The notes beneath the pieces were generated by a model that saw only the letters and a list, made by a program, of their open reading frames with translations, ran no database searches and had not been told where the DNA came from. Shown piece by piece: positions 1 to 51,004 of a stretch of 51,004 bases of DNA (positions within the stretch are counted from its first letter, which is position 1; every line of letters starts with the position of its first letter). Source of the stretch: Oerskovia enterophila. GTDB lineage: Bacteria > Actinomycetota > Actinomycetes > Actinomycetales > Cellulomonadaceae. The position numbers were made by a program, and so were the translations under genes. Location of the stretch: contig NZ_MAQA01000036.1 of NCBI RefSeq assembly GCF_001692445.1, positions 1 through 51,004 of the forward strand, given 5' to 3'.

Positions 1-657
1 GTCGAGGAGCCGCCCGTGGCCCCACCGCCCCCCGCCTCGCCCGACGCGCCGGACTGCTCGGTGCTCAAGTGCATCGCCCTGACGTTCGACGACGGCCCCG
101 GCAAGTACACGTCCCAGCTCCTCGACACCCTCGCCGAGAAGCAGGCCAGGGCCACGTTCTTCCTCGTCGGGCGGTCGGTCCAGGCGAACCCCGACCTGGT
201 GCGTCGCGAGGTCGCGGAGGGGCACGCCGTCGGGAACCACACGTGGTCCCACCCCGACCTGTCGAAGCTCGGCACCGACCAGATCTCGCAGGAGCTGCAG
301 TCGACCGCGGACGCGGTCGAGGCCGCGTCGGGCGTCCGACCGACGCTCGTACGGCCTCCGTACGGCGCGACGAGCGATACTGTGACGAGTGTCCTCTCCC
401 AGCGCAACGAGCCGGCGATCCTGTGGAACGTCGACACCGAGGACTGGAAGAACAAGGACTCGGCCATGACCTCGGAGCGGGCCCTCGCAGGTGCCCGACC
501 TGGGGCGATCCTGCTGATGCACGACATCCACGCCTCGACCGTGTCGGCCGTGCCCGGCATCGTGGACAGCCTGCGGGCTGCTGGTTACACGCTCGTGACC
601 GTGCCCGATTTGCTCGGTCATGACCTGGTTGGGGGACACAAGTACTTCAATCGTTAG
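1..657 (+). CDS. Polysaccharide deacetylase (NodB domain), 5'-truncated
   Basis: The frame is open from the first base, so the gene starts outside the window; a GTG at 16 is unlikely to be the true start. The visible 218 codons hold a complete NodB domain of carbohydrate esterase family 4. The motifs are TFDDGPG (catalytic Asp and metal-binding Asp), HTWSH (metal-binding HxxxH), RPPYGA, the DTEDW segment, and LMHDIH near the C-terminus. By family knowledge such enzymes remove N-acetyl groups from peptidoglycan or another amino-sugar polymer outside the cell. The visible N-terminus is a Pro-rich linker, so the missing part may carry a signal peptide or membrane anchor. Family call is firm; substrate unknown. 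Confidence 0.93.
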   Translation, partial: VEEPPVAPPPPASPDAPDCSVLKCIALTFDDGPGKYTSQLLDTLAEKQARATFFLVGRSVQANPDLVRREVAEGHAVGNHTWSHPDLSKLGTDQISQELQSTADAVEAASGVRPTLVRPPYGATSDTVTSVLSQRNEPAILWNVDTEDWKNKDSAMTSERALAGARPGAILLMHDIHASTVSAVPGIVDSLRAAGYTLVTVPDLLGHDLVGGHKYFNR

Positions 658-659
658 CA

Positions 660-690
660 ACAGGGGTAGCACAGTCGGAGTAACCCCTGT
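660..690 (+). terminator. Weak stem-loop after the deacetylase
   Basis: ACAGGGGT (660-667) pairs with ACCCCTGT (683-690) across a 15-nt loop, three bases after the stop codon. There is no T-run. It is a possible terminator or mRNA 3'-end stabiliser. Confidence 0.4.
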
Positions 691-839
691 ACCGTTACCG
701 GTGAGATTGCAGTGCCTCGCTTGTCCTTGCGCAACGGCCCCATGCCACCGCGAACCTTGTTACCCAAGAGTTGACGACGAACACCGTGATGTTCGGCTCC
801 AGATCATGGAGCTGTTTGAAACTCTAGAAGGAGATCCCC

Positions 840-1043
840 ATGGCATTGGGAACCGTGAAGTGGTTCAACGGCGAGAAGGGCTACGGCTTCATCGCACCTG
901 AGGACGGCAGCGCCGACGTGTTCGCGCACTACTCCGCCATCCAGACGCAGGGCTTCCGCTCGCTCGAGGAGAACCAGCGCGTCGAGTTCGACGTGACGCA
1001 GGGCCCCAAGGGCCCGCAGGCGGAGAACATCCGCCCGCTCTGA
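840..1043 (+). CDS. CspA-family cold-shock protein
   Basis: A 67-residue single cold-shock domain, the usual CspA length. It starts [18 protein letters not shown], with RNP1 (KGYGFI) and RNP2-like (VFAHYSAI) RNA-binding motifs and the late QxVEFDV strand. It should bind single-stranded RNA or DNA and act as an RNA chaperone. The start is well placed behind AGAAGGAG, 6 nt upstream. About 180 nt separate it from the deacetylase. cspA genes often have long regulatory 5' leaders, but no TSS could be fixed here; a TTGACG at 771-776 is only a possible -35. The gene is followed by a strong hairpin, so it is probably a single-gene unit. Confidence 0.97.
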
Positions 1044-1078
1044 TCTCACTCGCCTCCGGGCGTAGCTGATCATTGAAC

Positions 1079-1114
1079 GAGTGCCCCCGACCGGTTCGCC
1101 GGTCGGGGGCACTC
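1079..1114 (+). terminator. Strong hairpin terminator after the cold-shock gene
   Basis: A perfect 16-bp stem (GAGTGCCCCCGACCGG with its complement) is closed by a TTCG tetraloop, 36 nt after the stop codon. The very stable stem and UUCG-type loop fit a terminator or 3'-end stabiliser, although no U-tract follows. Confidence 0.75.
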
Positions 1115-1117
1115 GTG

Positions 1118-1215
1118 CGTCCAGGACCAGGTACCCCTGTGCCTGGTCCTGGACGCCGTGGTAGAACTGAGAACGGTCCAGAGGACCAGCGAACCGCCCT
1201 CCGGCGTGCTGGTCC
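1118..1215. repeat. Two further palindromes downstream of the cspA terminator
   Basis: CGTCCAGGACCAGG (1118-1131) is perfectly complementary to 1142-1155 across a 10-nt loop. A third pair, GGACCAGC (1183-1190) and GCTGGTCC (1208-1215), follows with a 17-nt loop. The gap 1044-1393 (350 nt) holds no credible gene; apart from these three hairpins and the RBS of the next gene nothing else was recognised. Confidence 0.65.
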
Positions 1216-1393
1216 GGCAACCGCGCGACGCGCACGGTGCTCCCGGAGGAAGACCCGCCCCCACACCCGTGGGGGAAGAGCGAGCAGCCCCACGCCGCAG
1301 CGCTCGTCCTCGTGCCCCTCGCCCTGGGCCTCGCCCGGGTGGGTGCCCGCACGCGGGTGAGCTCCGCCGTCGGGCACGGAGAGAAGGAGCACC

Positions 1394-1762
1394 ATGGCCC
1401 AGCACGTCATGGAACGCCGGGCGAGCACCGCCCCCTGTCCCGTACCGACTGTGTGCGACCGGTACGACACCGGGCACCTCCTGCACCCCGTCCACGCACG
1501 CATGCTGGGCAACCGGCCCTGGGGCTGGCGCGACGGCACGGTCCGCGCGGTACGACCGGTCGACGGAGGCGTCGAGGTCGTCGTCGAGTACACGACGGGT
1601 GAGGGGGCGTGCCGCGTGTGGCACCACACGGGGCTCGACCTGGCCGACGGGCTGACCGTGCGCGTGCACGAGCAGTACCACGCGCTCGAGCTCGCGGGAC
1701 AGCCGCTCAACGTCCGGCTCCTGGGTGGGGTGGGCTGCGTGCCGGAGCCCGCTCCCCGCTGA
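1394..1762 (+). CDS. Uncharacterised 122-residue protein
   Basis: I do not recognise a family. The ORF has good actinobacterial codon bias and a canonical RBS (GAGAAGGAG, 5 nt before ATG). The protein is soluble and mostly beta-like, with alternating hydrophobic stretches (VEVVVEYTTGEG, LTVRVHEQYHAL). It has Cys residues at the N-terminus and late in the chain but no CxxC pair. There is no signal peptide or membrane segment. The stop codon runs directly into the first copy of a 55-bp palindrome, which probably ends its transcript. It is flanked by hairpins on both sides and so looks monocistronic. Confidence 0.7.
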   Translation: MAQHVMERRASTAPCPVPTVCDRYDTGHLLHPVHARMLGNRPWGWRDGTVRAVRPVDGGVEVVVEYTTGEGACRVWHHTGLDLADGLTVRVHEQYHALELAGQPLNVRLLGGVGCVPEPAPR

Positions 1763-1815
1763 GTGCATGGTTCGGCAGCGGCTCGCCGGGCGTGTCGCTG
1801 CCGAACCACGCACTC
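1761..1815. repeat. 55-bp palindromic repeat, copy 1
   Basis: Arms of 20 nt (1761-1780 and 1796-1815, one mismatch) flank a 15-nt centre. It begins inside the TGA stop of the preceding gene. It matches the copy at 2613-2667 in 52 of 55 positions. The position suggests a terminator function; the near-identity of two copies marks it as a dispersed repeat. Confidence 0.85.
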
Positions 1816-1894
1816 GACGGAACGGAGGGGCGGCGAACCGCGTTGAACCGGTGAGGGCACCCGCCCTCGACGGTTCGACCAGAAGGACACGCTC

Positions 1895-2596
1895 ATGGGA
1901 TTCCTCGACCGCCTCCTCGGCCGCACCCCGCAGGACGAGGGGATGCCGCGCCGCCACGCGACCTACGACGGCCACGAGTCCCCCGTGTACGGCACCCCGC
2001 CCCCCGCTCCGACGGGTCCGGGGCGCAGCGAGGACGACGTCGCGATCGACCGCTACCGCTACCTGCTGCGCACGGCTCCCCCCGAGGCCGTCGAGCAGGC
2101 GCACACCGAGGCGTTCGAGCGGCTCACGCCCGAGCAGCGGCGCCGCGTGCTCACCGACCTGGGCGAGAACCTGCCGCCCGCCGAGCGCACGACCTCCGAC
2201 GACCCGCAGTCGCTCGCCCGCATGGCGACCCGCGCCGAGATGCGCAACCCCGGCACGCTCGAGCGGTCGTTCGGCGGCCGGCAAGGGGTCGGCGGCCCGG
2301 GCGGGCCCGGCATGGGCTCGATGATCGGCTCGAGCATGCTCGGCACCATCGCGGGCGTCGTGATCGGCTCCGCGGTCGCCAACATGATGTTCGGCCCGAT
2401 GTTCGGCGACCCGACCGCGAACCTCGCGAGCGACGGCGGGGCGGGCGGCGAGGGGGATCCCGGAGCAACCGAGGCCGACCCTGGAGCGGGCGACACGGGC
2501 GGTGAGGTCACCGAGGCCGGAGGGGACCTCGGCGGTGACTTCGGGGGGTTCGGCGACTTCGGTGGTGGGGACTTCGGAGGGTTCGGGGACTTCTGA
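1895..2596 (+). CDS. Uncharacterised protein with Gly-rich hydrophobic segment and GGFGDF tail
   Basis: A 233-residue protein of unknown function. Residues 1-100 form a charged, mostly helical region, including a stretch (YRYLLRTAPPEAVEQAHTEA) that I recall from many actinobacterial hypothetical proteins. A Gly/Met-rich hydrophobic segment at about 145-175 (GSMIGSSMLGTIAGVVIGSA) could insert in a membrane. The last 30 residues are low-complexity repeats of GGDFGGFGDF. The RBS AGAAGGA lies 8 nt before ATG. A 55-bp palindrome lies upstream and another starts 16 nt after the stop codon. The tail may be disordered or aggregation-prone; that is inference. Confidence 0.8.
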   Translation: MGFLDRLLGRTPQDEGMPRRHATYDGHESPVYGTPPPAPTGPGRSEDDVAIDRYRYLLRTAPPEAVEQAHTEAFERLTPEQRRRVLTDLGENLPPAERTTSDDPQSLARMATRAEMRNPGTLERSFGGRQGVGGPGGPGMGSMIGSSMLGTIAGVVIGSAVANMMFGPMFGDPTANLASDGGAGGEGDPGATEADPGAGDTGGEVTEAGGDLGGDFGGFGDFGGGDFGGFGDF

Positions 2597-2612
2597 GCCC
2601 TGACCCGCCGTC

Positions 2613-2667
2613 GAGTGCGTGGTTCGGCAGCGACTCGCCCGGCGTGTCGCTGCCGAACCACGCACTC
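2613..2667. repeat. 55-bp palindromic repeat, copy 2
   Basis: A perfect inverted repeat with 20-nt arms GAGTGCGTGGTTCGGCAGCG and its complement around a 15-nt centre. It lies between two convergent genes, where it could terminate both. Three differences from copy 1 at 1761-1815. Confidence 0.88.
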
Positions 2668-2683
2668 AGCGGAAGCCCGGCCG

Positions 2684-5600
2684 CTACCGAGCAGCCCCCG
2701 ACTGGCACAGCCCGATGAACGCGCCCAGCTCGGCGAGCTCCTCGGGGTGCTGCGGCAGATAGTCGGTGAGCCGGTGCGAGCGGACCACGACGGCGCACCA
2801 CTGGCCCCGCGAGACCGCGACGTTCACGCGGTTGCGGGACAGCAGGAACTCCATGCCGCGCGGCACGTCCTCACGCGCCGAGGCCGTCATCGAGACGATC
2901 GCGACGGGCGCCTCCTTGCCCTGGAACTTGTCGACCGTGCCCACGCGCACGTCCCCCAGCCCCGCGGCCTGGAGCGCGTGCCGCACGGTCCAGACCTGCG
3001 CGTTGTAGGGGGCCACGACGACGAAGTCGTGCTGGTCGAGCAGGCGCGAGCCGGCGGCGGCCCCACCGTGGGAGCCTGCGGCGCCCCCGCCCCGCCCGCC
3101 CGGGTACCAGGTGGTCCCGAGCAGCGCCTGGACCTGGCGCACGATCTCGTGGGCCTCCTCGACCGAGGACACCGCGTTCCCTGCGTGCTCGACCTCGACC
3201 ACGTGCACGCCGGGCTCGACCCCCACGAGCAAGCGTTCGCCCGCGGCCGCCTCTGCGTGCAGCAGGCCCTCGTACGCGAGCTCGGACACCGCGTCGCACA
3301 GCGCCGGGTGCATGCGCCAGGACCGCGCGAGGAAGTAGCCGAACTCCGGTGGCAGCACGTCGTGCCCTCCGCCGGCACGGGTCAGCCAGCCGAGGGCCGA
3401 CTGGTCGACCGGCTCGGGGTGCTGCCCCTGCGAGACCTGCGGGAGCTGCTGCGGGTCGCCCAGGAGCAGGAGCCGCTGCGCGGCCCGCGAGACCGCGACG
3501 GTGTTCGCGAGCGAGAACTGCCCGGCCTCGTCGATCACGAGCAGGTCCAGCTCGCCGTCGCCGAACCGCTCGACGTGCGCGAAGTCCCAGGCCGTCCCGC
3601 CGATCACACCGGGACCTTCCGCGACGAAGGCCGAGGTCTGCGCGGAGTCCACGAGCCGCCAGGGGACGAGCCGCGAGCCCTCGGGCAGGTCCGCCGCGGC
3701 GACGTCGTCGGCCAGGCCGGAGCCCACGTCGCGCCCGACCCTCGACACGTCACGCCCCTTGGGGCCCGAGGCCTTCTTGCCCACGCGGTCCGCAGCGACG
3801 CCGCCCTTGGTGATGACGCCCGCGAGGACGTTCTCGACGACGTCGTGCGACTGCGCCACGACACCCACTCGCCAGCCCTCGGCGACGAGGCGGCCGATCA
3901 CCTTCGAGGCGAGGTGGGTCTTCCCGGTGCCGGGAGGACCCTGGACGCCGAGGTAGGACCCGTCGAGGTCGCGGACGGCGTCCGTGACGGCGTCGATGTA
4001 CCGCTCGGGGCCGTCCGCCAGGGCCGGGAGCGGACCGCCCGACCTCGTGCGCGGCGGGCGCCGGCGCAGCAGGTCGAGCGCAGGGTGGTCGGGAAGCACC
4101 AGCGGGGCCTCGACCCCAGCGGGGTTCTGGCCCTGCACGAGCGTCGCGAGCGCTCGGATCGAGGCCTCCTGCTGCGGCGTGGGCAGCACCTGGCCCACCG
4201 TCAGCGCCATGGGCAGCACGTCGTGCGTGGCGGCCCCCTTGGGGACGGGCATCCGCACGTCGAGGACGTCGACCTCCCGGCCGCTCGCGAGCCGCCCGCG
4301 CTCGACGCCGTGCACGCGCACGCTCCCCGTCGACCAGCGCACCGCGCCGTGCGCGGGCTCGATCCCGTCGGGAGCAGGTCCCTCGAAGAGCGCGGTCGCG
4401 CCCTCGTAGCCCGCCTTGAGCTCGGTGCCGTCGGGCAGCTCGCCGAAGAGCCGCAGACGACGCGACGGGTTGCTGCGCGGCGTCGCCCGGGCCCAGTCCT
4501 CGATCACCTCGGCCCGCTCCACGACGAAGTACGACCGGGGCGTCTGCCACTCGTCCACGGGGTCCTTCAGCCGGGAGAAGTACTCCTGCCAGAAGGGCTT
4601 GGCCTCGCGCCAGTAGTACCCGACCCCTGCGCCCAGGAGCGCAACGGCCTCCTCGTCGTCGGTCCGCCCGGCACCCGAGCGGCCGTCCACGCCGCCCGCG
4701 AGCCCCCGCACGTCGAGCTCGACCTGCTCGGCCTCGGCGCGCTTGGCCCGGCGCGCCACCTCGGCGTCGCTGAGCTCGAGGGCGGGCGGCAGGTCGTCCT
4801 CCCACCCGTTGCCCGCCGGGGGCGTCGTCCGTACGTCGCTCGTCGCGGGGGCCGTGCGTCCGGCGAGGCCCAGCAGGAACTCGTGCAGCCGCAGGGTCGA
4901 GAGGCAGTCGTACTCGTTGTAGTCGGCGATGCCGCGCAGCAGCCTGGCCGCCTCCTCGTCGTCGCCCGCGTCGCGCGCGGCGCACCAGGTCGCGTAGGCC
5001 ACGACCGACGCGGCGGCGTCGGTCACGTCGCCGCCGCGGAGCTGGTCGCCCATGTACAGCGGTTCGAGCTTCTTGATCGAGTACGACGGCGCCGAGACCT
5101 TGAGCGAGTGGCGCACGGTCGCGTAGAGGTCGACGAGCACGCCCTGGCGCAAGAGGTCGTCGACCTCCTGCTCGTAGACCCCGTGGCGGGCCGCGATCGA
5201 CAGCAGGTGGGTCTTCTCGTAGGACGCGTAGTGGTAGACGTGCAGCCCGGGGTACTGGGCGCGTCGCTTGGCCAGGTAGTCGACGAAGTCGACGAGCGCC
5301 TGCTTCTCCTGCTCCAGGTCGTGCGCCCAGAACGCGTGGAAGGGCGGTACCTCCCCCGAGGTGCCGGGTCGCTCGACGAGACCGAACAGGTAGTCGATGT
5401 TCCACGTGATGTCGCCGGTCGCAGGGTCCGTGACCGACCACAGCGGGTCGCCCTCGAAGTCGAAGAACACGTCACCCGGATCCGGCGGGGGCAGGGCGCG
5501 CAGCGGTGCGGGGTCGACGACCACGTAGGACAGCGTGTGCTGCTCGGTCCCGGCGCCGCCCGGGGCGTCCTCGGCGCCATGAGCGACCGCCCCCTCCCCG

Positions 5601-6700
5601 GACGCGCTGCGGGGGCTGCTCGCGTCGAGATCCCCCACCCCGGTGGCCGCCCGAGTGCTCCACATGACCGACCCGCTGGGACCGGGGCCCAGGCCCGGCA
5701 CCTCGCCCCCGTCCGCCGGCACGTCGACCAGCCCGGCCTGGAGCCGGGCCTGGACCCGCAGCGTCTCGAAAGTGCGCGCCGCGAGCCCGCGCGGCGGGGT
5801 CGTGGCCGACGCGAGCTGGGTCATGGTGGTGATGCCACCCGCGCGGAGCCTCACGCGCTGGGTGCTGCGCAGGCCCGCGACGCGGAGCAGGTCGTCGTGC
5901 TCCTCGACCTGCTGGGCGCAGAACCCGCACGTCCCGCACTGCCGCAGCCCGGGCGCGTCCCAGCGGACCGGCTCGCCGGCCGCGCGGTGCGCGTCCAGCA
6001 GGTGCAGCAGCTCGGCGCGCCGCTCGCGGAACACGGGCAGGACGTCCGCGAGCCGGTGGTCGGTCACGGCCCGCGTGCCGAGGATCAGGTGCAGCACGGG
6101 CGACGTCTCGACGCCGGCTGCCAGGAGCTGGTCGGCGTAGGCGGCGAGCTGGAGCAGCGCGGGGACCTTGGCGCGCCGCGCGAGCTTGGCGTCGTACACC
6201 GCGTACACGGGGCCGGCCGCACCCGGCGCGCCGGGCCCTCCCAGGGTGCCCGACGTCGTCGGGCCGGCGGGGAGCAGGGGGACGTGGGCCGCCCGGCTGT
6301 CCGTGCGGATCAGGAAGTCCGCGCGGCCGTGGAAGCGGCCGTCGAAGAACGAGCCCTGGTAGACGACCTCCACCCCGTCCCGCAGGGCCGCGAGCGTCGC
6401 GGCGTGCGCGGCCACGAGGTCCTCGCGGCGCACGGTGCGCGGCACGGGGATCTCCCGGACCGCGTCAGCACCCACGAGGTCCACGAGCCCGGCGAGGACG
6501 TGCTGCTCGTGCACGTCGCCCAGGGTCGCGGTGCGTTCGAGCATGTCGTCGACCTCGACCGCACCGCGGGCAGCGCGCCCCGTCTTCTCGTCGAGCGTGC
6601 GCAGCAGGCGGTACTCGCACTCGCTCGCCGCGACGAGGTCGCTCGCGGAGAACACGAGCAGCTCCCCCGCGGACGGGTCCTGCTGGTCCATCAGGAACAC
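2684..6700 (-). CDS. TM0106-type RecB-like nuclease fused to superfamily 1 helicase
   Basis: A 1338-residue protein. The N-terminal third looks like a PD-(D/E)XK nuclease (RADFLIRT, then YDAKLARR) with Cys28 and a late CGTCGFC cluster, resembling the four-Cys iron-sulfur set of Cas4/AddB. The middle is a predicted RNase H-like nuclease (FFDFEGDPLW, YHYASYEKTH, YNEYDC). The C-terminal third is an SF1 helicase: GPPGTGKT near residue 920, then DEAGQFS, LLGDPQQLPQ and VDKFQGKE. It probably processes nucleic acids in repair; the exact role of this family is not established. I chose the GTG at 6700 because GAGGAG sits 5 nt upstream; an ATG three codons later is the alternative. Confidence 0.9.
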   Translation of the reverse strand: MFLMDQQDPSAGELLVFSASDLVAASECEYRLLRTLDEKTGRAARGAVEVDDMLERTATLGDVHEQHVLAGLVDLVGADAVREIPVPRTVRREDLVAAHAATLAALRDGVEVVYQGSFFDGRFHGRADFLIRTDSRAAHVPLLPAGPTTSGTLGGPGAPGAAGPVYAVYDAKLARRAKVPALLQLAAYADQLLAAGVETSPVLHLILGTRAVTDHRLADVLPVFRERRAELLHLLDAHRAAGEPVRWDAPGLRQCGTCGFCAQQVEEHDDLLRVAGLRSTQRVRLRAGGITTMTQLASATTPPRGLAARTFETLRVQARLQAGLVDVPADGGEVPGLGPGPSGSVMWSTRAATGVGDLDASSPRSASGEGAVAHGAEDAPGGAGTEQHTLSYVVVDPAPLRALPPPDPGDVFFDFEGDPLWSVTDPATGDITWNIDYLFGLVERPGTSGEVPPFHAFWAHDLEQEKQALVDFVDYLAKRRAQYPGLHVYHYASYEKTHLLSIAARHGVYEQEVDDLLRQGVLVDLYATVRHSLKVSAPSYSIKKLEPLYMGDQLRGGDVTDAAASVVAYATWCAARDAGDDEEAARLLRGIADYNEYDCLSTLRLHEFLLGLAGRTAPATSDVRTTPPAGNGWEDDLPPALELSDAEVARRAKRAEAEQVELDVRGLAGGVDGRSGAGRTDDEEAVALLGAGVGYYWREAKPFWQEYFSRLKDPVDEWQTPRSYFVVERAEVIEDWARATPRSNPSRRLRLFGELPDGTELKAGYEGATALFEGPAPDGIEPAHGAVRWSTGSVRVHGVERGRLASGREVDVLDVRMPVPKGAATHDVLPMALTVGQVLPTPQQEASIRALATLVQGQNPAGVEAPLVLPDHPALDLLRRRPPRTRSGGPLPALADGPERYIDAVTDAVRDLDGSYLGVQGPPGTGKTHLASKVIGRLVAEGWRVGVVAQSHDVVENVLAGVITKGGVAADRVGKKASGPKGRDVSRVGRDVGSGLADDVAAADLPEGSRLVPWRLVDSAQTSAFVAEGPGVIGGTAWDFAHVERFGDGELDLLVIDEAGQFSLANTVAVSRAAQRLLLLGDPQQLPQVSQGQHPEPVDQSALGWLTRAGGGHDVLPPEFGYFLARSWRMHPALCDAVSELAYEGLLHAEAAAGERLLVGVEPGVHVVEVEHAGNAVSSVEEAHEIVRQVQALLGTTWYPGGRGGGAAGSHGGAAAGSRLLDQHDFVVVAPYNAQVWTVRHALQAAGLGDVRVGTVDKFQGKEAPVAIVSMTASAREDVPRGMEFLLSRNRVNVAVSRGQWCAVVVRSHRLTDYLPQHPEELAELGAFIGLCQSGAAR

Positions 6701-6727
6701 GACGACTCCTCGAGATCGCTCACGCGC

Positions 6728-6757
6728 GCTGCCGATCACCCGTGGAGGCTGCCGATC
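6728..6757. repeat. 10-bp direct repeat upstream of the nuclease-helicase
   Basis: GCTGCCGATC occurs at 6728-6737 and again at 6748-6757, a 20-bp period (two helical turns), 28-57 nt upstream of the nuclease-helicase start. It could be an operator; no regulator is identified. Confidence 0.4.
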
Positions 6758-6884
6758 GGGGGCCGCCGCACGCGTCTCGGCCCGGTTCCTTTGTACCCGG
6801 CGCCGCTGACAGGGCACGGAATTAGCGTCAACGGGCCGATCTGCAGCATAGTGAGCGCGCTGGAACTGTCGAAGGAGCTCTCCC

Positions 6885-7967
6885 ATGGCCGTACATTTCA
6901 ACCCGCCGCCCGGCTGGTTGGTACCTCCCGGTTTCGCCCCTTCGTCCGACTGGCATCCCGACCCGGCCTGGCCGGCCGCGCCCCAGGGCTGGGTCTTCTG
7001 GGTGGAGTCCGCCCATGCTGTCCCCGCGCCGCCGGCGCCGCCCGCGCCGCCCGCCTCGGGGGCCGAGGCCTGGTCCCGCGAGACGCCGGGGGGCGGGATC
7101 CCCGTCCTCTTCCAGACCGCGGTCGCGCCCGGAGCCTCGGTAGCGCCCTCGCCCGCTGACTCCACGCACGTCATGGCCCCCGTCACGTCTCCCGGGGACG
7201 GGACGCCCGCCGTCGGGCCGACGAGGCGGTCCCGCCGCGACGTGAGCGCTCCCGCGCCCGCGGAGGCACCCTCCTCGACCATGATCCTGCCGGTCGTCGC
7301 AACCGCTGCAGCCCCGCCCGTCGCGGCCACGAGCGCCGCCCAGGTCGACGGGCCCGCAGTCGCCGTCGGGACTGCTGCCTCGCCCGCAGGGCCCACTCCT
7401 GCCGCCGACCGGGGGCCGCTCGCGATCTTCTCGAGCGACGACGAGGAGCGCGAGGAGCGGACGTACATGCGCTGGCTCCTGCCCCTCGGGATCGGCGTGG
7501 GTTGCCTCGCCGTGGGGCTGCTCATCGGCCTCGGCGTAACGCTCAAGGCCCAGTCGGAGGCCGGGGACGCCACCGCGGCGGCCGCCCTCACGACCGAGCA
7601 GATGGCCGCCGAGCGCGAGAAGCTCGACGCCGAGCGAGCCGACCTCGAGACGCAGCTCGCCGGGATCGCCGCCTCGACCGAGGCCGTCACGGCCCGTGAG
7701 ACCGCCGCGACCACCAAGGAGGCCGAGCTCGACGCGCGCGACGTCGCGCTCGACGACCGCGAGGTGGCGATCGCGGAACGCGAGGCCGCGGTGCAGGACA
7801 ACGGCGACGACGGGAACGACGGCGGCTGGGACTCGGGCAAGGTCAACGGCATCTACCTGACGTGCGAGGCCGCGAAACGCGAAGGGAAGACGCCGCTCAA
7901 GAAGGACGACGCGGGCTTCAACCCGGCGCTCGACTGGGACGGCAACGGGGTGGCCTGCGAGCGCTGA
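6885..7967 (+). CDS. Membrane-anchored coiled-coil protein with excalibur calcium-binding domain
   Basis: A 360-residue protein with four regions. Residues 1-45 are a Pro/Trp-rich segment (FNPPPGWLVPPGF, then WHPDPAWPAAPQGW) seen in actinobacterial membrane proteins. An Ala/Pro-rich linker reaches about 185. A transmembrane helix (WLLPLGIGVGCLAVGLLIGL) lies near 195-215. A coiled coil covers about 230-305. The C-terminal 38 residues are an excalibur domain, with the paired Cys (YLTC, VACE) and the DWDGNG calcium loop. The topology predicts an extracytoplasmic domain held on a stalk. The RBS GAAGGAG lies 7 nt before ATG. It is transcribed divergently from the nuclease-helicase. Ligand and role are unknown. 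Confidence 0.88.
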   Translation: MAVHFNPPPGWLVPPGFAPSSDWHPDPAWPAAPQGWVFWVESAHAVPAPPAPPAPPASGAEAWSRETPGGGIPVLFQTAVAPGASVAPSPADSTHVMAPVTSPGDGTPAVGPTRRSRRDVSAPAPAEAPSSTMILPVVATAAAPPVAATSAAQVDGPAVAVGTAASPAGPTPAADRGPLAIFSSDDEEREERTYMRWLLPLGIGVGCLAVGLLIGLGVTLKAQSEAGDATAAAALTTEQMAAEREKLDAERADLETQLAGIAASTEAVTARETAATTKEAELDARDVALDDREVAIAEREAAVQDNGDDGNDGGWDSGKVNGIYLTCEAAKREGKTPLKKDDAGFNPALDWDGNGVACER

Positions 7968-8018
7968 CCGGCTCTCGCCGGCGGGCGCCGCGGCCCCTCT
8001 CGTGGTGGTACGACGGAC

Positions 8019-8050
8019 GTGGCCCCTGGACCGAGCGGTCCAGGGGCCAC
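8019..8050. terminator. Bidirectional terminator hairpin
   Basis: GTGGCCCCTGGACC (8019-8032) pairs perfectly with 8037-8050 across a GAGC loop, between the convergent excalibur and ABC ATPase genes. Confidence 0.8.
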
Positions 8051-8076
8051 AGCTCACGCTCGACAGGCGCGGACGG

Positions 8077-8943
8077 TTACAGCACGTGCGCCAGGAACTC
8101 CCGGGTCCGCTCCTCGCGCGGGTTCGTGAGCACCTCACGCGGGTCGCCCTGCTCGACGATCACGCCGTCGTCCATGAAGACCACGTGGTCGCCGACCTCG
8201 CGCGCGAAGCCGATCTCGTGGGTCACGACGATCATCGTCATGCCGCTCTCCGCGAGGTCGCGCATGACCGCGAGGACCTCGCCCACGAGCTCGGGGTCGA
8301 GCGCCGACGTCGGCTCGTCGAACAGCATGAGCTCGGGGTCCATCGCGAGCGCCCGCGCGATCGCGACCCGCTGCTGCTGACCACCGGAGAGCTGCGAGGG
8401 GTAGTGGTCGACGCGGTCGGACAGGCCGACCCGGGCGAGCAGCTCCGCGGCCCGCGCCCTGGCCTGCGCCCGCGACAGCCCACGCACCTGCACGGGGGCC
8501 TCCATGACGTTCTGGAGGGCCGTCATGTGCGGGAACAGGTTGAAGCGCTGGAACACCATGCCGATGCGCGAGCGCTGGGTCGCGATGACCTTGGGGTGCA
8601 GCCGGTGCAGGCGCTTCTTGCCGTTCTTCTCGACCTCGCGGTACCCGATGAGGTCGCCGTCGACGTAGATGCGCCCCGCCGTGAGGTCCTCGAGCTCGTT
8701 GATGCAGCGCAGCAGCGTCGACTTGCCCGAGCCCGAGGGGCCGAGCACCACGCACACCGAGCCTCGCGGCACCTCGAGGTCCACGCCCTTGAGGACGTGC
8801 ACGTCACCGAACATCTTGTGCACCCCGGCGATCTCCACCATGGGGGCGGCGGACGCGTCGGCGCGTGCCGCCGTCGGGCCTGACGCCGAGGCGGAGGACG
8901 GGGTCGAAGCCCCCGACGGGCGGTCGAGAGCGTCCGCGGTCAC
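8077..8943 (-). CDS. Polar amino-acid ABC transporter, ATP-binding subunit
   Basis: A 288-residue ATPase of the GlnQ/HisP type that powers the importer encoded upstream. Walker A is GPSGSGKST, the Q-loop region is [12 protein letters not shown], the signature is [15 protein letters not shown], Walker B is [12 protein letters not shown], and the H-loop is VVTHE. An extra Ala/Ser/Pro-rich stretch of about 35 residues precedes the usual domain start (MVEIAGVHK). The GTG start overlaps the permease stop codon in a GTGA, which shows translational coupling and fixes the start. It is the last gene of the transporter unit and is followed by a hairpin terminator. Confidence 0.95.
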
Positions 8944-9983
8944 GGGGTCACCTCCAGGAAGGGGTCGGCGTTCGCGGTCGTGCCCGACGCCGCTATCGCC
9001 TCCTGCTTGCTCGGCTTCTTGGGGCCCTTGCCCGGCTTGCGACGGCGGCTCGTGCCCGTCGACGAGCCGAACCCGCGCCCGTAGTACTGCTCGATGTAGT
9101 GCTGGCCGACCATGAGGATGCTCGTGATCAGCAGGTACCAGATCGCCGCGACCATGAGCAGCGGGATCGGCAGGAAGATGCGGTTCGCGATCGCGTTCGA
9201 CGCGAACGTCAGGTCCAGGCTGAACGGCACCGCGAGGACCAGCGACGTGGTCTTGAGCATCGAGATGGTCTCGTTGCCCGTCGGCGGCACGATCACGCGC
9301 ATGGCCTGCGGCAGGATGATGCGCCGCAGGATCTTGCCGTCCTTCATGCCCAGGGCCTTCGCGGCCTCGGCCTGGCCCGGGTCCACCGAGCCCAGGCCCG
9401 CGCGGACGATCTCCGCGAGGTACGCGGCCTCGTTGAGCGCGAGCCCCAGGATCGCCGCGCGTGCCGCGGTGATGAGGTCGGCCGTGTCGAACACGAACCA
9501 CTCGGGCCCGAACGGGACGCCCAGGCTCAGCTTGGGGTACAGCACCGAGATCAGTCCCCAGAACACGAGCTGGGTGTAGATCGGGGTACCGCGGAAGAAC
9601 CAGATGTAGAACCAGCTCGTCGCCCGCATGACCGGGTTGTCCGAGCGCCGCATGACCGCGAGGATCACCGCGAGCACGACGGCGATGGCCATCGAGGAGA
9701 ACGTCAGGATGAGGGTCCAGCCCACGCCGCGCATGATCTGCACGTCCCGCAGGTAGAGCCAGACGACGTCCCACCGGAACTTCTCGTTCGTGACCAGACC
9801 GTGGACGGCCATGGCCGCCAGGACCAGGAGGACCACGGCCGCCGCCCAGCGTCCTGGCCGGGGCACCGGGACCGCGTGGATGCGCTCCGGGATCCGGTCG
9901 GCAGGCGCGGACGCCGTGCCGAGGCTCGACGAGCCCCCGCCCGGCGATCCGTCGGGCGATGGGGTGCTGGGCGGCTGGGCCAT
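8940..9983 (-). CDS. Polar amino-acid ABC transporter, permease subunit
   Basis: A 347-residue inner-membrane permease of the HisM/GlnP family. It has a long polar N-terminal extension, a first hydrophobic helix ([15 protein letters not shown]), then the conserved core. The core includes the EAA loop ([19 protein letters not shown]), which docks on the ATPase, and the [12 protein letters not shown] segment typical of the family. It probably works as a homodimer, since only one permease gene is present. The ATG has AGAGGT as RBS. It lies between the binding-protein gene (29 nt) and the ATPase gene (4-nt overlap). Confidence 0.94.
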
Positions 9984-10012
9984 GGCTACCTCTGTTCTGT
10001 CAGGGGATCAGC

Positions 10013-10936
10013 TCAGGAGACCACGGGGTTGAGCTCGGCCGTGGTCACCGCACCGGAGGCGTTGCCCCAGGTGTCGAGGATCGTCGTGTAGTCGCTGTCG
10101 TCGATGAGCTTCTGGACCGCGGCCTGGACGGCCTGCGCGAGCGCGGTGTCGTCCTTGGCGATCGCGATGCCGTGCAGCGAGTCGGCGAAGATGTCGCCGA
10201 GCTGCTCGATCTGGCCACCCGTCTGGGTCACGGCGTAGGCCACGACCTGCGAGTCCGCGTACATGACGTCGGCCTTGCCGCCCACCAGGTTGGTCGTCAC
10301 GTCGGCCTGGCTCGCGTAGCGCAGCGGCGTGATGTCGGGCTTGCCCGCGGCCTCGCAGTCCGCCATGAGGCCGTCGAGGGCCTCGTCCTCGACCGTGCCG
10401 GTCTGGACGGCGATGCTCAGTCCGCACACGTCGGTGGGGTCGACGTCCTTGGGGTTGCCCTGCGCCACCGCGAACGCCTCGCCCGCGCGGAAGTAGCTGA
10501 CCATGTTGACCTCGGCCAGGCGCTCGGGCGTGATCGTGAAGCCCGAGACCCCGATGTCGTACTTGCTGCCGATCGCCGGGATGATCGACGCGAAGTCGGC
10601 GTTGGTGACCTCGACGTCGAGGCCCAGGACGGCGCCGACGGCCTTGGCCAGGTCGACGTCGTAGCCGACGATCGTCTTGCCGTCGTCACCGATGAACTCG
10701 GCCGGGGCGTAGGTGGCGTTGGTGCCGACGGTCAGGAGGCCGGCCTCGACGACGTCGGCCGGGAGCATCGCGGCGATCGTCTCGTCCTTGGCGATGGTCG
10801 ACGGGTCGAACGTCGCGGCCGACGAGCCGCCGGCGGTCGGGCTCGCGGCCGAGTCCGTCGAGGCGTCGGTGCACGCCGTGAGAGCGAAGGTCGCGACGAG
10901 GGCGGTCAGGGCGGTGAGGGCAGGCAGCCTGCGCAT
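10013..10936 (-). CDS. Amino-acid ABC transporter substrate-binding lipoprotein, copy A
   Basis: A 307-residue SBP_bac_3 family protein. A signal peptide ends in the lipobox LTAC (Cys22), so it should be lipid-anchored on the outer face of the membrane. Family segments include YAPAEFI, VGYDVDLAKAVG and the interdomain stretch KADVMYADS. It delivers an amino acid or related solute to the downstream permease and ATPase; the ligand cannot be read from sequence. The start was set at the ATG behind GGGAGA, which aligns its N-terminus with the paralog upstream; an in-frame ATG six codons earlier is possible. It ends NPVVS, like the NPPVS end of its paralog. Confidence 0.93.
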   Translation of the reverse strand: MRRLPALTALTALVATFALTACTDASTDSAASPTAGGSSAATFDPSTIAKDETIAAMLPADVVEAGLLTVGTNATYAPAEFIGDDGKTIVGYDVDLAKAVGAVLGLDVEVTNADFASIIPAIGSKYDIGVSGFTITPERLAEVNMVSYFRAGEAFAVAQGNPKDVDPTDVCGLSIAVQTGTVEDEALDGLMADCEAAGKPDITPLRYASQADVTTNLVGGKADVMYADSQVVAYAVTQTGGQIEQLGDIFADSLHGIAIAKDDTALAQAVQAAVQKLIDDSDYTTILDTWGNASGAVTTAELNPVVS

Positions 10937-11045
10937 GGGGGTCTCCCGTTTCATGGTGATGAGCTCCGGCGCCGACCTCAGGGGGGTGGGTCGTGACACC
11001 GTGCAACGCGGGCAGCACGGAGCGGCGCCGCACCGTTGCCCTCCC

Positions 11046-11075
11046 AGTTTCCCGTGCGGGCGCCCCGACTGGCAA
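11046..11075 (-). promoter_or_regulatory. Possible internal promoter between the two binding-protein genes
   Basis: Read on the minus strand, TTGCCA (11070-11075) and GAAACT (11046-11051) are spaced by 18 bp. The gap 10937-11225 is too long for tight coupling and could give copy A, permease and ATPase their own transcript. Hexamer match is moderate. Confidence 0.35.
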
Positions 11076-11225
11076 AACGACGCCGTCCTGCTGGGAGCCG
11101 GGTGCTCGCCGGGCAGCGGCCCGGGCACCGGACCCGAGGGCGGCCGGGCAGCTCCGTGGAGCGGCTCGGCCGTCGTCGGACCCGGCACCTCTCGACCGGT
11201 ACCGCGCTCGCCTACCTCGCTCTGC

Positions 11226-12155
11226 TCAGGAGACCGGCGGGTTGACGACCGACTCGTCGAGGGCCCCCGCGTCGTTGCCCCACGAGGCCAGGATGTCGGT
11301 GAACGTGCCGTCCTCCATGAGGACCGTGAGCGCGGCCTGGATCGCGGCCGCGAGCTCGGTGTCCGCTTTCGCGGTCACGATCCCCTGGGGCGCGGAGTCG
11401 AACACGTCGCCGATCTGCTCGATCTCACCGTTCGTCTGCTCGATCGCGTAGGACACGATGGGCGAGTCGGCGTACATGATGTCGGCCTTGCCGCCCACGA
11501 GGTTGGTGGTCGCGTCGGCCTGGTTGTCGTAGCGCAGGACCTCGAGCGGCTGCTCACCGTCCTCGACGCACGTCGAGCTGATCTCGTCGGCGCCCTCGTC
11601 CTCGACCGTGCCGGTCTGCACCGCGACGGTCAGGCCGCAGATGTTCGCCGGGTCGACGTCCTTGGGGTTGCCCTTCTGGACCGAGAACGCCTCGCCCGCG
11701 TTGAAGTAGCTGACCATGTTCGCCTCGGCCATGCGCTCGGTCGTGATGGTGAACGACGAGATGCCGACGTCGTACTTGCTGCCCAGCGCCGGGATGATCG
11801 CCGGGAAGTCGGCCGACTCGATCACGACCTCGAGCCCCAGGACCGCGCCCACGGCCGTGATGATGTCGATGTCGTAGCCGACCGGTGTCCGGCCGTCCGC
11901 GTCGATGAACTCGGCAGGTGCGTACTCCGTGTTGGACGCGACGACGAGCTTGCCCGCGCTCGCGATGTCGGCCGGCAGCAGGGCCGCGGCCGCGTCGTCC
12001 TTCTGGACCGACGTGAGGTCGAAGGGAGCTGCCGTGGAGGTCTCGCCCGCGGAACCGGTCGACGGGGAGTCGGTGGGCTGCGAGGCGTCGGTGCAGGCCG
12101 TGAGGGCCAGGGTCGCCGCGGCCGTGAGGGCGACGAGGAGAGGCATCTTGCGCAT
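11226..12155 (-). CDS. Amino-acid ABC transporter substrate-binding lipoprotein, copy B
   Basis: A 309-residue paralog of the next gene downstream. The lipoprotein signal LALTAC places the acylated Cys at 21. The two share long conserved stretches such as AVQTGTVEDE, TTNLVGGKAD, GNPKDVDP and MVSYF.AGEAF, so they are clearly a tandem duplication within the SBP_bac_3 family. They differ at many surface and possibly ligand-side positions, for example PDITPLRY against QPLEVLRY. GGAG lies 6 nt before the ATG. It is the first gene of the transporter cluster, so its promoter should lie in 12156-12324; no clear -35/-10 pair was found there. Confidence 0.93.
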   Translation of the reverse strand: MRKMPLLVALTAAATLALTACTDASQPTDSPSTGSAGETSTAAPFDLTSVQKDDAAAALLPADIASAGKLVVASNTEYAPAEFIDADGRTPVGYDIDIITAVGAVLGLEVVIESADFPAIIPALGSKYDVGISSFTITTERMAEANMVSYFNAGEAFSVQKGNPKDVDPANICGLTVAVQTGTVEDEGADEISSTCVEDGEQPLEVLRYDNQADATTNLVGGKADIMYADSPIVSYAIEQTNGEIEQIGDVFDSAPQGIVTAKADTELAAAIQAALTVLMEDGTFTDILASWGNDAGALDESVVNPPVS

Positions 12156-12324
12156 GAGAGCTCCGATCGGGTGGGGACGTCGTGGCGCGCCACTCTAGGG
12201 GCGATACGTCTCGCTCGCGTCACGTAAGGGTTTCGGTTCGGCACCTAGCCCTGACCCGCCCGACCGCGTCGCGCCCCCGGATGGGCCCGACGCCTCGGTC
12301 GGCACGCACCCGATCAGCCCTTCG

Positions 12325-13374
<1,050 letters not shown>

Positions 13375-13380
13375 GACTCC

Positions 13381-13411
13381 AGCGTGCGACTTCGAGTGCG
13401 CTCGAGGTCAA
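13381..13411 (-). promoter_or_regulatory. MerR-type promoter/operator of the aldo/keto reductase
   Basis: On the minus strand, TTGACC (-35, 13406-13411) and CACGCT (-10, 13381-13386) are separated by 19 bp, the over-long spacer typical of MerR activation. The spacer carries the dyad GACCTCGAG-CGCA-CTCGAAGTC (13388-13409, one mismatch). The start ATG lies 6 nt after the -10. Confidence 0.8.
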
Positions 13412-13425
13412 GAGGACGGCCGTCG

Positions 13426-13815
13426 TCAGCGGTCCCCGGTCCGCCCCTCGTAGACGTCGATCTTGCGCTCGATCGCCGCGAGGTGCTCCTGCACGGACGC
13501 GAGCTCGGCGCGCACGCGCTCGCGGTGCGCGTGCAGCAGACGCAGCCGCTCGACCTCGTTGCCCTGGCCCGCGCGGACCAGGTCCGCGTACGCGCGCACC
13601 TCACGGATCGGCATGCCCGTCCCACGTAGCCGCGTGAGGAGCACGAGCCAGTCGAGGTCACGAGGCGTGTAGCGCCGGTGCCCGGACGGGGCACGCTCGA
13701 CCGCGTCGAGCATGAGCCCGTCGCGCTCGTAGTAGCGCAGGGTGTGGACGGTGAGGCCCGACGACGCGGCCGCTTCAGCGATGGTCAGCGCCGTTCCCGG
13801 GGCGAGAGCGGTCAT
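13426..13815 (-). CDS. MerR-family transcriptional regulator
   Basis: A 129-residue regulator. The N-terminal winged HTH starts TIAEAAASSGLTVHTLRYYERDG, followed by the second wing (GHRRYTPRDLDWLVLL), the GMPIREVRAYADL segment and a C-terminal dimerisation coiled coil (residues about 85-120). There is no conserved metal-binding Cys set, so it is probably a small-molecule or redox-independent member. It should bind the 19-bp-spacer promoter in front of the adjacent reductase and twist it into an active form. Both this gene and its target carry CACGCTGGA a few bases before the ATG, suggesting leaderless transcription of each. Confidence 0.93.
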   Translation of the reverse strand: MTALAPGTALTIAEAAASSGLTVHTLRYYERDGLMLDAVERAPSGHRRYTPRDLDWLVLLTRLRGTGMPIREVRAYADLVRAGQGNEVERLRLLHAHRERVRAELASVQEHLAAIERKIDVYEGRTGDR

Positions 13816-13886
13816 GGGTCCAGCGTGCCACGGCGGCGCCGTGCGGGTGCCGGGTGCAGGGGTGCTGATGTCGGACCGGGCACCGG

Positions 13887-15062
13887 TCAGGACGGTACGT
13901 GCTCGACGCCCCAGTGCGCCGCGAGGCGTTCCGCCTGGACCTCGAACCCGCGCTGCTCGGCCCGGACGAGCGGCCGGAAGAGCTGGGTGTCGAGCCGCAG
14001 GGTGCGCGCCGTGAGCACGTGCCGCCACCGCCCCACGACCCGGCCCCCCACGGCGATCACGTGCAGGAACGGCGACTCCTCCGTGCCGGGGAGCCGGAGC
14101 GGCAGGACCGCGGGGGCCTCGACCGAGAGCGGGTCGCGGGCCAGGTCCCGGCTGTCCTTGTACGACACGAAGTACTCGTCGTACCCCTGGAGCAGGTCGA
14201 CGTGTCCGTCCCCCGCGGCTGCGGTCAGGGGCGGGTCGTCGACCAGCCGCCACATGACCAGCCCCGCCGCCGCGTCCCCGGCGCCCACGACCTGCTCGAC
14301 CTCGCCGCCCAGCGCCGCGAGCCCCTCCCGCGTACGGGTCATCGTGAGGCCCGACCAGCCCGCGAAGTCCTTGACCGTCGCGAGCCCCCGGCTGCGCAGG
14401 TAGCGCCGCAGGAGCTCGGTCAGCGCCGCATCCTCGTCGAACGTCGCCCCGAGGGGCCCGTAGCCGGCGGGCACACGCTCGTCGAACGCCGCGTACGTCT
14501 GCTGCCTGCCGCGCAGCGCGCCGCTGATCACGACCCGGTCGAGCTCGGCCCGCATCAGGATGTACGTGAACGGGATGCCGGTCGACGGCAGCCCGTGCGA
14601 CGCGAGCAGCTCCGCGAGCTCGGCCCGGGTCCGGTGCCGGCCGCTCGCGACGGCCTCGGCGAGCAGGTCGGTCGCGGCCGCGTCCTGCGCGGGCCCGCCC
14701 AGGTCCGGGTAGTACGGACGGTTGAGGCGGTGCACCCGGGGCGCGGTGAGCTGCAGGAGCCAGCGGACGTCGTCGGGCAGGACGGTGTGCCACGTGGGGC
14801 GCAGGACGTGCGTGCGCAGCAGGTCCCCCGCGGAGAACGCCTCGCGCGCGGACGCCGCGGACGGCGTCCCCGCCGCGCGCTGCGCGACCCCCCACAGGGA
14901 CGGGTGGAACTCCTGCGACTGGACGGCGCCCAGGTGCCCGACGACGTCGCGCAGGTTCGGGAGGCCGGCCCCCCGGAGGCCGTGCGCACCCAGCCGGGTC
15001 GCGACGACCGTGTCTGCGCCGGGCGGCGTCGCCCCTGCTCCCTCGCCGGCCACGCCGCTCAC
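13887..15062 (-). CDS. Winged-helix AlkZ/YcaQ-like DNA glycosylase family protein
   Basis: A 391-residue protein of the HTH_42 family. It keeps the QxQ motif (VQSQ, Gln48 and Gln50) that is catalytic in AlkZ-type glycosylases, which excise alkylated or cross-linked bases. Other typical segments are LRPTWHTVLPDDVRW, GYDEYFVSYKD and a late GRVVGRW strand. Not all family members have proven glycosylase activity, so the reaction is inferred from the motif. The GTG start lies 10 nt after the stop codon of the LmeA-like gene, so the two form an operon although their roles seem unrelated. Confidence 0.85.
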   Translation of the reverse strand: MSGVAGEGAGATPPGADTVVATRLGAHGLRGAGLPNLRDVVGHLGAVQSQEFHPSLWGVAQRAAGTPSAASAREAFSAGDLLRTHVLRPTWHTVLPDDVRWLLQLTAPRVHRLNRPYYPDLGGPAQDAAATDLLAEAVASGRHRTRAELAELLASHGLPSTGIPFTYILMRAELDRVVISGALRGRQQTYAAFDERVPAGYGPLGATFDEDAALTELLRRYLRSRGLATVKDFAGWSGLTMTRTREGLAALGGEVEQVVGAGDAAAGLVMWRLVDDPPLTAAAGDGHVDLLQGYDEYFVSYKDSRDLARDPLSVEAPAVLPLRLPGTEESPFLHVIAVGGRVVGRWRHVLTARTLRLDTQLFRPLVRAEQRGFEVQAERLAAHWGVEHVPS

Positions 15063-15072
15063 CGCCCCGGGA

Positions 15073-15759
15073 TCACGACGCCGCGAGGTCCGCGAGCGCG
15101 ACGTCCGTCCCGCTCAGCTCGACGCGGATCGCGCCGTCGGTGACCCCGACCGAGGTCAGCGTGACGCCCGTCGGGAGGTCGAGCGGGACCTGGAGGTTGG
15201 TCAGGAGGTTCGCGATCGGGCGAGGGAGGTCGGAGATCGTGATCGTCGCGGGCCCCAGGGTCAGGGCCGCGACGTCGACCGCGATGGTGTTGCCGTCGAC
15301 GCGCGGCGTCAGCCGGGCCGAGAGGTCGACGCCCAGGACCGACATGCTCGCGACGAGCAGGTTCCCGTCGGTGCTGAACGTGACCGGGGACCCCGCTGCC
15401 TCGCTCGCGACCGCGTCGAGCGAGGACGGTGCGAGCAGCCCCGTCGCGGTGCCCGACTGCAGGACGTACGGGTCGCGCGTCGAGACGCCGCGGGCGTCGA
15501 TGTGCAGGTCGGACACGGTGTAGCCGCCGAACGTCGCCGTCGCGGCCGTCCCGGTGACGTGCTCGAGCTCGCCGCCGACCACCTGCGTCAGGAACGGGAA
15601 GCCCTGGATGTCGAGGTTCGCGTCCGTGAGCTCGACGTCCCCCTGCTCCATGGACCGGACCGCGGCCCCCTCGGTCACGCGCACCGCGACGCGGTCGACC
15701 ACGACGAGCACGAGCACCAGGACGACGAGCCCGCCGATCAACCACCACCATCGCTTCAT
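15073..15759 (-). CDS. LmeA-like phospholipid-binding protein (DUF2993)
   Basis: A 228-residue membrane-anchored protein. It begins MKRWWWLIGG, followed by a single N-terminal transmembrane segment (LVVLVLVLVVV), then a beta-rich extracytoplasmic domain with the DUF2993 pattern (IQGFPFLTQVVGGELEHV, LPTGVTLTSVGV). In mycobacteria LmeA acts in envelope lipoglycan maturation. That is family knowledge, not shown here. I used the MKRWWW start: TACTGT lies 6 nt upstream as a -10, predicting a leaderless mRNA; a longer frame upstream would place 24 unconvincing residues before it. It is co-transcribed with the AlkZ-like gene. Confidence 0.85.
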   Translation of the reverse strand: MKRWWWLIGGLVVLVLVLVVVDRVAVRVTEGAAVRSMEQGDVELTDANLDIQGFPFLTQVVGGELEHVTGTAATATFGGYTVSDLHIDARGVSTRDPYVLQSGTATGLLAPSSLDAVASEAAGSPVTFSTDGNLLVASMSVLGVDLSARLTPRVDGNTIAVDVAALTLGPATITISDLPRPIANLLTNLQVPLDLPTGVTLTSVGVTDGAIRVELSGTDVALADLAAS

Positions 15760-15954
15760 CCGCCCACAGTAGGTGGCGAGGCTGGGCGTTGCCTCGGACG
15801 ATGCGGATCCGTGACCTGCGGTGTCGCTCACGGCGGGCAGCTGCGTGGTGGTGCCGTCGCCCTGTCGTGCGCGTCCACCACGGACGTCGGGCGCCGCTGC
15901 CCGGGTCCTCCTGGTTCGCTGCGTTCACGGCGGCACGCCCCAGGTCGCGCCGAT

Positions 15955-15960
15955 TAGGCT
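15955..15960 (+). promoter_or_regulatory. -10 element of leaderless LLM oxidoreductase gene
   Basis: TAGGCT is followed by exactly 6 nt (GAATGG) and then the ATG at 15967. There is no Shine-Dalgarno sequence, so transcription probably starts at or beside the initiation codon. Confidence 0.65.
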
Positions 15961-15966
15961 GAATGG

Positions 15967-16749
15967 ATGACTCGTCCCGTGCGCATCGGTGTCCAGCTCC
16001 AGCCCCAGCATGCCGACTATCCCCAGATCCGTGACGCGGTGGCCCGCGCCGAGGACGCCGGGGTCGACGTGATCTTCAACTGGGACCACTTCTTCCCGCT
16101 CAGCGGCGACCCCGACGGCAAGCACTTCGAGTGCTGGACCATGCTCGGCGCGTGGGCCGAGCAGACGAGCCGGGTCGAGATCGGCGCGCTCGTCACGTGC
16201 AACAGCTACCGGAACCCCGAGCTCCTCGCGGACATGGCCCGCACGGTCGACCACATCTCGGGCGGCCGCCTGATCCTCGGGATCGGCGCCGGCTGGTTCG
16301 AGAAGGACTACGACCGGTTCGGCTACGAGTTCGGCACGGCGGGCTCGCGCATCGCGGACCTCGCCGACGCGCTCCCCCGCATCAAGGCCCGCTGGGCCGC
16401 GTCCAACCCGGCCCCCACGCGCGAGATCCCGATCCTCGTCGGGGGCGGGGGCGAGCGCAAGACCCTGCGCATCGTCGCCCAGCACGCGACCGCGTGGCAC
16501 TCGTTCGGCGACGCCGAGACGCTCGCCCGCAAGAGCGCGATCCTCGACGAGCACGGCGCCGCCGTCGGGCGCGACACGGCCTCGCTCGTCGAGCGGTCCG
16601 TCGCGGTGAACCGTCCGCCCGCCGAGGTGGGCGACCAGCTCGTGGGCCTCGGCGCGACGCTCCTGACGGTCGGGGTCAGCGGCCCCGACTACGACCTCTC
16701 GCTCGTCGAGCAGTGGGTCGCCTGGCGCGACGCGCGCGCCGAGGGCTGA
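15967..16749 (+). CDS. LLM-class F420-dependent oxidoreductase
   Basis: A 260-residue luciferase-like monooxygenase fold protein. It starts RIGVQLQPQHADY, continues with FNWDHFFPLSG and GALVTCNSYRNP, and has the GRLILGIGAGWFEKDYDRFGYEF segment found in F420-dependent members of the family. It probably carries out a hydride-transfer reaction with coenzyme F420 or FMN. The substrate cannot be inferred. It is shorter than classical members (about 330 residues) but matches a common actinobacterial subgroup. It is divergent from the LmeA-like gene and followed by a hairpin before the efflux gene. Confidence 0.92.
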   Translation: MTRPVRIGVQLQPQHADYPQIRDAVARAEDAGVDVIFNWDHFFPLSGDPDGKHFECWTMLGAWAEQTSRVEIGALVTCNSYRNPELLADMARTVDHISGGRLILGIGAGWFEKDYDRFGYEFGTAGSRIADLADALPRIKARWAASNPAPTREIPILVGGGGERKTLRIVAQHATAWHSFGDAETLARKSAILDEHGAAVGRDTASLVERSVAVNRPPAEVGDQLVGLGATLLTVGVSGPDYDLSLVEQWVAWRDARAEG

Positions 16750-16759
16750 CCTCCGGCAG

Positions 16760-16797
16760 GACGGGGCGCGCCGCGCACGCGGCGGCTGCGCCCCGTC
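16760..16797 (+). terminator. Hairpin after the LLM oxidoreductase gene
   Basis: GACGGGGCGC (16760-16769) pairs with GCGCCCCGTC (16788-16797), with an inner GCCGC/GCGGC pairing, 10 nt after the stop codon. Confidence 0.65.
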
Positions 16798-16860
16798 TCA
16801 GCCACCGGACGCCGTACGCCGTCCGGGAACAACGGCCCGGCGGCGAGGGTTGCCGCAGTC

Positions 16861-18267
16861 ATGGCCACCCCACCACCAGCGTCGTCCACCTCCGACGCGG
16901 TCTCCCACCTGTCAGCACCGTCGGCGCCGTCGGCTTCCGTACCCACCCGGGGCACGCGCATCACCGTCGGCTTCGTGCTGCTCCTGTCGGCGCTCACGGC
17001 GATCGGCCCGCTCACGATCGACCTGTACCTCTCGGCCTTCCCGCAGATCGTGCGGGAGCTCGGCACGACCGAGTCCCGCATCCAGCTCACCCTGACCGCG
17101 ACGCTCGCGGGCCTCGCGCTCGGTCAGCTCCTCATCGGGTCGCTCTCCGACGCGATCGGGCGCCGCCTCCCGCTGCTGTCCGCCCTCTCGCTCTACGTCC
17201 TGGCCTCGGTCGGGATCGTGTTCGTCCAGTCGGTCGAGATGCTCACCGCGCTCCGGTTCGTCCAGGGCCTCACGGCCGCGGCAGGCATGGTCCTGTCGAT
17301 GGCGATCGTGCGCGACAACTTCGAGGGCTTCCAGGTCGGCAAGGTCATCGCGCGGCTCATGCTGGTCGTTGGCGTCGCCCCGATCCTGGCTCCGACGATC
17401 GGTGCCCAGTTCCTGCGCATGGGCTCGTGGCGTCTGATGTTCGTCGCCCTCGCGGTGTTCGGCGTGCTGCTGCTGGTCCTCGCGGCCCTGCGGCTCAAGG
17501 AGTCGCTGCCCCCCGAGATGCGGCGGACGGGCGGCACGTCGGCGGCCCTGCGCTCGTACGGCTCGCTCGTGCGCGACTGGTCGTTCTTCGGCCTCGCGCT
17601 GCTCGGCGGGTTCTACATGGCCGCGATGTTCACGTACATCTCCGCGTCGACGTTCGTGTTCCAGGAGCAGTTCGGCCTGAGCGCCCAGCAGTACGCGATC
17701 ATCTTCGGCGCGGGCGCGGTGTCCGTCACGATCGGCAGCCAGGTCAACGGCGCGCTCGTCGGGCGCGTGACGCCCGAGCAGATCCTGCGCGTCATCGTGC
17801 CCGTCGGCATGGTCCTCTCCGCAGGGCTGCTCGCCGCGACCCTGAGCGGCGCGGGGCTCCCGGTCCTGGTGGCCCTCATCGTCCTGACCCTGGGCACGGC
17901 CGGGTTCGTCATGCCCTCGGTCCCGGCGGTCGCGCTCGAGCGCAACGCGCACCGGGCCGGCAGCGCGGCAGCCCTGCTGGGCGCCATGCAGTTCGGCGTC
18001 GGTGCGGGCATCGCGCCGCTGACCGGGCTGATCGGCGGCGACGTCACGATCACCATGGCCGCGGTCATGTTCGGCGTCATCTCGGTCGCGGGCCTGCTCC
18101 TGCTGAGCCTGACGCGCTCGCTGCGGGCCGCGCCGGCAGTCGACGAGCCGATCGTGGTCTCCGACGCCTCCGAGCTCGGGGTCGTCGCGGCGGCCGAGGC
18201 GGTGGTCGAGGCCGCCGAGGCGGCTCCTGCCCTCCCGGCGCCGGCCTCCGTCGGCGAGCCCCGCTGA
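16861..18267 (+). CDS. Bcr/CflA-type MFS drug efflux transporter
   Basis: A 468-residue major facilitator with 12 hydrophobic segments. The family signature is early: TIDLYLSAFPQIVRELGTTES with the following GSLSDAIGRRLPLL loop (motif A). Such proton antiporters export drugs such as bicyclomycin or sulfonamides, or metabolites. The polar N-terminal extension of about 35 residues and an Ala/Glu-rich C-terminal tail are longer than in Bcr. There is no clear RBS (GAGGG is 11 nt upstream). The stop codon is directly followed by a 46-bp palindrome that probably terminates the message. Confidence 0.94.
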   Translation: MATPPPASSTSDAVSHLSAPSAPSASVPTRGTRITVGFVLLLSALTAIGPLTIDLYLSAFPQIVRELGTTESRIQLTLTATLAGLALGQLLIGSLSDAIGRRLPLLSALSLYVLASVGIVFVQSVEMLTALRFVQGLTAAAGMVLSMAIVRDNFEGFQVGKVIARLMLVVGVAPILAPTIGAQFLRMGSWRLMFVALAVFGVLLLVLAALRLKESLPPEMRRTGGTSAALRSYGSLVRDWSFFGLALLGGFYMAAMFTYISASTFVFQEQFGLSAQQYAIIFGAGAVSVTIGSQVNGALVGRVTPEQILRVIVPVGMVLSAGLLAATLSGAGLPVLVALIVLTLGTAGFVMPSVPAVALERNAHRAGSAAALLGAMQFGVGAGIAPLTGLIGGDVTITMAAVMFGVISVAGLLLLSLTRSLRAAPAVDEPIVVSDASELGVVAAAEAVVEAAEAAPALPAPASVGEPR

Positions 18268-18313
18268 GTTGTCAGAAGTGGGCCGGGGTATCCCCCGGCC
18301 CACTTCTGACGAC
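18268..18313. repeat. 46-bp palindromic element, intergenic copy
   Basis: It starts at the first base after the efflux stop codon. GTCAGAAGTGGGCCGGGG (18271-18288) pairs perfectly with 18293-18310 around a TATC loop, extended by 3 nt on each side with one mismatch. It aligns gap-free with elements at 29017-29062 (37/46 on the coding strand) and 48195-48240. Here it can serve as a terminator. It has no stop codon in the phase used by the two in-gene copies. Confidence 0.9.
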
Positions 18314-18451
18314 TAGGTGCTCCTGACACTGGTGCTCGTCCCGACAGGAGCTCAGGTCCCGGCCAGCGGGTGACCGCTTCTCTTCGTACGGTGAAGAGGT
18401 GCCCGTCATCCCGCGGGCCGCGACCACCAGCAGACCCCAGGAGCGACGACC

Positions 18452-18826
18452 ATGGACTGGAAGCTCGAGCTCGTCCCCGTGCCCGTGTCGGACATCGACC
18501 GGGCCAAGGCCTTCTACGTCGACCAGGTCGGCTTCAACGCCGACCACGACATCCCCGTGAACGACGACCTGCGGTTCGTCCAGCTCACCCCGCCGGGGTC
18601 GGCGTGCTCGATCGTGCTCGACGTCAACATGACCGACATGCCCTCGGGCGGGCAGCGCGGTCTGCAGATCGTGGTGCCCGACGCCGACGAGGCCCGTCAG
18701 CACCTGCTCGACCACGGCATCGACGCCCCGCCGGTCGAGGATCTGCCGTGGGGCCGGTTCACGTACTTCTCAGACCCGGACGGCAACACCTGGGCGCTGC
18801 AGCAGCTCGTCACGCCGCAGGCATGA
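18452..18826 (+). CDS. VOC-family (glyoxalase-like) protein
   Basis: A 124-residue single vicinal-oxygen-chelate domain made of two beta-alpha-beta-beta-beta halves. It starts KLELVPVPVSDIDRAKAFYV and ends with YFSDPDGNTWALQQL, where a metal-ligand Glu of classical members is not obvious. VOC proteins range from dioxygenases to antibiotic-binding proteins, so no reaction is assigned. AGGAG lies 9 nt before the ATG. It is followed after 19 nt by the uracil-DNA glycosylase gene and may be co-transcribed with it. Confidence 0.88.
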   Translation: MDWKLELVPVPVSDIDRAKAFYVDQVGFNADHDIPVNDDLRFVQLTPPGSACSIVLDVNMTDMPSGGQRGLQIVVPDADEARQHLLDHGIDAPPVEDLPWGRFTYFSDPDGNTWALQQLVTPQA

Positions 18827-18845
18827 CATCGGCACGGTCCGGCCG

Positions 18846-19622
18846 GTGAGCCCTCCGCGAGGCGCCGCGCCCCGTGAGGCGGGCGGCGCCGTCGGGCCCG
18901 ACGACGTCACCTACCCACTCCAGGCCCGTCCGGCCGGGAGCGTCGCGGCACTCGACGAGGTGCTCGTGGCGTGCCGAGCCTGCCCCCGCCTGGTCGCGTG
19001 GCGCGAGCAGGTCGCTACCGTGAAGCGGGCCTCGTTCCGGGACGAGGTCTACTGGGCCCGGCCCGTGCCCGGGTTCGGCGACGAACGAGCGACGGTCCTC
19101 GTGGTCGGTCTCGCGCCCGCCGCGCACGGCGCGAACCGCACGGGGCGCATGTTCACGGGCGACCGCTCGGGCGACTTCCTGTTCGCGGCGATGCACCGCA
19201 CGGGGTTCGCTAACCAGCCGACGTCGGTGCGCGCCGACGACGGGCTGGTCCTCACGGGCATCCGTGTCACCTCGCCCGTGCACTGCGCGCCACCGGCCAA
19301 CAAGCCGACGCCGCTCGAACGTCACACGTGCGCGCCGTACCTGGGGCGCGAGCTCGAGCTCGTCGGGCCGCGCGTCGCGGTGGTGCTCGGCGCGTTCGGG
19401 TGGCAGGCGCTGCTCGCGACGCTCGACGACCAGGGGTGGGTGGTACCCCGTCCGCGGCCGCGGTTCGGGCACGGGGCCGAGGTGCGGATCACGCACCCCG
19501 ACGGGCGCGGCCTGACGCTGCTGGGGTGCTTCCACGTGAGCCAGCAGAACACCTTCACGGGGCGCCTGACGCCCGAGATGCTCGACGCGGTGCTGCTGCG
19601 CGCGCGCGAGCTGGGCGGCTGA
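18846..19622 (+). CDS. Family-5 uracil-DNA glycosylase (UDGb)
   Basis: A 258-residue base-excision repair enzyme. The active-site region is GLAPAAHGANRTGRMFTGDRSGDFLF and the late motif is GCFHVSQQNTFTGRL, both typical of UDGb. Four Cys (43, 46, 147, 162) fit the iron-sulfur cluster of families 4 and 5. It removes uracil, and in family 5 also other deaminated bases, from DNA; a GC-rich genome is prone to cytosine deamination. The GTG start lacks a clear RBS; CACGGT lies 7 nt upstream, so leaderless initiation is possible. It is convergent with sbcC, with only 6 nt between stop codons. Confidence 0.93.
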   Translation: MSPPRGAAPREAGGAVGPDDVTYPLQARPAGSVAALDEVLVACRACPRLVAWREQVATVKRASFRDEVYWARPVPGFGDERATVLVVGLAPAAHGANRTGRMFTGDRSGDFLFAAMHRTGFANQPTSVRADDGLVLTGIRVTSPVHCAPPANKPTPLERHTCAPYLGRELELVGPRVAVVLGAFGWQALLATLDDQGWVVPRPRPRFGHGAEVRITHPDGRGLTLLGCFHVSQQNTFTGRLTPEMLDAVLLRARELGG

Positions 19623-19628
19623 CCGACG

Positions 19629-22600
19629 CTACGCCCGCACCGCGAGCGTGCTGGCCCCGTTCGGCAACCGTCTGACCTCGATGCGCTCGGCGATGGACTG
19701 CTTGAGCGCGTCGACGTGCGACACCACGCCGACGACGCGGCCACCCGCGCGGAGCTTGCCCAGCTCGCCGAGCACGGCCTCGAGGGTCTCGGGGTCGAGG
19801 GTCCCGAACCCCTCGTCGACGAACAGGGTGCCCAGGTCCACGCCGCCGGCCTCGGCGGTCACGACGTCGGCCATCCCGAGCGCGAGGCACAGAGACACGT
19901 AGAAGGTCTCACCGCCCGAGAGCGTGCGCGGATCGCGGGCGGCCTCGGTGCGGTGGTCGAGGACCTTCATCGCGAGCCCGGTCCGGCGCGTGCGGACGTC
20001 CTCCTTCTCGTCGGAGCGCTCGAGCTCGTAGCGCCCGTCGGACATCTCACGGAGCCGCTCGTTGGCAGCCGCGACGACGTCCTCGAACCGCCTGACCAGC
20101 ACGTACGTCGCGAGCGAGAGGGCCTTGGCGTTGTCCGAGCCCGACCCGGCCGCGAGGCTCGCCATGCGGGCGACGGGGGCTGCGGCCTCGCGCTCCCGAG
20201 CCCACCCCTCCACGGCCGAGGAGATCTCGCTCGCCGCGCGTGCGGCGAGCCGGGCGCGCTGAGCGGCGCCGTTGGCCAGGAGCGCGGCTCGCCGTTCGGC
20301 GGTCTCCGCCTGCCCGACGACGTCACGTGCCCCGTCCAGATCGACCTCCACGTCCGCGGGCAGGGTCGCGATCGACTCCTCGGCGAGCCCCTGGCGCACG
20401 CGCTCCGTGTCGGCGTCCACGGTGCGGAGCCGCCGTTCGAGAGCTTCTCGCTCGTCAGGCGGGCGGACCGCGTCGAGCGCGTGCTGCTCGTCGTCGAACC
20501 CGGACTCGGCCACGACCGTCGCGACCTCGGCTGCCCGGGCAGCCACGGCGTCGGCGGCGTGGGCCACGGCCGACTCGGCGTCGAGGAGCGCCTTGACGGC
20601 GATACCGCGGTCGCGGAGTGCGGCTTCGATGACCACGACGGGGTTGGCGGGAGAGCCCTCGTCGGCCAGCGCGTCCGGCAGGGCGGCGTCCGCGAGGAGC
20701 GGACCGGTCGCGTCGAGCTCGGCAGCGATCTCCTGGCGGTCACGCTCGATACCCGTCGCGAGGGCGTCGAGGCGGGCGGTCTCGCCCGCGATCCGCTCGG
20801 CGAGGCTCGCGGCGAGCCCGGTCAGGGCTGCGGTCGCGGTGTCGAAGTCCGTGAGCGCGGTCGCGGCCTCCGCACGCTCGGCGACCGCGGCGGCGGACTC
20901 CGCGACCAGCTCCTTGGCTGCGTCGACCACGTTCTGCGCGTCGTCGGTCGTCACGCCGCCCGCGGTGCGCAGGAGCCCGTCGAGCCGCTCTGCGAGCGTG
21001 GCAACCTCGGCCGAGGCCTCGGCCACGGACTGCTCCGCGGCGCGACGTGCGGTCTCAGCTGCCTCCACCACGTCCCGCCCGACGCGCTCGGTTCCCGTGC
21101 GGGCCGGAGCAGGGTGCTCCTCGGCGCCGCAGACCGGGCAGGGGCAGCCGGGCTGCAGCTCTGCTGCGAGGTCTCCGGCGATCCCCCCGAGCCAGGCGGT
21201 CCGCAGGGAGTGCTCGGCGTCCGAGGCGGCGCGCGCCGCCGCGACCGCCGAGTCCTGACGCTCGCGCGCGGCGGCGACGTCCGCGCCCGTCGCGACCGCC
21301 TGACGAGCGGCACGCAGCACGGACTCGGCCGCGAGCACCCGCTCCTGACGCTCGCCGAGCCGGCCCGCGGCGTCTGCGAGGGTGTCGCGGCGCGCCTCGA
21401 GCAGGGCCCGAGCAGCGGGGCGGGCCTCGAGGTCGGCGAGGGTCCGGCTGCGTTCCTCGCGGTCGCGGTCGGTCTCCTTGCGCCCGTCGACCACCTCCCG
21501 CTCACGGAGCGGGAGCGACTCGCCCAGCGGCAGCAGCCGCACCAGTCGCGCCTCGGCTGCGGACAGGCTCGACCGCAGCACCTCGAGAGCGGACACGTCG
21601 GACGCCGCCAACGACGCGGGCACGCCGGTCCGCGCGAGGAGCAGACGCTCCTGGGCGGCCGTCGACTCCTGCGCGGCCCGGCGCGCACCGGCGAGCACGG
21701 GTTCCACCACGGCCGCGCGACGCGCGGCCGCGAGGGCCTTCCGGTCGAGCGCCACCTGCTCGGCCGCTGCGTCCAGGGCGGCCTGCTCAGCCAGCAGTGC
21801 GTCGCGGCGCGCCGCTGCTGCGCTCAGCGCACGGGCCGCCTCGAAGGCCTCCCGGGCCGCGACGAGCACGGTGTTGGCCGTGATCTCCTGCGCGCCGAGC
21901 TCTTCTGCAGCCCGTTCGAGCGCGACGACGTGACGGCGGACGAGCGTACGGACAGAGGCCCCGGGCTCGACGGGCGAGAGCGTCGTGGTCTCGTCTGCCG
22001 CGAGACCCGCGATCGCGAACAGGTCGTCGTCCGGGACCGGGGTCTCGTCGACGGGCCCCGCGAGTCGTGCATCGTCTCGCGCGGCCTCGCGCAGTGCCGC
22101 GGCGTCCTCGCTCGTGAGCCCTGCCGCGCCGACGAAGTTCTCGACGGACCCCGTGGCGACCGACCTGGCCGCGGCGACCGCGCTCTGCGCCTCGCGGTTC
22201 AGGGCCGCAAGCTCGCTCTGCACCCTGTCGTAGATCTCGGTGCCGAAGACCTTCTGCAGCAGGTCGCGGCGGTGCTCGGGGTCGGCACGGAGGAAGTTCG
22301 CGAACTCTCCCTGCGGGAGCACGATGGTCTGGACGAACTGGCGGCGGTCGAGCCCGATCGCCCGGTGGATCTCGAGCCCGGCCTCGTCGAGCCTCGTCGA
22401 GAGAAGCTCGCCCGCGACGTCGTCCGCGTCAGCGCGCTCCCCCGGCGCCCCGTCCGCCGCGAGGACGGTCTGGTCCACCCCCGCGAGCCGCCAGAGCCTG
22501 ACGCCCGCCTGCTGGGTCGTGGTCCCGGTGCCGCGCTTCTTGGGGCGCTGGAACTCGGGGCTGCGCCGCACGCGGTACACGCCCGATCCGGTCTCGAACA

Positions 22601-22844
22601 CGAGGTCGACGAAGGACTCGACCTCGGGCGGAGCGTAGGCCGACCGCAACCGGTCCTCGCTCGCGGCCTCGGAGGCGACCTTGCCGTAGAGCGCGAAGAC
22701 CACGGCGTCGATGATGGTCGACTTTCCCGCACCCGTCGGTCCCTCGAGCAGGAAGATCCCCGAGGTCGCGAGCTGGGCGAAGTCGATGCGGTGGGTCCCC
22801 GCGAAGGGGCCGATGGCCTGGAGGGTCAGGGAGTGCAGGTGCAT
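19629..22844 (-). CDS. sbcC: Exonuclease subunit SbcC (SMC-like ATPase)
   Basis: A 1071-residue Rad50-like protein. Walker A is GPTGAGKSTIIDAV near residue 40. Long Ala/Glu-rich coiled coils flank a zinc hook, CPCPVCGAEEHP, near residue 570. The ABC signature LSGGETFYVS and Walker B LFVDEGFGTLD are near the C-terminus. With SbcD it forms an ATP-dependent nuclease that opens DNA hairpins, palindromes and blocked ends. Its ATG shares one base with the sbcD stop codon (TGATG), so it is translationally coupled. The presence of a hairpin nuclease is of interest given the many palindromes in this window. Confidence 0.96.
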   Translation of the reverse strand: MHLHSLTLQAIGPFAGTHRIDFAQLATSGIFLLEGPTGAGKSTIIDAVVFALYGKVASEAASEDRLRSAYAPPEVESFVDLVFETGSGVYRVRRSPEFQRPKKRGTGTTTQQAGVRLWRLAGVDQTVLAADGAPGERADADDVAGELLSTRLDEAGLEIHRAIGLDRRQFVQTIVLPQGEFANFLRADPEHRRDLLQKVFGTEIYDRVQSELAALNREAQSAVAAARSVATGSVENFVGAAGLTSEDAAALREAARDDARLAGPVDETPVPDDDLFAIAGLAADETTTLSPVEPGASVRTLVRRHVVALERAAEELGAQEITANTVLVAAREAFEAARALSAAAARRDALLAEQAALDAAAEQVALDRKALAAARRAAVVEPVLAGARRAAQESTAAQERLLLARTGVPASLAASDVSALEVLRSSLSAAEARLVRLLPLGESLPLREREVVDGRKETDRDREERSRTLADLEARPAARALLEARRDTLADAAGRLGERQERVLAAESVLRAARQAVATGADVAAARERQDSAVAAARAASDAEHSLRTAWLGGIAGDLAAELQPGCPCPVCGAEEHPAPARTGTERVGRDVVEAAETARRAAEQSVAEASAEVATLAERLDGLLRTAGGVTTDDAQNVVDAAKELVAESAAAVAERAEAATALTDFDTATAALTGLAASLAERIAGETARLDALATGIERDRQEIAAELDATGPLLADAALPDALADEGSPANPVVVIEAALRDRGIAVKALLDAESAVAHAADAVAARAAEVATVVAESGFDDEQHALDAVRPPDEREALERRLRTVDADTERVRQGLAEESIATLPADVEVDLDGARDVVGQAETAERRAALLANGAAQRARLAARAASEISSAVEGWAREREAAAPVARMASLAAGSGSDNAKALSLATYVLVRRFEDVVAAANERLREMSDGRYELERSDEKEDVRTRRTGLAMKVLDHRTEAARDPRTLSGGETFYVSLCLALGMADVVTAEAGGVDLGTLFVDEGFGTLDPETLEAVLGELGKLRAGGRVVGVVSHVDALKQSIAERIEVRRLPNGASTLAVRA

Positions 22845-24157
22845 CAGGCGCTCCGCTCGCTCGCGAGGGCCCGCTCGAGCGCCGTGCGCAGCGCTGCGGC
22901 CTCGGTGGGACCCGGCCCCGATCCGGTGACGTGCTGGACGAACTCGTGGGTCACCTCGAGCGGGTCACGCCCCGAGCCGACGACGGAGACCACCTCGCGC
23001 TCGGCCGTGCGCGGCGGGCGGTGCTGGACCTGGAGCGCGTGCGGGAAGCGACCACGCACGCGGGCGTACATCTCGGCGGGCCGGGACTCGTCCGTCACGA
23101 ACACCCGCAGCCAGTCGTCGGTGTACGCGTCTCCGGGCGCACCGAGCAGCTCGTCGAGCGTGCCGCTGACCTCGCTGAGCCGTCGCGGCACGGGGGCGGG
23201 GACGAGCTCCGTCCGGGCCTCGCCGGTCGCGTCGAGGTCCAGCAGGACCGTCGACTTCTTCTGGTGCATCTCCGAGAACGAGTACGCGAGCGGCGACCCC
23301 GAGTACCGGGCCATCGTCGCGCCTGCACCGCCCTGGCCTGTGGTTTCACGTGAAACGTCGCTCGGCACGCTGACCTTCTGGGGTCCGTGCAGGTGGCCCA
23401 GGGCCACGTAGTCGACCCCGACGCCACCGAACACCCCCGCGGGCACCGAGTCCACGCCGCCGACCCGGATGTCTCGCTCGGACTCCGAGGCCTGCCCGCC
23501 GACCACGAACGCGTGCGCCATCACGACGTTCCGCACGCGTTCGCCCTGCCCGGCCGCCCGACGAGCCGCCACGTCGGCCGCGATCCGCCGCATGGCCGCG
23601 GCCGTCACGGCCTCGTGCGAGCGGGGCAGGGGTCGCCTCTCGGCGGCGGGTGCGCTCGGTGCGGTCGGTGCGGGCGCGTCCTGCGCCTCGGGTGCGTCCG
23701 GCTCCCCACAGCCACAGCCGTCCGCGAGCTCCCACCGGACGCCGTCCGGGTCGAGGTAGGGCACGGCATAGACCGCGACCTGCCCACCCGAACCACCGCG
23801 CGAGGCGGGGTCCAGGAGCACCGGTGCGCCGACGTCGGGCACACGGGTCCGGAAGTGGACCCCCGGACGCATGAGCGACGCCCCGAACCCCAACCGGATC
23901 GCCGAGTCGTGGTTCCCCGGCGTCAGCACGACGTCCGCGTGCTCCGCGAGCCGAGCGACCGTGTCCGACAGGAGGTTCACGGCGTCGACCGGCGGGATCG
24001 CCCGGTCGTACACGTCCCCCGCGACGAGGACCGCTCCCACGCCCTCCGAACGCACCAGCTCGACCAGGTGGTCCAGGTACGCCGCCTGGTGGCCCAGCAG
24101 GTCGACGCCGTGCAGCGTCCGGCCGAGGTGCCAGTCCGAGGTGTGCAGGATGCGCAT
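22844..24157 (-). CDS. sbcD: Exonuclease subunit SbcD (Mre11-like nuclease)
   Basis: A 437-residue metallophosphoesterase and nuclease partner of SbcC. Metal-binding motifs appear in order: SDWHLG, GDVYDRA, TPGNHDS, MAHAF and GHLHGPQ. A Cys- and Pro-rich insert (CGCGEPDAPEAQ, then an Ala/Pro/Thr stretch) around residues 145-180 is longer than in E. coli SbcD. The start is at MRILHTSDWH; TACGGT lies 7 nt upstream as a -10, suggesting a leaderless transcript. A perfect 14-bp parS-like palindrome lies inside the coding region at 23343-23356, encoding VSRET. Confidence 0.95.
   Translation of the reverse strand: MRILHTSDWHLGRTLHGVDLLGHQAAYLDHLVELVRSEGVGAVLVAGDVYDRAIPPVDAVNLLSDTVARLAEHADVVLTPGNHDSAIRLGFGASLMRPGVHFRTRVPDVGAPVLLDPASRGGSGGQVAVYAVPYLDPDGVRWELADGCGCGEPDAPEAQDAPAPTAPSAPAAERRPLPRSHEAVTAAAMRRIAADVAARRAAGQGERVRNVVMAHAFVVGGQASESERDIRVGGVDSVPAGVFGGVGVDYVALGHLHGPQKVSVPSDVSRETTGQGGAGATMARYSGSPLAYSFSEMHQKKSTVLLDLDATGEARTELVPAPVPRRLSEVSGTLDELLGAPGDAYTDDWLRVFVTDESRPAEMYARVRGRFPHALQVQHRPPRTAEREVVSVVGSGRDPLEVTHEFVQHVTGSGPGPTEAAALRTALERALASERSA
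23343..23356. promoter_or_regulatory. parS-like ParB binding site inside sbcD
   Basis: GTTTCACGTGAAAC is a perfect 14-bp palindrome identical to the core of the parS consensus (TGTTTCACGTGAAACA) bound by chromosomal ParB proteins. It is the only copy I found in the window. It is markedly AT-richer than its surroundings, although it lies in a coding region. Confidence 0.82.
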
Positions 24158-24164
24158 GGTCCGA

Positions 24165-24170
24165 ACCGTA
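24165..24170 (-). promoter_or_regulatory. -10 element of leaderless sbcD
   Basis: TACGGT on the minus strand, 7 nt before the sbcD ATG; no Shine-Dalgarno sequence in between. Confidence 0.5.
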
Positions 24171-24277
24171 GCCCGAGCCACCCACAGCACGGCGGGCGCC
24201 GAGGCGTGACACGCGCTCGGGCCGCACCCGCCCGCGCGCTACGCTCCTCGTTCACACCGATCAGCACCGGAGGCCCC

Positions 24278-24571
24278 GTGGACCGCAGGACCCTGGACGT
24301 CGCCGTCCCCGTCACGTTCGGCCTGCTCGTGGCCTCATCGGCGATGTGGTTCAGCGCCGCACAGTTCCCGATCATGATGGTCGGGGGCGTGCTCGTGGGC
24401 CTGTACTTCTCGGCGTTCCGGCAGAAGCTGCCGCACGAGCTCCCCGCCCCGGACGAGACGCAGCGGATCGAGCCGCCCGTCCGTGACCGGATCGAGCCCG
24501 CACGGCCCGCCGACGCGGGTGCCCCGTGGGGCACCCCACCCGCGATCGAGGACCGCCGCGACGACGCCTAG
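24278..24571 (+). CDS. Small two-helix membrane protein
   Basis: A 97-residue protein of unknown function. Two adjacent hydrophobic segments (VAVPVTFGLLVASSAMWF and FPIMMVGGVLVGLYFSAF) form a membrane hairpin, followed by a polar, Pro/Glu/Arg-rich C-terminal tail of about 45 residues. The GTG start has a good RBS (CCGGAGG, 5 nt upstream). It is short but credible by codon bias, RBS and clear membrane pattern. Its TAG stop overlaps the stop codon of the convergent STAS gene in the palindrome CTAG, so the two transcripts must overlap. Confidence 0.75.
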   Translation: MDRRTLDVAVPVTFGLLVASSAMWFSAAQFPIMMVGGVLVGLYFSAFRQKLPHELPAPDETQRIEPPVRDRIEPARPADAGAPWGTPPAIEDRRDDA

Positions 24572-24912
24572 GACCCCGCGGAAGCCGTCCGCACGACGGG
24601 GATGGTGCCGGCCATGCCGATCATCTCGAGCAGGTCCTCGAGCGTGCTCGTCGGATCCTGCAGGACCACGGGGCGTCCGTCCTCGGAGCCCAGCATGTAG
24701 ACCTGCAGGATGAAGGCGATGCCCGAGGAGTCGATGAAGGTCACCCGACCGACGTCGATGGTCACGGGACCTGGGTGCGTGATGACCTGCGCCATCGCGT
24801 CGCTCGCGCGGTCTCGCAGGGCTGCGTCGATCTCTCCCCACAGCGTGATGAGAGACCCCTCCGGGGTCGCCTCGTAGGTGATGCCTGCGTCCAAGGTGCT
24901 GGGGATGGTCAT
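24568..24912 (-). CDS. STAS-domain protein (anti-anti-sigma-factor-like)
   Basis: A 114-residue single STAS domain. The core is TIDVGRVTFIDSSGIAFILQ, with the phosphorylatable Ser expected at 62 or 63 of the DSSG motif. Proteins of this type release a sigma factor by binding an anti-sigma kinase, as SpoIIAA does. No anti-sigma kinase or sigma factor gene lies nearby, so it is an orphan here. I chose the ATG at 24912, near a GGAG; a longer frame exists upstream but its residues look non-coding. The C-terminal part has an extra helix (TSTLEDLLEMIGM). Confidence 0.86.
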   Translation of the reverse strand: MTIPSTLDAGITYEATPEGSLITLWGEIDAALRDRASDAMAQVITHPGPVTIDVGRVTFIDSSGIAFILQVYMLGSEDGRPVVLQDPTSTLEDLLEMIGMAGTIPVVRTASAGS

Positions 24913-25031
24913 GCTTTCTCGTGCTCCGTCAGTCGGTGAGGCTGGTCCTCGCGGACCGTCCTCCTGGTCAACGATCGGGCAATGAACGGTGTTCCCGGGG
25001 TCGGGGCCCGTGATGGTCAAACCCTGTGAGG

Positions 25032-25568
25032 CTAGACCGGCTCGGTCACGTCCGCGACCTGCGCGCCCAGGACGGCGGCAAGTCGCGCCCCGTCGACGGT
25101 CGCCGCGACGCCGAACGCGCCCCCGCCGATCGAGACGAGCGGCGAGGCGCCGTCGGGCTCACCGAGAAGGTCCGCCCCTCCCTCGTCCTGCCCGACGACG
25201 TCCCCCACCTCGCGGAAGACGACGCGCGAGTCCGCGACGACCGGCCACGCGGTCGTGGAACCGAACGGCGTGATGGTGCCGCGCTCGTACCCGGTGACCT
25301 CGCGGGCGACGTCCTTGTCCGGCATGGACAGCCGCGAGACCCCCAGGAGAGACCTGAGCTTGGGCCACGAGATGGTCCGGTCGCCGGGCACCAGGACGAA
25401 CAGGTAGTCGTCGTCACCACGGCGGACCACGAGCGTCTTGACGATGTTCGCCGGGTCGATCCCGCGCGCTTCCGCGGCCTCCTCGAGGGAGCCCACCGGG
25501 CCGTGCCGGGTGATCGTGAAGTCGATCCCGGACGCCTCGAGTGCGGCGTGTGCTCGCTCTTCGCTCAT
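25032..25568 (-). CDS. YbaK/EbsC-family aminoacyl-tRNA deacylase
   Basis: A 178-residue single YbaK domain. The conserved Lys of VKTLVV, the GYERGTITPFG motif (a GxxxGGxxPxG-like loop) and the SIGGGAFGV end are visible. Such proteins hydrolyse mischarged tRNAs such as Cys-tRNA-Pro or Ala-tRNA-Pro in trans. The exact specificity of this subgroup is not known to me. The start is MSEERAHAAL; TAGGGT lies 7 nt upstream as a -10, another leaderless candidate. It stands alone, divergent from the PrsW unit. Confidence 0.92.
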   Translation of the reverse strand: MSEERAHAALEASGIDFTITRHGPVGSLEEAAEARGIDPANIVKTLVVRRGDDDYLFVLVPGDRTISWPKLRSLLGVSRLSMPDKDVAREVTGYERGTITPFGSTTAWPVVADSRVVFREVGDVVGQDEGGADLLGEPDGASPLVSIGGGAFGVAATVDGARLAAVLGAQVADVTEPV

Positions 25569-25575
25569 TCCTCAG

Positions 25576-25581
25576 ACCCTA
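25576..25581 (-). promoter_or_regulatory. -10 element of leaderless YbaK-family gene
   Basis: TAGGGT on the minus strand, 7 nt before the ATG at 25568, with no Shine-Dalgarno sequence between. Confidence 0.5.
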
Positions 25582-25735
25582 GGCCCCGCCGCCGACACCC
25601 ACCGCCCGAGAGAACGGCCCGCACAGTTCGTCCACGTCTCCTCCCCCCGTCGTCCGCGCCGGCCAGCGGTCGCGGTACGCCGCGCCCGGTGCTTGCATCG
25701 GAGGGACGTCCCGCCGCCCCGACCCGAGGAGCACG

Positions 25736-26362
25736 ATGCAGCCGGAACCTCCCCCGCTCCTGCGGCCCGAGCGTCGCGGACGCTTCGGGATGGATCGCGT
25801 CGGGTCGGTCGCGACGACCCTCGTCCTGCTGGCCATGGTCGCCCTGTGGCTCGTCCCGACCGCCGTCGACGAGGGCACCCCGCCCACCGAGACCGAGATC
25901 CCCGCCGGGAGGATCGTGACGGTGTCCGACGGCGCCTCGACCGCGACGATCCGGTTCCCCGCGGGGTGGTCCACGACGGCCGACATCAGCCCGTCGGGCG
26001 ACGCGAGCGAGTCGACGTTCGAGGGCGCGAGCCTCACCGTGGACCGCGCCGGCGTCGGCGTCCAGATCGAGGTCGCGTCGGGGGTCGAGAACGCGAACGT
26101 CTTCTTCGCACGGCGGGCCCGGCTCGCCGAGCTCTCGACCGGCGCGAGCCTGTACGACGCCCGGATCGTCTCCGAGGGCGACCCGGCCGAGGTCTCGGGC
26201 GTCTTCCGGTCGGACGGCCCCGCCGCGGCAGCGCTCACGGTCAAGGTCACCCGGCAGTACGCCCAGGGAGGCGTCTCGATCCTCGCGTACGGGACGTCGT
26301 CGGACCTGCAGGCCCAGTCCGAGGCCGTGGCCACCCTGGTGAAGGCAGTGACGATCTCGTGA
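25736..26362 (+). CDS. Membrane-anchored extracytoplasmic protein, PrsW operon partner
   Basis: A 208-residue protein of unknown family. After about 25 basic residues there is one transmembrane helix (VATTLVLLAMVALWLVPTAV), then a beta-rich outside domain with repeated V/I-T strands (ATIRFPAGWSTT, LTVKVTRQYAQGG). RBS GAGGAG lies 4 nt before the ATG. Its TGA overlaps the GTG of the PrsW protease gene (GTGA), so the two are translated together. PrsW proteases cleave single-span membrane proteins. This protein has the topology of a substrate or accessory factor; that is inference. Confidence 0.82.
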   Translation: MQPEPPPLLRPERRGRFGMDRVGSVATTLVLLAMVALWLVPTAVDEGTPPTETEIPAGRIVTVSDGASTATIRFPAGWSTTADISPSGDASESTFEGASLTVDRAGVGVQIEVASGVENANVFFARRARLAELSTGASLYDARIVSEGDPAEVSGVFRSDGPAAAALTVKVTRQYAQGGVSILAYGTSSDLQAQSEAVATLVKAVTIS

Positions 26363-27531
26363 CCGACCACCTCCGCAACGTTCCTGTGGTCCTGCCCACG
26401 GGCGCTCCAGCACGACGTCGGCGTGGCCTGTTCCCCCACTACCAGTGGGCGACCTGGCTCTACTGGGTCTGCCTGGTCGTGACCGGGTTCTCGATGCTCC
26501 TGACGGCACGCCAGGACGCGCTGCTCACCCCGGAGGGCCTCGGGATCGGGGTCCTGCTCGCCGCGCTCGTCACGCTGCTGCTCACGGCGATCATCCGCCG
26601 TCTCGACCTGTTCGAGGACGAGCCGGGCCCCCTGCTGCTCGCGGCCTACGCGTGGGGCTTCGTGGCCGCACCGACCATCGTCGTGGTCGCGAACGACCAC
26701 CTGATCTCCGCGCTCGAGCGCGTCGGCCTGGCCTCCTGGTCGGCTGCCCTCGCGGGGCCGACCGACGAGGAGCTCATCAAGGTCCTCGGTGTGGTCCTGG
26801 TCCTCTACGCGGGGCGCGCGCACGTGACCCGGCCGCTCAACGGGCTGGTCTACGGAGCCATGGTGGGCCTGGGGTTCGAGGTCAGCGAGAACATCAGCTA
26901 CATCGTGCAGGGCGCGATCATGGACCCGAACTCGGACGCCGTGGGCGCGCTCCAGGTCGGGCTGAGCAGGGTCCTGGTCGGGTTCGGCGCGCACGTGATG
27001 TTCAGCGCGATCGCCGGGTTCGGCGTGGCCTACGCGCTCACGGCGTTCCGCATCTCCGTGGCCCGGCGCATCGGCGTGGCCCTCGGGGCGTACCTGCTCG
27101 CCTGGGCCCTGCACTTCGCGTGGAACGCCCCCGAGATCTTCCTCTCGTCGTCCGAGGCCGGCGTCTTCGCGTCGGTCTTCCTCAAGTACGTGGTCCTGAT
27201 CCTCGCGTTCGTCCTGGTCTTCCGCTACGCCCGGAGCATCGACCACCACTGGTTCGAGACGGTCCTCGCCGACCAGCCCGCGGACGTCGTGACGCCGGGC
27301 GAGATGGAGGCGCTGCGGTCCGTCCACGCGCGGCGGGCGGTGCGCAAGGCGGCCCGACGCGCGGGCGGTGCGGCCGAGAGCCGCCGGCTCGCCGACCTGC
27401 AGGAGGCCCAGCTCCGGCTCGCGACCCTGCTGGGCATCTACCCTGACGGGTCGCCGCCGGTCGAGGTCCAGAAGCAGGTCGTCCACGAGATCCGCTCGCG
27501 GCTGACCGTGCCCGTCGAGGTGCCGGCCTAG
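26359..27531 (+). CDS. PrsW-family intramembrane metalloprotease
   Basis: A 390-residue polytopic membrane protein with about eight helices. Catalytic signatures are present: TDEELIK (Glu137, Glu138 and Lys141), GFEVSENISY (Glu174, Glu177-Asn178), AHVMFSAIAGFG and HFAWN. In Bacillus, PrsW starts release of sigma-W by cleaving the anti-sigma factor RsiW; here no anti-sigma gene is adjacent. A soluble C-terminal tail of about 80 residues is rich in Arg, Ala and Glu and probably helical. The GTG start overlaps the upstream stop codon, which fixes it. Confidence 0.92.
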   Translation: MTDHLRNVPVVLPTGAPARRRRGLFPHYQWATWLYWVCLVVTGFSMLLTARQDALLTPEGLGIGVLLAALVTLLLTAIIRRLDLFEDEPGPLLLAAYAWGFVAAPTIVVVANDHLISALERVGLASWSAALAGPTDEELIKVLGVVLVLYAGRAHVTRPLNGLVYGAMVGLGFEVSENISYIVQGAIMDPNSDAVGALQVGLSRVLVGFGAHVMFSAIAGFGVAYALTAFRISVARRIGVALGAYLLAWALHFAWNAPEIFLSSSEAGVFASVFLKYVVLILAFVLVFRYARSIDHHWFETVLADQPADVVTPGEMEALRSVHARRAVRKAARRAGGAAESRRLADLQEAQLRLATLLGIYPDGSPPVEVQKQVVHEIRSRLTVPVEVPA

Positions 27532-27540
27532 CCTCCGCGC

Positions 27541-27584
27541 GGCTCGGTCGAGCGCCCGAGCCGGGGAGCCGCCGGGTCTCCCCG
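27541..27584. terminator. Tandem hairpins between convergent genes
   Basis: GGCTCGG (27541-27547) pairs with CCGAGCC (27556-27562), and CGGGGAG (27562-27568) pairs with CTCCCCG (27578-27584). They lie between the PrsW and ABC-F stop codons. Confidence 0.55.
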
Positions 27585-27603
27585 AGCTCCCTGCGTGCAG
27601 CCG

Positions 27604-29400
27604 TCAGCCGAGGTGCACCACGTCGCCCTTCCAGGTCCGCCGCAGCCACCGGTCGTGCGAGGCGACCACCACGGCCCCCGGCCACGTCTCGACCGCGGCC
27701 ATGAGCTCCTCGGCGAGCGCGAGCGAGATGTGGTTGGTCGGCTCGTCGAGGAGCAGCACGTCGGGGGCCTGCGTCACGAGCATCGCGAGGACCACGCGGC
27801 GCCGCTGGCCCACGCTCAGCATCCCGAGCGGTCGGTCCAGGTCGCGGGGGGCGACGAGGCCGTGCGCGTTCACGAGCGGGCGGTCCGCGGGGTCCTGACC
27901 CGTGATGAGGGCGAGCAGGTCGCGCGGGGTGCGTTCGTCGTCGTGCAGGCGGACGTCCTGCTCCAGCAGGGCGACCTCGACGCCTCGCGCACGCCCCACG
28001 GTGCCCGACGTCGGCACGAGGTCCCCCGCCAGCACGTGGAGCAGCGTCGACTTGCCCGAGCCGTTGGCCCCGGTCACGAGGAGCTTGGCGCCCGGCGCGA
28101 GGTCGATCGACGGGACCCCCGCGGCTCGCAGGTCGAGGCGGGGACGGCCGGGCGTCGCAGGGTCGGGCTCGGTCGCCCCTCCCTGCACGACGACGTCACG
28201 CGCCCAGAGCGCCAGGCCGTCGGTGCCGTTCGACGCCCCCTGGGAGCCGCGCCGACCGCCCGACCGCCCGGGCGACGAGCTCGTCGCCCGCTCGCGCACG
28301 AGGTGCGGCGGCGCGAACCGCAGCGGCTCCGGGGGCTTGCGCACCTGCTCGGCCTCGAGCGTGTCGAGGCGCTGCTGGGCGTTGCGCACGCGCCGGGAGA
28401 CCTGCGACTGCACGCGCTCGCCCTTGGCGTCGTAGAGCAGCTTGGACTGGTTGCCGCGCTCACGGTTGTGCGAGACGTTGCGGGCCGTGGTCGCGACCGA
28501 CCGCCGCAGCGCCTTGAGCTCGTCCTGCTCGGCCGCGAACTGCTGCTCCCAGCGGGCACGCTCGACGCGCTTGGCCCGCAGGTAGTCGCGGTAGGTCCCC
28601 GCGTACAGCGTGCCGCCCGTGCGACCCGCGGAGCTGGCCTCCTGCGAGGGGTCGAGGTCGAGGATCTCGGTGCAGACCTCGTCGAGGAACACCCGGTCGT
28701 GGCTCGCGAGGAGCACGGCCCCGGGCAGCGCGCGCAGCGCGGTCGCGAGGAACTCGGCGGCCTCGTCGTCCAGGTGGTTGGTCGGCTCGTCGAGCAGGAG
28801 CGCGCCGGGCTGGCGGATGAGGAGCGCCGCGAGGCCGAGGCGCGTGCGCTGGCCGCCCGAGAGCCGCGCGACCAGGCGGCCGCGGTGGATCACGTCGAGG
28901 CCCAGGCCCGCCAGCGCGCGGGAGGCACGGGCGTCGGCCCCCCACACGTCCGACTGCTCGGCGCGCGCGAGAGCCAGGTCGTAGGCCGCAGTGAGGGCAT
29001 CGACGTCAGCGGACCCGTCGTCAGAGCTGGGCCGGGCTGCACCCCGGCCAGGTTCTGACAACGAAGCGAGGGCCGCAGCGGCCGCCTCGAGCTCGCGCTC
29101 GATCTCCCGGACCCCCGCGAGGGCGTCCTCGACGACCTCGCCGACGGTCGTCGTCGGACCGTAGGGGAACTCCTGGTGCAGGTAGCCGAGGTCGGCCGGG
29201 CGGGTGACGACCCCGGAGTCGGGGTCCTCGACCCCCGCGAGGAGGCGGAGGAGCGTCGACTTGCCGACACCGTTCTCACCGACCAGGCCGGTCCGGTGGC
29301 CGGGGTCGACGGCGAGGTTCACCCCCGCCAGGACCGTGCGGTCGCCGTAGGACTTGGTGAGGTCCGTGGCAGTGAGGAGGGACGGAGAGGCATGGGGCAT
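27604..29400 (-). CDS. ABC-F family ATPase with palindromic-element insertion
   Basis: A 598-residue protein with two ABC domains and no membrane segment. The first domain has GENGVGKST, LSGGQRTRLG and LLLDEPTNHLDD. The second has GANGSGKST, an unusual LSVGQRRRV signature and LLLDEPTNHIS. The linker between them is long and Arg/Lys-rich. ABC-F proteins act on the ribosome; some protect it from antibiotics, others assist translation. Residues about 113-127 (LSEPGRGAARPSSDD) are encoded by a 46-bp palindrome and lie in a variable segment. I set the start at the ATG behind AGGTGA; a GTG 49 codons upstream is in frame and possible. Confidence 0.92.
   Translation of the reverse strand: MPHASPSLLTATDLTKSYGDRTVLAGVNLAVDPGHRTGLVGENGVGKSTLLRLLAGVEDPDSGVVTRPADLGYLHQEFPYGPTTTVGEVVEDALAGVREIERELEAAAAALASLSEPGRGAARPSSDDGSADVDALTAAYDLALARAEQSDVWGADARASRALAGLGLDVIHRGRLVARLSGGQRTRLGLAALLIRQPGALLLDEPTNHLDDEAAEFLATALRALPGAVLLASHDRVFLDEVCTEILDLDPSQEASSAGRTGGTLYAGTYRDYLRAKRVERARWEQQFAAEQDELKALRRSVATTARNVSHNRERGNQSKLLYDAKGERVQSQVSRRVRNAQQRLDTLEAEQVRKPPEPLRFAPPHLVRERATSSSPGRSGGRRGSQGASNGTDGLALWARDVVVQGGATEPDPATPGRPRLDLRAAGVPSIDLAPGAKLLVTGANGSGKSTLLHVLAGDLVPTSGTVGRARGVEVALLEQDVRLHDDERTPRDLLALITGQDPADRPLVNAHGLVAPRDLDRPLGMLSVGQRRRVVLAMLVTQAPDVLLLDEPTNHISLALAEELMAAVETWPGAVVVASHDRWLRRTWKGDVVHLG
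29017..29062. repeat. 46-bp palindromic element inside the ABC-F gene
   Basis: GTCGTCAGAGCTGGGCCGGG (29017-29036) pairs with 29043-29062 at 16 of 20 positions. On the coding (minus) strand it reads in phase G-TTG-TCA-GAA and encodes LSEPGRGAARPSSDD. It has the same length as the copies at 18268-18313 and 48195-48240. Confidence 0.87.
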
Positions 29401-29562
29401 GGGGTCACCTGACTGGAAGGGCGCCACGGCGGCACAGGAGGCTGCCTGCCGACGTCGAGCGCTGCCGGGACGCGACGAGGTGGTCACGTCGCGGGGCGAC
29501 GTCGGGGCGCGAGAGGAAGGGGGTCTCGCGGGCAGGCTCAGATCCACATGGGCCCCACACTA
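29401..29562 (-). promoter_or_regulatory. Structured leader of the ABC-F gene with possible MWI mini-ORF
   Basis: On the minus strand TAGTGT (-10, 29557-29562) is followed after 7 nt by ATG-TGG-ATC-TGA (29549-29538), a three-residue ORF. The leader then has hairpins CGCGAGA/TCTCGCG and ACGTCG/CGACGT, ending 150 nt later at the ABC-F ATG. Antibiotic-resistance ABC-F genes are often controlled by leader attenuation. A GTG overlapping the mini-ORF is in frame with the ABC-F protein and is the competing explanation. The rest of the 323-nt gap holds the hairpin at 29677-29708; the remainder shows nothing. Confidence 0.45.
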
Positions 29563-29676
29563 CGCGGTCGCCTCGGCGCCCCGCGACCGCATTGTCGGGC
29601 TGCTCCCGCCGCCTGCCTCCACTCCGGCCGTCTCGACCCGGGGCGCCCTGGAGGGCACGGGCTGGTGAGCCGCGAG

Positions 29677-29708
29677 CGGCGCCCGTCCCCTCGCGGGGAC
29701 GCGCGCCG
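29677..29708 (-). terminator. Hairpin after the carboxypeptidase gene
   Basis: GTCCCC-TCGC-GGGGAC with an outer CGGCGC/GCGCCG pairing across a small internal loop (29677-29708), 16 nt past the minus-strand stop codon. Confidence 0.65.
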
Positions 29709-29723
29709 TTCGGCGTGAAGTCG

Positions 29724-31679
29724 TCACGGGGTCGCCGTGGGCTCCTGGGTCACGAAGGCCGTGGACGTCGGGTCCGAGGTCGGTGTCGGGTCCGGTGTCG
29801 AGGTCGGCGGAGCCGTCGGCGTCTCGGTCGGCGGGGTGGTCGTCGGCGGGTCCGTCGGGTCCGGCGTCTCGGTCGGCGGGGTGGTCGTCGGCGGGTCCGT
29901 CGGGTCCGGCGTCTCGGTCGGCGGAGTCGTCGTCGGGGGGTTCGTCGGCGTCGGCGGGTCCGTCGGCGCGGGCGTCGTGGGCGTCGGGTTCGGCGTGGGA
30001 GCCGGGCTCGGCGGCGTCGTGGGAGGTGTGGTGGGCGGGGTCGTCGGCACCACCGGAGGGGCCGTCGGCGTCGCGGGAGTCCCCCCGGTGTAGCGGTCCG
30101 GCATGGCGCCTGCCGCGTAGAACTCGAAGTGCCAGGGCTCGGGCTTGCGGCCGTCGAGCCGCGCCCACGACGGGTTGTCCCACCCGTAGTCCGGTGCGTG
30201 CAACCGCATCCACAGGTACTCGGCGCTGCGGCCCGTGGAGACGGGCTGCCCGACGTCGATCGCCAGGCCCCAGCCGTGCTGCGAGGTGCCCGGCACGGCG
30301 GCGAGGTACGGCTTGGCGGCCTTGACCGCGACCTGCGCGTCGTAGCTGCGGTACGAGTCGGTGATGCGGAGCGGCTTGCCGAACTCCTTCTGGTACTCGA
30401 CCGCGAGCGCGTTGAGCTGCTCGGCGGCGTCGCAGCGCAGGCTGTGCCCGGAGGCGAAGTCGAGACCGCAGAGCACCGAGTCCGGCAGGAGTCCGTTGCC
30501 GTACTGCGCGGTGCTGTCGGCGTACTTGGCGACCACGGCCGCGAGCTGGTCGGCGAGCGTGCCGCCGGCGGGGGCCGTGATGCCTGCGGCCGGCAGGACG
30601 TCGCCGGGCGCCAGCGCGTAGGACGGGCCCATGAGCTCTGCGAGCCGGGTCGCGGCGACCACGACGTCGTCGAGCGTCACCAGGTCGTCGTGGTCGGGGG
30701 CGTCCTCGTCGGTCGGGTCGCCGGTCAGGTCACCGGGGAGCGGCGCCCCGTCCTCGACCGTCCCGTCCGGAAGGACGGTGTCGTCGGGCGCCACCGCACC
30801 GTCCAGGACCGTGCCCGACGGCGTGTCCCCGCCCGCCGCGTCCGGCGCCACCGGGGCCGTGGGCTCGGGCGGGACGGGAGCGAGGTCGGTCGCCAGGGCG
30901 TCCGCGGCGCCTGCCGGCACGTACCCCGCGGGCAGGCCGGACGACACGGTGTTCGCCGCCGCGGCAGCGTCCACGACGTCGGAGGGTGCTGCGGTGGCCC
31001 CGGGCCCTTCGACCACACCGGAGGACCCAGGAGCCGCAGGCGCGACAGGGGCGACCGGCGCCAGCGGAGACAACGGTGCGGGGGCGGGCGGTGTGGCCAG
31101 GCCGTCCAGGAAGAAGCTCCCGGCCCCGCTCGTGCTGGTCCCGCCGCCCGTTCCAGGAGCGCTCCCACCGGCAGCAGCCTGCTGCGCCTGGTAGGTGGCC
31201 AGCAGCATGCCGAGCTCCGAGCGGGCCTGGAGCACACCGTCCGGGACCTGCGCCTCGGCCGCGATGTACTCGTCGGAGCGGTCGACCGCAGCGACGACCC
31301 GTTCGAGCTGGACGTCCTCGTGCGGCGGTTCGTAGGCGGCGGGGAGCACGCCGAACGCGGCACCCGGGGTCGGGGTCTCCGGCGCGGCGTACTCGACCGA
31401 CCAGGACTCACGGTGCGTGATCGACGACCCCACGAACCCGACGGTCATGACCGACCCGAGCACGAGCGTGGTCGAGAGGATCCACGGGACCGCGCGGGAC
31501 GTGTGGCGCGGGCGAGCGCTCGCCGCGAGGCACGGAGGCGTCGTAGGAGCTAGAGCGTCGGTCGCGGCCTCAGTGGCGACGGGGAGGGACGAGCCGGCGA
31601 CCGAGCCTGCCTCGTCGTGCGGGCTCACTGCTGCTCCCGCAGGGCGGCGTGAACGCACACGGTGCGTCGGCAAGGTCAC
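29724..31679 (-). CDS. VanY-type D-alanyl-D-alanine carboxypeptidase with Thr/Pro tail
   Basis: A 651-residue envelope protein. Residues about 60-85 form one membrane helix, followed by a 260-residue Ala/Pro/Asp-rich low-complexity region. The peptidase M15 domain has YRSYDAQ, SQHGWGLAIDVG and EPWHFEF (zinc ligands His, Asp, His). Beyond it lies a tail of about 120 residues, mostly Pro and Thr, with 15-residue repeats. It should trim the terminal D-Ala of peptidoglycan stems outside the cell. The tail resembles a wall-spanning or glycosylated linker; no LPxTG motif ends it. Start: GTG with GGAG 7 nt upstream; another GTG lies one codon earlier. Confidence 0.9.
   Translation of the reverse strand: MTLPTHRVRSRRPAGAAVSPHDEAGSVAGSSLPVATEAATDALAPTTPPCLAASARPRHTSRAVPWILSTTLVLGSVMTVGFVGSSITHRESWSVEYAAPETPTPGAAFGVLPAAYEPPHEDVQLERVVAAVDRSDEYIAAEAQVPDGVLQARSELGMLLATYQAQQAAAGGSAPGTGGGTSTSGAGSFFLDGLATPPAPAPLSPLAPVAPVAPAAPGSSGVVEGPGATAAPSDVVDAAAAANTVSSGLPAGYVPAGAADALATDLAPVPPEPTAPVAPDAAGGDTPSGTVLDGAVAPDDTVLPDGTVEDGAPLPGDLTGDPTDEDAPDHDDLVTLDDVVVAATRLAELMGPSYALAPGDVLPAAGITAPAGGTLADQLAAVVAKYADSTAQYGNGLLPDSVLCGLDFASGHSLRCDAAEQLNALAVEYQKEFGKPLRITDSYRSYDAQVAVKAAKPYLAAVPGTSQHGWGLAIDVGQPVSTGRSAEYLWMRLHAPDYGWDNPSWARLDGRKPEPWHFEFYAAGAMPDRYTGGTPATPTAPPVVPTTPPTTPPTTPPSPAPTPNPTPTTPAPTDPPTPTNPPTTTPPTETPDPTDPPTTTPPTETPDPTDPPTTTPPTETPTAPPTSTPDPTPTSDPTSTAFVTQEPTATP
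29821..29955. repeat. 45-bp tandem repeat in the carboxypeptidase tail
   Basis: Two identical 45-bp units (29821-29865 and 29866-29910) and a third degenerate unit (29911-29955). Each encodes a 15-residue Pro/Thr unit containing TPPTETPDPTDPPTT. Sequence identity at DNA level suggests recent expansion or ongoing homogenisation. Confidence 0.9.
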
Positions 31680-31823
31680 CACGAGACTCCAATTGTCCGG
31701 TCTTGCGTCTTTCGACGTAGCGAGGCTATCGCGAGAAAGGCCAAACTCAAGCCTGGACGACGAACGGCGTGTACGCCACCCCTCCTGGATGAACACTGAG
31801 GGTGACTTCTCAGGTTGCGCGAG

Positions 31824-31829
31824 CACAAT
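31824..31829 (+). promoter_or_regulatory. -10 element of leaderless coiled-coil lipoprotein gene
   Basis: CACAAT, then 6 nt (GGGCGC), then the ATG at 31836; no RBS is present. Confidence 0.6.
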
Positions 31830-31835
31830 GGGCGC

Positions 31836-32375
31836 ATGGACACCTCGAACCCGTTCCAGGCGCCCCCCGCGCAGCGCACCCGACGCCCCCGCCGGAGTGC
31901 CGCCGTCGGGCTCGCGCTCGTGCTGTCCACGTCCCTGCTCGGCGCCTGCGGCGACGACGGGAGCATCACCCTGCCCGAGTTCACCATCACGAGCGACCAG
32001 CTCGACCAGCTCCTGAACGACGCCAAGGCCCAGGCCGAGACCATCGGTGCCGACGTGCAGTCCCTCGTCGACGGGCTCGGCTCCCTGCCCGAGGACAAGC
32101 GTGCCCAGGTCGAGGAGGCCGTGACCTCGGCACGGACCGCGTCGCAGGACCTCCAGGCCGCGATCGACGAGGCCGCGACCGCGAGCGAGGACACCAAGGC
32201 GGAGGCGGAGCAGCGCGTCGCCGAGGCACGGACCCGGCTCGACGAGGCCTCGGCACGGCTCCAGTCCGCGTCCGACGCGGTCGAGTCGGCCGACCAGGCG
32301 GTGAGCTCGAAGCTCGACGAGCTCCGCACGGAGGTCGACAAGCTGTCGGCCGACGTCGAGGACGCCACGTCCTGA
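31836..32375 (+). CDS. Coiled-coil lipoprotein
   Basis: A 179-residue exported protein. An N-terminal signal peptide ends in the lipobox LLGAC (Cys38), followed by the short linker GDDGSITLPEFTITS. The remainder is an almost continuous Ala/Glu/Asp-rich coiled coil (residues about 50-178). No enzyme motif is visible. The segment SLPEDKRAQVEEAV matches TLPSGLRLEVEDAV of the secreted protein at 42363-42839, so the two appear paralogous. It is divergent from the carboxypeptidase and shares a 156-nt promoter region with it. A role as an envelope spacer or tether is only speculation. Confidence 0.85.
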   Translation: MDTSNPFQAPPAQRTRRPRRSAAVGLALVLSTSLLGACGDDGSITLPEFTITSDQLDQLLNDAKAQAETIGADVQSLVDGLGSLPEDKRAQVEEAVTSARTASQDLQAAIDEAATASEDTKAEAEQRVAEARTRLDEASARLQSASDAVESADQAVSSKLDELRTEVDKLSADVEDATS

Positions 32376-32414
32376 CGGCCGTGTCGCACCCCGCCGGGCG
32401 AGGAGCCCGCGGGG

Positions 32415-32420
32415 CAGACT
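32415..32420 (+). promoter_or_regulatory. -10 element of leaderless phosphotransferase-like gene
   Basis: CAGACT, then 5 nt (GAGGC), then the ATG at 32426. Confidence 0.45.
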
Positions 32421-32425
32421 GAGGC

Positions 32426-33631
32426 ATGCCGTCCGCCGCTCCCCCGCCCGAGCCCGCGCCTGCCCGCACGCCCGTGCCCGACCTCGACGAGACCCTCGCG
32501 TTCGCAGGCGTCGCCCTGGGCGCCGCGCTCGCCGAGCCCGAGGCCCTCGGCGGGTCGGCGAGATCCCTCGTCGTCCGTGCCCGCGTGGTCGCGGGGCTCA
32601 CGACCGACCGCCTCGACACGACCCGCGCCGCCGCGCGCGCCCCGGGCAGCACGGTCGTCGTCAAGCGGTTCCTCGACAGCCCCGGGACGCACGGCCTGCC
32701 GTTCGAGCACGAGGTCGCGGGGCTCCTGGCGCTCGACCGCACGCCCGTGCTCCTGGCCGTGGACGAGGCGCACCGCCTGCTCGTCATGAGCGACGTCGGC
32801 GACGGGCCGACGCTCGCCGACCTGCTGCTCGGCACCGACCGCGACGCGGCCTGGCGCGGAGCCCTCTCGTGGGCGACCGCGCTCGGCGAGCTCGCGGGCG
32901 CCTCGGGGCCGCACGTCGAGCGGTTCTCGGCCGAGCTCGCGGCCCGCGGCGTCGTGCGCGGGTGGGACCTCGAGGCTGACGCGCGCGCCGGGGTGCACCG
33001 GCTCGTCGCGGCCCTGCCCACGCCCACGGACCTCGCGCGCGACCCGCTCGACGCGACCCTCGCGTTCCTGCACGACGACCTCGAGGCCCTCGCGAGCCTG
33101 CGTGCGCCGGGGAGCGCCGTCGTCGTCTCCCCCGGGGACACGTGCCCCGACAACGCCGTCCTCACGCCCGCCGGGTGGGTCTTCCTCGACCTCGAGGACA
33201 CCACGGCCCACCACCCCGCGCTCGACGCCGCCTACACGCTCATGCCGTTCTCGACGTGCTGGTGCGTTTTCGACCCGCCGCCCGGCCTGACCGACGAGCT
33301 CCTCGCGGCGTTCACCGCGGGGCTCGGTCGGCACCTGCCCGACGCCGTCGCCGAGCCCGCCTGGACCCGGGACGTGCTGGTCGCGAGCGCAGGATGGATC
33401 CTCGCCATGACGGGCTGGCTCCTCGACGGAGCGGTCGAGGACCGCCCGCGCGTGGGGCCCGAGGGGCGCTCGCCGTCGTACCGCCAGCTCGTGCTGTCCC
33501 GGTGGCGCTGGGGCGCCGAGCACCTGCGGGACGTCACCCCGGGCATCGCGTCCCTCCTGTCCGACGGCGTCGCGTGGGCCGAGCGCGAGTGGGGACCTTC
33601 GCCGTCGGGCGGGTATCCCGCGTTCTCCTGA
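32426..33631 (+). CDS. Aminoglycoside phosphotransferase-like kinase-fold protein
   Basis: A 401-residue protein with an APH-like fold. The ATP-side Lys lies in STVVVKRFLD. The catalytic loop is SPGDTCPDN: it keeps the Asp and the distal Asn but lacks the His of the usual HGDxxxxN. FLDLEDT holds the metal-binding Asp. The N-terminus is Pro/Ala-rich. The changed loop means it may phosphorylate an unusual substrate or have lost activity. It starts 50 nt after the lipoprotein stop codon but has its own -10, so transcription may be separate. I make no claim of antibiotic resistance. Confidence 0.8.
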   Translation: MPSAAPPPEPAPARTPVPDLDETLAFAGVALGAALAEPEALGGSARSLVVRARVVAGLTTDRLDTTRAAARAPGSTVVVKRFLDSPGTHGLPFEHEVAGLLALDRTPVLLAVDEAHRLLVMSDVGDGPTLADLLLGTDRDAAWRGALSWATALGELAGASGPHVERFSAELAARGVVRGWDLEADARAGVHRLVAALPTPTDLARDPLDATLAFLHDDLEALASLRAPGSAVVVSPGDTCPDNAVLTPAGWVFLDLEDTTAHHPALDAAYTLMPFSTCWCVFDPPPGLTDELLAAFTAGLGRHLPDAVAEPAWTRDVLVASAGWILAMTGWLLDGAVEDRPRVGPEGRSPSYRQLVLSRWRWGAEHLRDVTPGIASLLSDGVAWAEREWGPSPSGGYPAFS

Positions 33632-33664
33632 ACCTGCCGCTGCGTCCGCGCCGAGCCTCACGAC

Positions 33665-33678
33665 GGGACCTAGGTCCC
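33665..33678. promoter_or_regulatory. DevR/DosR-like box, distal, upstream of doxX
   Basis: GGGACCTAGGTCCC is a perfect 14-bp palindrome that matches the core of the mycobacterial DevR box (GGGACT-type half sites in a 14-bp dyad). It lies 107 nt before the doxX-like start and near a DevS-like kinase gene. Confidence 0.65.
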
Positions 33679-33687
33679 CCGAGATCC

Positions 33688-33701
33688 TCGACCTTCGCCC
33701 C
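33688..33701. promoter_or_regulatory. DevR/DosR-like box, proximal, degenerate
   Basis: TCGACCTTCGCCCC matches the pattern GGGACCTTCGGCCC at 11 of 14 positions. Its centre is 23 bp from the centre of the distal box, about two helical turns, as in paired DevR sites. Confidence 0.42.
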
Positions 33702-33784
33702 AGGTCACGCCCCTCGCGCTCCGGTGGAATGGAGTCAACGAACCGGAAGGGGATCCGGTCCTGGAGACGAGGAAGACAGACGAC

Positions 33785-34381
33785 ATGAGTGCAACGATCG
33801 AACGCCCGGCCAGCTCGGCCCGCTCGGCCCGAGCAGTACGTGCCGTCCCTCACGAGGTCACCGGGGCGACCACGACCGCGAGCCTCGCGGTCCGCGGCAC
33901 CCTCCCGACCCAGATCGTCCTGGGGATCTTCCGGATCGTCATGGGCTTCTACTTCGTGTGGGCCTTCCTCGACAAGACCTTCGGGCTCGGGTTCTCGACC
34001 CCCTCGGAGCGGGCCTGGATCAACGGGGGCAGCCCCACGGCCGGCTTCCTCGGCGGCGTCCAGGGACCGTTCGCGAGCTTCTTCAACGGGATGGCCGGCG
34101 CGGCCTGGGCCGACTGGCTCTTCATGGCAGGCCTCCTCGGGATCGGGCTCGCCCTGATGCTCGGGATCGGGATGCGGATCGCGGCGACCGCCGGGACCGT
34201 CCTCCTCGGCTTCATGTACCTCGCGTCGCTGCCCCTGACCACCAACCCCATCATCGACAGCCACGTCGTCGAGGCCCTCGCGATCATCTCGCTGGCCATG
34301 ATCGGCGCCGGCGACACCCTCGGCCTCGGCCGACAGTGGAAGAGCCTGCCGCTCGTCCGCAAGAACTCCTGGTTGGTCTGA
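33785..34381 (+). CDS. DoxX-like membrane protein
   Basis: A 198-residue protein with four hydrophobic helices after a polar N-terminus of about 40 residues. The helices are QIVLGIFRIVMGFYFVWAFL, WLFMAGLLGIGLALMLG, IAATAGTVLLGFMYLASL and VVEALAIISLAMIGAG. The pattern fits the DoxX/DoxD superfamily of quinone-linked or redox-associated membrane proteins. An insertion after the first helix (GFSTPSERAWINGGSPTAGF) is common in actinobacterial members. A clear AGGAAG precedes the ATG by 10 nt. Two DevR-like boxes upstream and the adjacent DevS-like kinase suggest hypoxia or redox control. A terminator follows. Confidence 0.88.
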   Translation: MSATIERPASSARSARAVRAVPHEVTGATTTASLAVRGTLPTQIVLGIFRIVMGFYFVWAFLDKTFGLGFSTPSERAWINGGSPTAGFLGGVQGPFASFFNGMAGAAWADWLFMAGLLGIGLALMLGIGMRIAATAGTVLLGFMYLASLPLTTNPIIDSHVVEALAIISLAMIGAGDTLGLGRQWKSLPLVRKNSWLV

Positions 34382-34470
34382 TCCCCGGTTCGGCGACGCG
34401 ATCCGCTCGCCACGGCGATACACCCAGGTAGACGCGGGAATCACGGGGAACGCGAGACCCCGGCCCGCCC

Positions 34471-34504
34471 GACGGCCCTCCCGGTCACCTCCCGGAGGGC
34501 CGTC
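34471..34504 (+). terminator. Terminator after the doxX-like gene
   Basis: GACGGCCCTCC (34471-34481) pairs with GGAGGGCCGTC (34494-34504), followed by the pyrimidine-rich GCTCTTTCC. Confidence 0.78.
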
Positions 34505-34604
34505 GCTCTTTCCCCGGCCGGTCGGCCACCCGTCGACCGGCCGGGGGCACACCCGTCGGAACCGCGGCGGGTGCCGGGACTGTCCCAGATCGAGGGGGTT
34601 CGTC

Positions 34605-35909
34605 ATGGAATATCTGAAGACCCACCACCAGTGGGAGAGCACCGTCCCGGTCCTCCCGAGGCCAGCTCCGGTCCGCACATCTGACAGACTCACGTGGGTG
34701 ACCGAGTCCCTCCCGTCCGCCGTCGCGCACCGCGTGCTCGACGCCGTCGTCGCCATCACGAGCAACCTCGACCTCGACACCGTGCTCCGCCGCATCGTCG
34801 AGGCCGCCATGGACCTCACCGGAGCCCGCTACGGCGCGCTCGGGGTCCGCGACGGCGACCGGCTGGGCCGGTTCGTCCCCGTCGGCATGGAGGACTCCGA
34901 GGTCGAGGCGATCAGCCACTGGCCCCACGGCCACGGCCTGCTGGGCGAGGTCATCCGGCACCCGCACCCCCTGCGGGTCGACAAGATCGAGGGCTACCCC
35001 GCAGCGTCGGGCTACCCCGCGGGCCACCCGCCCATGCACTCGTTCCTCGGGGTGCCGATCCAGGTCCGCGACTCGGTCTACGGCAACCTCTACCTCACGG
35101 ACAAGCGCGACGGCTCCCCGTTCACGCAGGACGACGAGGCCGCGGTCCGCGCCCTGGCCGCCGCCGCGGGCGTCGCGGTCGACAACGCCCGTCTCTACGA
35201 GGACGGCCGCCGCGTCGCGGTGCTCGAGGACCGCGAGCGCATCGCCCGGGACCTGCACGACGTCGTCATCCAGCGGATCTTCGCGTCCGCGATGACGCTC
35301 ATGAGCACGACCAAGCACATCGAGAACGAGATCGTGCGCTCGCGCGTCGAGGAGGCCGTGAACGACCTCGACGACACCATCCGGGAGATCCGCTCGACGA
35401 TCTTCGCGCTCCAGGCCACGACTCCCCCCGAGGCGAGCCTCCAGGAGAGGCTGACCGCGGCGGCCGACGCCGTGACCCCCGCGCTCGGGTTCGCCCCGTC
35501 GGTCATCATCGAGAGCGACGACTCGTCGCTCGTGCCCGCCGAGGTGGCGGACCAGCTCGTGGTCGTGGTGGGCGAGGCCCTCACGAACGTGGCCCGGCAC
35601 GCGCGGGCCTCGCGCGTCGACGTGCGGCTCAAGGTCACCGACGACGCCATCACGCTGTCGGTGGTCGACGACGGGATCGGCTGCGAAGGGGTCGACGCGG
35701 GCGACCACCGCGGCGGGCTGCACAACCTCGCGACGCGCGCCGAGGCCCTGCGCGGGAAGCTCGCGGTGGGACCCGCCGAGGCCGTGGCACGGGAGGTCGT
35801 GGGGGCTCGTGGGACAGGGGCCGACGCCGCGACGACGGGCGACGGCTCGTCGACCGCGGTCCCGACGGGCCGCGGGACCGCGCTCGTGTGGAGGATCCCC
35901 AACGCCTGA
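34605..35909 (+). CDS. DevS/DosS-like GAF sensor histidine kinase
   Basis: A 434-residue cytoplasmic kinase. Residues about 45-200 form one GAF domain resembling the first GAF of mycobacterial DevS: ARYGALGV, GYPAGHPPMHSFLGVP, GNLYLTDK. His141 of HPPM sits where I recall the haem-ligand His of DosS. The HisKA_3 box is DRERIARDLHDVVIQRIF with His218, then the HATPase domain (GEALTNVARHARAS, DDGIGC). It should sense oxygen, NO or redox state and phosphorylate a DevR-type regulator. DevS has two GAF domains; this has one. RBS is AGGGGG. An Ala/Thr-rich insert lies before the last strand. Confidence 0.92.
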   Translation: MEYLKTHHQWESTVPVLPRPAPVRTSDRLTWVTESLPSAVAHRVLDAVVAITSNLDLDTVLRRIVEAAMDLTGARYGALGVRDGDRLGRFVPVGMEDSEVEAISHWPHGHGLLGEVIRHPHPLRVDKIEGYPAASGYPAGHPPMHSFLGVPIQVRDSVYGNLYLTDKRDGSPFTQDDEAAVRALAAAAGVAVDNARLYEDGRRVAVLEDRERIARDLHDVVIQRIFASAMTLMSTTKHIENEIVRSRVEEAVNDLDDTIREIRSTIFALQATTPPEASLQERLTAAADAVTPALGFAPSVIIESDDSSLVPAEVADQLVVVVGEALTNVARHARASRVDVRLKVTDDAITLSVVDDGIGCEGVDAGDHRGGLHNLATRAEALRGKLAVGPAEAVAREVVGARGTGADAATTGDGSSTAVPTGRGTALVWRIPNA

Positions 35910-35918
35910 GACCCCGGT

Positions 35919-35947
35919 CCGGGCCGTGGCGGTTCGCCACGGCCCGG
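35919..35947. terminator. Bidirectional terminator hairpin
   Basis: A perfect 13-bp stem, CCGGGCCGTGGCG (35919-35931) with 35935-35947, and a 3-nt loop, between the convergent kinase and hydrolase genes. Confidence 0.82.
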
Positions 35948-35956
35948 CGCAGGGGC

Positions 35957-36835
35957 TCACCGCGCGACGAGCTCCCGCAGCTCGGCGGAGATGCGCTCGG
36001 GCGACTCCTCGGCCATGAAGTGGCCCGCGTGCAGCGTCCTGTGGACGAGGTCGTCCGACCAGGCCGACCACAGCGCCTGCGCGTCGTACCCCAGCTCTGC
36101 ACCCCAGTCCTGCTGGATCACGAGCGTCGGCATCGTCAGACGCACCCCCGCGGCCCGGTCCTCGCGGTCGTGCTCCAGATCGATCCCCGCCGAGGCGCGG
36201 TAGTCGGCCACGATCGACGGGATCGCCTCCCGGGACGCGCGGAGGTACTCCGCCCGGTACTCGGCGGGGATCGCCTCCGGGGCCGAGGTCCAGCCGTCGA
36301 GGAACGACGCGAAGAACGCGTCCGAGGCCCCGGCGATCATCGGCTCGGCGACACCCGGCGGCTGTGCCATGAGGTACAGGTGCCAGGCGACCTTCGCGTC
36401 CGCGCCGCGCAGGATGTCCCACATGTCCAGCGTCGGCAGCACGTCGAGCGACGCGAGATGGGTCACGGCGTCAGGGTGGTCGAGCCCCGCACGGACCGCG
36501 ACCAGCGCGCCGCGGTCGTGCCCGGCGAGCGCGAAACGGTCGAAGCCGAGCCCGGCGGCGACCGCGACGACGTCGGCGGCCATCGTCCGCTTGGAGTAGG
36601 TGTGCTCGTCCGCCTCGACCGGCTTGTCGCTCGCGCCGTAGCCGCGCAGGTCGGGGCAGATCACGGTGTGGTCGCGGGCCAGGTCCGCCGCGACGTGGCG
36701 CCACATCACGTGCGTCTCGGGGAAGCCGTGCAGCAGGACGATCGGCGAGCCGCTGCCGCCGACCGCGACGTTGAGCACGACGTCGCCCGCTCCGCGCAGC
36801 CGTCTGGTCGTGAACCCTGGGATGGAGAGAGTCAT
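35957..36835 (-). CDS. Alpha/beta hydrolase, haloacetate dehalogenase-like
   Basis: A 292-residue alpha/beta hydrolase with a cap domain. The oxyanion region is LLHGFPETHVMWR. The nucleophile elbow is GHDRGA, an Asp nucleophile as in haloacetate dehalogenases and epoxide hydrolases, and the catalytic His is in HAGHFMAEE. PDLRGYGASDKP is also typical. It could open C-halogen or epoxide bonds; the substrate is unknown. AAAGGAG precedes the ATG by 6 nt. It is transcribed away from a SARP regulator, and SARP-type direct repeats overlap its predicted promoter, so that regulator probably activates it. Confidence 0.92.
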   Translation of the reverse strand: MTLSIPGFTTRRLRGAGDVVLNVAVGGSGSPIVLLHGFPETHVMWRHVAADLARDHTVICPDLRGYGASDKPVEADEHTYSKRTMAADVVAVAAGLGFDRFALAGHDRGALVAVRAGLDHPDAVTHLASLDVLPTLDMWDILRGADAKVAWHLYLMAQPPGVAEPMIAGASDAFFASFLDGWTSAPEAIPAEYRAEYLRASREAIPSIVADYRASAGIDLEHDREDRAAGVRLTMPTLVIQQDWGAELGYDAQALWSAWSDDLVHRTLHAGHFMAEESPERISAELRELVAR

Positions 36836-36861
36836 CGGGACTCCTTTCGTTCGGTCCCTCG

Positions 36862-36895
36862 AGCCTCGCGCCCGTCGATCAGCAACGGATCAGCA
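36862..36895 (-). promoter_or_regulatory. Predicted SARP operator and -10 of the hydrolase gene
   Basis: On the minus strand TGCTGATC occurs twice (36888-36895 and 36877-36884) with an 11-bp period. GAGGCT (36862-36867) follows 9 nt after the second repeat. Known SARP sites are heptamer repeats of 11-bp period placed about 8 bp upstream of the -10. The RBS and ATG of the hydrolase lie just downstream. Confidence 0.62.
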
Positions 36896-36909
36896 GGTGT
36901 CGTCGGGCG

Positions 36910-36915
36910 TACGGT
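36910..36915 (+). promoter_or_regulatory. -10 element of leaderless SARP gene
   Basis: TACGGT, exactly 6 nt (GGACCG), then the ATG at 36922; no RBS is present. Confidence 0.65.
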
Positions 36916-36921
36916 GGACCG

Positions 36922-38874
36922 ATGCCCTGCCCGCCGTCCCCCGACCCGCTGGGCTGGGTGACCCTCCGCGTCCTCGGCCCGACGGACGGGGCCCGCGCCG
37001 ACGGCACGCCGCTGGCCCTGCACGGGGCCCGCCACCGGGCCCTGCTTGGCAGGCTCGTCGCAGCGCGCGGCCGCGCCCTGCCGGTCGCCGAGCTGTCTGC
37101 CGCGCTGTGGGGCGAGGAAGCCCCGCCGCGCGCGGTCGGTGCGATCCGCACCTTCGTCGGCGACCTCCGCCACGCGCTCGAACCGGACCGCCGTCCACGA
37201 GAGCCTGCGCGCGTCCTCACCACGGTGGGCGACGGCTACGCGCTCCTGCTCCCCGACGACGCGGTCGACGGCCGCCGTCTCGAACGGGCGACCGACGAGG
37301 CCGCGGGCCGAGCACCCCGCGAGGTCGAACGATCGCTCGCCGCCGCGATCGCTCTGTGGCGCGGCACGCCCTACCCCGAGGCCGGCGACGCGCCCTGGGC
37401 CGTCGAGGAGCGTGCGCGTCTCACCGGGCTGCGCGACGTCGCGATCGAGCGGCGCGCCACCGCGCTCCTCGCGCTGGGTCGGCCCCACGAGGCCGTGCCG
37501 ACGTTGCGCGAGCTGGTCGGCCGGCACCCCCTCCGGGAGCGAGCATCGCTCCTGCTCGCGCGGGCGCTCGACGGCTCGGGGCAATCGGCCGAGGCGCTCG
37601 AGGTGCTCGGCACCGCGCGGGGCGAGCTCGTCGTCGTCGGGCTCGACCCCTCGCGCGAGCTCGACGACCTCCAGACGAGCATCCTCCGGCACGAGCGTCC
37701 GCGAGAGGACTCGGACGCGTTCTCCCGCGCCACCGAGGCCTCGACGCGCATCACCGACGCCCACTCCCGGCTGCGCCTCGAATCGACGGTCGCGCTGCTG
37801 CGCACCCTGGCCGTGTCCGGCGGCACGGGCCTCGCGGAGGCCCGCTCGCAACGGTCCGAGATCGTGGACGCGGTCGACCGCCTGGGCGACCCTGCGCTGG
37901 CCGCGCGGATCATCGGCGGATTCGACGTCCCCAGCATCTGGCCGCGGTCCGACGACGAGCACGCCTCGGCCGCCGTCGCCGCTGCGGCCCTCCGAGCCCT
38001 CGACGAGCTCGACCCCGACGGCACGACCGCCCGCGCACGGCTCCTCGCCGTCGTCGCCGTCGAGCTGCGCGGAAGTCGTACGAGGACGGGCCGGGCGTCT
38101 GCCGACGAAGCCGTCCGACTCGCCCGGGGGCTCGGGAACCCCGAGCTGCTCTGCTTCGCGCTGAGCGCTGCCGTCGTCCAGCTCTGCGACCGGCCGGGAC
38201 TCTCCGCCGAGCGCGACCGGGTCGCAACCGAGATCGTCGACCTCGCACGGCGCCACGACCTGCCGACGTTCCACCTCCACGGACTCCTGGTGCGCATGCA
38301 GTCCGCCACCGCACGCGGAGACCTCGCCGAGGCTGCGTCGCTCGCTTCTGCCGTCGACACCCTCGCCGACCGCCACGAGCGACCGCTCGCCCGGGTCTTC
38401 ACCCTGTGGAACGAGGCCGCCCGCACCGCTGCCCGGCACGATCCGTCGGCCGAGACCCGCTACCGCGCCGCGGCCGAGACCCTCGACGGCGCGGGGATGC
38501 CCGGCGTCGCCGAGGGCCTCCTCGCTCTCGCCCTCGTCGGCGTCCGGGCCGACGACGCGCCGCTCGACGACCTGCACGCAGGCGCCTATGACCCCTGGCT
38601 CGCCCCGCTCCGCCACGCTCGCGCCGGTGAGACCGCGGCCGCGGCCGCGCTCCTGGACGACGTTCCCGACCCCCCACCGGGCCTCCTCGTCGAGGCCCTG
38701 TGGAGCCTGGTCGCCGATGCCGCGACGCTCGCCGCGCACCCTCGCGCGGCCGAGAGGTCGTGCCGGGCGCTCGAGCCTGCGCGCCAGGAGCTCGCGGGCG
38801 GCGCGACGGGGATGCTCGTGCTCGGTCCGGTCGCCGACCGCCTCACCTCGTGCGGCCACGCGGAGGACCCGTGA
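36922..38874 (+). CDS. SARP/AfsR-family transcriptional activator
   Basis: A 650-residue regulator. Residues about 10-100 are an OmpR-like winged HTH (LRVLGPTDG, RHRALLGRLV, AIRTFVGDLRHAL, VGDGYALLL). Residues about 105-260 are a bacterial transcriptional activation domain (AAIALWRGTPYPE, LRDVAIERRATALLALGR). The remaining 390 residues are helical, Ala/Leu-rich and TPR-like, with no P-loop, unlike AfsR. SARPs usually activate neighbouring genes through 11-bp direct repeats, and such repeats lie in the 86-nt gap to the divergent hydrolase. No secondary-metabolite cluster is visible here, so the local target is probably the hydrolase. Confidence 0.9.
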   Translation: MPCPPSPDPLGWVTLRVLGPTDGARADGTPLALHGARHRALLGRLVAARGRALPVAELSAALWGEEAPPRAVGAIRTFVGDLRHALEPDRRPREPARVLTTVGDGYALLLPDDAVDGRRLERATDEAAGRAPREVERSLAAAIALWRGTPYPEAGDAPWAVEERARLTGLRDVAIERRATALLALGRPHEAVPTLRELVGRHPLRERASLLLARALDGSGQSAEALEVLGTARGELVVVGLDPSRELDDLQTSILRHERPREDSDAFSRATEASTRITDAHSRLRLESTVALLRTLAVSGGTGLAEARSQRSEIVDAVDRLGDPALAARIIGGFDVPSIWPRSDDEHASAAVAAAALRALDELDPDGTTARARLLAVVAVELRGSRTRTGRASADEAVRLARGLGNPELLCFALSAAVVQLCDRPGLSAERDRVATEIVDLARRHDLPTFHLHGLLVRMQSATARGDLAEAASLASAVDTLADRHERPLARVFTLWNEAARTAARHDPSAETRYRAAAETLDGAGMPGVAEGLLALALVGVRADDAPLDDLHAGAYDPWLAPLRHARAGETAAAAALLDDVPDPPPGLLVEALWSLVADAATLAAHPRAAERSCRALEPARQELAGGATGMLVLGPVADRLTSCGHAEDP

Positions 38875-38964
38875 CCCGTCGGTGACGAGGCGACCACCGA
38901 CGAGGGTGAGGTCCGGTACGGACGATCGCTCCGCCGTCGGGCGATGCCCAGCGGGCCGTGCGGC

Positions 38965-39633
38965 TCAGCCGCGCGGGCGGTCCTCGGTGCGCATCTCGGT
39001 CGCGAGGACCGCGACCTGCGTACGGCGCTGCAGCCCGAGCGTCGACAGGATGTGCGACACGTAGTTCTTGACCGTCTTCTCCGCGAGGAACAGGCGCTCA
39101 CCGATCTGGCGGTTCGTCATGCCCTCGCCGATCAGGTCGACGATCTGCCGCTCCTGGGGCGAGAGCCCCTCGAGGCGGTCGACCTCCTGGGCCTGCGGCG
39201 TGCGCAGCCGGTCGAGGATGCGCGCGGTGCTCACCGGGTCGAGCAGCGAGCCTCCGCCCGCGATGGTCCGCACCGCACCCACGAGGTCGGAGCCGTGGAT
39301 CTGCTTGAGGACGTAGCCCGAGGCCCCCGCGAGGACGGCCTGGAACAGCGCCTCGTCGTCCGCGAAGGACGTGAGCATGAGGCAGCCGATCTCCGGCATC
39401 TCGGAGCGCACGTCGCGGCAGACCTCGACGCCCGAGCCGTCGGGCAGGCGCACGTCGAGCACGGCGACGTCCGGTCGCACCGCACGGATGCGCGGCAGCG
39501 CCGACGCGGCCGTGCCGGCCTCGCCGACGACCTGGATGTCGTCCTCGGCCTCGAGGAGGGCGGCGACGCCACGGCGGACGACCTCGTGGTCGTCGAGGAG
39601 GAAGACCCGGATGGGGTCGGGGGTGGTGCCCAT
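38965..39633 (-). CDS. DevR/NarL-family response regulator
   Basis: A 222-residue regulator. The receiver domain has the acidic pair in LLDDHEVVRRG, phospho-acceptor Asp60 in AVLDVRLPDGSG and the conserved Lys in YVLKQI. The LuxR-type HTH spans about residues 155-205 (LSPQERQIVDLIGEGMTNRQ, FLAEKTVKNYVSHIL). The receiver and HTH closely follow my memory of mycobacterial DevR. It is the likely partner of the DevS-like kinase 3 kb away, though they are not adjacent. TAAGTT lies 6 nt before the ATG, predicting a leaderless mRNA. Confidence 0.94.
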   Translation of the reverse strand: MGTTPDPIRVFLLDDHEVVRRGVAALLEAEDDIQVVGEAGTAASALPRIRAVRPDVAVLDVRLPDGSGVEVCRDVRSEMPEIGCLMLTSFADDEALFQAVLAGASGYVLKQIHGSDLVGAVRTIAGGGSLLDPVSTARILDRLRTPQAQEVDRLEGLSPQERQIVDLIGEGMTNRQIGERLFLAEKTVKNYVSHILSTLGLQRRTQVAVLATEMRTEDRPRG

Positions 39634-39639
39634 AGGGAG

Positions 39640-39645
39640 AACTTA
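39640..39645 (-). promoter_or_regulatory. -10 element of leaderless response-regulator gene
   Basis: TAAGTT on the minus strand, then 6 nt (CTCCCT), then the ATG at 39633. Confidence 0.6.
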
Positions 39646-39762
39646 TCGGAGTTGTGTCAGAACGAGGGTGCCGGACGAGCAGGAGGCCCGACGGCGCCGC
39701 TCCCGCAGGAGCGCGGGCTCGACGTCACAGCGCGCGGGCGGGCAGGGCCGGCGGGGCGGCCC

Positions 39763-39768
39763 TACGGT
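39763..39768 (+). promoter_or_regulatory. -10 element of leaderless PAP2-kinase fusion gene
   Basis: TACGGT, exactly 6 nt (GGAAGG), then the ATG at 39775. The purine-rich spacer could also act as a weak RBS. Confidence 0.6.
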
Positions 39769-39774
39769 GGAAGG

Positions 39775-41448
39775 ATGCCGTCGTCCTCCTCCGTCCCCGT
39801 CCGGAACCGTCGGCGGAAGCCCCGCTTCACGGGCCTCATCAAGCCCCACGAGGCCTTCCCCGCGATCGCCCGGCTCGACCGCCGCATGAACGAACGGACC
39901 TACGGGCGACGGCTCGGCCCGCAGGCCGATGCCGCGCTCGTGCGGCTCTCGACGGCGGCGAACCACAGCGTCCTGTGGATGGGGCTCGGCGCCGGGCTGG
40001 CCGCGACGGGTGCCCGAGGGCGCCGGGCGGCGGTACGGGGCCTGGGGACGCTCGCCGTCGCGAGCGCGGCCGCCAACCTGCTCGGCAAGGGCCTGTTCGG
40101 TGGCGATCGTCCCGCCGCGGACGTGCTGCCGCTCGTGCGACGGCTGCGCCGCTACCCGACCACCCCCTCGTTCCCGTCCGGTCACTCGGCGTCGGCTGCC
40201 GCGTTCGCGACGGGCGTGGCCCTCGAGTGGCCCGCCGCCGGGCTGGTCGTCGCGCCCGTCGCCGGCGCGGTCATGTACTCGCGGCTGCACGTGGGGGCGC
40301 ACTGGTTCTCGGACGTCGTCGGGGGTGCAGCGCTCGGGGTCGGTCTCGCCGTGCTCGGCAGGTGGCTCGTGCCCTCTCCCCCGGGCCCCGCACCCGACGT
40401 GCCCGCCGGGCCGCCCACCGACGTGCCCGCGCTGGCCGACGGCGAGGGCCTGTTCGTCGTCGTCAACACGTCTGCCGGGTCCGGGCGCCTCCTCAAGGAG
40501 GACCCGCTCGAGGTCCTCCGCCGTGACCTCCCCAGGGCCCGGGTGCACGTCCTCGCCGAGGGCGACGACCTGCGCGAGCTGTACGACCGGGCGGCCCACG
40601 GCGGGGCCGTCGGGTCTGGTGGGGCTGCGGGCCCCGGCACGGAGTCCGACGACGTCCGCCCCGCCGTCGCGCTCGGGATCAGCGGGGGCGACGGGACCGT
40701 CTCGACAGCGGCTGCGGCCGCCCGGGAGCACGGGCTCCCGCTCGTGGTCCTGCCCGGCGGGACGCTCAACCACTTCGCCAAGGCGGCCGACCTCACGTCG
40801 ATGTCCGCGACGGTCGACGCGGTCCGGACCGGTTCGGGCGTGAGCGTCGACGTCGCCGAGCTGCGCGTCGACGGCGAGGACCCGCTCACGGTGCTCAACA
40901 CGTTCTCGCTCGGCATCTACCCCGAGCTCGTCTCGCAGCGCGAGCGCGCCGAGAAGCGCCTGGGCAAGTGGCCCGCGACCGTGTGGGCCACCTCGCGCGT
41001 CCTGCGCTCGGCCGCCCCGCTGCGGCTGTCCGTGGACGGCGTGGTCGGCTCCTACTGGTCGTTCTTCGCGGGCGTCAACAAGTACGTCCCGCAGAACCTC
41101 GCGCCCGTCGAGCGCGTCCGGCTCGACGACGGCGTGCTCGACGTCCGTACGGGACGCGCCGAGAAGCGTTACAGCCGGGCCCGGCTGTTCCTCGAGACCG
41201 TCGCGGGCGGTGGCGCGTCCTCGCTCGCGCAGCGCGTCCAGCCCCTCGAACGCCACCTCGCGGTCGACTCGTGGACGACGCCCGACCTCGCGCTGCGCTT
41301 CGGGGACGGCGAGCCGCACGACCCGGTGATCCTCGCGCACGACGGCGAGACGCTCGAGATCGACGGCGACCGCGTCGTCGACGCGACGCTCACCATGGTG
41401 CGCGGCGGGCTCCGGGTCTACGCACCGACAGACCCGGCTGCGGGCTGA
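39775..41448 (+). CDS. PAP2 phosphatase fused to diacylglycerol kinase catalytic domain
   Basis: A 557-residue two-domain protein. Residues about 1-205 are a membrane PAP2 phosphatase with its three motifs: KGLFGGDRP, PSFPSGHSAS and SRLHVGAHWFSDVVGG. Residues about 225-557 are a DAGK/LCB5 kinase: NTSAGSGRLL, the ATP loop GGDGTVSTAA, LPGGTLNHFAK, and a C-terminal beta domain. The two halves catalyse opposite steps (dephosphorylating and phosphorylating a lipid), so the protein may turn over or flip a lipid phosphate at the membrane. Substrate unknown. It is divergent from the response regulator and convergent with an acyltransferase gene, also of lipid metabolism. Confidence 0.93.
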   Translation: MPSSSSVPVRNRRRKPRFTGLIKPHEAFPAIARLDRRMNERTYGRRLGPQADAALVRLSTAANHSVLWMGLGAGLAATGARGRRAAVRGLGTLAVASAAANLLGKGLFGGDRPAADVLPLVRRLRRYPTTPSFPSGHSASAAAFATGVALEWPAAGLVVAPVAGAVMYSRLHVGAHWFSDVVGGAALGVGLAVLGRWLVPSPPGPAPDVPAGPPTDVPALADGEGLFVVVNTSAGSGRLLKEDPLEVLRRDLPRARVHVLAEGDDLRELYDRAAHGGAVGSGGAAGPGTESDDVRPAVALGISGGDGTVSTAAAAAREHGLPLVVLPGGTLNHFAKAADLTSMSATVDAVRTGSGVSVDVAELRVDGEDPLTVLNTFSLGIYPELVSQRERAEKRLGKWPATVWATSRVLRSAAPLRLSVDGVVGSYWSFFAGVNKYVPQNLAPVERVRLDDGVLDVRTGRAEKRYSRARLFLETVAGGGASSLAQRVQPLERHLAVDSWTTPDLALRFGDGEPHDPVILAHDGETLEIDGDRVVDATLTMVRGGLRVYAPTDPAAG

Positions 41449-41525
41449 GGCCGAGCGGGTCCGGGGACGGCCCGTCTCCTGGACGAGGACGACGCGAGCC
41501 GCCGCAGCCCCGTGACGGAAGCACC

Positions 41526-41569
41526 GCCGTCGGGCCGCGTGGTCCGAGGGGCCACGATGGCCCGACGGC
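41526..41569. terminator. Large hairpin between convergent lipid-metabolism genes
   Basis: GCCGTCGGGCC (41526-41536) pairs with GGCCCGACGGC (41559-41569), with inner GTGG/CCAC pairing, in the 131-nt gap between two convergent stop codons. Confidence 0.68.
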
Positions 41570-41579
41570 GCCGCGCCCG

Positions 41580-42194
41580 TCAGACGCTCGGGTCGCCCTC
41601 TGCGGCACTCGCCCCGCGGGCGGGCCGGTCCTCCTCGCGCAGGCGCGGCTCGGTGCGGCGCGACGGGTCGAACCCGGCCTTGTCTGCGTAGAACGCGCGG
41701 ACCAGGTCCATGTCGGCACGGACGTCACCCGTGAGGTCGAGCGTGGGGCCCAGGCCCGCGGTCATGGTCGTGCGGTCGACGTAGCCCAGGGTCACGGGCA
41801 TGCCCGTCTCGCGCGCGATCCGGTAGAAGCCCGACTTCCAGTACTCGCCCTTGCTGCGTGTGCCCTCGGGCGTGATGACGAGCGAGAAGACCTCGCCCGT
41901 GCGGACCCGCGAGACGATGTCGTCGACCACACGGCTCGGGTCCGTCCGGTCCACGGGGATCCCGCCGAGGGCCCGCGCGAACGGTCCCACGACGCCCTTG
42001 AACAGCGTGTGCTTGCCGAGCCAGCGGACCTTGACGCCGACGCTCGCCGAGATCGCGAGCATGAGCACGAAGTCCCAGTTCGAGGTGTGCGGGGCGCCGA
42101 TGAGGATGCCGGGGCGGTCGGTCGGGGGCTGCTCGGTGCGCAGGGTCCACCGACTCGCCGCCCAGTAGGCGCGCGCCAGGGCGCGGCGGATCAT
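41580..42194 (-). CDS. 1-acyl-glycerol-phosphate acyltransferase (PlsC-like)
   Basis: A 204-residue acyltransferase. The HxxxxD motif is APHTSNWDF (His and Asp), and the phosphate-binding motif is TPEGTRSKGEYWKSGFYRIA. It should transfer an acyl chain to a lysophospholipid or related acceptor at the membrane. It belongs to a short subgroup that starts almost directly at the catalytic block. The C-terminus is a polar tail (RRTEPRLREEDRPARG). No strong RBS precedes the ATG at 42194. It is convergent with the PAP2-kinase fusion, and both enzymes act on lipid phosphates. Confidence 0.9.
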   Translation of the reverse strand: MIRRALARAYWAASRWTLRTEQPPTDRPGILIGAPHTSNWDFVLMLAISASVGVKVRWLGKHTLFKGVVGPFARALGGIPVDRTDPSRVVDDIVSRVRTGEVFSLVITPEGTRSKGEYWKSGFYRIARETGMPVTLGYVDRTTMTAGLGPTLDLTGDVRADMDLVRAFYADKAGFDPSRRTEPRLREEDRPARGASAAEGDPSV

Positions 42195-42349
42195 CGGGCT
42201 GCCTCGAGGGCTACGGGGTGGGACACGGCAGCAACGCTACCCGGGCGCGCGGACCCCGCCGGCGCCGGAAGGGCGGCCCCTGCGTGTGCCGTGGGCGAAA
42301 TCTCCACGAGCCCTCCATGTCCTCCCTGTCTTTTCCCAGGTTCACCGGG

Positions 42350-42355
42350 CAGACT
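42350..42355 (+). promoter_or_regulatory. -10 element of leaderless secreted coiled-coil gene
   Basis: CAGACT, then 7 nt, then the ATG at 42363; no RBS is present. Confidence 0.5.
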
Positions 42356-42362
42356 TCTCGGC

Positions 42363-42839
42363 ATGACGTCGCCGAAGACATCAGGACCTGCCGCCCGGCT
42401 CGCCGCCGCCAGCTTCCTCGCACTCGCGATGATGCTGCCGCTGAGCGCGACCGCATCGGCCGCCGAGGTATCCCGGCTCATCGAGGACACGCAGTGTCAG
42501 GTCGACTCGATCGGCGAGGACCTCGAGAAGGCCAGCACCCAGCTCTCCACGCTCCCCTCCGGCCTGCGCCTCGAGGTGGAGGACGCCGTCGCGAACGCCC
42601 AGGCCGCCACGGACGAGGCCAACGCCGCGCTCGCGCAGGCCGCGACCGACGAGTTCGGCGACGGCCGCGCGGTCCTCGCCCTCACCGACGCCCAGGTCGC
42701 GCTCGACGCCGCCTCGGCCCAGGTCCGATACGTCGCCGACAAGACCGTGGCACAGGGCGCCGACGTCGGTTCGACGCTGCGCGACGTGCAGAACACGATC
42801 GACCACCTCCGGGGCGAGACGAGCCGCGCCGCGGCCTGA
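42363..42839 (+). CDS. Secreted coiled-coil protein
   Basis: A 158-residue protein. A signal peptide (residues 1-33) with a hydrophobic core, LAAASFLALAMMLPLSA, ends in an ASA-type cleavage site. The mature part is Ala/Glu/Asp-rich and helical, with one Cys (TQCQVDS) shortly after the cleavage site. The central segment STLPSGLRLEVEDAVANAQAA parallels SLPEDKRAQVEEAVTSART of the lipoprotein at 31836-32375; the two look like diverged paralogs, one soluble and one lipid-anchored. Function unknown. A terminator with a T-run follows 32 nt after the stop codon. Confidence 0.82.
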   Translation: MTSPKTSGPAARLAAASFLALAMMLPLSATASAAEVSRLIEDTQCQVDSIGEDLEKASTQLSTLPSGLRLEVEDAVANAQAATDEANAALAQAATDEFGDGRAVLALTDAQVALDAASAQVRYVADKTVAQGADVGSTLRDVQNTIDHLRGETSRAAA

Positions 42840-42871
42840 CGCGGCGGCCACCTCGAGCGCTGAGCCCGCCT

Positions 42872-42906
42872 CGGCTCTGCCGAGAGCAGAGCCGCGAGTC
42901 GTTTTT
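42872..42906 (+). terminator. Rho-independent terminator with T-run
   Basis: CGGCTCTGC (42872-42880), CGAGA loop, GCAGAGCCG (42886-42894), followed by CGAGTCGTTTTT. It is the clearest intrinsic terminator in the window and ends the secreted coiled-coil gene. Confidence 0.88.
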
Positions 42907-42952
42907 CACCCCCATGGGGAGAATTACCCCTGTGCAGGCGCGCCGTTTTCCT

Positions 42953-42958
42953 CCACAA
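42953..42958 (+). promoter_or_regulatory. -10 element upstream of the small membrane protein gene
   Basis: CACAAT, with TGTGCA about 17 bp upstream as a weak -35. Transcription would begin near 42965, after the ATG at 42958. That supports the GTG at 43045 as the real start and gives a leader of about 80 nt. Confidence 0.4.
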
Positions 42959-43044
42959 TGAGCACCGCACTCCCGTGGCACTCCTTGCCACGATCCCCAC
43001 GCTCCCGGCAAGGCTCGGGCGCGCGAGAGAAACGAGAAACCCCC

Positions 43045-43359
43045 GTGACCACTCCCTACGGCGCCCCGCAGGCCCCGCAGTCCGACCAGGCCCCGCAGTA
43101 CTACGGCGCCCCCGTCGAGGACCCGGGCAAGACGCTCGGCATCGTCGGCTTCGTCCTGGCGTTCGTCTTCGCGATCGCGGGCATCGTCGTCAGCGCGATC
43201 GCCAAGAAGAAGTCCCGCGAGGCCGGCTTCGACAACCAGCTCGCCAAGTGGGGCCTCATCCTCAGCATCATCTTCACGGTGCTCGGAGCCATCGGCTGGG
43301 TCGTCTACATCATCGCCTTCGCCGCGCTGGCCGCGTCGGGCGAGCTCAGCACGTACTGA
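43045..43359 (+). CDS. Small DUF4190-like membrane protein
   Basis: A 104-residue protein. A Pro/Gln/Tyr-rich cytoplasmic N-terminus (TTPYGAPQAPQSDQAPQYYG) precedes two membrane helices, TLGIVGFVLAFVFAIAGIVV and LILSIIFTVLGAIGWVVYII. A short basic loop with the typical KKKSREAGFDNQLAKWGL pattern separates them. This matches the DUF4190-type two-helix proteins common in actinobacteria, whose function is unknown. The GTG was chosen because the protein family begins with the Pro/Gln-rich stretch and a likely -10 lies over the upstream ATG. GAGAAA is a weak RBS. Confidence 0.8.
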   Translation: MTTPYGAPQAPQSDQAPQYYGAPVEDPGKTLGIVGFVLAFVFAIAGIVVSAIAKKKSREAGFDNQLAKWGLILSIIFTVLGAIGWVVYIIAFAALAASGELSTY

Positions 43360-43453
43360 CCTTCCCGGTCGCCCACGAGGCCGTCGTCCCCTTCCGGGGG
43401 CGGCGGCCTCGCTGCGTCTTCCCGTGGGCCGCCCGCGGTGCGAGACTCCGGTG

Positions 43454-44437
43454 ATGACCGAGCAGCGCGCGCACTTCGACGCCCACGTGACCTTCGCCAA
43501 CGGCGGCAGCCTCCGCACGGAGGGCTTCCGCCTCGACGTCCCGTCGGGCGACCTCCTGCCCGACGACGTCGCTCGCCTCCTGGTCCGCCACCTGGGCCTC
43601 GCACTGGTCGGGTCGGTCGAGATCACGGGGCTGACGTTCGTCGAGGAACCGCACGTGGGGAGCCGTGGGGTCGGTCGCGCCGTCGGTGACGCTGGGGTCG
43701 GCGAAGGGGCCGGACCCCGCGAAGGAGCGGGCCGCGCGACGCGGCTCGTCGACCTGAGCCACACCGTGCGCGAGGGCCTCGTGACCTACCCGGGCCTGCC
43801 CGCCCCGACGATCACGCCGTTCCTGACCCGGGCGGACTCGGTCGCGAAGTACGCGCCCGGGACCCAGTTCGCGATGGACGTCCTGACCATGATCGGCAAC
43901 ACGGGCACCTACCTCGACAGCCCCTTCCACCGGTACGAGGGCGGGACCGACCTCTCCGGGCTCGAGCTGGAGTCGCTCGTCGGGCTGCCTGCCGAGGTCT
44001 TTCGGCTGAGCGAGGTCGTCGACCCCGCGCGGGGTGGTCGTCGCGGGATCGGCGCCGAGGTCTTCTTCGACCGCGACCTGGCCGGGACCGCGGTGCTGCT
44101 CCAGACCGGCTGGGACCGACACTTCGGCACCCCGGCCTACGGGGAGCCCGCGCCCTTCCTCACCGAGGCCGGCGCACAGCACCTCGTCGACGCGGGGGTC
44201 GCGCTCGTCGGTATCGACTCGTTGAACATCGACGACACGGACCCCGTGAGTTCCGGCGGGGCGCGCCCCGCCCACTCGCTGCTCCTCGCGGCGGGGATCC
44301 ACGTCGTCGAGCACCTGACGAACCTGGGTGCCGTGCCGCCGCGCGGTGCGCGGTTCACCGCCGCGCCGCCCAAGGTCGAGGGATTCGGGACGTTCCCGGT
44401 GCGGGCGTTCGCGGAGGTCACTGCCCGCCGAAGGTGA
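43454..44437 (+). CDS. Cyclase-family hydrolase with N-terminal extension
   Basis: A 327-residue protein. Residues about 1-75 are a separate small alpha/beta region (FDAHVTFANGGSLRTEGFRL to ITGLTFVEEPHV), then a Gly-rich linker. Residues about 95-327 are a cyclase/kynurenine-formamidase-like domain (LVDLSHTVREGLVTYPG, GTYLDSPFHRYEGG, GIDSLNIDDT). The metal-site motif usually reads HxGTHxDxPxH; here it is NTGTYLDSPFH, so two His positions are Asn and Tyr and activity may differ. GAGACT lies 6 nt before the ATG, giving a possible leaderless start. The substrate is unknown. Confidence 0.87.
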   Translation: MTEQRAHFDAHVTFANGGSLRTEGFRLDVPSGDLLPDDVARLLVRHLGLALVGSVEITGLTFVEEPHVGSRGVGRAVGDAGVGEGAGPREGAGRATRLVDLSHTVREGLVTYPGLPAPTITPFLTRADSVAKYAPGTQFAMDVLTMIGNTGTYLDSPFHRYEGGTDLSGLELESLVGLPAEVFRLSEVVDPARGGRRGIGAEVFFDRDLAGTAVLLQTGWDRHFGTPAYGEPAPFLTEAGAQHLVDAGVALVGIDSLNIDDTDPVSSGGARPAHSLLLAAGIHVVEHLTNLGAVPPRGARFTAAPPKVEGFGTFPVRAFAEVTARRR

Positions 44438-44502
44438 CCGTGTGGACTGCCGACGGTGACCGCACGGCCACCCTCAGCACGCCAGTCGGTCACCCTCGGC
44501 GG
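44425..44502. repeat. Inverted and direct repeats around the cyclase stop codon
   Basis: CCGCCGAAGGTGACCG (44425-44440) is complementary to 44487-44502 at 15 of 16 positions. A near-copy, GCCGACGGTGACCG, lies between them (44449-44462), so two alternative hairpins can form. It spans the stop codon and may be a terminator or a protein binding site. Confidence 0.55.
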
Positions 44503-44523
44503 TCCAGGGCGCCTGCCTCGTCG

Positions 44524-44529
44524 TAGGCT
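44524..44529 (+). promoter_or_regulatory. -10 element of leaderless LmeA-like gene
   Basis: TAGGCT, exactly 6 nt (CGGCGC), then the ATG at 44536; no RBS is present. Confidence 0.62.
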
Positions 44530-44535
44530 CGGCGC

Positions 44536-45411
44536 ATGTCCGACGACCTGAGCCCCGCCCACGACGTCCTCCCCTTCGGCCGCGCCCCGCGCCCGGACAC
44601 GGGCCCCGCGCTCGCCGAGCGCCTGCGCGAGGTCATGACCAGGAACCTCGGGCCCCACGCCTCCGGCCTGGACCGCGTCCGCATCGACGCCGCGACCGTC
44701 CCCGGCAGCCCGGACGTCCAGAGCCTCGACGTCGACGTGACGGGCCTCGTCGTCCGCGCGATGGGTGCCGCCGACGCCCCTGACCCGGCCGAGAACGTCG
44801 AGCACGTCGTCGGGCGCGAGAAGGCCGTCGCGCGGACGATCCGCGCCCAGGGGCATCCCGTCACGGTCGCCGGCGTCGCGGTCGACCTCGACGCCGAGAT
44901 CCGCGACCTGCGCTTCTCCTGGGTCGAGGGTGCCGACGGCTCGCTCTCGATCGAGGAGTCCGGCCAGAACACCGAGCACCCCGTGAGCGGTCACCTGCGT
45001 GCCGCAGCGAGCCGCGACGCGCTCGTCACCACGGTCCGCGAGCTCGCGACCAAGGCCCTCGCGGACCAGGGCTTCACGCTCACCGCCCTCGACGTGGACC
45101 TCGCGTCCCGTGGGCCGCGCGCGGCGTCGATCGTGGCGTCCGCGAAGATCCGCAAGGGCTTCCTGTCCGCGAGCGCCCAGATCACCGCGACCGCCGAGAT
45201 CGACCAGGCCATGGTCCTCACGCTGAGCAACATCGGGGCGACGAGCCGCAACCCGGTCGTCGCGGCGCTCCTGCTGGCCGTCCGCGGGAAGCTCGAGCAG
45301 GTCGACGGCAAGCGCATCGACCTCGCGTCCTCGCTGCCGCCGGGCGTCACGCTCTCGGACGTGCGGCTCGACGTCGGCGAGCAGCTCGTCCTGAGCGTCC
45401 GGGTCGGCTGA
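44536..45411 (+). CDS. LmeA-like (DUF2993-type) protein without signal peptide
   Basis: A 291-residue protein. Its C-terminal part (SLPPGVTLSDVRLDVGEQLVLSV) resembles the end of the LmeA-like protein at 15073-15759 (DLPTGVTLTSVGVTDGAIRV). The body is beta-rich with alternating V-D and A-T strands (SLDVDVTGLVVRAM, QITATAEIDQAMVLTLS). Unlike that protein it has no N-terminal membrane segment and so should be cytoplasmic, or exported by an unseen route. It may bind a hydrophobic ligand; this is inference from fold-like similarity only. Family assignment is tentative; a better label may be hypothetical protein. Confidence 0.72.
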   Translation: MSDDLSPAHDVLPFGRAPRPDTGPALAERLREVMTRNLGPHASGLDRVRIDAATVPGSPDVQSLDVDVTGLVVRAMGAADAPDPAENVEHVVGREKAVARTIRAQGHPVTVAGVAVDLDAEIRDLRFSWVEGADGSLSIEESGQNTEHPVSGHLRAAASRDALVTTVRELATKALADQGFTLTALDVDLASRGPRAASIVASAKIRKGFLSASAQITATAEIDQAMVLTLSNIGATSRNPVVAALLLAVRGKLEQVDGKRIDLASSLPPGVTLSDVRLDVGEQLVLSVRVG

Positions 45412-45441
45412 GCGTCCCGGTCGACGCGCGTCGCACTGCGC

Positions 45442-46281
45442 TCAGCGTCTCCCGCGGGGGAAGAACAGGCTCTCGGGGCGCGGCATCTCGACGCCGTCGA
45501 GCACGAGGTCGGTGCGCTCGCACCAGAAGGCGACGTACCCGCGCACCCTCTCGCCGTCGGACAACGGGTCCTCGTAGCTCCAGCCGATGTCCGCGCCGGC
45601 GGGGTCGCCCGACGCGAGCGACCAGTAGCGGGCGTGCCCCTTGTAGGCGCAGTCGCTCGTCGTCGTGCTCGGCGTCAGCGCGTCCCACTGCACGTCCTCG
45701 CGCGGGACGTACCACCGCAGGGGCAGGTAGGTCTCGGTGAGCGCCATGGCCCGCGAACTGTCCGCGAGCAGCACGTCGCCGAGGGACACGACGACGTGGC
45801 GCGAGCTGGGCACGACGTCGACCCGCTTGAACGGGTCACGCGGGTGGGCCGCGAGGGGCTGGTCCTCGGCGAACCAGTCGTACGCCTGGAAGTCGACCAG
45901 GACGTGGCCCGCGAGGTCCCCGTCGTCGGGACGGAAGAACGTCGCCGACGTGCCGGGCTCGGGGACGCCGTCCGGGCCCCCGGGCCACAGCTCGGTCCCC
46001 CCGCACGTGTGCCGTTCGAAGTGCAGCGGGTGCGGGATCAGCCCGTGCCGCACCTGCCCCTCCTGGTGCTCGCCCTCGACGAGGGGCACGCGCACGTCCG
46101 CCGCGGGGACCGCGTAGACCGGGAGCAGGCGCCACGGCTCCCAGACCAGGCGCGCGGTGGTCGAGCGGAGCACGAGCGTGGTCGGGTCCTCCCGGCGCAC
46201 CGCGCGGATCTCCTGGGCCGCGGGGTACCAGCGCAGCCGATCGAGATCGAGCTGCCACCTGTCGACCCAGGACGTGGCCAT
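45442..46281 (-). CDS. Tandem DUF427-domain protein
   Basis: A 279-residue cytoplasmic protein with two DUF427 units. The first is around residues 20-100 (IRAVRREDPTTLVLRSTTARLV, then a variable middle). The second is around 160-265 (RHVVVSLGDVLLADSSRAMAL, YLPLRWYVPREDVQW, CAYKGHARYW, VAFWCERTDLVLDG). The family is common in actinobacteria and has a small beta-tent fold; no reaction is known to me. The start is the ATG at 46281, matching the usual N-terminus; a frame reaching back through the tandem repeat upstream is not credible. It may be co-transcribed with the transporter gene upstream. Confidence 0.87.
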   Translation of the reverse strand: MATSWVDRWQLDLDRLRWYPAAQEIRAVRREDPTTLVLRSTTARLVWEPWRLLPVYAVPAADVRVPLVEGEHQEGQVRHGLIPHPLHFERHTCGGTELWPGGPDGVPEPGTSATFFRPDDGDLAGHVLVDFQAYDWFAEDQPLAAHPRDPFKRVDVVPSSRHVVVSLGDVLLADSSRAMALTETYLPLRWYVPREDVQWDALTPSTTTSDCAYKGHARYWSLASGDPAGADIGWSYEDPLSDGERVRGYVAFWCERTDLVLDGVEMPRPESLFFPRGRR

Positions 46282-46300
46282 GCCCCCAGCGTGCGCCCGG

Positions 46301-46428
46301 GGCCGAGCGGCTGCAATCCCCCGGGAGGCCGAGCGGCTGCAATCCCCCGGGGGGCCGAGCGGCTGCAATCCCCCGGGAGGCCGAGCGGCTGCCATTCCCG
46401 GGCCCGCCGGCTGCAATGGCCCCCGGGA
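46301..46428. repeat. 26-bp tandem repeat array upstream of the DUF427 gene
   Basis: Three almost identical 26-bp units (46301-46326, 46327-46352, 46353-46378) containing GGCCGAGCGGCTGCAATCCC are followed by a 24-nt variant (46379-46402) and a diverged fifth unit (46403-46428). Each unit carries a CCCCCGGG block. The array fills most of the 168-nt gap between the DUF427 and GAP genes and could be a multi-site operator or a mini-satellite. Confidence 0.88.
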
Positions 46429-46449
46429 CGGGGCCGTCCGACCGAGCCC

Positions 46450-47112
46450 CTACAGCTCCCCGATCGCGTTCCCCAGGACCGTCGCCCCGATCACGAGCAG
46501 CAGCACCCCCATGACGAGCGACGTGTTGGCGGTCAGCCACTCCCGCAGGCGGTCGAGCCACGGCACGACGCGGGCGGGGGCCACGAGCGTCGCGACGAGC
46601 GGCACCACGACCGACAGCCCGCCCACCAGGACGAACGCCAGCACGACCACGACCTCCTGCACGAACCCGAGCGCCGCTCCGCCCACCGAGACGCCCGCGG
46701 CGAGCACGAACGCGAGCTCCTTGGGGTTGGCGACCGTGACCAGCGCACCGACGCCGAGGCCACGCGCGGGGGTGGCGTCCGCGATCGAGGCCAGCCAGCC
46801 GGGGAGGCTCGCCACCTCGCCCTCGGGCTTGGGGCGCCACTGCGTGAGGCCGAGCACCATGAGCGCGGCTCCCAGGACGATCCGCACCCACGCCGGGAGC
46901 TCGCTCGACCCCAGGAGGTGCTCGACGACGTCCGACGCCGCGACGACCACGCCGAGCAGGGCCGCGAGCGTGAGCAGCCGGCCCACGACGAAGGTCACGC
47001 CCGAGGCGCGTCCCCGGTCCGACGTCAGGAGCAGCGCGAGGGCGATGATCGGCAGCGGGCTGAGCGCGACGGCCACTGCGAGGGGAAGTGCGGCGCCGAC
47101 GACCTCGGCCAT
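46450..47112 (-). CDS. GAP/SfLAP-family membrane protein
   Basis: A 220-residue polytopic protein with six hydrophobic segments. It opens AALPLAVAVALSPLPIIALALLLTS and contains RASGVTFVVGRLLTLAALLGVV and LGVGALVTVANPKELAFVLAAG. This pattern fits the GAP or Sap family, including the mycobacterial sulfolipid-1-addressing protein, and is LysE-like in topology. It may help move lipids or small solutes across the membrane; the substrate is unknown. No strong RBS precedes either the ATG at 47112 or an in-frame GTG at 47121. The DUF427 gene lies downstream beyond a tandem repeat. Confidence 0.85.
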   Translation of the reverse strand: MAEVVGAALPLAVAVALSPLPIIALALLLTSDRGRASGVTFVVGRLLTLAALLGVVVAASDVVEHLLGSSELPAWVRIVLGAALMVLGLTQWRPKPEGEVASLPGWLASIADATPARGLGVGALVTVANPKELAFVLAAGVSVGGAALGFVQEVVVVLAFVLVGGLSVVVPLVATLVAPARVVPWLDRLREWLTANTSLVMGVLLLVIGATVLGNAIGEL

Positions 47113-47244
47113 GGAGTTCACGTCGTCACCGTAGTGCCACGCCTTCCCACGAGCCGACGCGCCGGGCCGATCCTCCTCGCCACGGCACGTGCCGGACGAC
47201 GTCCGGGCAATTGAAGTTGCGACCGCTTGAGAGAATGGTTGGTC

Positions 47245-50200
47245 GTGAGCACCGAACCGCACGGCCCCGCACGGCCCGCCGTGGACAGCCCTGCGAGCGC
47301 CCCCACGGGCGAGGCGGGTCGCGAGCCGCGCACGGGCGGGAGCCCACGCCGCCGACGCGGAGGACGCGGACGGGCGAAGCCCCAGGTCAGCGAGCAGAAC
47401 CCCGCCACCGAGCAGGCCGAGAAGGCCGACGAGGCCGCCGGTCGCACGGACTCCGCCCCCCGCCGGGACGCCGGCCGCGCCCGCGCCGAGAAGACACCCG
47501 AGGGCGACAGGAACGCCCGGGGCGAGCGTCCGACGTCGGGCACCTCGACGCGTGGCAACCAGCGCGGCACCCGCCGCCAGCAGGTGAGCCGCGCCCAGCT
47601 CGCGCGGGCCGCCGAGCGGCGCGCGCAGGTCGTCGTGCCGCCCATCACCTATCCCGAGCAGCTGCCCGTCTCCGCGCGGCGCGAGGACATCGCGAAAGCC
47701 ATCGCGGAGAACCAGGTCGTGATCGTCGCGGGCGAGACGGGCTCGGGCAAGACGACGCAGCTCCCCAAGATCGCGCTCGAGCTCGGCCGAGGCCGGAAGG
47801 GCCAGATCGGGCACACGCAGCCCCGACGGATCGCGGCGCGCACGGTCGCGGAGCGGATCGCCGAGGAGATCGGCACGCCGCTCGGCGAGATCGTCGGCTA
47901 CCAGGTCCGGTTCACCGACCAGTCGAGCGACCAGACGCTCGTCAAGGTCATGACCGACGGGATCCTGCTCGCGCAGATCCAGCGCGACCCGCAGCTCCTG
48001 GCGTACGACACGCTCATCATCGACGAGGCGCACGAGCGCTCGCTCAACATCGACTTCCTGCTCGGGTACCTCACGCGGCTCCTGCCGCAGCGCCCCGACC
48101 TCAAGGTCATCATCACGTCGGCGACGATCGACTCGCAGCGGTTCGCGCGGCACTTCGCGCCGGGCGGCCCGCTCCCGCCGCTCACGGCCGACGAGCTGTC
48201 AGAGGCAGACCGGGCGGGGGACCTGGGCACCTCTGACAACGGGTCCGTGGCAGTCGACGGGCCCGACGGCGCCGCTCACCATCCCCCCACGGCTCCCGTC
48301 ATCGAGGTCACGGGTCGTACCTACCCCGTCGAGATCCGGTACCGGCCGCTGAGCCCCGACGTCGACCCCGAGACGGGCAAGACCAAGCGGGGCACCGCCA
48401 AGGGGGCCGCCGGCCAGGAGAAGGACCTCGTCACGGGCATCGTCGACGCGGTCGAGGAGCTCATGGCCGAGGGACCAGGCGACGTCCTGGTCTTCCTGTC
48501 GGGCGAGCGCGAGATCCACGACACGGCCGACGCCCTCGAGTCCCGCCTGGGCGAGCGCACGCGGGACGCCAAGCGCCCCGACTTCGTCGAGATCCTGCCG
48601 CTCTACGCGCGCCTGTCCTCGGCCGAGCAGCACCGCGTGTTCCAGGCGCACTCCTCGCGCCGCGTCGTGCTCGCGACCAACGTCGCCGAGACGTCGCTGA
48701 CGGTCCCCGGCATCCACTACGTCGTCGACCCCGGCACGGCCCGCATCTCGCGCTACTCCAAGGCGACCAAGGTGCAGCGCCTGCCGATCGAGCCCATCGC
48801 GCAGGCCAGCGCCAACCAGCGCTCGGGGCGCTCGGGCCGTGTCGCGGACGGCATCGCGATCCGCCTGTACTCCGAGGAGGACTTCCTCTCCCGCCCCGAG
48901 TTCACCGAGCCGGAGATCCTGCGCACCTCGCTCGCGTCGGTCCTGCTGCAGATGATCTCGGTGGGCGTCGTCTCCTCGCCCGACGACGTCGCGCGCTTCC
49001 CGTTCGTCGAGCCCCCGGACACGCGCTCGATCCGCGACGGCGTGCAGCTCCTGACCGAGCTCGGCGCCCTCGAGACCGCGGCGGAGCCCGCCGGTCGCAG
49101 CGGCGCCGACAAGGACGCACAGCCCGGCCGCGCCGTCACGCGCCTCACCGAGGTCGGCCGCGTCCTCGCCCAGCTCCCCATGGACCCGCGCCTGGCCCGC
49201 ATGATCTGGGAGGGCTCGCGCCGCGGCGTGGCGCGCGACGTCGCGATCATCGCGGCCGTGATGTCCATCCAGGACCCTCGCGAACGACCCGCCGAGTTCC
49301 GCGCCCAGGCCGACCAGCTCCACGCCCGCTTCGCGGACCCCCGCTCCGACTTCCTCACCTACCTCAACCTGTGGGAGTACGTGCGCGAGCAGCAGCGCGA
49401 GCTCTCGTCGTCGGCGTTCCGGCGCCTGTGCAAGGCCGAGTACATCAACTTCCTGCGCGTGCGCGAGTGGCAGGACGTCGTCGCGCAGCTGCGCGAGATG
49501 AGCAAGCCGCTCGGCATCGACATGTCCTACACACCCCGCACCCGGGGCGACGCGACCTCCGGGAGGGGAGCGACGTCGTCGGGCACCACGGTCGCCGAGG
49601 CGACCGACCAGCCCGTCGAGCACCGCCTGACCTGGGACGACGACACCATCCACCAGGCACTGCTCGCCGGGCTCCTCTCCCAGATCGGCATGCAGGAGGC
49701 CACCGAGGTCAAGGCCTCGTCCGTCGCGCACCTGCGCGGCCAGCAGAAGGAGCTCGCCATGAAGCGGGCCAAGAAGCAGGCCCGCAACGAGTACCTCGGC
49801 GCGCGCGGCGCACGCTTCGCGATCTTCCCCGGCTCGCCCCTGTCCAAGAAGCCGCCCGTGTGGGTCATGGCCGGCGAGCTCGTCGAGACCAGCCGTCTGT
49901 GGGGCCGCGACGTCGCCAAGATCCAGCCCGAGTGGGCCGAGGAGCTCGCCGGTCACCTCGTCAAGCGCACCTACTCCGAGCCGCACTGGTCCACCAAGCA
50001 GGGCGCCGCGCAGGCCAAGGAGAAGGTCCTGCTCTACGGCGTGCCCATCGTCGCCGACCGCACCGTCCTCTACGGCAAGGTCGACCCCGAGGCCGCGCGC
50101 GAGATGTTCATCCGCCACGCCCTGGTCCAGGGCGAGTGGACCACCCACCACCAGTTCTTCCACGAGAACCGCCGCCTGCTCGAGGAGGCCGAGGAGCTCG

Positions 50201-51004
50201 AGGCGCGCTCGCGCCAGCGCGGCCTCGTGGTCGACGACGACGTGCTCTTCGCGTTCTACGACGAGCGCATCCCCGAGGACGTCGTCTCCGCGCGCCACTT
50301 CGACACCTGGTGGAAGTCCGCCAGGCGCCGCGACCCCGACCTGCTCACCTTCACGCTCGAACAGCTCGTGCCCGACGCCGAGTCCGTCGACACCTCCCTC
50401 TTCCCCGAGACCTGGGCCCAGGGCGACCTCACGCTCCCCCTGACCTACCAGTTCCAGCCTGGGACCGACGCCGACGGCGTGACCGTGCACATCCCCATCA
50501 GCGTCCTGAACCGCGTCGTCCCCGACGGCTTCGACTGGATGGTCCCGGGCCTCCTCGACGAGCTCGCGACCGCGACCATCCGCTCGCTGCCCAAGCCCGT
50601 GCGCGTCCAGCTCGTCCCCGCCCCCGACGTCGCGCGCGACGTCGTCGGCTGGCTCCGCGAGAACACCCCGGCCTGGGAGGACATCACCCGCGCGGGCGAC
50701 ATGGCCGAGCCCTTCCACGTCGCGTTCACGCGCGCCGTCCGCGCCCTGCGCGACGTCGTCATCCCCGACGACGCCTGGGACGACGCCCGCACCGAACGCC
50801 TTCCCGGCCACCTTCGCATGACCTTCCGCGTCATCGAGGAGCGCCGCGGCGGCGAGGTCGTGCTCGACGAGTCCAAGGACCTCGTCTCGCTCCAGCGACG
50901 CCTCGCGCCCCAGGCGCAGGCGGCGGTGCGGGCGGCCGTCAAGGGGGCCGTCGGAGCGGCGTTGCGCGAGGCTGCTGCTGGGGCGGACGCGGGGAGGGGG
51001 GCGG
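47245..51004 (+). CDS. hrpA: HrpA-type DEAH-box ATP-dependent RNA helicase, 3'-truncated
   Basis: The frame is open to the last base, so the C-terminus is missing; 1253 codons are visible against about 1300 for E. coli HrpA. The first 125 residues are a disordered Arg/Gly/Pro-rich extension. Helicase motifs are GETGSGKTTQLP near residue 163, the DEAH box (DEAHERS) near 260, SATID near 292, then a conserved C-terminal HrpA domain (VHIPISVLNRVVPDGF). Residues 318-332 (LSEADRAGDLGTSDN) come from a 46-bp palindrome inside a 40-residue insertion between SATID and EVTGRTYPVEIRY. GTG start; no RBS. Confidence 0.93.
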   Translation, partial: MSTEPHGPARPAVDSPASAPTGEAGREPRTGGSPRRRRGGRGRAKPQVSEQNPATEQAEKADEAAGRTDSAPRRDAGRARAEKTPEGDRNARGERPTSGTSTRGNQRGTRRQQVSRAQLARAAERRAQVVVPPITYPEQLPVSARREDIAKAIAENQVVIVAGETGSGKTTQLPKIALELGRGRKGQIGHTQPRRIAARTVAERIAEEIGTPLGEIVGYQVRFTDQSSDQTLVKVMTDGILLAQIQRDPQLLAYDTLIIDEAHERSLNIDFLLGYLTRLLPQRPDLKVIITSATIDSQRFARHFAPGGPLPPLTADELSEADRAGDLGTSDNGSVAVDGPDGAAHHPPTAPVIEVTGRTYPVEIRYRPLSPDVDPETGKTKRGTAKGAAGQEKDLVTGIVDAVEELMAEGPGDVLVFLSGEREIHDTADALESRLGERTRDAKRPDFVEILPLYARLSSAEQHRVFQAHSSRRVVLATNVAETSLTVPGIHYVVDPGTARISRYSKATKVQRLPIEPIAQASANQRSGRSGRVADGIAIRLYSEEDFLSRPEFTEPEILRTSLASVLLQMISVGVVSSPDDVARFPFVEPPDTRSIRDGVQLLTELGALETAAEPAGRSGADKDAQPGRAVTRLTEVGRVLAQLPMDPRLARMIWEGSRRGVARDVAIIAAVMSIQDPRERPAEFRAQADQLHARFADPRSDFLTYLNLWEYVREQQRELSSSAFRRLCKAEYINFLRVREWQDVVAQLREMSKPLGIDMSYTPRTRGDATSGRGATSSGTTVAEATDQPVEHRLTWDDDTIHQALLAGLLSQIGMQEATEVKASSVAHLRGQQKELAMKRAKKQARNEYLGARGARFAIFPGSPLSKKPPVWVMAGELVETSRLWGRDVAKIQPEWAEELAGHLVKRTYSEPHWSTKQGAAQAKEKVLLYGVPIVADRTVLYGKVDPEAAREMFIRHALVQGEWTTHHQFFHENRRLLEEAEELEARSRQRGLVVDDDVLFAFYDERIPEDVVSARHFDTWWKSARRRDPDLLTFTLEQLVPDAESVDTSLFPETWAQGDLTLPLTYQFQPGTDADGVTVHIPISVLNRVVPDGFDWMVPGLLDELATATIRSLPKPVRVQLVPAPDVARDVVGWLRENTPAWEDITRAGDMAEPFHVAFTRAVRALRDVVIPDDAWDDARTERLPGHLRMTFRVIEERRGGEVVLDESKDLVSLQRRLAPQAQAAVRAAVKGAVGAALREAAAGADAGRGA
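48195..48240. repeat. 46-bp palindromic element inside hrpA
   Basis: Outer arms TGTCAGAGG (48197-48205) and CCTCTGACA (48230-48238) pair perfectly; the inner part has decayed. It aligns without gaps to the ABC-F copy at 31 of 46 positions and is read in the same phase (G-CTG-TCA-GAG), encoding LSEADRAGDLGTSDN. Confidence 0.8.

What the first reader, a model, noticed from the sequence alone, without database searches (positions are those of the whole stretch)
29017..29062. Palindromic element inserted in frame in an ABC-F ATPase gene
A 46-bp imperfect palindrome (16 of 20 arm positions pair) lies wholly inside the ABC-F coding sequence and supplies 15 residues, LSEPGRGAARPSSDD, between the first Walker A and signature regions. 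The same element exists as a nearly perfect hairpin after the efflux gene at 18268-18313 (37 of 46 identical, no gaps). In the family this part of the first domain is a variable loop, so the insertion is probably tolerated. This is how Rickettsia palindromic elements behave; I know of no description in actinobacteria.
Basis: partly seen in the sequence, partly recalled or inferred. Interest (0 to 1): 0.9.

Follow-up and report, generated by a model that had tools for sequence, protein, structure and literature searches.

The report
Self-renewing palindromes inside protein genes
An Oerskovia-like actinobacterium carries at least 84 copies of a short palindromic DNA repeat, some of them lying in frame inside ordinary protein genes, and a related species holds a differently spelled version at many of the same places, so the repeat is likely a selfish element that would renew itself in place.

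Summary
The 46-bp palindrome at 29017-29062 is one of at least 84 copies found in this Oerskovia-like genome. Every one has exactly 42 bp between the boxes TGTCAGA and TCTGACA, though 28-58 bp was allowed. Conserved flanks and tandem spacing give a unit of about 62 bp. Copies lie mostly between convergent or codirectional genes, or in frame inside genes; 51 of 51 in-gene copies at 15 loci in six genomes use one reading frame, LSE...SDN. The orthologous ABC-F loop holds A-like, decayed, doubled or B-like peptides in Oerskovia-like homologs and none in 23 more distant ones. No Y1 (RAYT) transposase was found in any carrier within the family. I read it as a REP/RPE-like selfish palindrome, likely renewed in place by copying between copies. 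Family, frame and type switch are shown; the copying mechanism is inferred. Independent reinsertion at preferred sites remains a strong rival.

The parts
29017..29062 (.). Palindromic element, type A (CCGG interior), in frame in the ABC-F gene; 42-bp box-to-box core at 29019-29060
   Evidence: encodes residues 114-128 of the ABC-F protein
29007..29072 (.). Full-length match to the 66-position model (core plus flanks; conserved unit about 62 bp)
   Evidence: 67 bits on +, 59.8 on -; flank conservation
27604..29400 (-). ABC-F ATPase gene that hosts the element (598 aa from the ATG at 29400; best NCBIfam match a TlrC/CarA-type model, below its cut-off)
   Evidence: model puts the element residues in a coil between helices 86-114 and 128-149
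18268..18313 (.). Second copy, nearly perfect hairpin (21 of 23 pairs), directly after the stop codon of the Bcr/CflA-family efflux gene (the 42-bp core starts 2 bases after it)
   Evidence: efflux gene 16861-18267
48197..48238 (.). Third copy, in frame in the same reading frame (ELSEADRAGDLGTSDN)
   Evidence: score 48.7; 14 of 23 pairs over the 46 bp at 48195-48240
47281..51003 (+). DEAH-box helicase gene that hosts the third copy (HrpA-like is my reading of its domains; runs off the window)
   Evidence: DUF3418, OB_NTP_bind, HA2_C, Helicase_C, DEAD; gene limits are my codon-usage call

Best explanation
The 46-bp palindrome is one of at least 84 copies of a fixed-length repeat family that also sits in frame in other genes of this genome, and it is likely a selfish REP/RPE-like element whose copies would be renewed in place by copying from other copies. 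Shown: every copy keeps 42 bp between the boxes TGTCAGA and TCTGACA; a less conserved palindromic flank makes a unit of about 62 bp; near neighbours are direct, related copies; in genes the same frame was found every time, so the host protein is predicted to gain a polar loop (LSE...SDN); a related species carries another interior type at many of the same places. Inferred: an enzyme or repair process in trans recognises the outer boxes (as hairpin or cruciform), and new copies are copied mainly onto or next to existing ones, which would switch the interior type while keeping place, length and frame. Where this activity stops, copies would decay or be lost, which fits four low-copy species. Insertion into genes is likely tolerated because one frame is almost always free of stops in type A and lands in coils; other insertions would be removed by selection.
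For: Copy number and sharp boundary. Exact length: with 28-58 bp allowed and at most one mismatch per box, the own stretches hold 84 pairs at 42 bp and one each at 32 and 36; with no mismatch 58 of 58 are 42 bp; in G011, 34 of 35 matches are 42 bp. Unit about 62 bp: flank conservation ends near +11, and 8 of 19 neighbour spacings are 62-64 bp, four of them in one array; spacings of 61-63 recur in G002 and G011. Neighbours are closer to each other directly than inverted in 18 of 19 pairs, with one tie. In-frame: 23 of 23 gene-embedded calls and 51 of 51 copies with at most 2 box mismatches at 15 loci. For type B, frame 0 is open in 82 of 84 readings and frame 1 in only 45 of 84, yet the in-gene B copies found are all in frame 1, as replacement between the boxes would give. 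Same places, other type: G002 16 of 32 by script plus 2 seen in the alignments; reverse sample 7 of 15. Old remnant beside a new type: LSDAG before the B peptide in the ABC-F loop of G002 and G003, and a decayed A-like peptide in G003 where G002, G004 and G005 have B (L129). Ancient A insertion kept in intact or decayed form as the C-terminus of fbiD in all 22 Oerskovia-type sequences read, missing in the 10 others read. Arms match perfectly in 17 of 65 copies against 2.5 expected by re-pairing.
Against: No enzyme was identified; Y1_Tnp is absent. At L108, G001, G003, G005 and G006 share one short element-free loop across both clades while own, G002 and G004 have elements: this looks like repeated insertion at one site rather than an old copy renewed. 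Most element-free places in G001 and G006 show no recognisable remnant above the shuffled control. Column-wise pairing does not exceed shuffles in alignment A1 or in type B of G002 and G004, so the hairpin is not clearly what selection sees. Alignment inside variable loops is uncertain, and at ABC-F, L110 and 48197 the two types are several residues apart.
Confidence: 0.5

Rival explanations
1. A selfish palindrome moved by an unidentified transposase with very narrow target preference: each species was colonised independently and the same few sites were hit again by different types.
For: L108: one element-free loop in four species of both clades, elements in own, G002 and G004 with different flanks. 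Sharing of about half of the sites would fit a pool of only some 150 acceptable sites (my arithmetic).
Against: No shared target motif was seen outside the element's own flanks in the occupied own sites. ABC-F and L129 show old-type remnants where the new type sits. B copies in genes keep frame 1 although frame 0 is more often open.
Confidence: 0.27
2. A functional DNA site: the fixed 42-bp dyad is bound by a chromosomal protein (organiser, terminator or similar), places are kept by selection, and the interior co-evolves with the protein.
For: Conserved boxes with a freer interior; exact length; strong preference for convergent gaps (17 of 38 against 14 of 133) and avoidance of divergent ones (1 of 38 against 40 of 133); uneven distribution along the G002 chromosome, 2 of the first 60 in the first 1.02 Mb.
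Against: Relatives with 93-94% identical genes lack nearly all of the copies examined. Copies sit in unrelated protein loops. Local direct duplicates and arrays look like copying.
Confidence: 0.17
3. A classic REP moved by a RAYT (Y1) transposase, now lost.
For: Size, palindromy and intergenic placement resemble REPs described in PMC3733652.
Against: No Y1_Tnp in own or the 24 other genomes of its family searched; the only hit among the 39 genomes, G038, is from another family of the order and had no pattern match. No GTAG or CGTC tag seen in the aligned copies; neighbours direct, not inverted.
Confidence: 0.04
4. Chance resemblance of a native coding stretch.
For: Variable, polar loops are common in such genes.
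Against: 84 copies at exact spacing, control maximum -19.9; no such peptide in the loop of 23 distant homologs.
Confidence: 0.01

Closest known systems
Rickettsia palindromic elements (RPE; Ogata et al. 2000 and 2002, seen only as citations and through passages of the review PMC10969869)
   Same: Palindromic, dispersed, in frame inside unrelated genes, adding a peptide that the protein appears to tolerate; no dedicated transposase for CGTC REPs, to which RPE-4 and RPE-6 correspond (PMC3733652 passages)
   Different: RPEs of about 150 bp in that review; here a 42-bp core in a unit of about 62 bp, in a GC-rich actinobacterium, and a different type in the same loop in related species
GTAG- and CGTC-tagged REPs, including intragenic REPs (PMC3733652; passages and section 15 read)
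   Same: Short palindromes, preference for convergent and codirectional gaps, copies inside genes; CGTC REPs lack a dedicated transposase; one case of different REPs at about the same site (recB of two Xanthomonas species)
   Different: No unpaired GTAG or CGTC tag at one end, symmetrical boxes, fixed longer length, direct rather than inverted neighbours; the word actinobacteria does not occur in that main text
REP orthoswitch in pseudomonads and stenotrophomonads (PMC3686654, passages)
   Same: One REP class gives way to another in related strains
   Different: There it is tied to RAYT genes, and in the authors' model the old REPs stay and decay while the new variant spreads; here the new type sits at the old places and no RAYT was found
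PARCEL palindromic coding repeats (PMC2996958, abstract and section list)
   Same: Coding sequence with dyad symmetry thought to spread
   Different: 25-residue motif in tandem arrays in ORFs without assigned function, not single insertions in conserved genes

Membership tests
Rickettsia palindromic elements | Multi-copy palindrome present in frame in unrelated protein genes | tested here: met
Rickettsia palindromic elements | Sequence relation to a described RPE family | not tested
   No RPE sequence was fetched; likeness is of behaviour only
Rickettsia palindromic elements | Size of the classic RPEs (about 150 bp, PMC10969869) | tested here: not met
   Core 42 bp, unit about 62 bp
CGTC or GTAG REPs | Unpaired tetranucleotide tag at one end | tested here: not met
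   51 aligned copies show no such tag; pooled flanks read ACTNRTC outward (the two sides were pooled there, so a one-sided tag was judged)
REP with RAYT | Y1_Tnp transposase in carrier genomes | tested here: not met
   0 in own and in the 24 other genomes of the family; 1 of 39 genomes hit, in another family of the order; the control search rang in 5 of 14 known genomes
REP with RAYT | Inverted dimers (BIME) | tested here: not met
   Neighbours direct in 18 of 19 pairs, one tie
MITE | Terminal inverted repeats shared with an IS, target-site duplication | tested here: inconclusive
   No cognate IS was searched for; flanks of the boxes are palindromic rather than directly repeated
Known structured RNA | Match to an Rfam family | tested here: not met
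   0 matches at gathering threshold in three loci that hold 17 of the 84 copies

The most novel reading that the evidence does not exclude
Genome-wide in-place type switching: a transposase-free palindrome family overwrites its own older copies, so that whole sets of dispersed sites, including loops of enzymes, change spelling together between species while place, 42-bp length and reading frame stay fixed.
Probability: 0.4. Interest if true: 0.9.

Novelty: new variant of a known kind. Interest (0 to 1): 0.77.

Why it matters
Protein-coding palindromes are best known from Rickettsia, where how they spread and why they stay is open. Oerskovia offers presumably culturable, free-living relatives with high-copy and low-copy species side by side, intact, decayed and empty versions of the same loop, and two sequence types at the same places. 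That makes the question of insertion, renewal and loss directly testable, and suggests how a repeat can become a fixed part of a protein (the fbiD C-terminus in the genus).

Tried and rejected
RAYT/REP reading: set low. Phage or virus carriage: a 22-base type A pattern matched no viral contig; other types were not tried there. Known RNA family: none in three loci. Conserved RNA hairpin by compensating changes: not supported column by column; a whole-arm test does find an excess of perfectly matched arms, so I keep a hairpin-level process as possible only. Restoration of boxes at the fbiD site in this species (my first reading) was dropped: many Oerskovia keep LSELHRAMDRA..SD, so simple decay elsewhere is enough. 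Origin of replication of G002: GC skew in 20 stretches was unclear and I recognised no dnaA in the first 6 kb (meant to test that, failed), so the uneven distribution is reported without ori or ter. G011 sample: 15 rows (14 distinct copies; two rows picked the same one): one lies near the end of an open frame, none clearly inside a gene; so in-gene copies may be an Oerskovia habit.

Rows dropped and limits: the 36-bp box pair (51 of 52 used for A1); one search adds one at 32 bp, both taken as chance. The 84 come from a gapless matrix, so length was tested anew. Of 23 in-gene calls, 12 passed the flank filter; L112:6521, L113:2772 and L123:2784 were added by hand, and 8 doubtful ones (three in L103, three in L130, L111:7063, L139:103) were left out. 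The tree used 9 of 15 loci: four were left out by hand as poorly alignable, two lacked a species. One search examined 31, 32 and 31 of 34 places in G001, G002 and G006; at L133 and L112 the script's slice missed the G002 element seen. Its classes with 3-4 mismatches (3 in G001, 3 in G006) include L108 in both, which is likely chance. At L139 the relatives' copies are in the gene but not at the same place. Copies in relatives share descent, so 51 is not 51 independent events, and keeps only the best copy per sequence.

Full report
1. Observation. The palindrome is at 29017-29062 as described: 16 of 20 arm positions pair, 37 of 46 positions match the 18268-18313 copy in reverse-complement orientation, and the 15 residues LSEPGRGAARPSSDD are residues 114-128 of a 598-residue ABC-F protein. 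A third copy at 48197-48238 lies in frame in a DEAH-box helicase gene.

2. A large family. BLAST with either copy found many places in the own genome (81 and 60 rows, both strands). A 66-position covariance model gave 150 rows on both strands, the cap of that search, about 80 places. A gapless weight matrix over 318,636 bases held from the own genome found 84 copies scoring 43-88 and one partial of 23.5; the reversed-sequence control never exceeded -19.9. Those bases were chosen around known copies, so 84 is a lower bound for the genome and says little about decayed copies elsewhere. Length was tested apart: with 28-58 bp allowed and at most one mismatch per box, the same bases hold 84 pairs at 42 bp and one each at 32 and 36, which look like chance; with no mismatch, 58 of 58 are 42 bp, and the whole genome also has 58.

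3. Anatomy. Outer box AGTTGTCAGAA and its mirror; a variable arm of about five bases; inner CCGG; a loose centre. Outside the boxes conservation reads ACTNRTC outward and fades by about +11 (both sides pooled), which gives a unit of about 62 bp. Tandem spacings are 62-64 bp in 8 of 19 neighbour pairs, four of them in one array, 62-63 in several pairs of G002 and 61 in several of G011. Neighbours are direct and related: 18 of 19 match better directly than inverted (one tie), while the sequence between them is mostly unrelated. Pairing column by column does not exceed shuffles in alignment A1 (72.9% against 72.5%); type B lies below the shuffled mean, and the own copies reach 731 of 1008 cells against 712 (20 of 500 shuffles as high). 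Arms as whole units do match more than expected: 17 of 65 copies (near neighbours dropped) have identical arms against 2.5 on random re-pairing.

4. Where copies lie. In gaps of at least 60 bp between predicted genes, those with an element are 20 codirectional, 17 convergent and 1 divergent; those without are 79, 14 and 40 (Fisher p 0.0002 for divergent, 9e-6 for convergent). Gene calls were my own codon-usage calls. Twenty-three of 84 lie in predicted genes, all in one frame; 12 pass a stricter filter. By Pfam domains (protein names are my reading) host genes include a PutA-type enzyme, a molybdopterin oxidoreductase, an MFS transporter, an ABC exporter, an MrfA-type helicase, a condensation-domain protein, uroporphyrinogen-III synthase, a P-type ATPase and a histidine kinase.

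5. Frame. Over 168 readings of the 84 own copies, frame 1 (LSE...SDN) is open in 166, frame 0 in 141, frame 2 in 2. Twelve of twelve in frame 1 would have a chance of about 0.0006 if only openness decided (my arithmetic). In type B, frame 0 is open in 82 of 84 readings and frame 1 in 45 (42 copies of G002, in-gene ones included), yet B copies in genes are in frame 1 at all 13 loci that have one. Either replacement between the boxes keeps the old frame, or the frame-0 peptide is not tolerated.

6. The ABC-F loop. In seven Oerskovia genomes and 39 aligned homologs: an A-type peptide in own and two 99% identical homologs; decayed type A in G001 and G005 (4 and 3 box mismatches) and their kin; two A-type peptides in tandem in P0134; type B preceded by a short A-like remnant (LSDAG) in G002 and G003, and B without it in G004. 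The 23 more distant homologs have no such peptide; most of their loops are shorter, three (P0180, P0182, P0195) are about as long, and three Cellulosimicrobium-type loops begin with (V/L)SAP. The predicted structure puts the residues in a coil between helices 86-114 and 128-149 with confidence under 50 at 120-124 (mean pLDDT 80.7).

7. Same places, other type. The species tree from nine flank loci is own | (G001,G006) 96 | (G002,G003,G004,G005) 100. Own copies are type A, and the G001 copies seen at shared places are too. Exact-box counts are 58 in own, 88 in G002, 77 in G004 and 4-11 in G001, G003, G005, G006. For 34 own places, G002 has an intact element at 16 of 32 examined plus 2 seen in alignments, all 18 of type B; G001 at 2 of 31 and G006 at 0 of 31, with 3 more in each at 3-4 mismatches, of which L108 is likely chance. 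Taking G002 copies first, 7 of 15 have an own copy within 150 bp at the orthologous place. If 88 copies were scattered at random the chance of 18 of 32 would be about 2e-35, which only says that places are not random. In the protein alignments G002 and G004 carry SEPAS...HAGSDN-like peptides in most of the loops where own carries LSEx.R..R..SDN, while G001, G003, G005 and G006 are decayed or lack it at many of them; G003 and G005 keep B with 1-2 box mismatches at several.

8. Age. The C-terminus of fbiD (2-phospho-L-lactate guanylyltransferase), LSELHRAMDRASSD in own, is present in intact or decayed form in all 22 Oerskovia-type sequences read and missing in the 10 other sequences read (Cellulosimicrobium, Promicromonospora, Antribacter, O. 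flava and one unnamed). So type A is likely older than this species. At L108 (the PutA-type gene), by contrast, four species of both clades share one element-free loop, which points to fresh insertion at that site in own, G002 and G004. Both gain at preferred places and long persistence seem to occur.

9. Spread. Named genomes with a stricter 22-base pattern: Oerskovia merdavium, O. douganii, Antribacter gilvus and a Jiangellales MAG, 15 stretches. In relatives, the model hits all 6 other Oerskovia and several family genera (19 of 39 genomes, own included, at E 0.01 or less, some weak). The exact-box pattern with variable spacing matches 16 of 39 genomes, own included; most rows shown are 42 bp, exceptions are a 40-bp copy in G008 and other lengths in G019, G020 and G021, and rows of some genomes were not listed. 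G011 has its own interior and 34 copies of 42 bp.

10. Mechanism. Shown: family, fixed length, frame, gap preference, direct neighbours, decay or absence in low-copy species, type switch at shared places. Inferred: a trans-acting process that recognises the outer boxes and copies elements onto or beside existing ones. Not found: any enzyme; only Y1_Tnp was searched for, and it is absent in carriers of the family. Rivals are weighed in their sections.

11. Literature. PMC3733652 (passages and one section) describes tagged REPs, intragenic REPs and one case of different REPs at about the same site in recB of two Xanthomonas species; PMC3686654 (passages) describes orthoswitches tied to RAYTs; PMC10969869 (passages) reviews RPEs; PMC2996958 (abstract) PARCELs; PMC2635572 (passages) mentions RPEs. 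The listings I saw of seven searches (for several only the top of a longer list) showed no paper on such elements in Oerskovia or on in-frame coding palindromes in actinobacteria; the library lacks most subscription journals, so this is weak evidence of novelty.

Noticed in passing
L131:247-561 (own contig C49): Five tandem copies with a 62-63 bp period, the longest array seen.
   Followed up: partly
L115:2784-3235 (own contig C12): Two identical copies stand on either side of what looks like a tRNA with anticodon CAT (read by eye, ARAGORN not run); no element was found at the orthologous place in G001, G002 or G006.
   Followed up: partly
L141:2127-2924: The fbiD C-terminus in Oerskovia appears to be an old element turned into protein (LSELHRAMDRA), missing in the sister-genus sequences read.
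   Followed up: yes
Protein P0134: ABC-F homolog without a given name (source jgi) with two element peptides in tandem in the same loop.
   Followed up: partly
G002:C1: Elements are uneven along the single-contig chromosome: 2 of the first 60 listed lie in the first 1.02 Mb; position of the origin not established.
   Followed up: partly
L092, L097, L101: A Jiangellales MAG carries exact matches to the type A pattern; transfer or mis-binning not tested.
   Followed up: no
G020:C1 near 206853, 1013412 and 2987125: Three copies of one identical 51-bp TGTCAGAC...TCTGACA sequence in another genus, different length, possibly the end of an insertion sequence.
   Followed up: no
window 29780-30080: Repetitive GTCGGCGGGTCCGTC-like stretch within the neighbouring predicted gene 29724-31628.
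   Followed up: no
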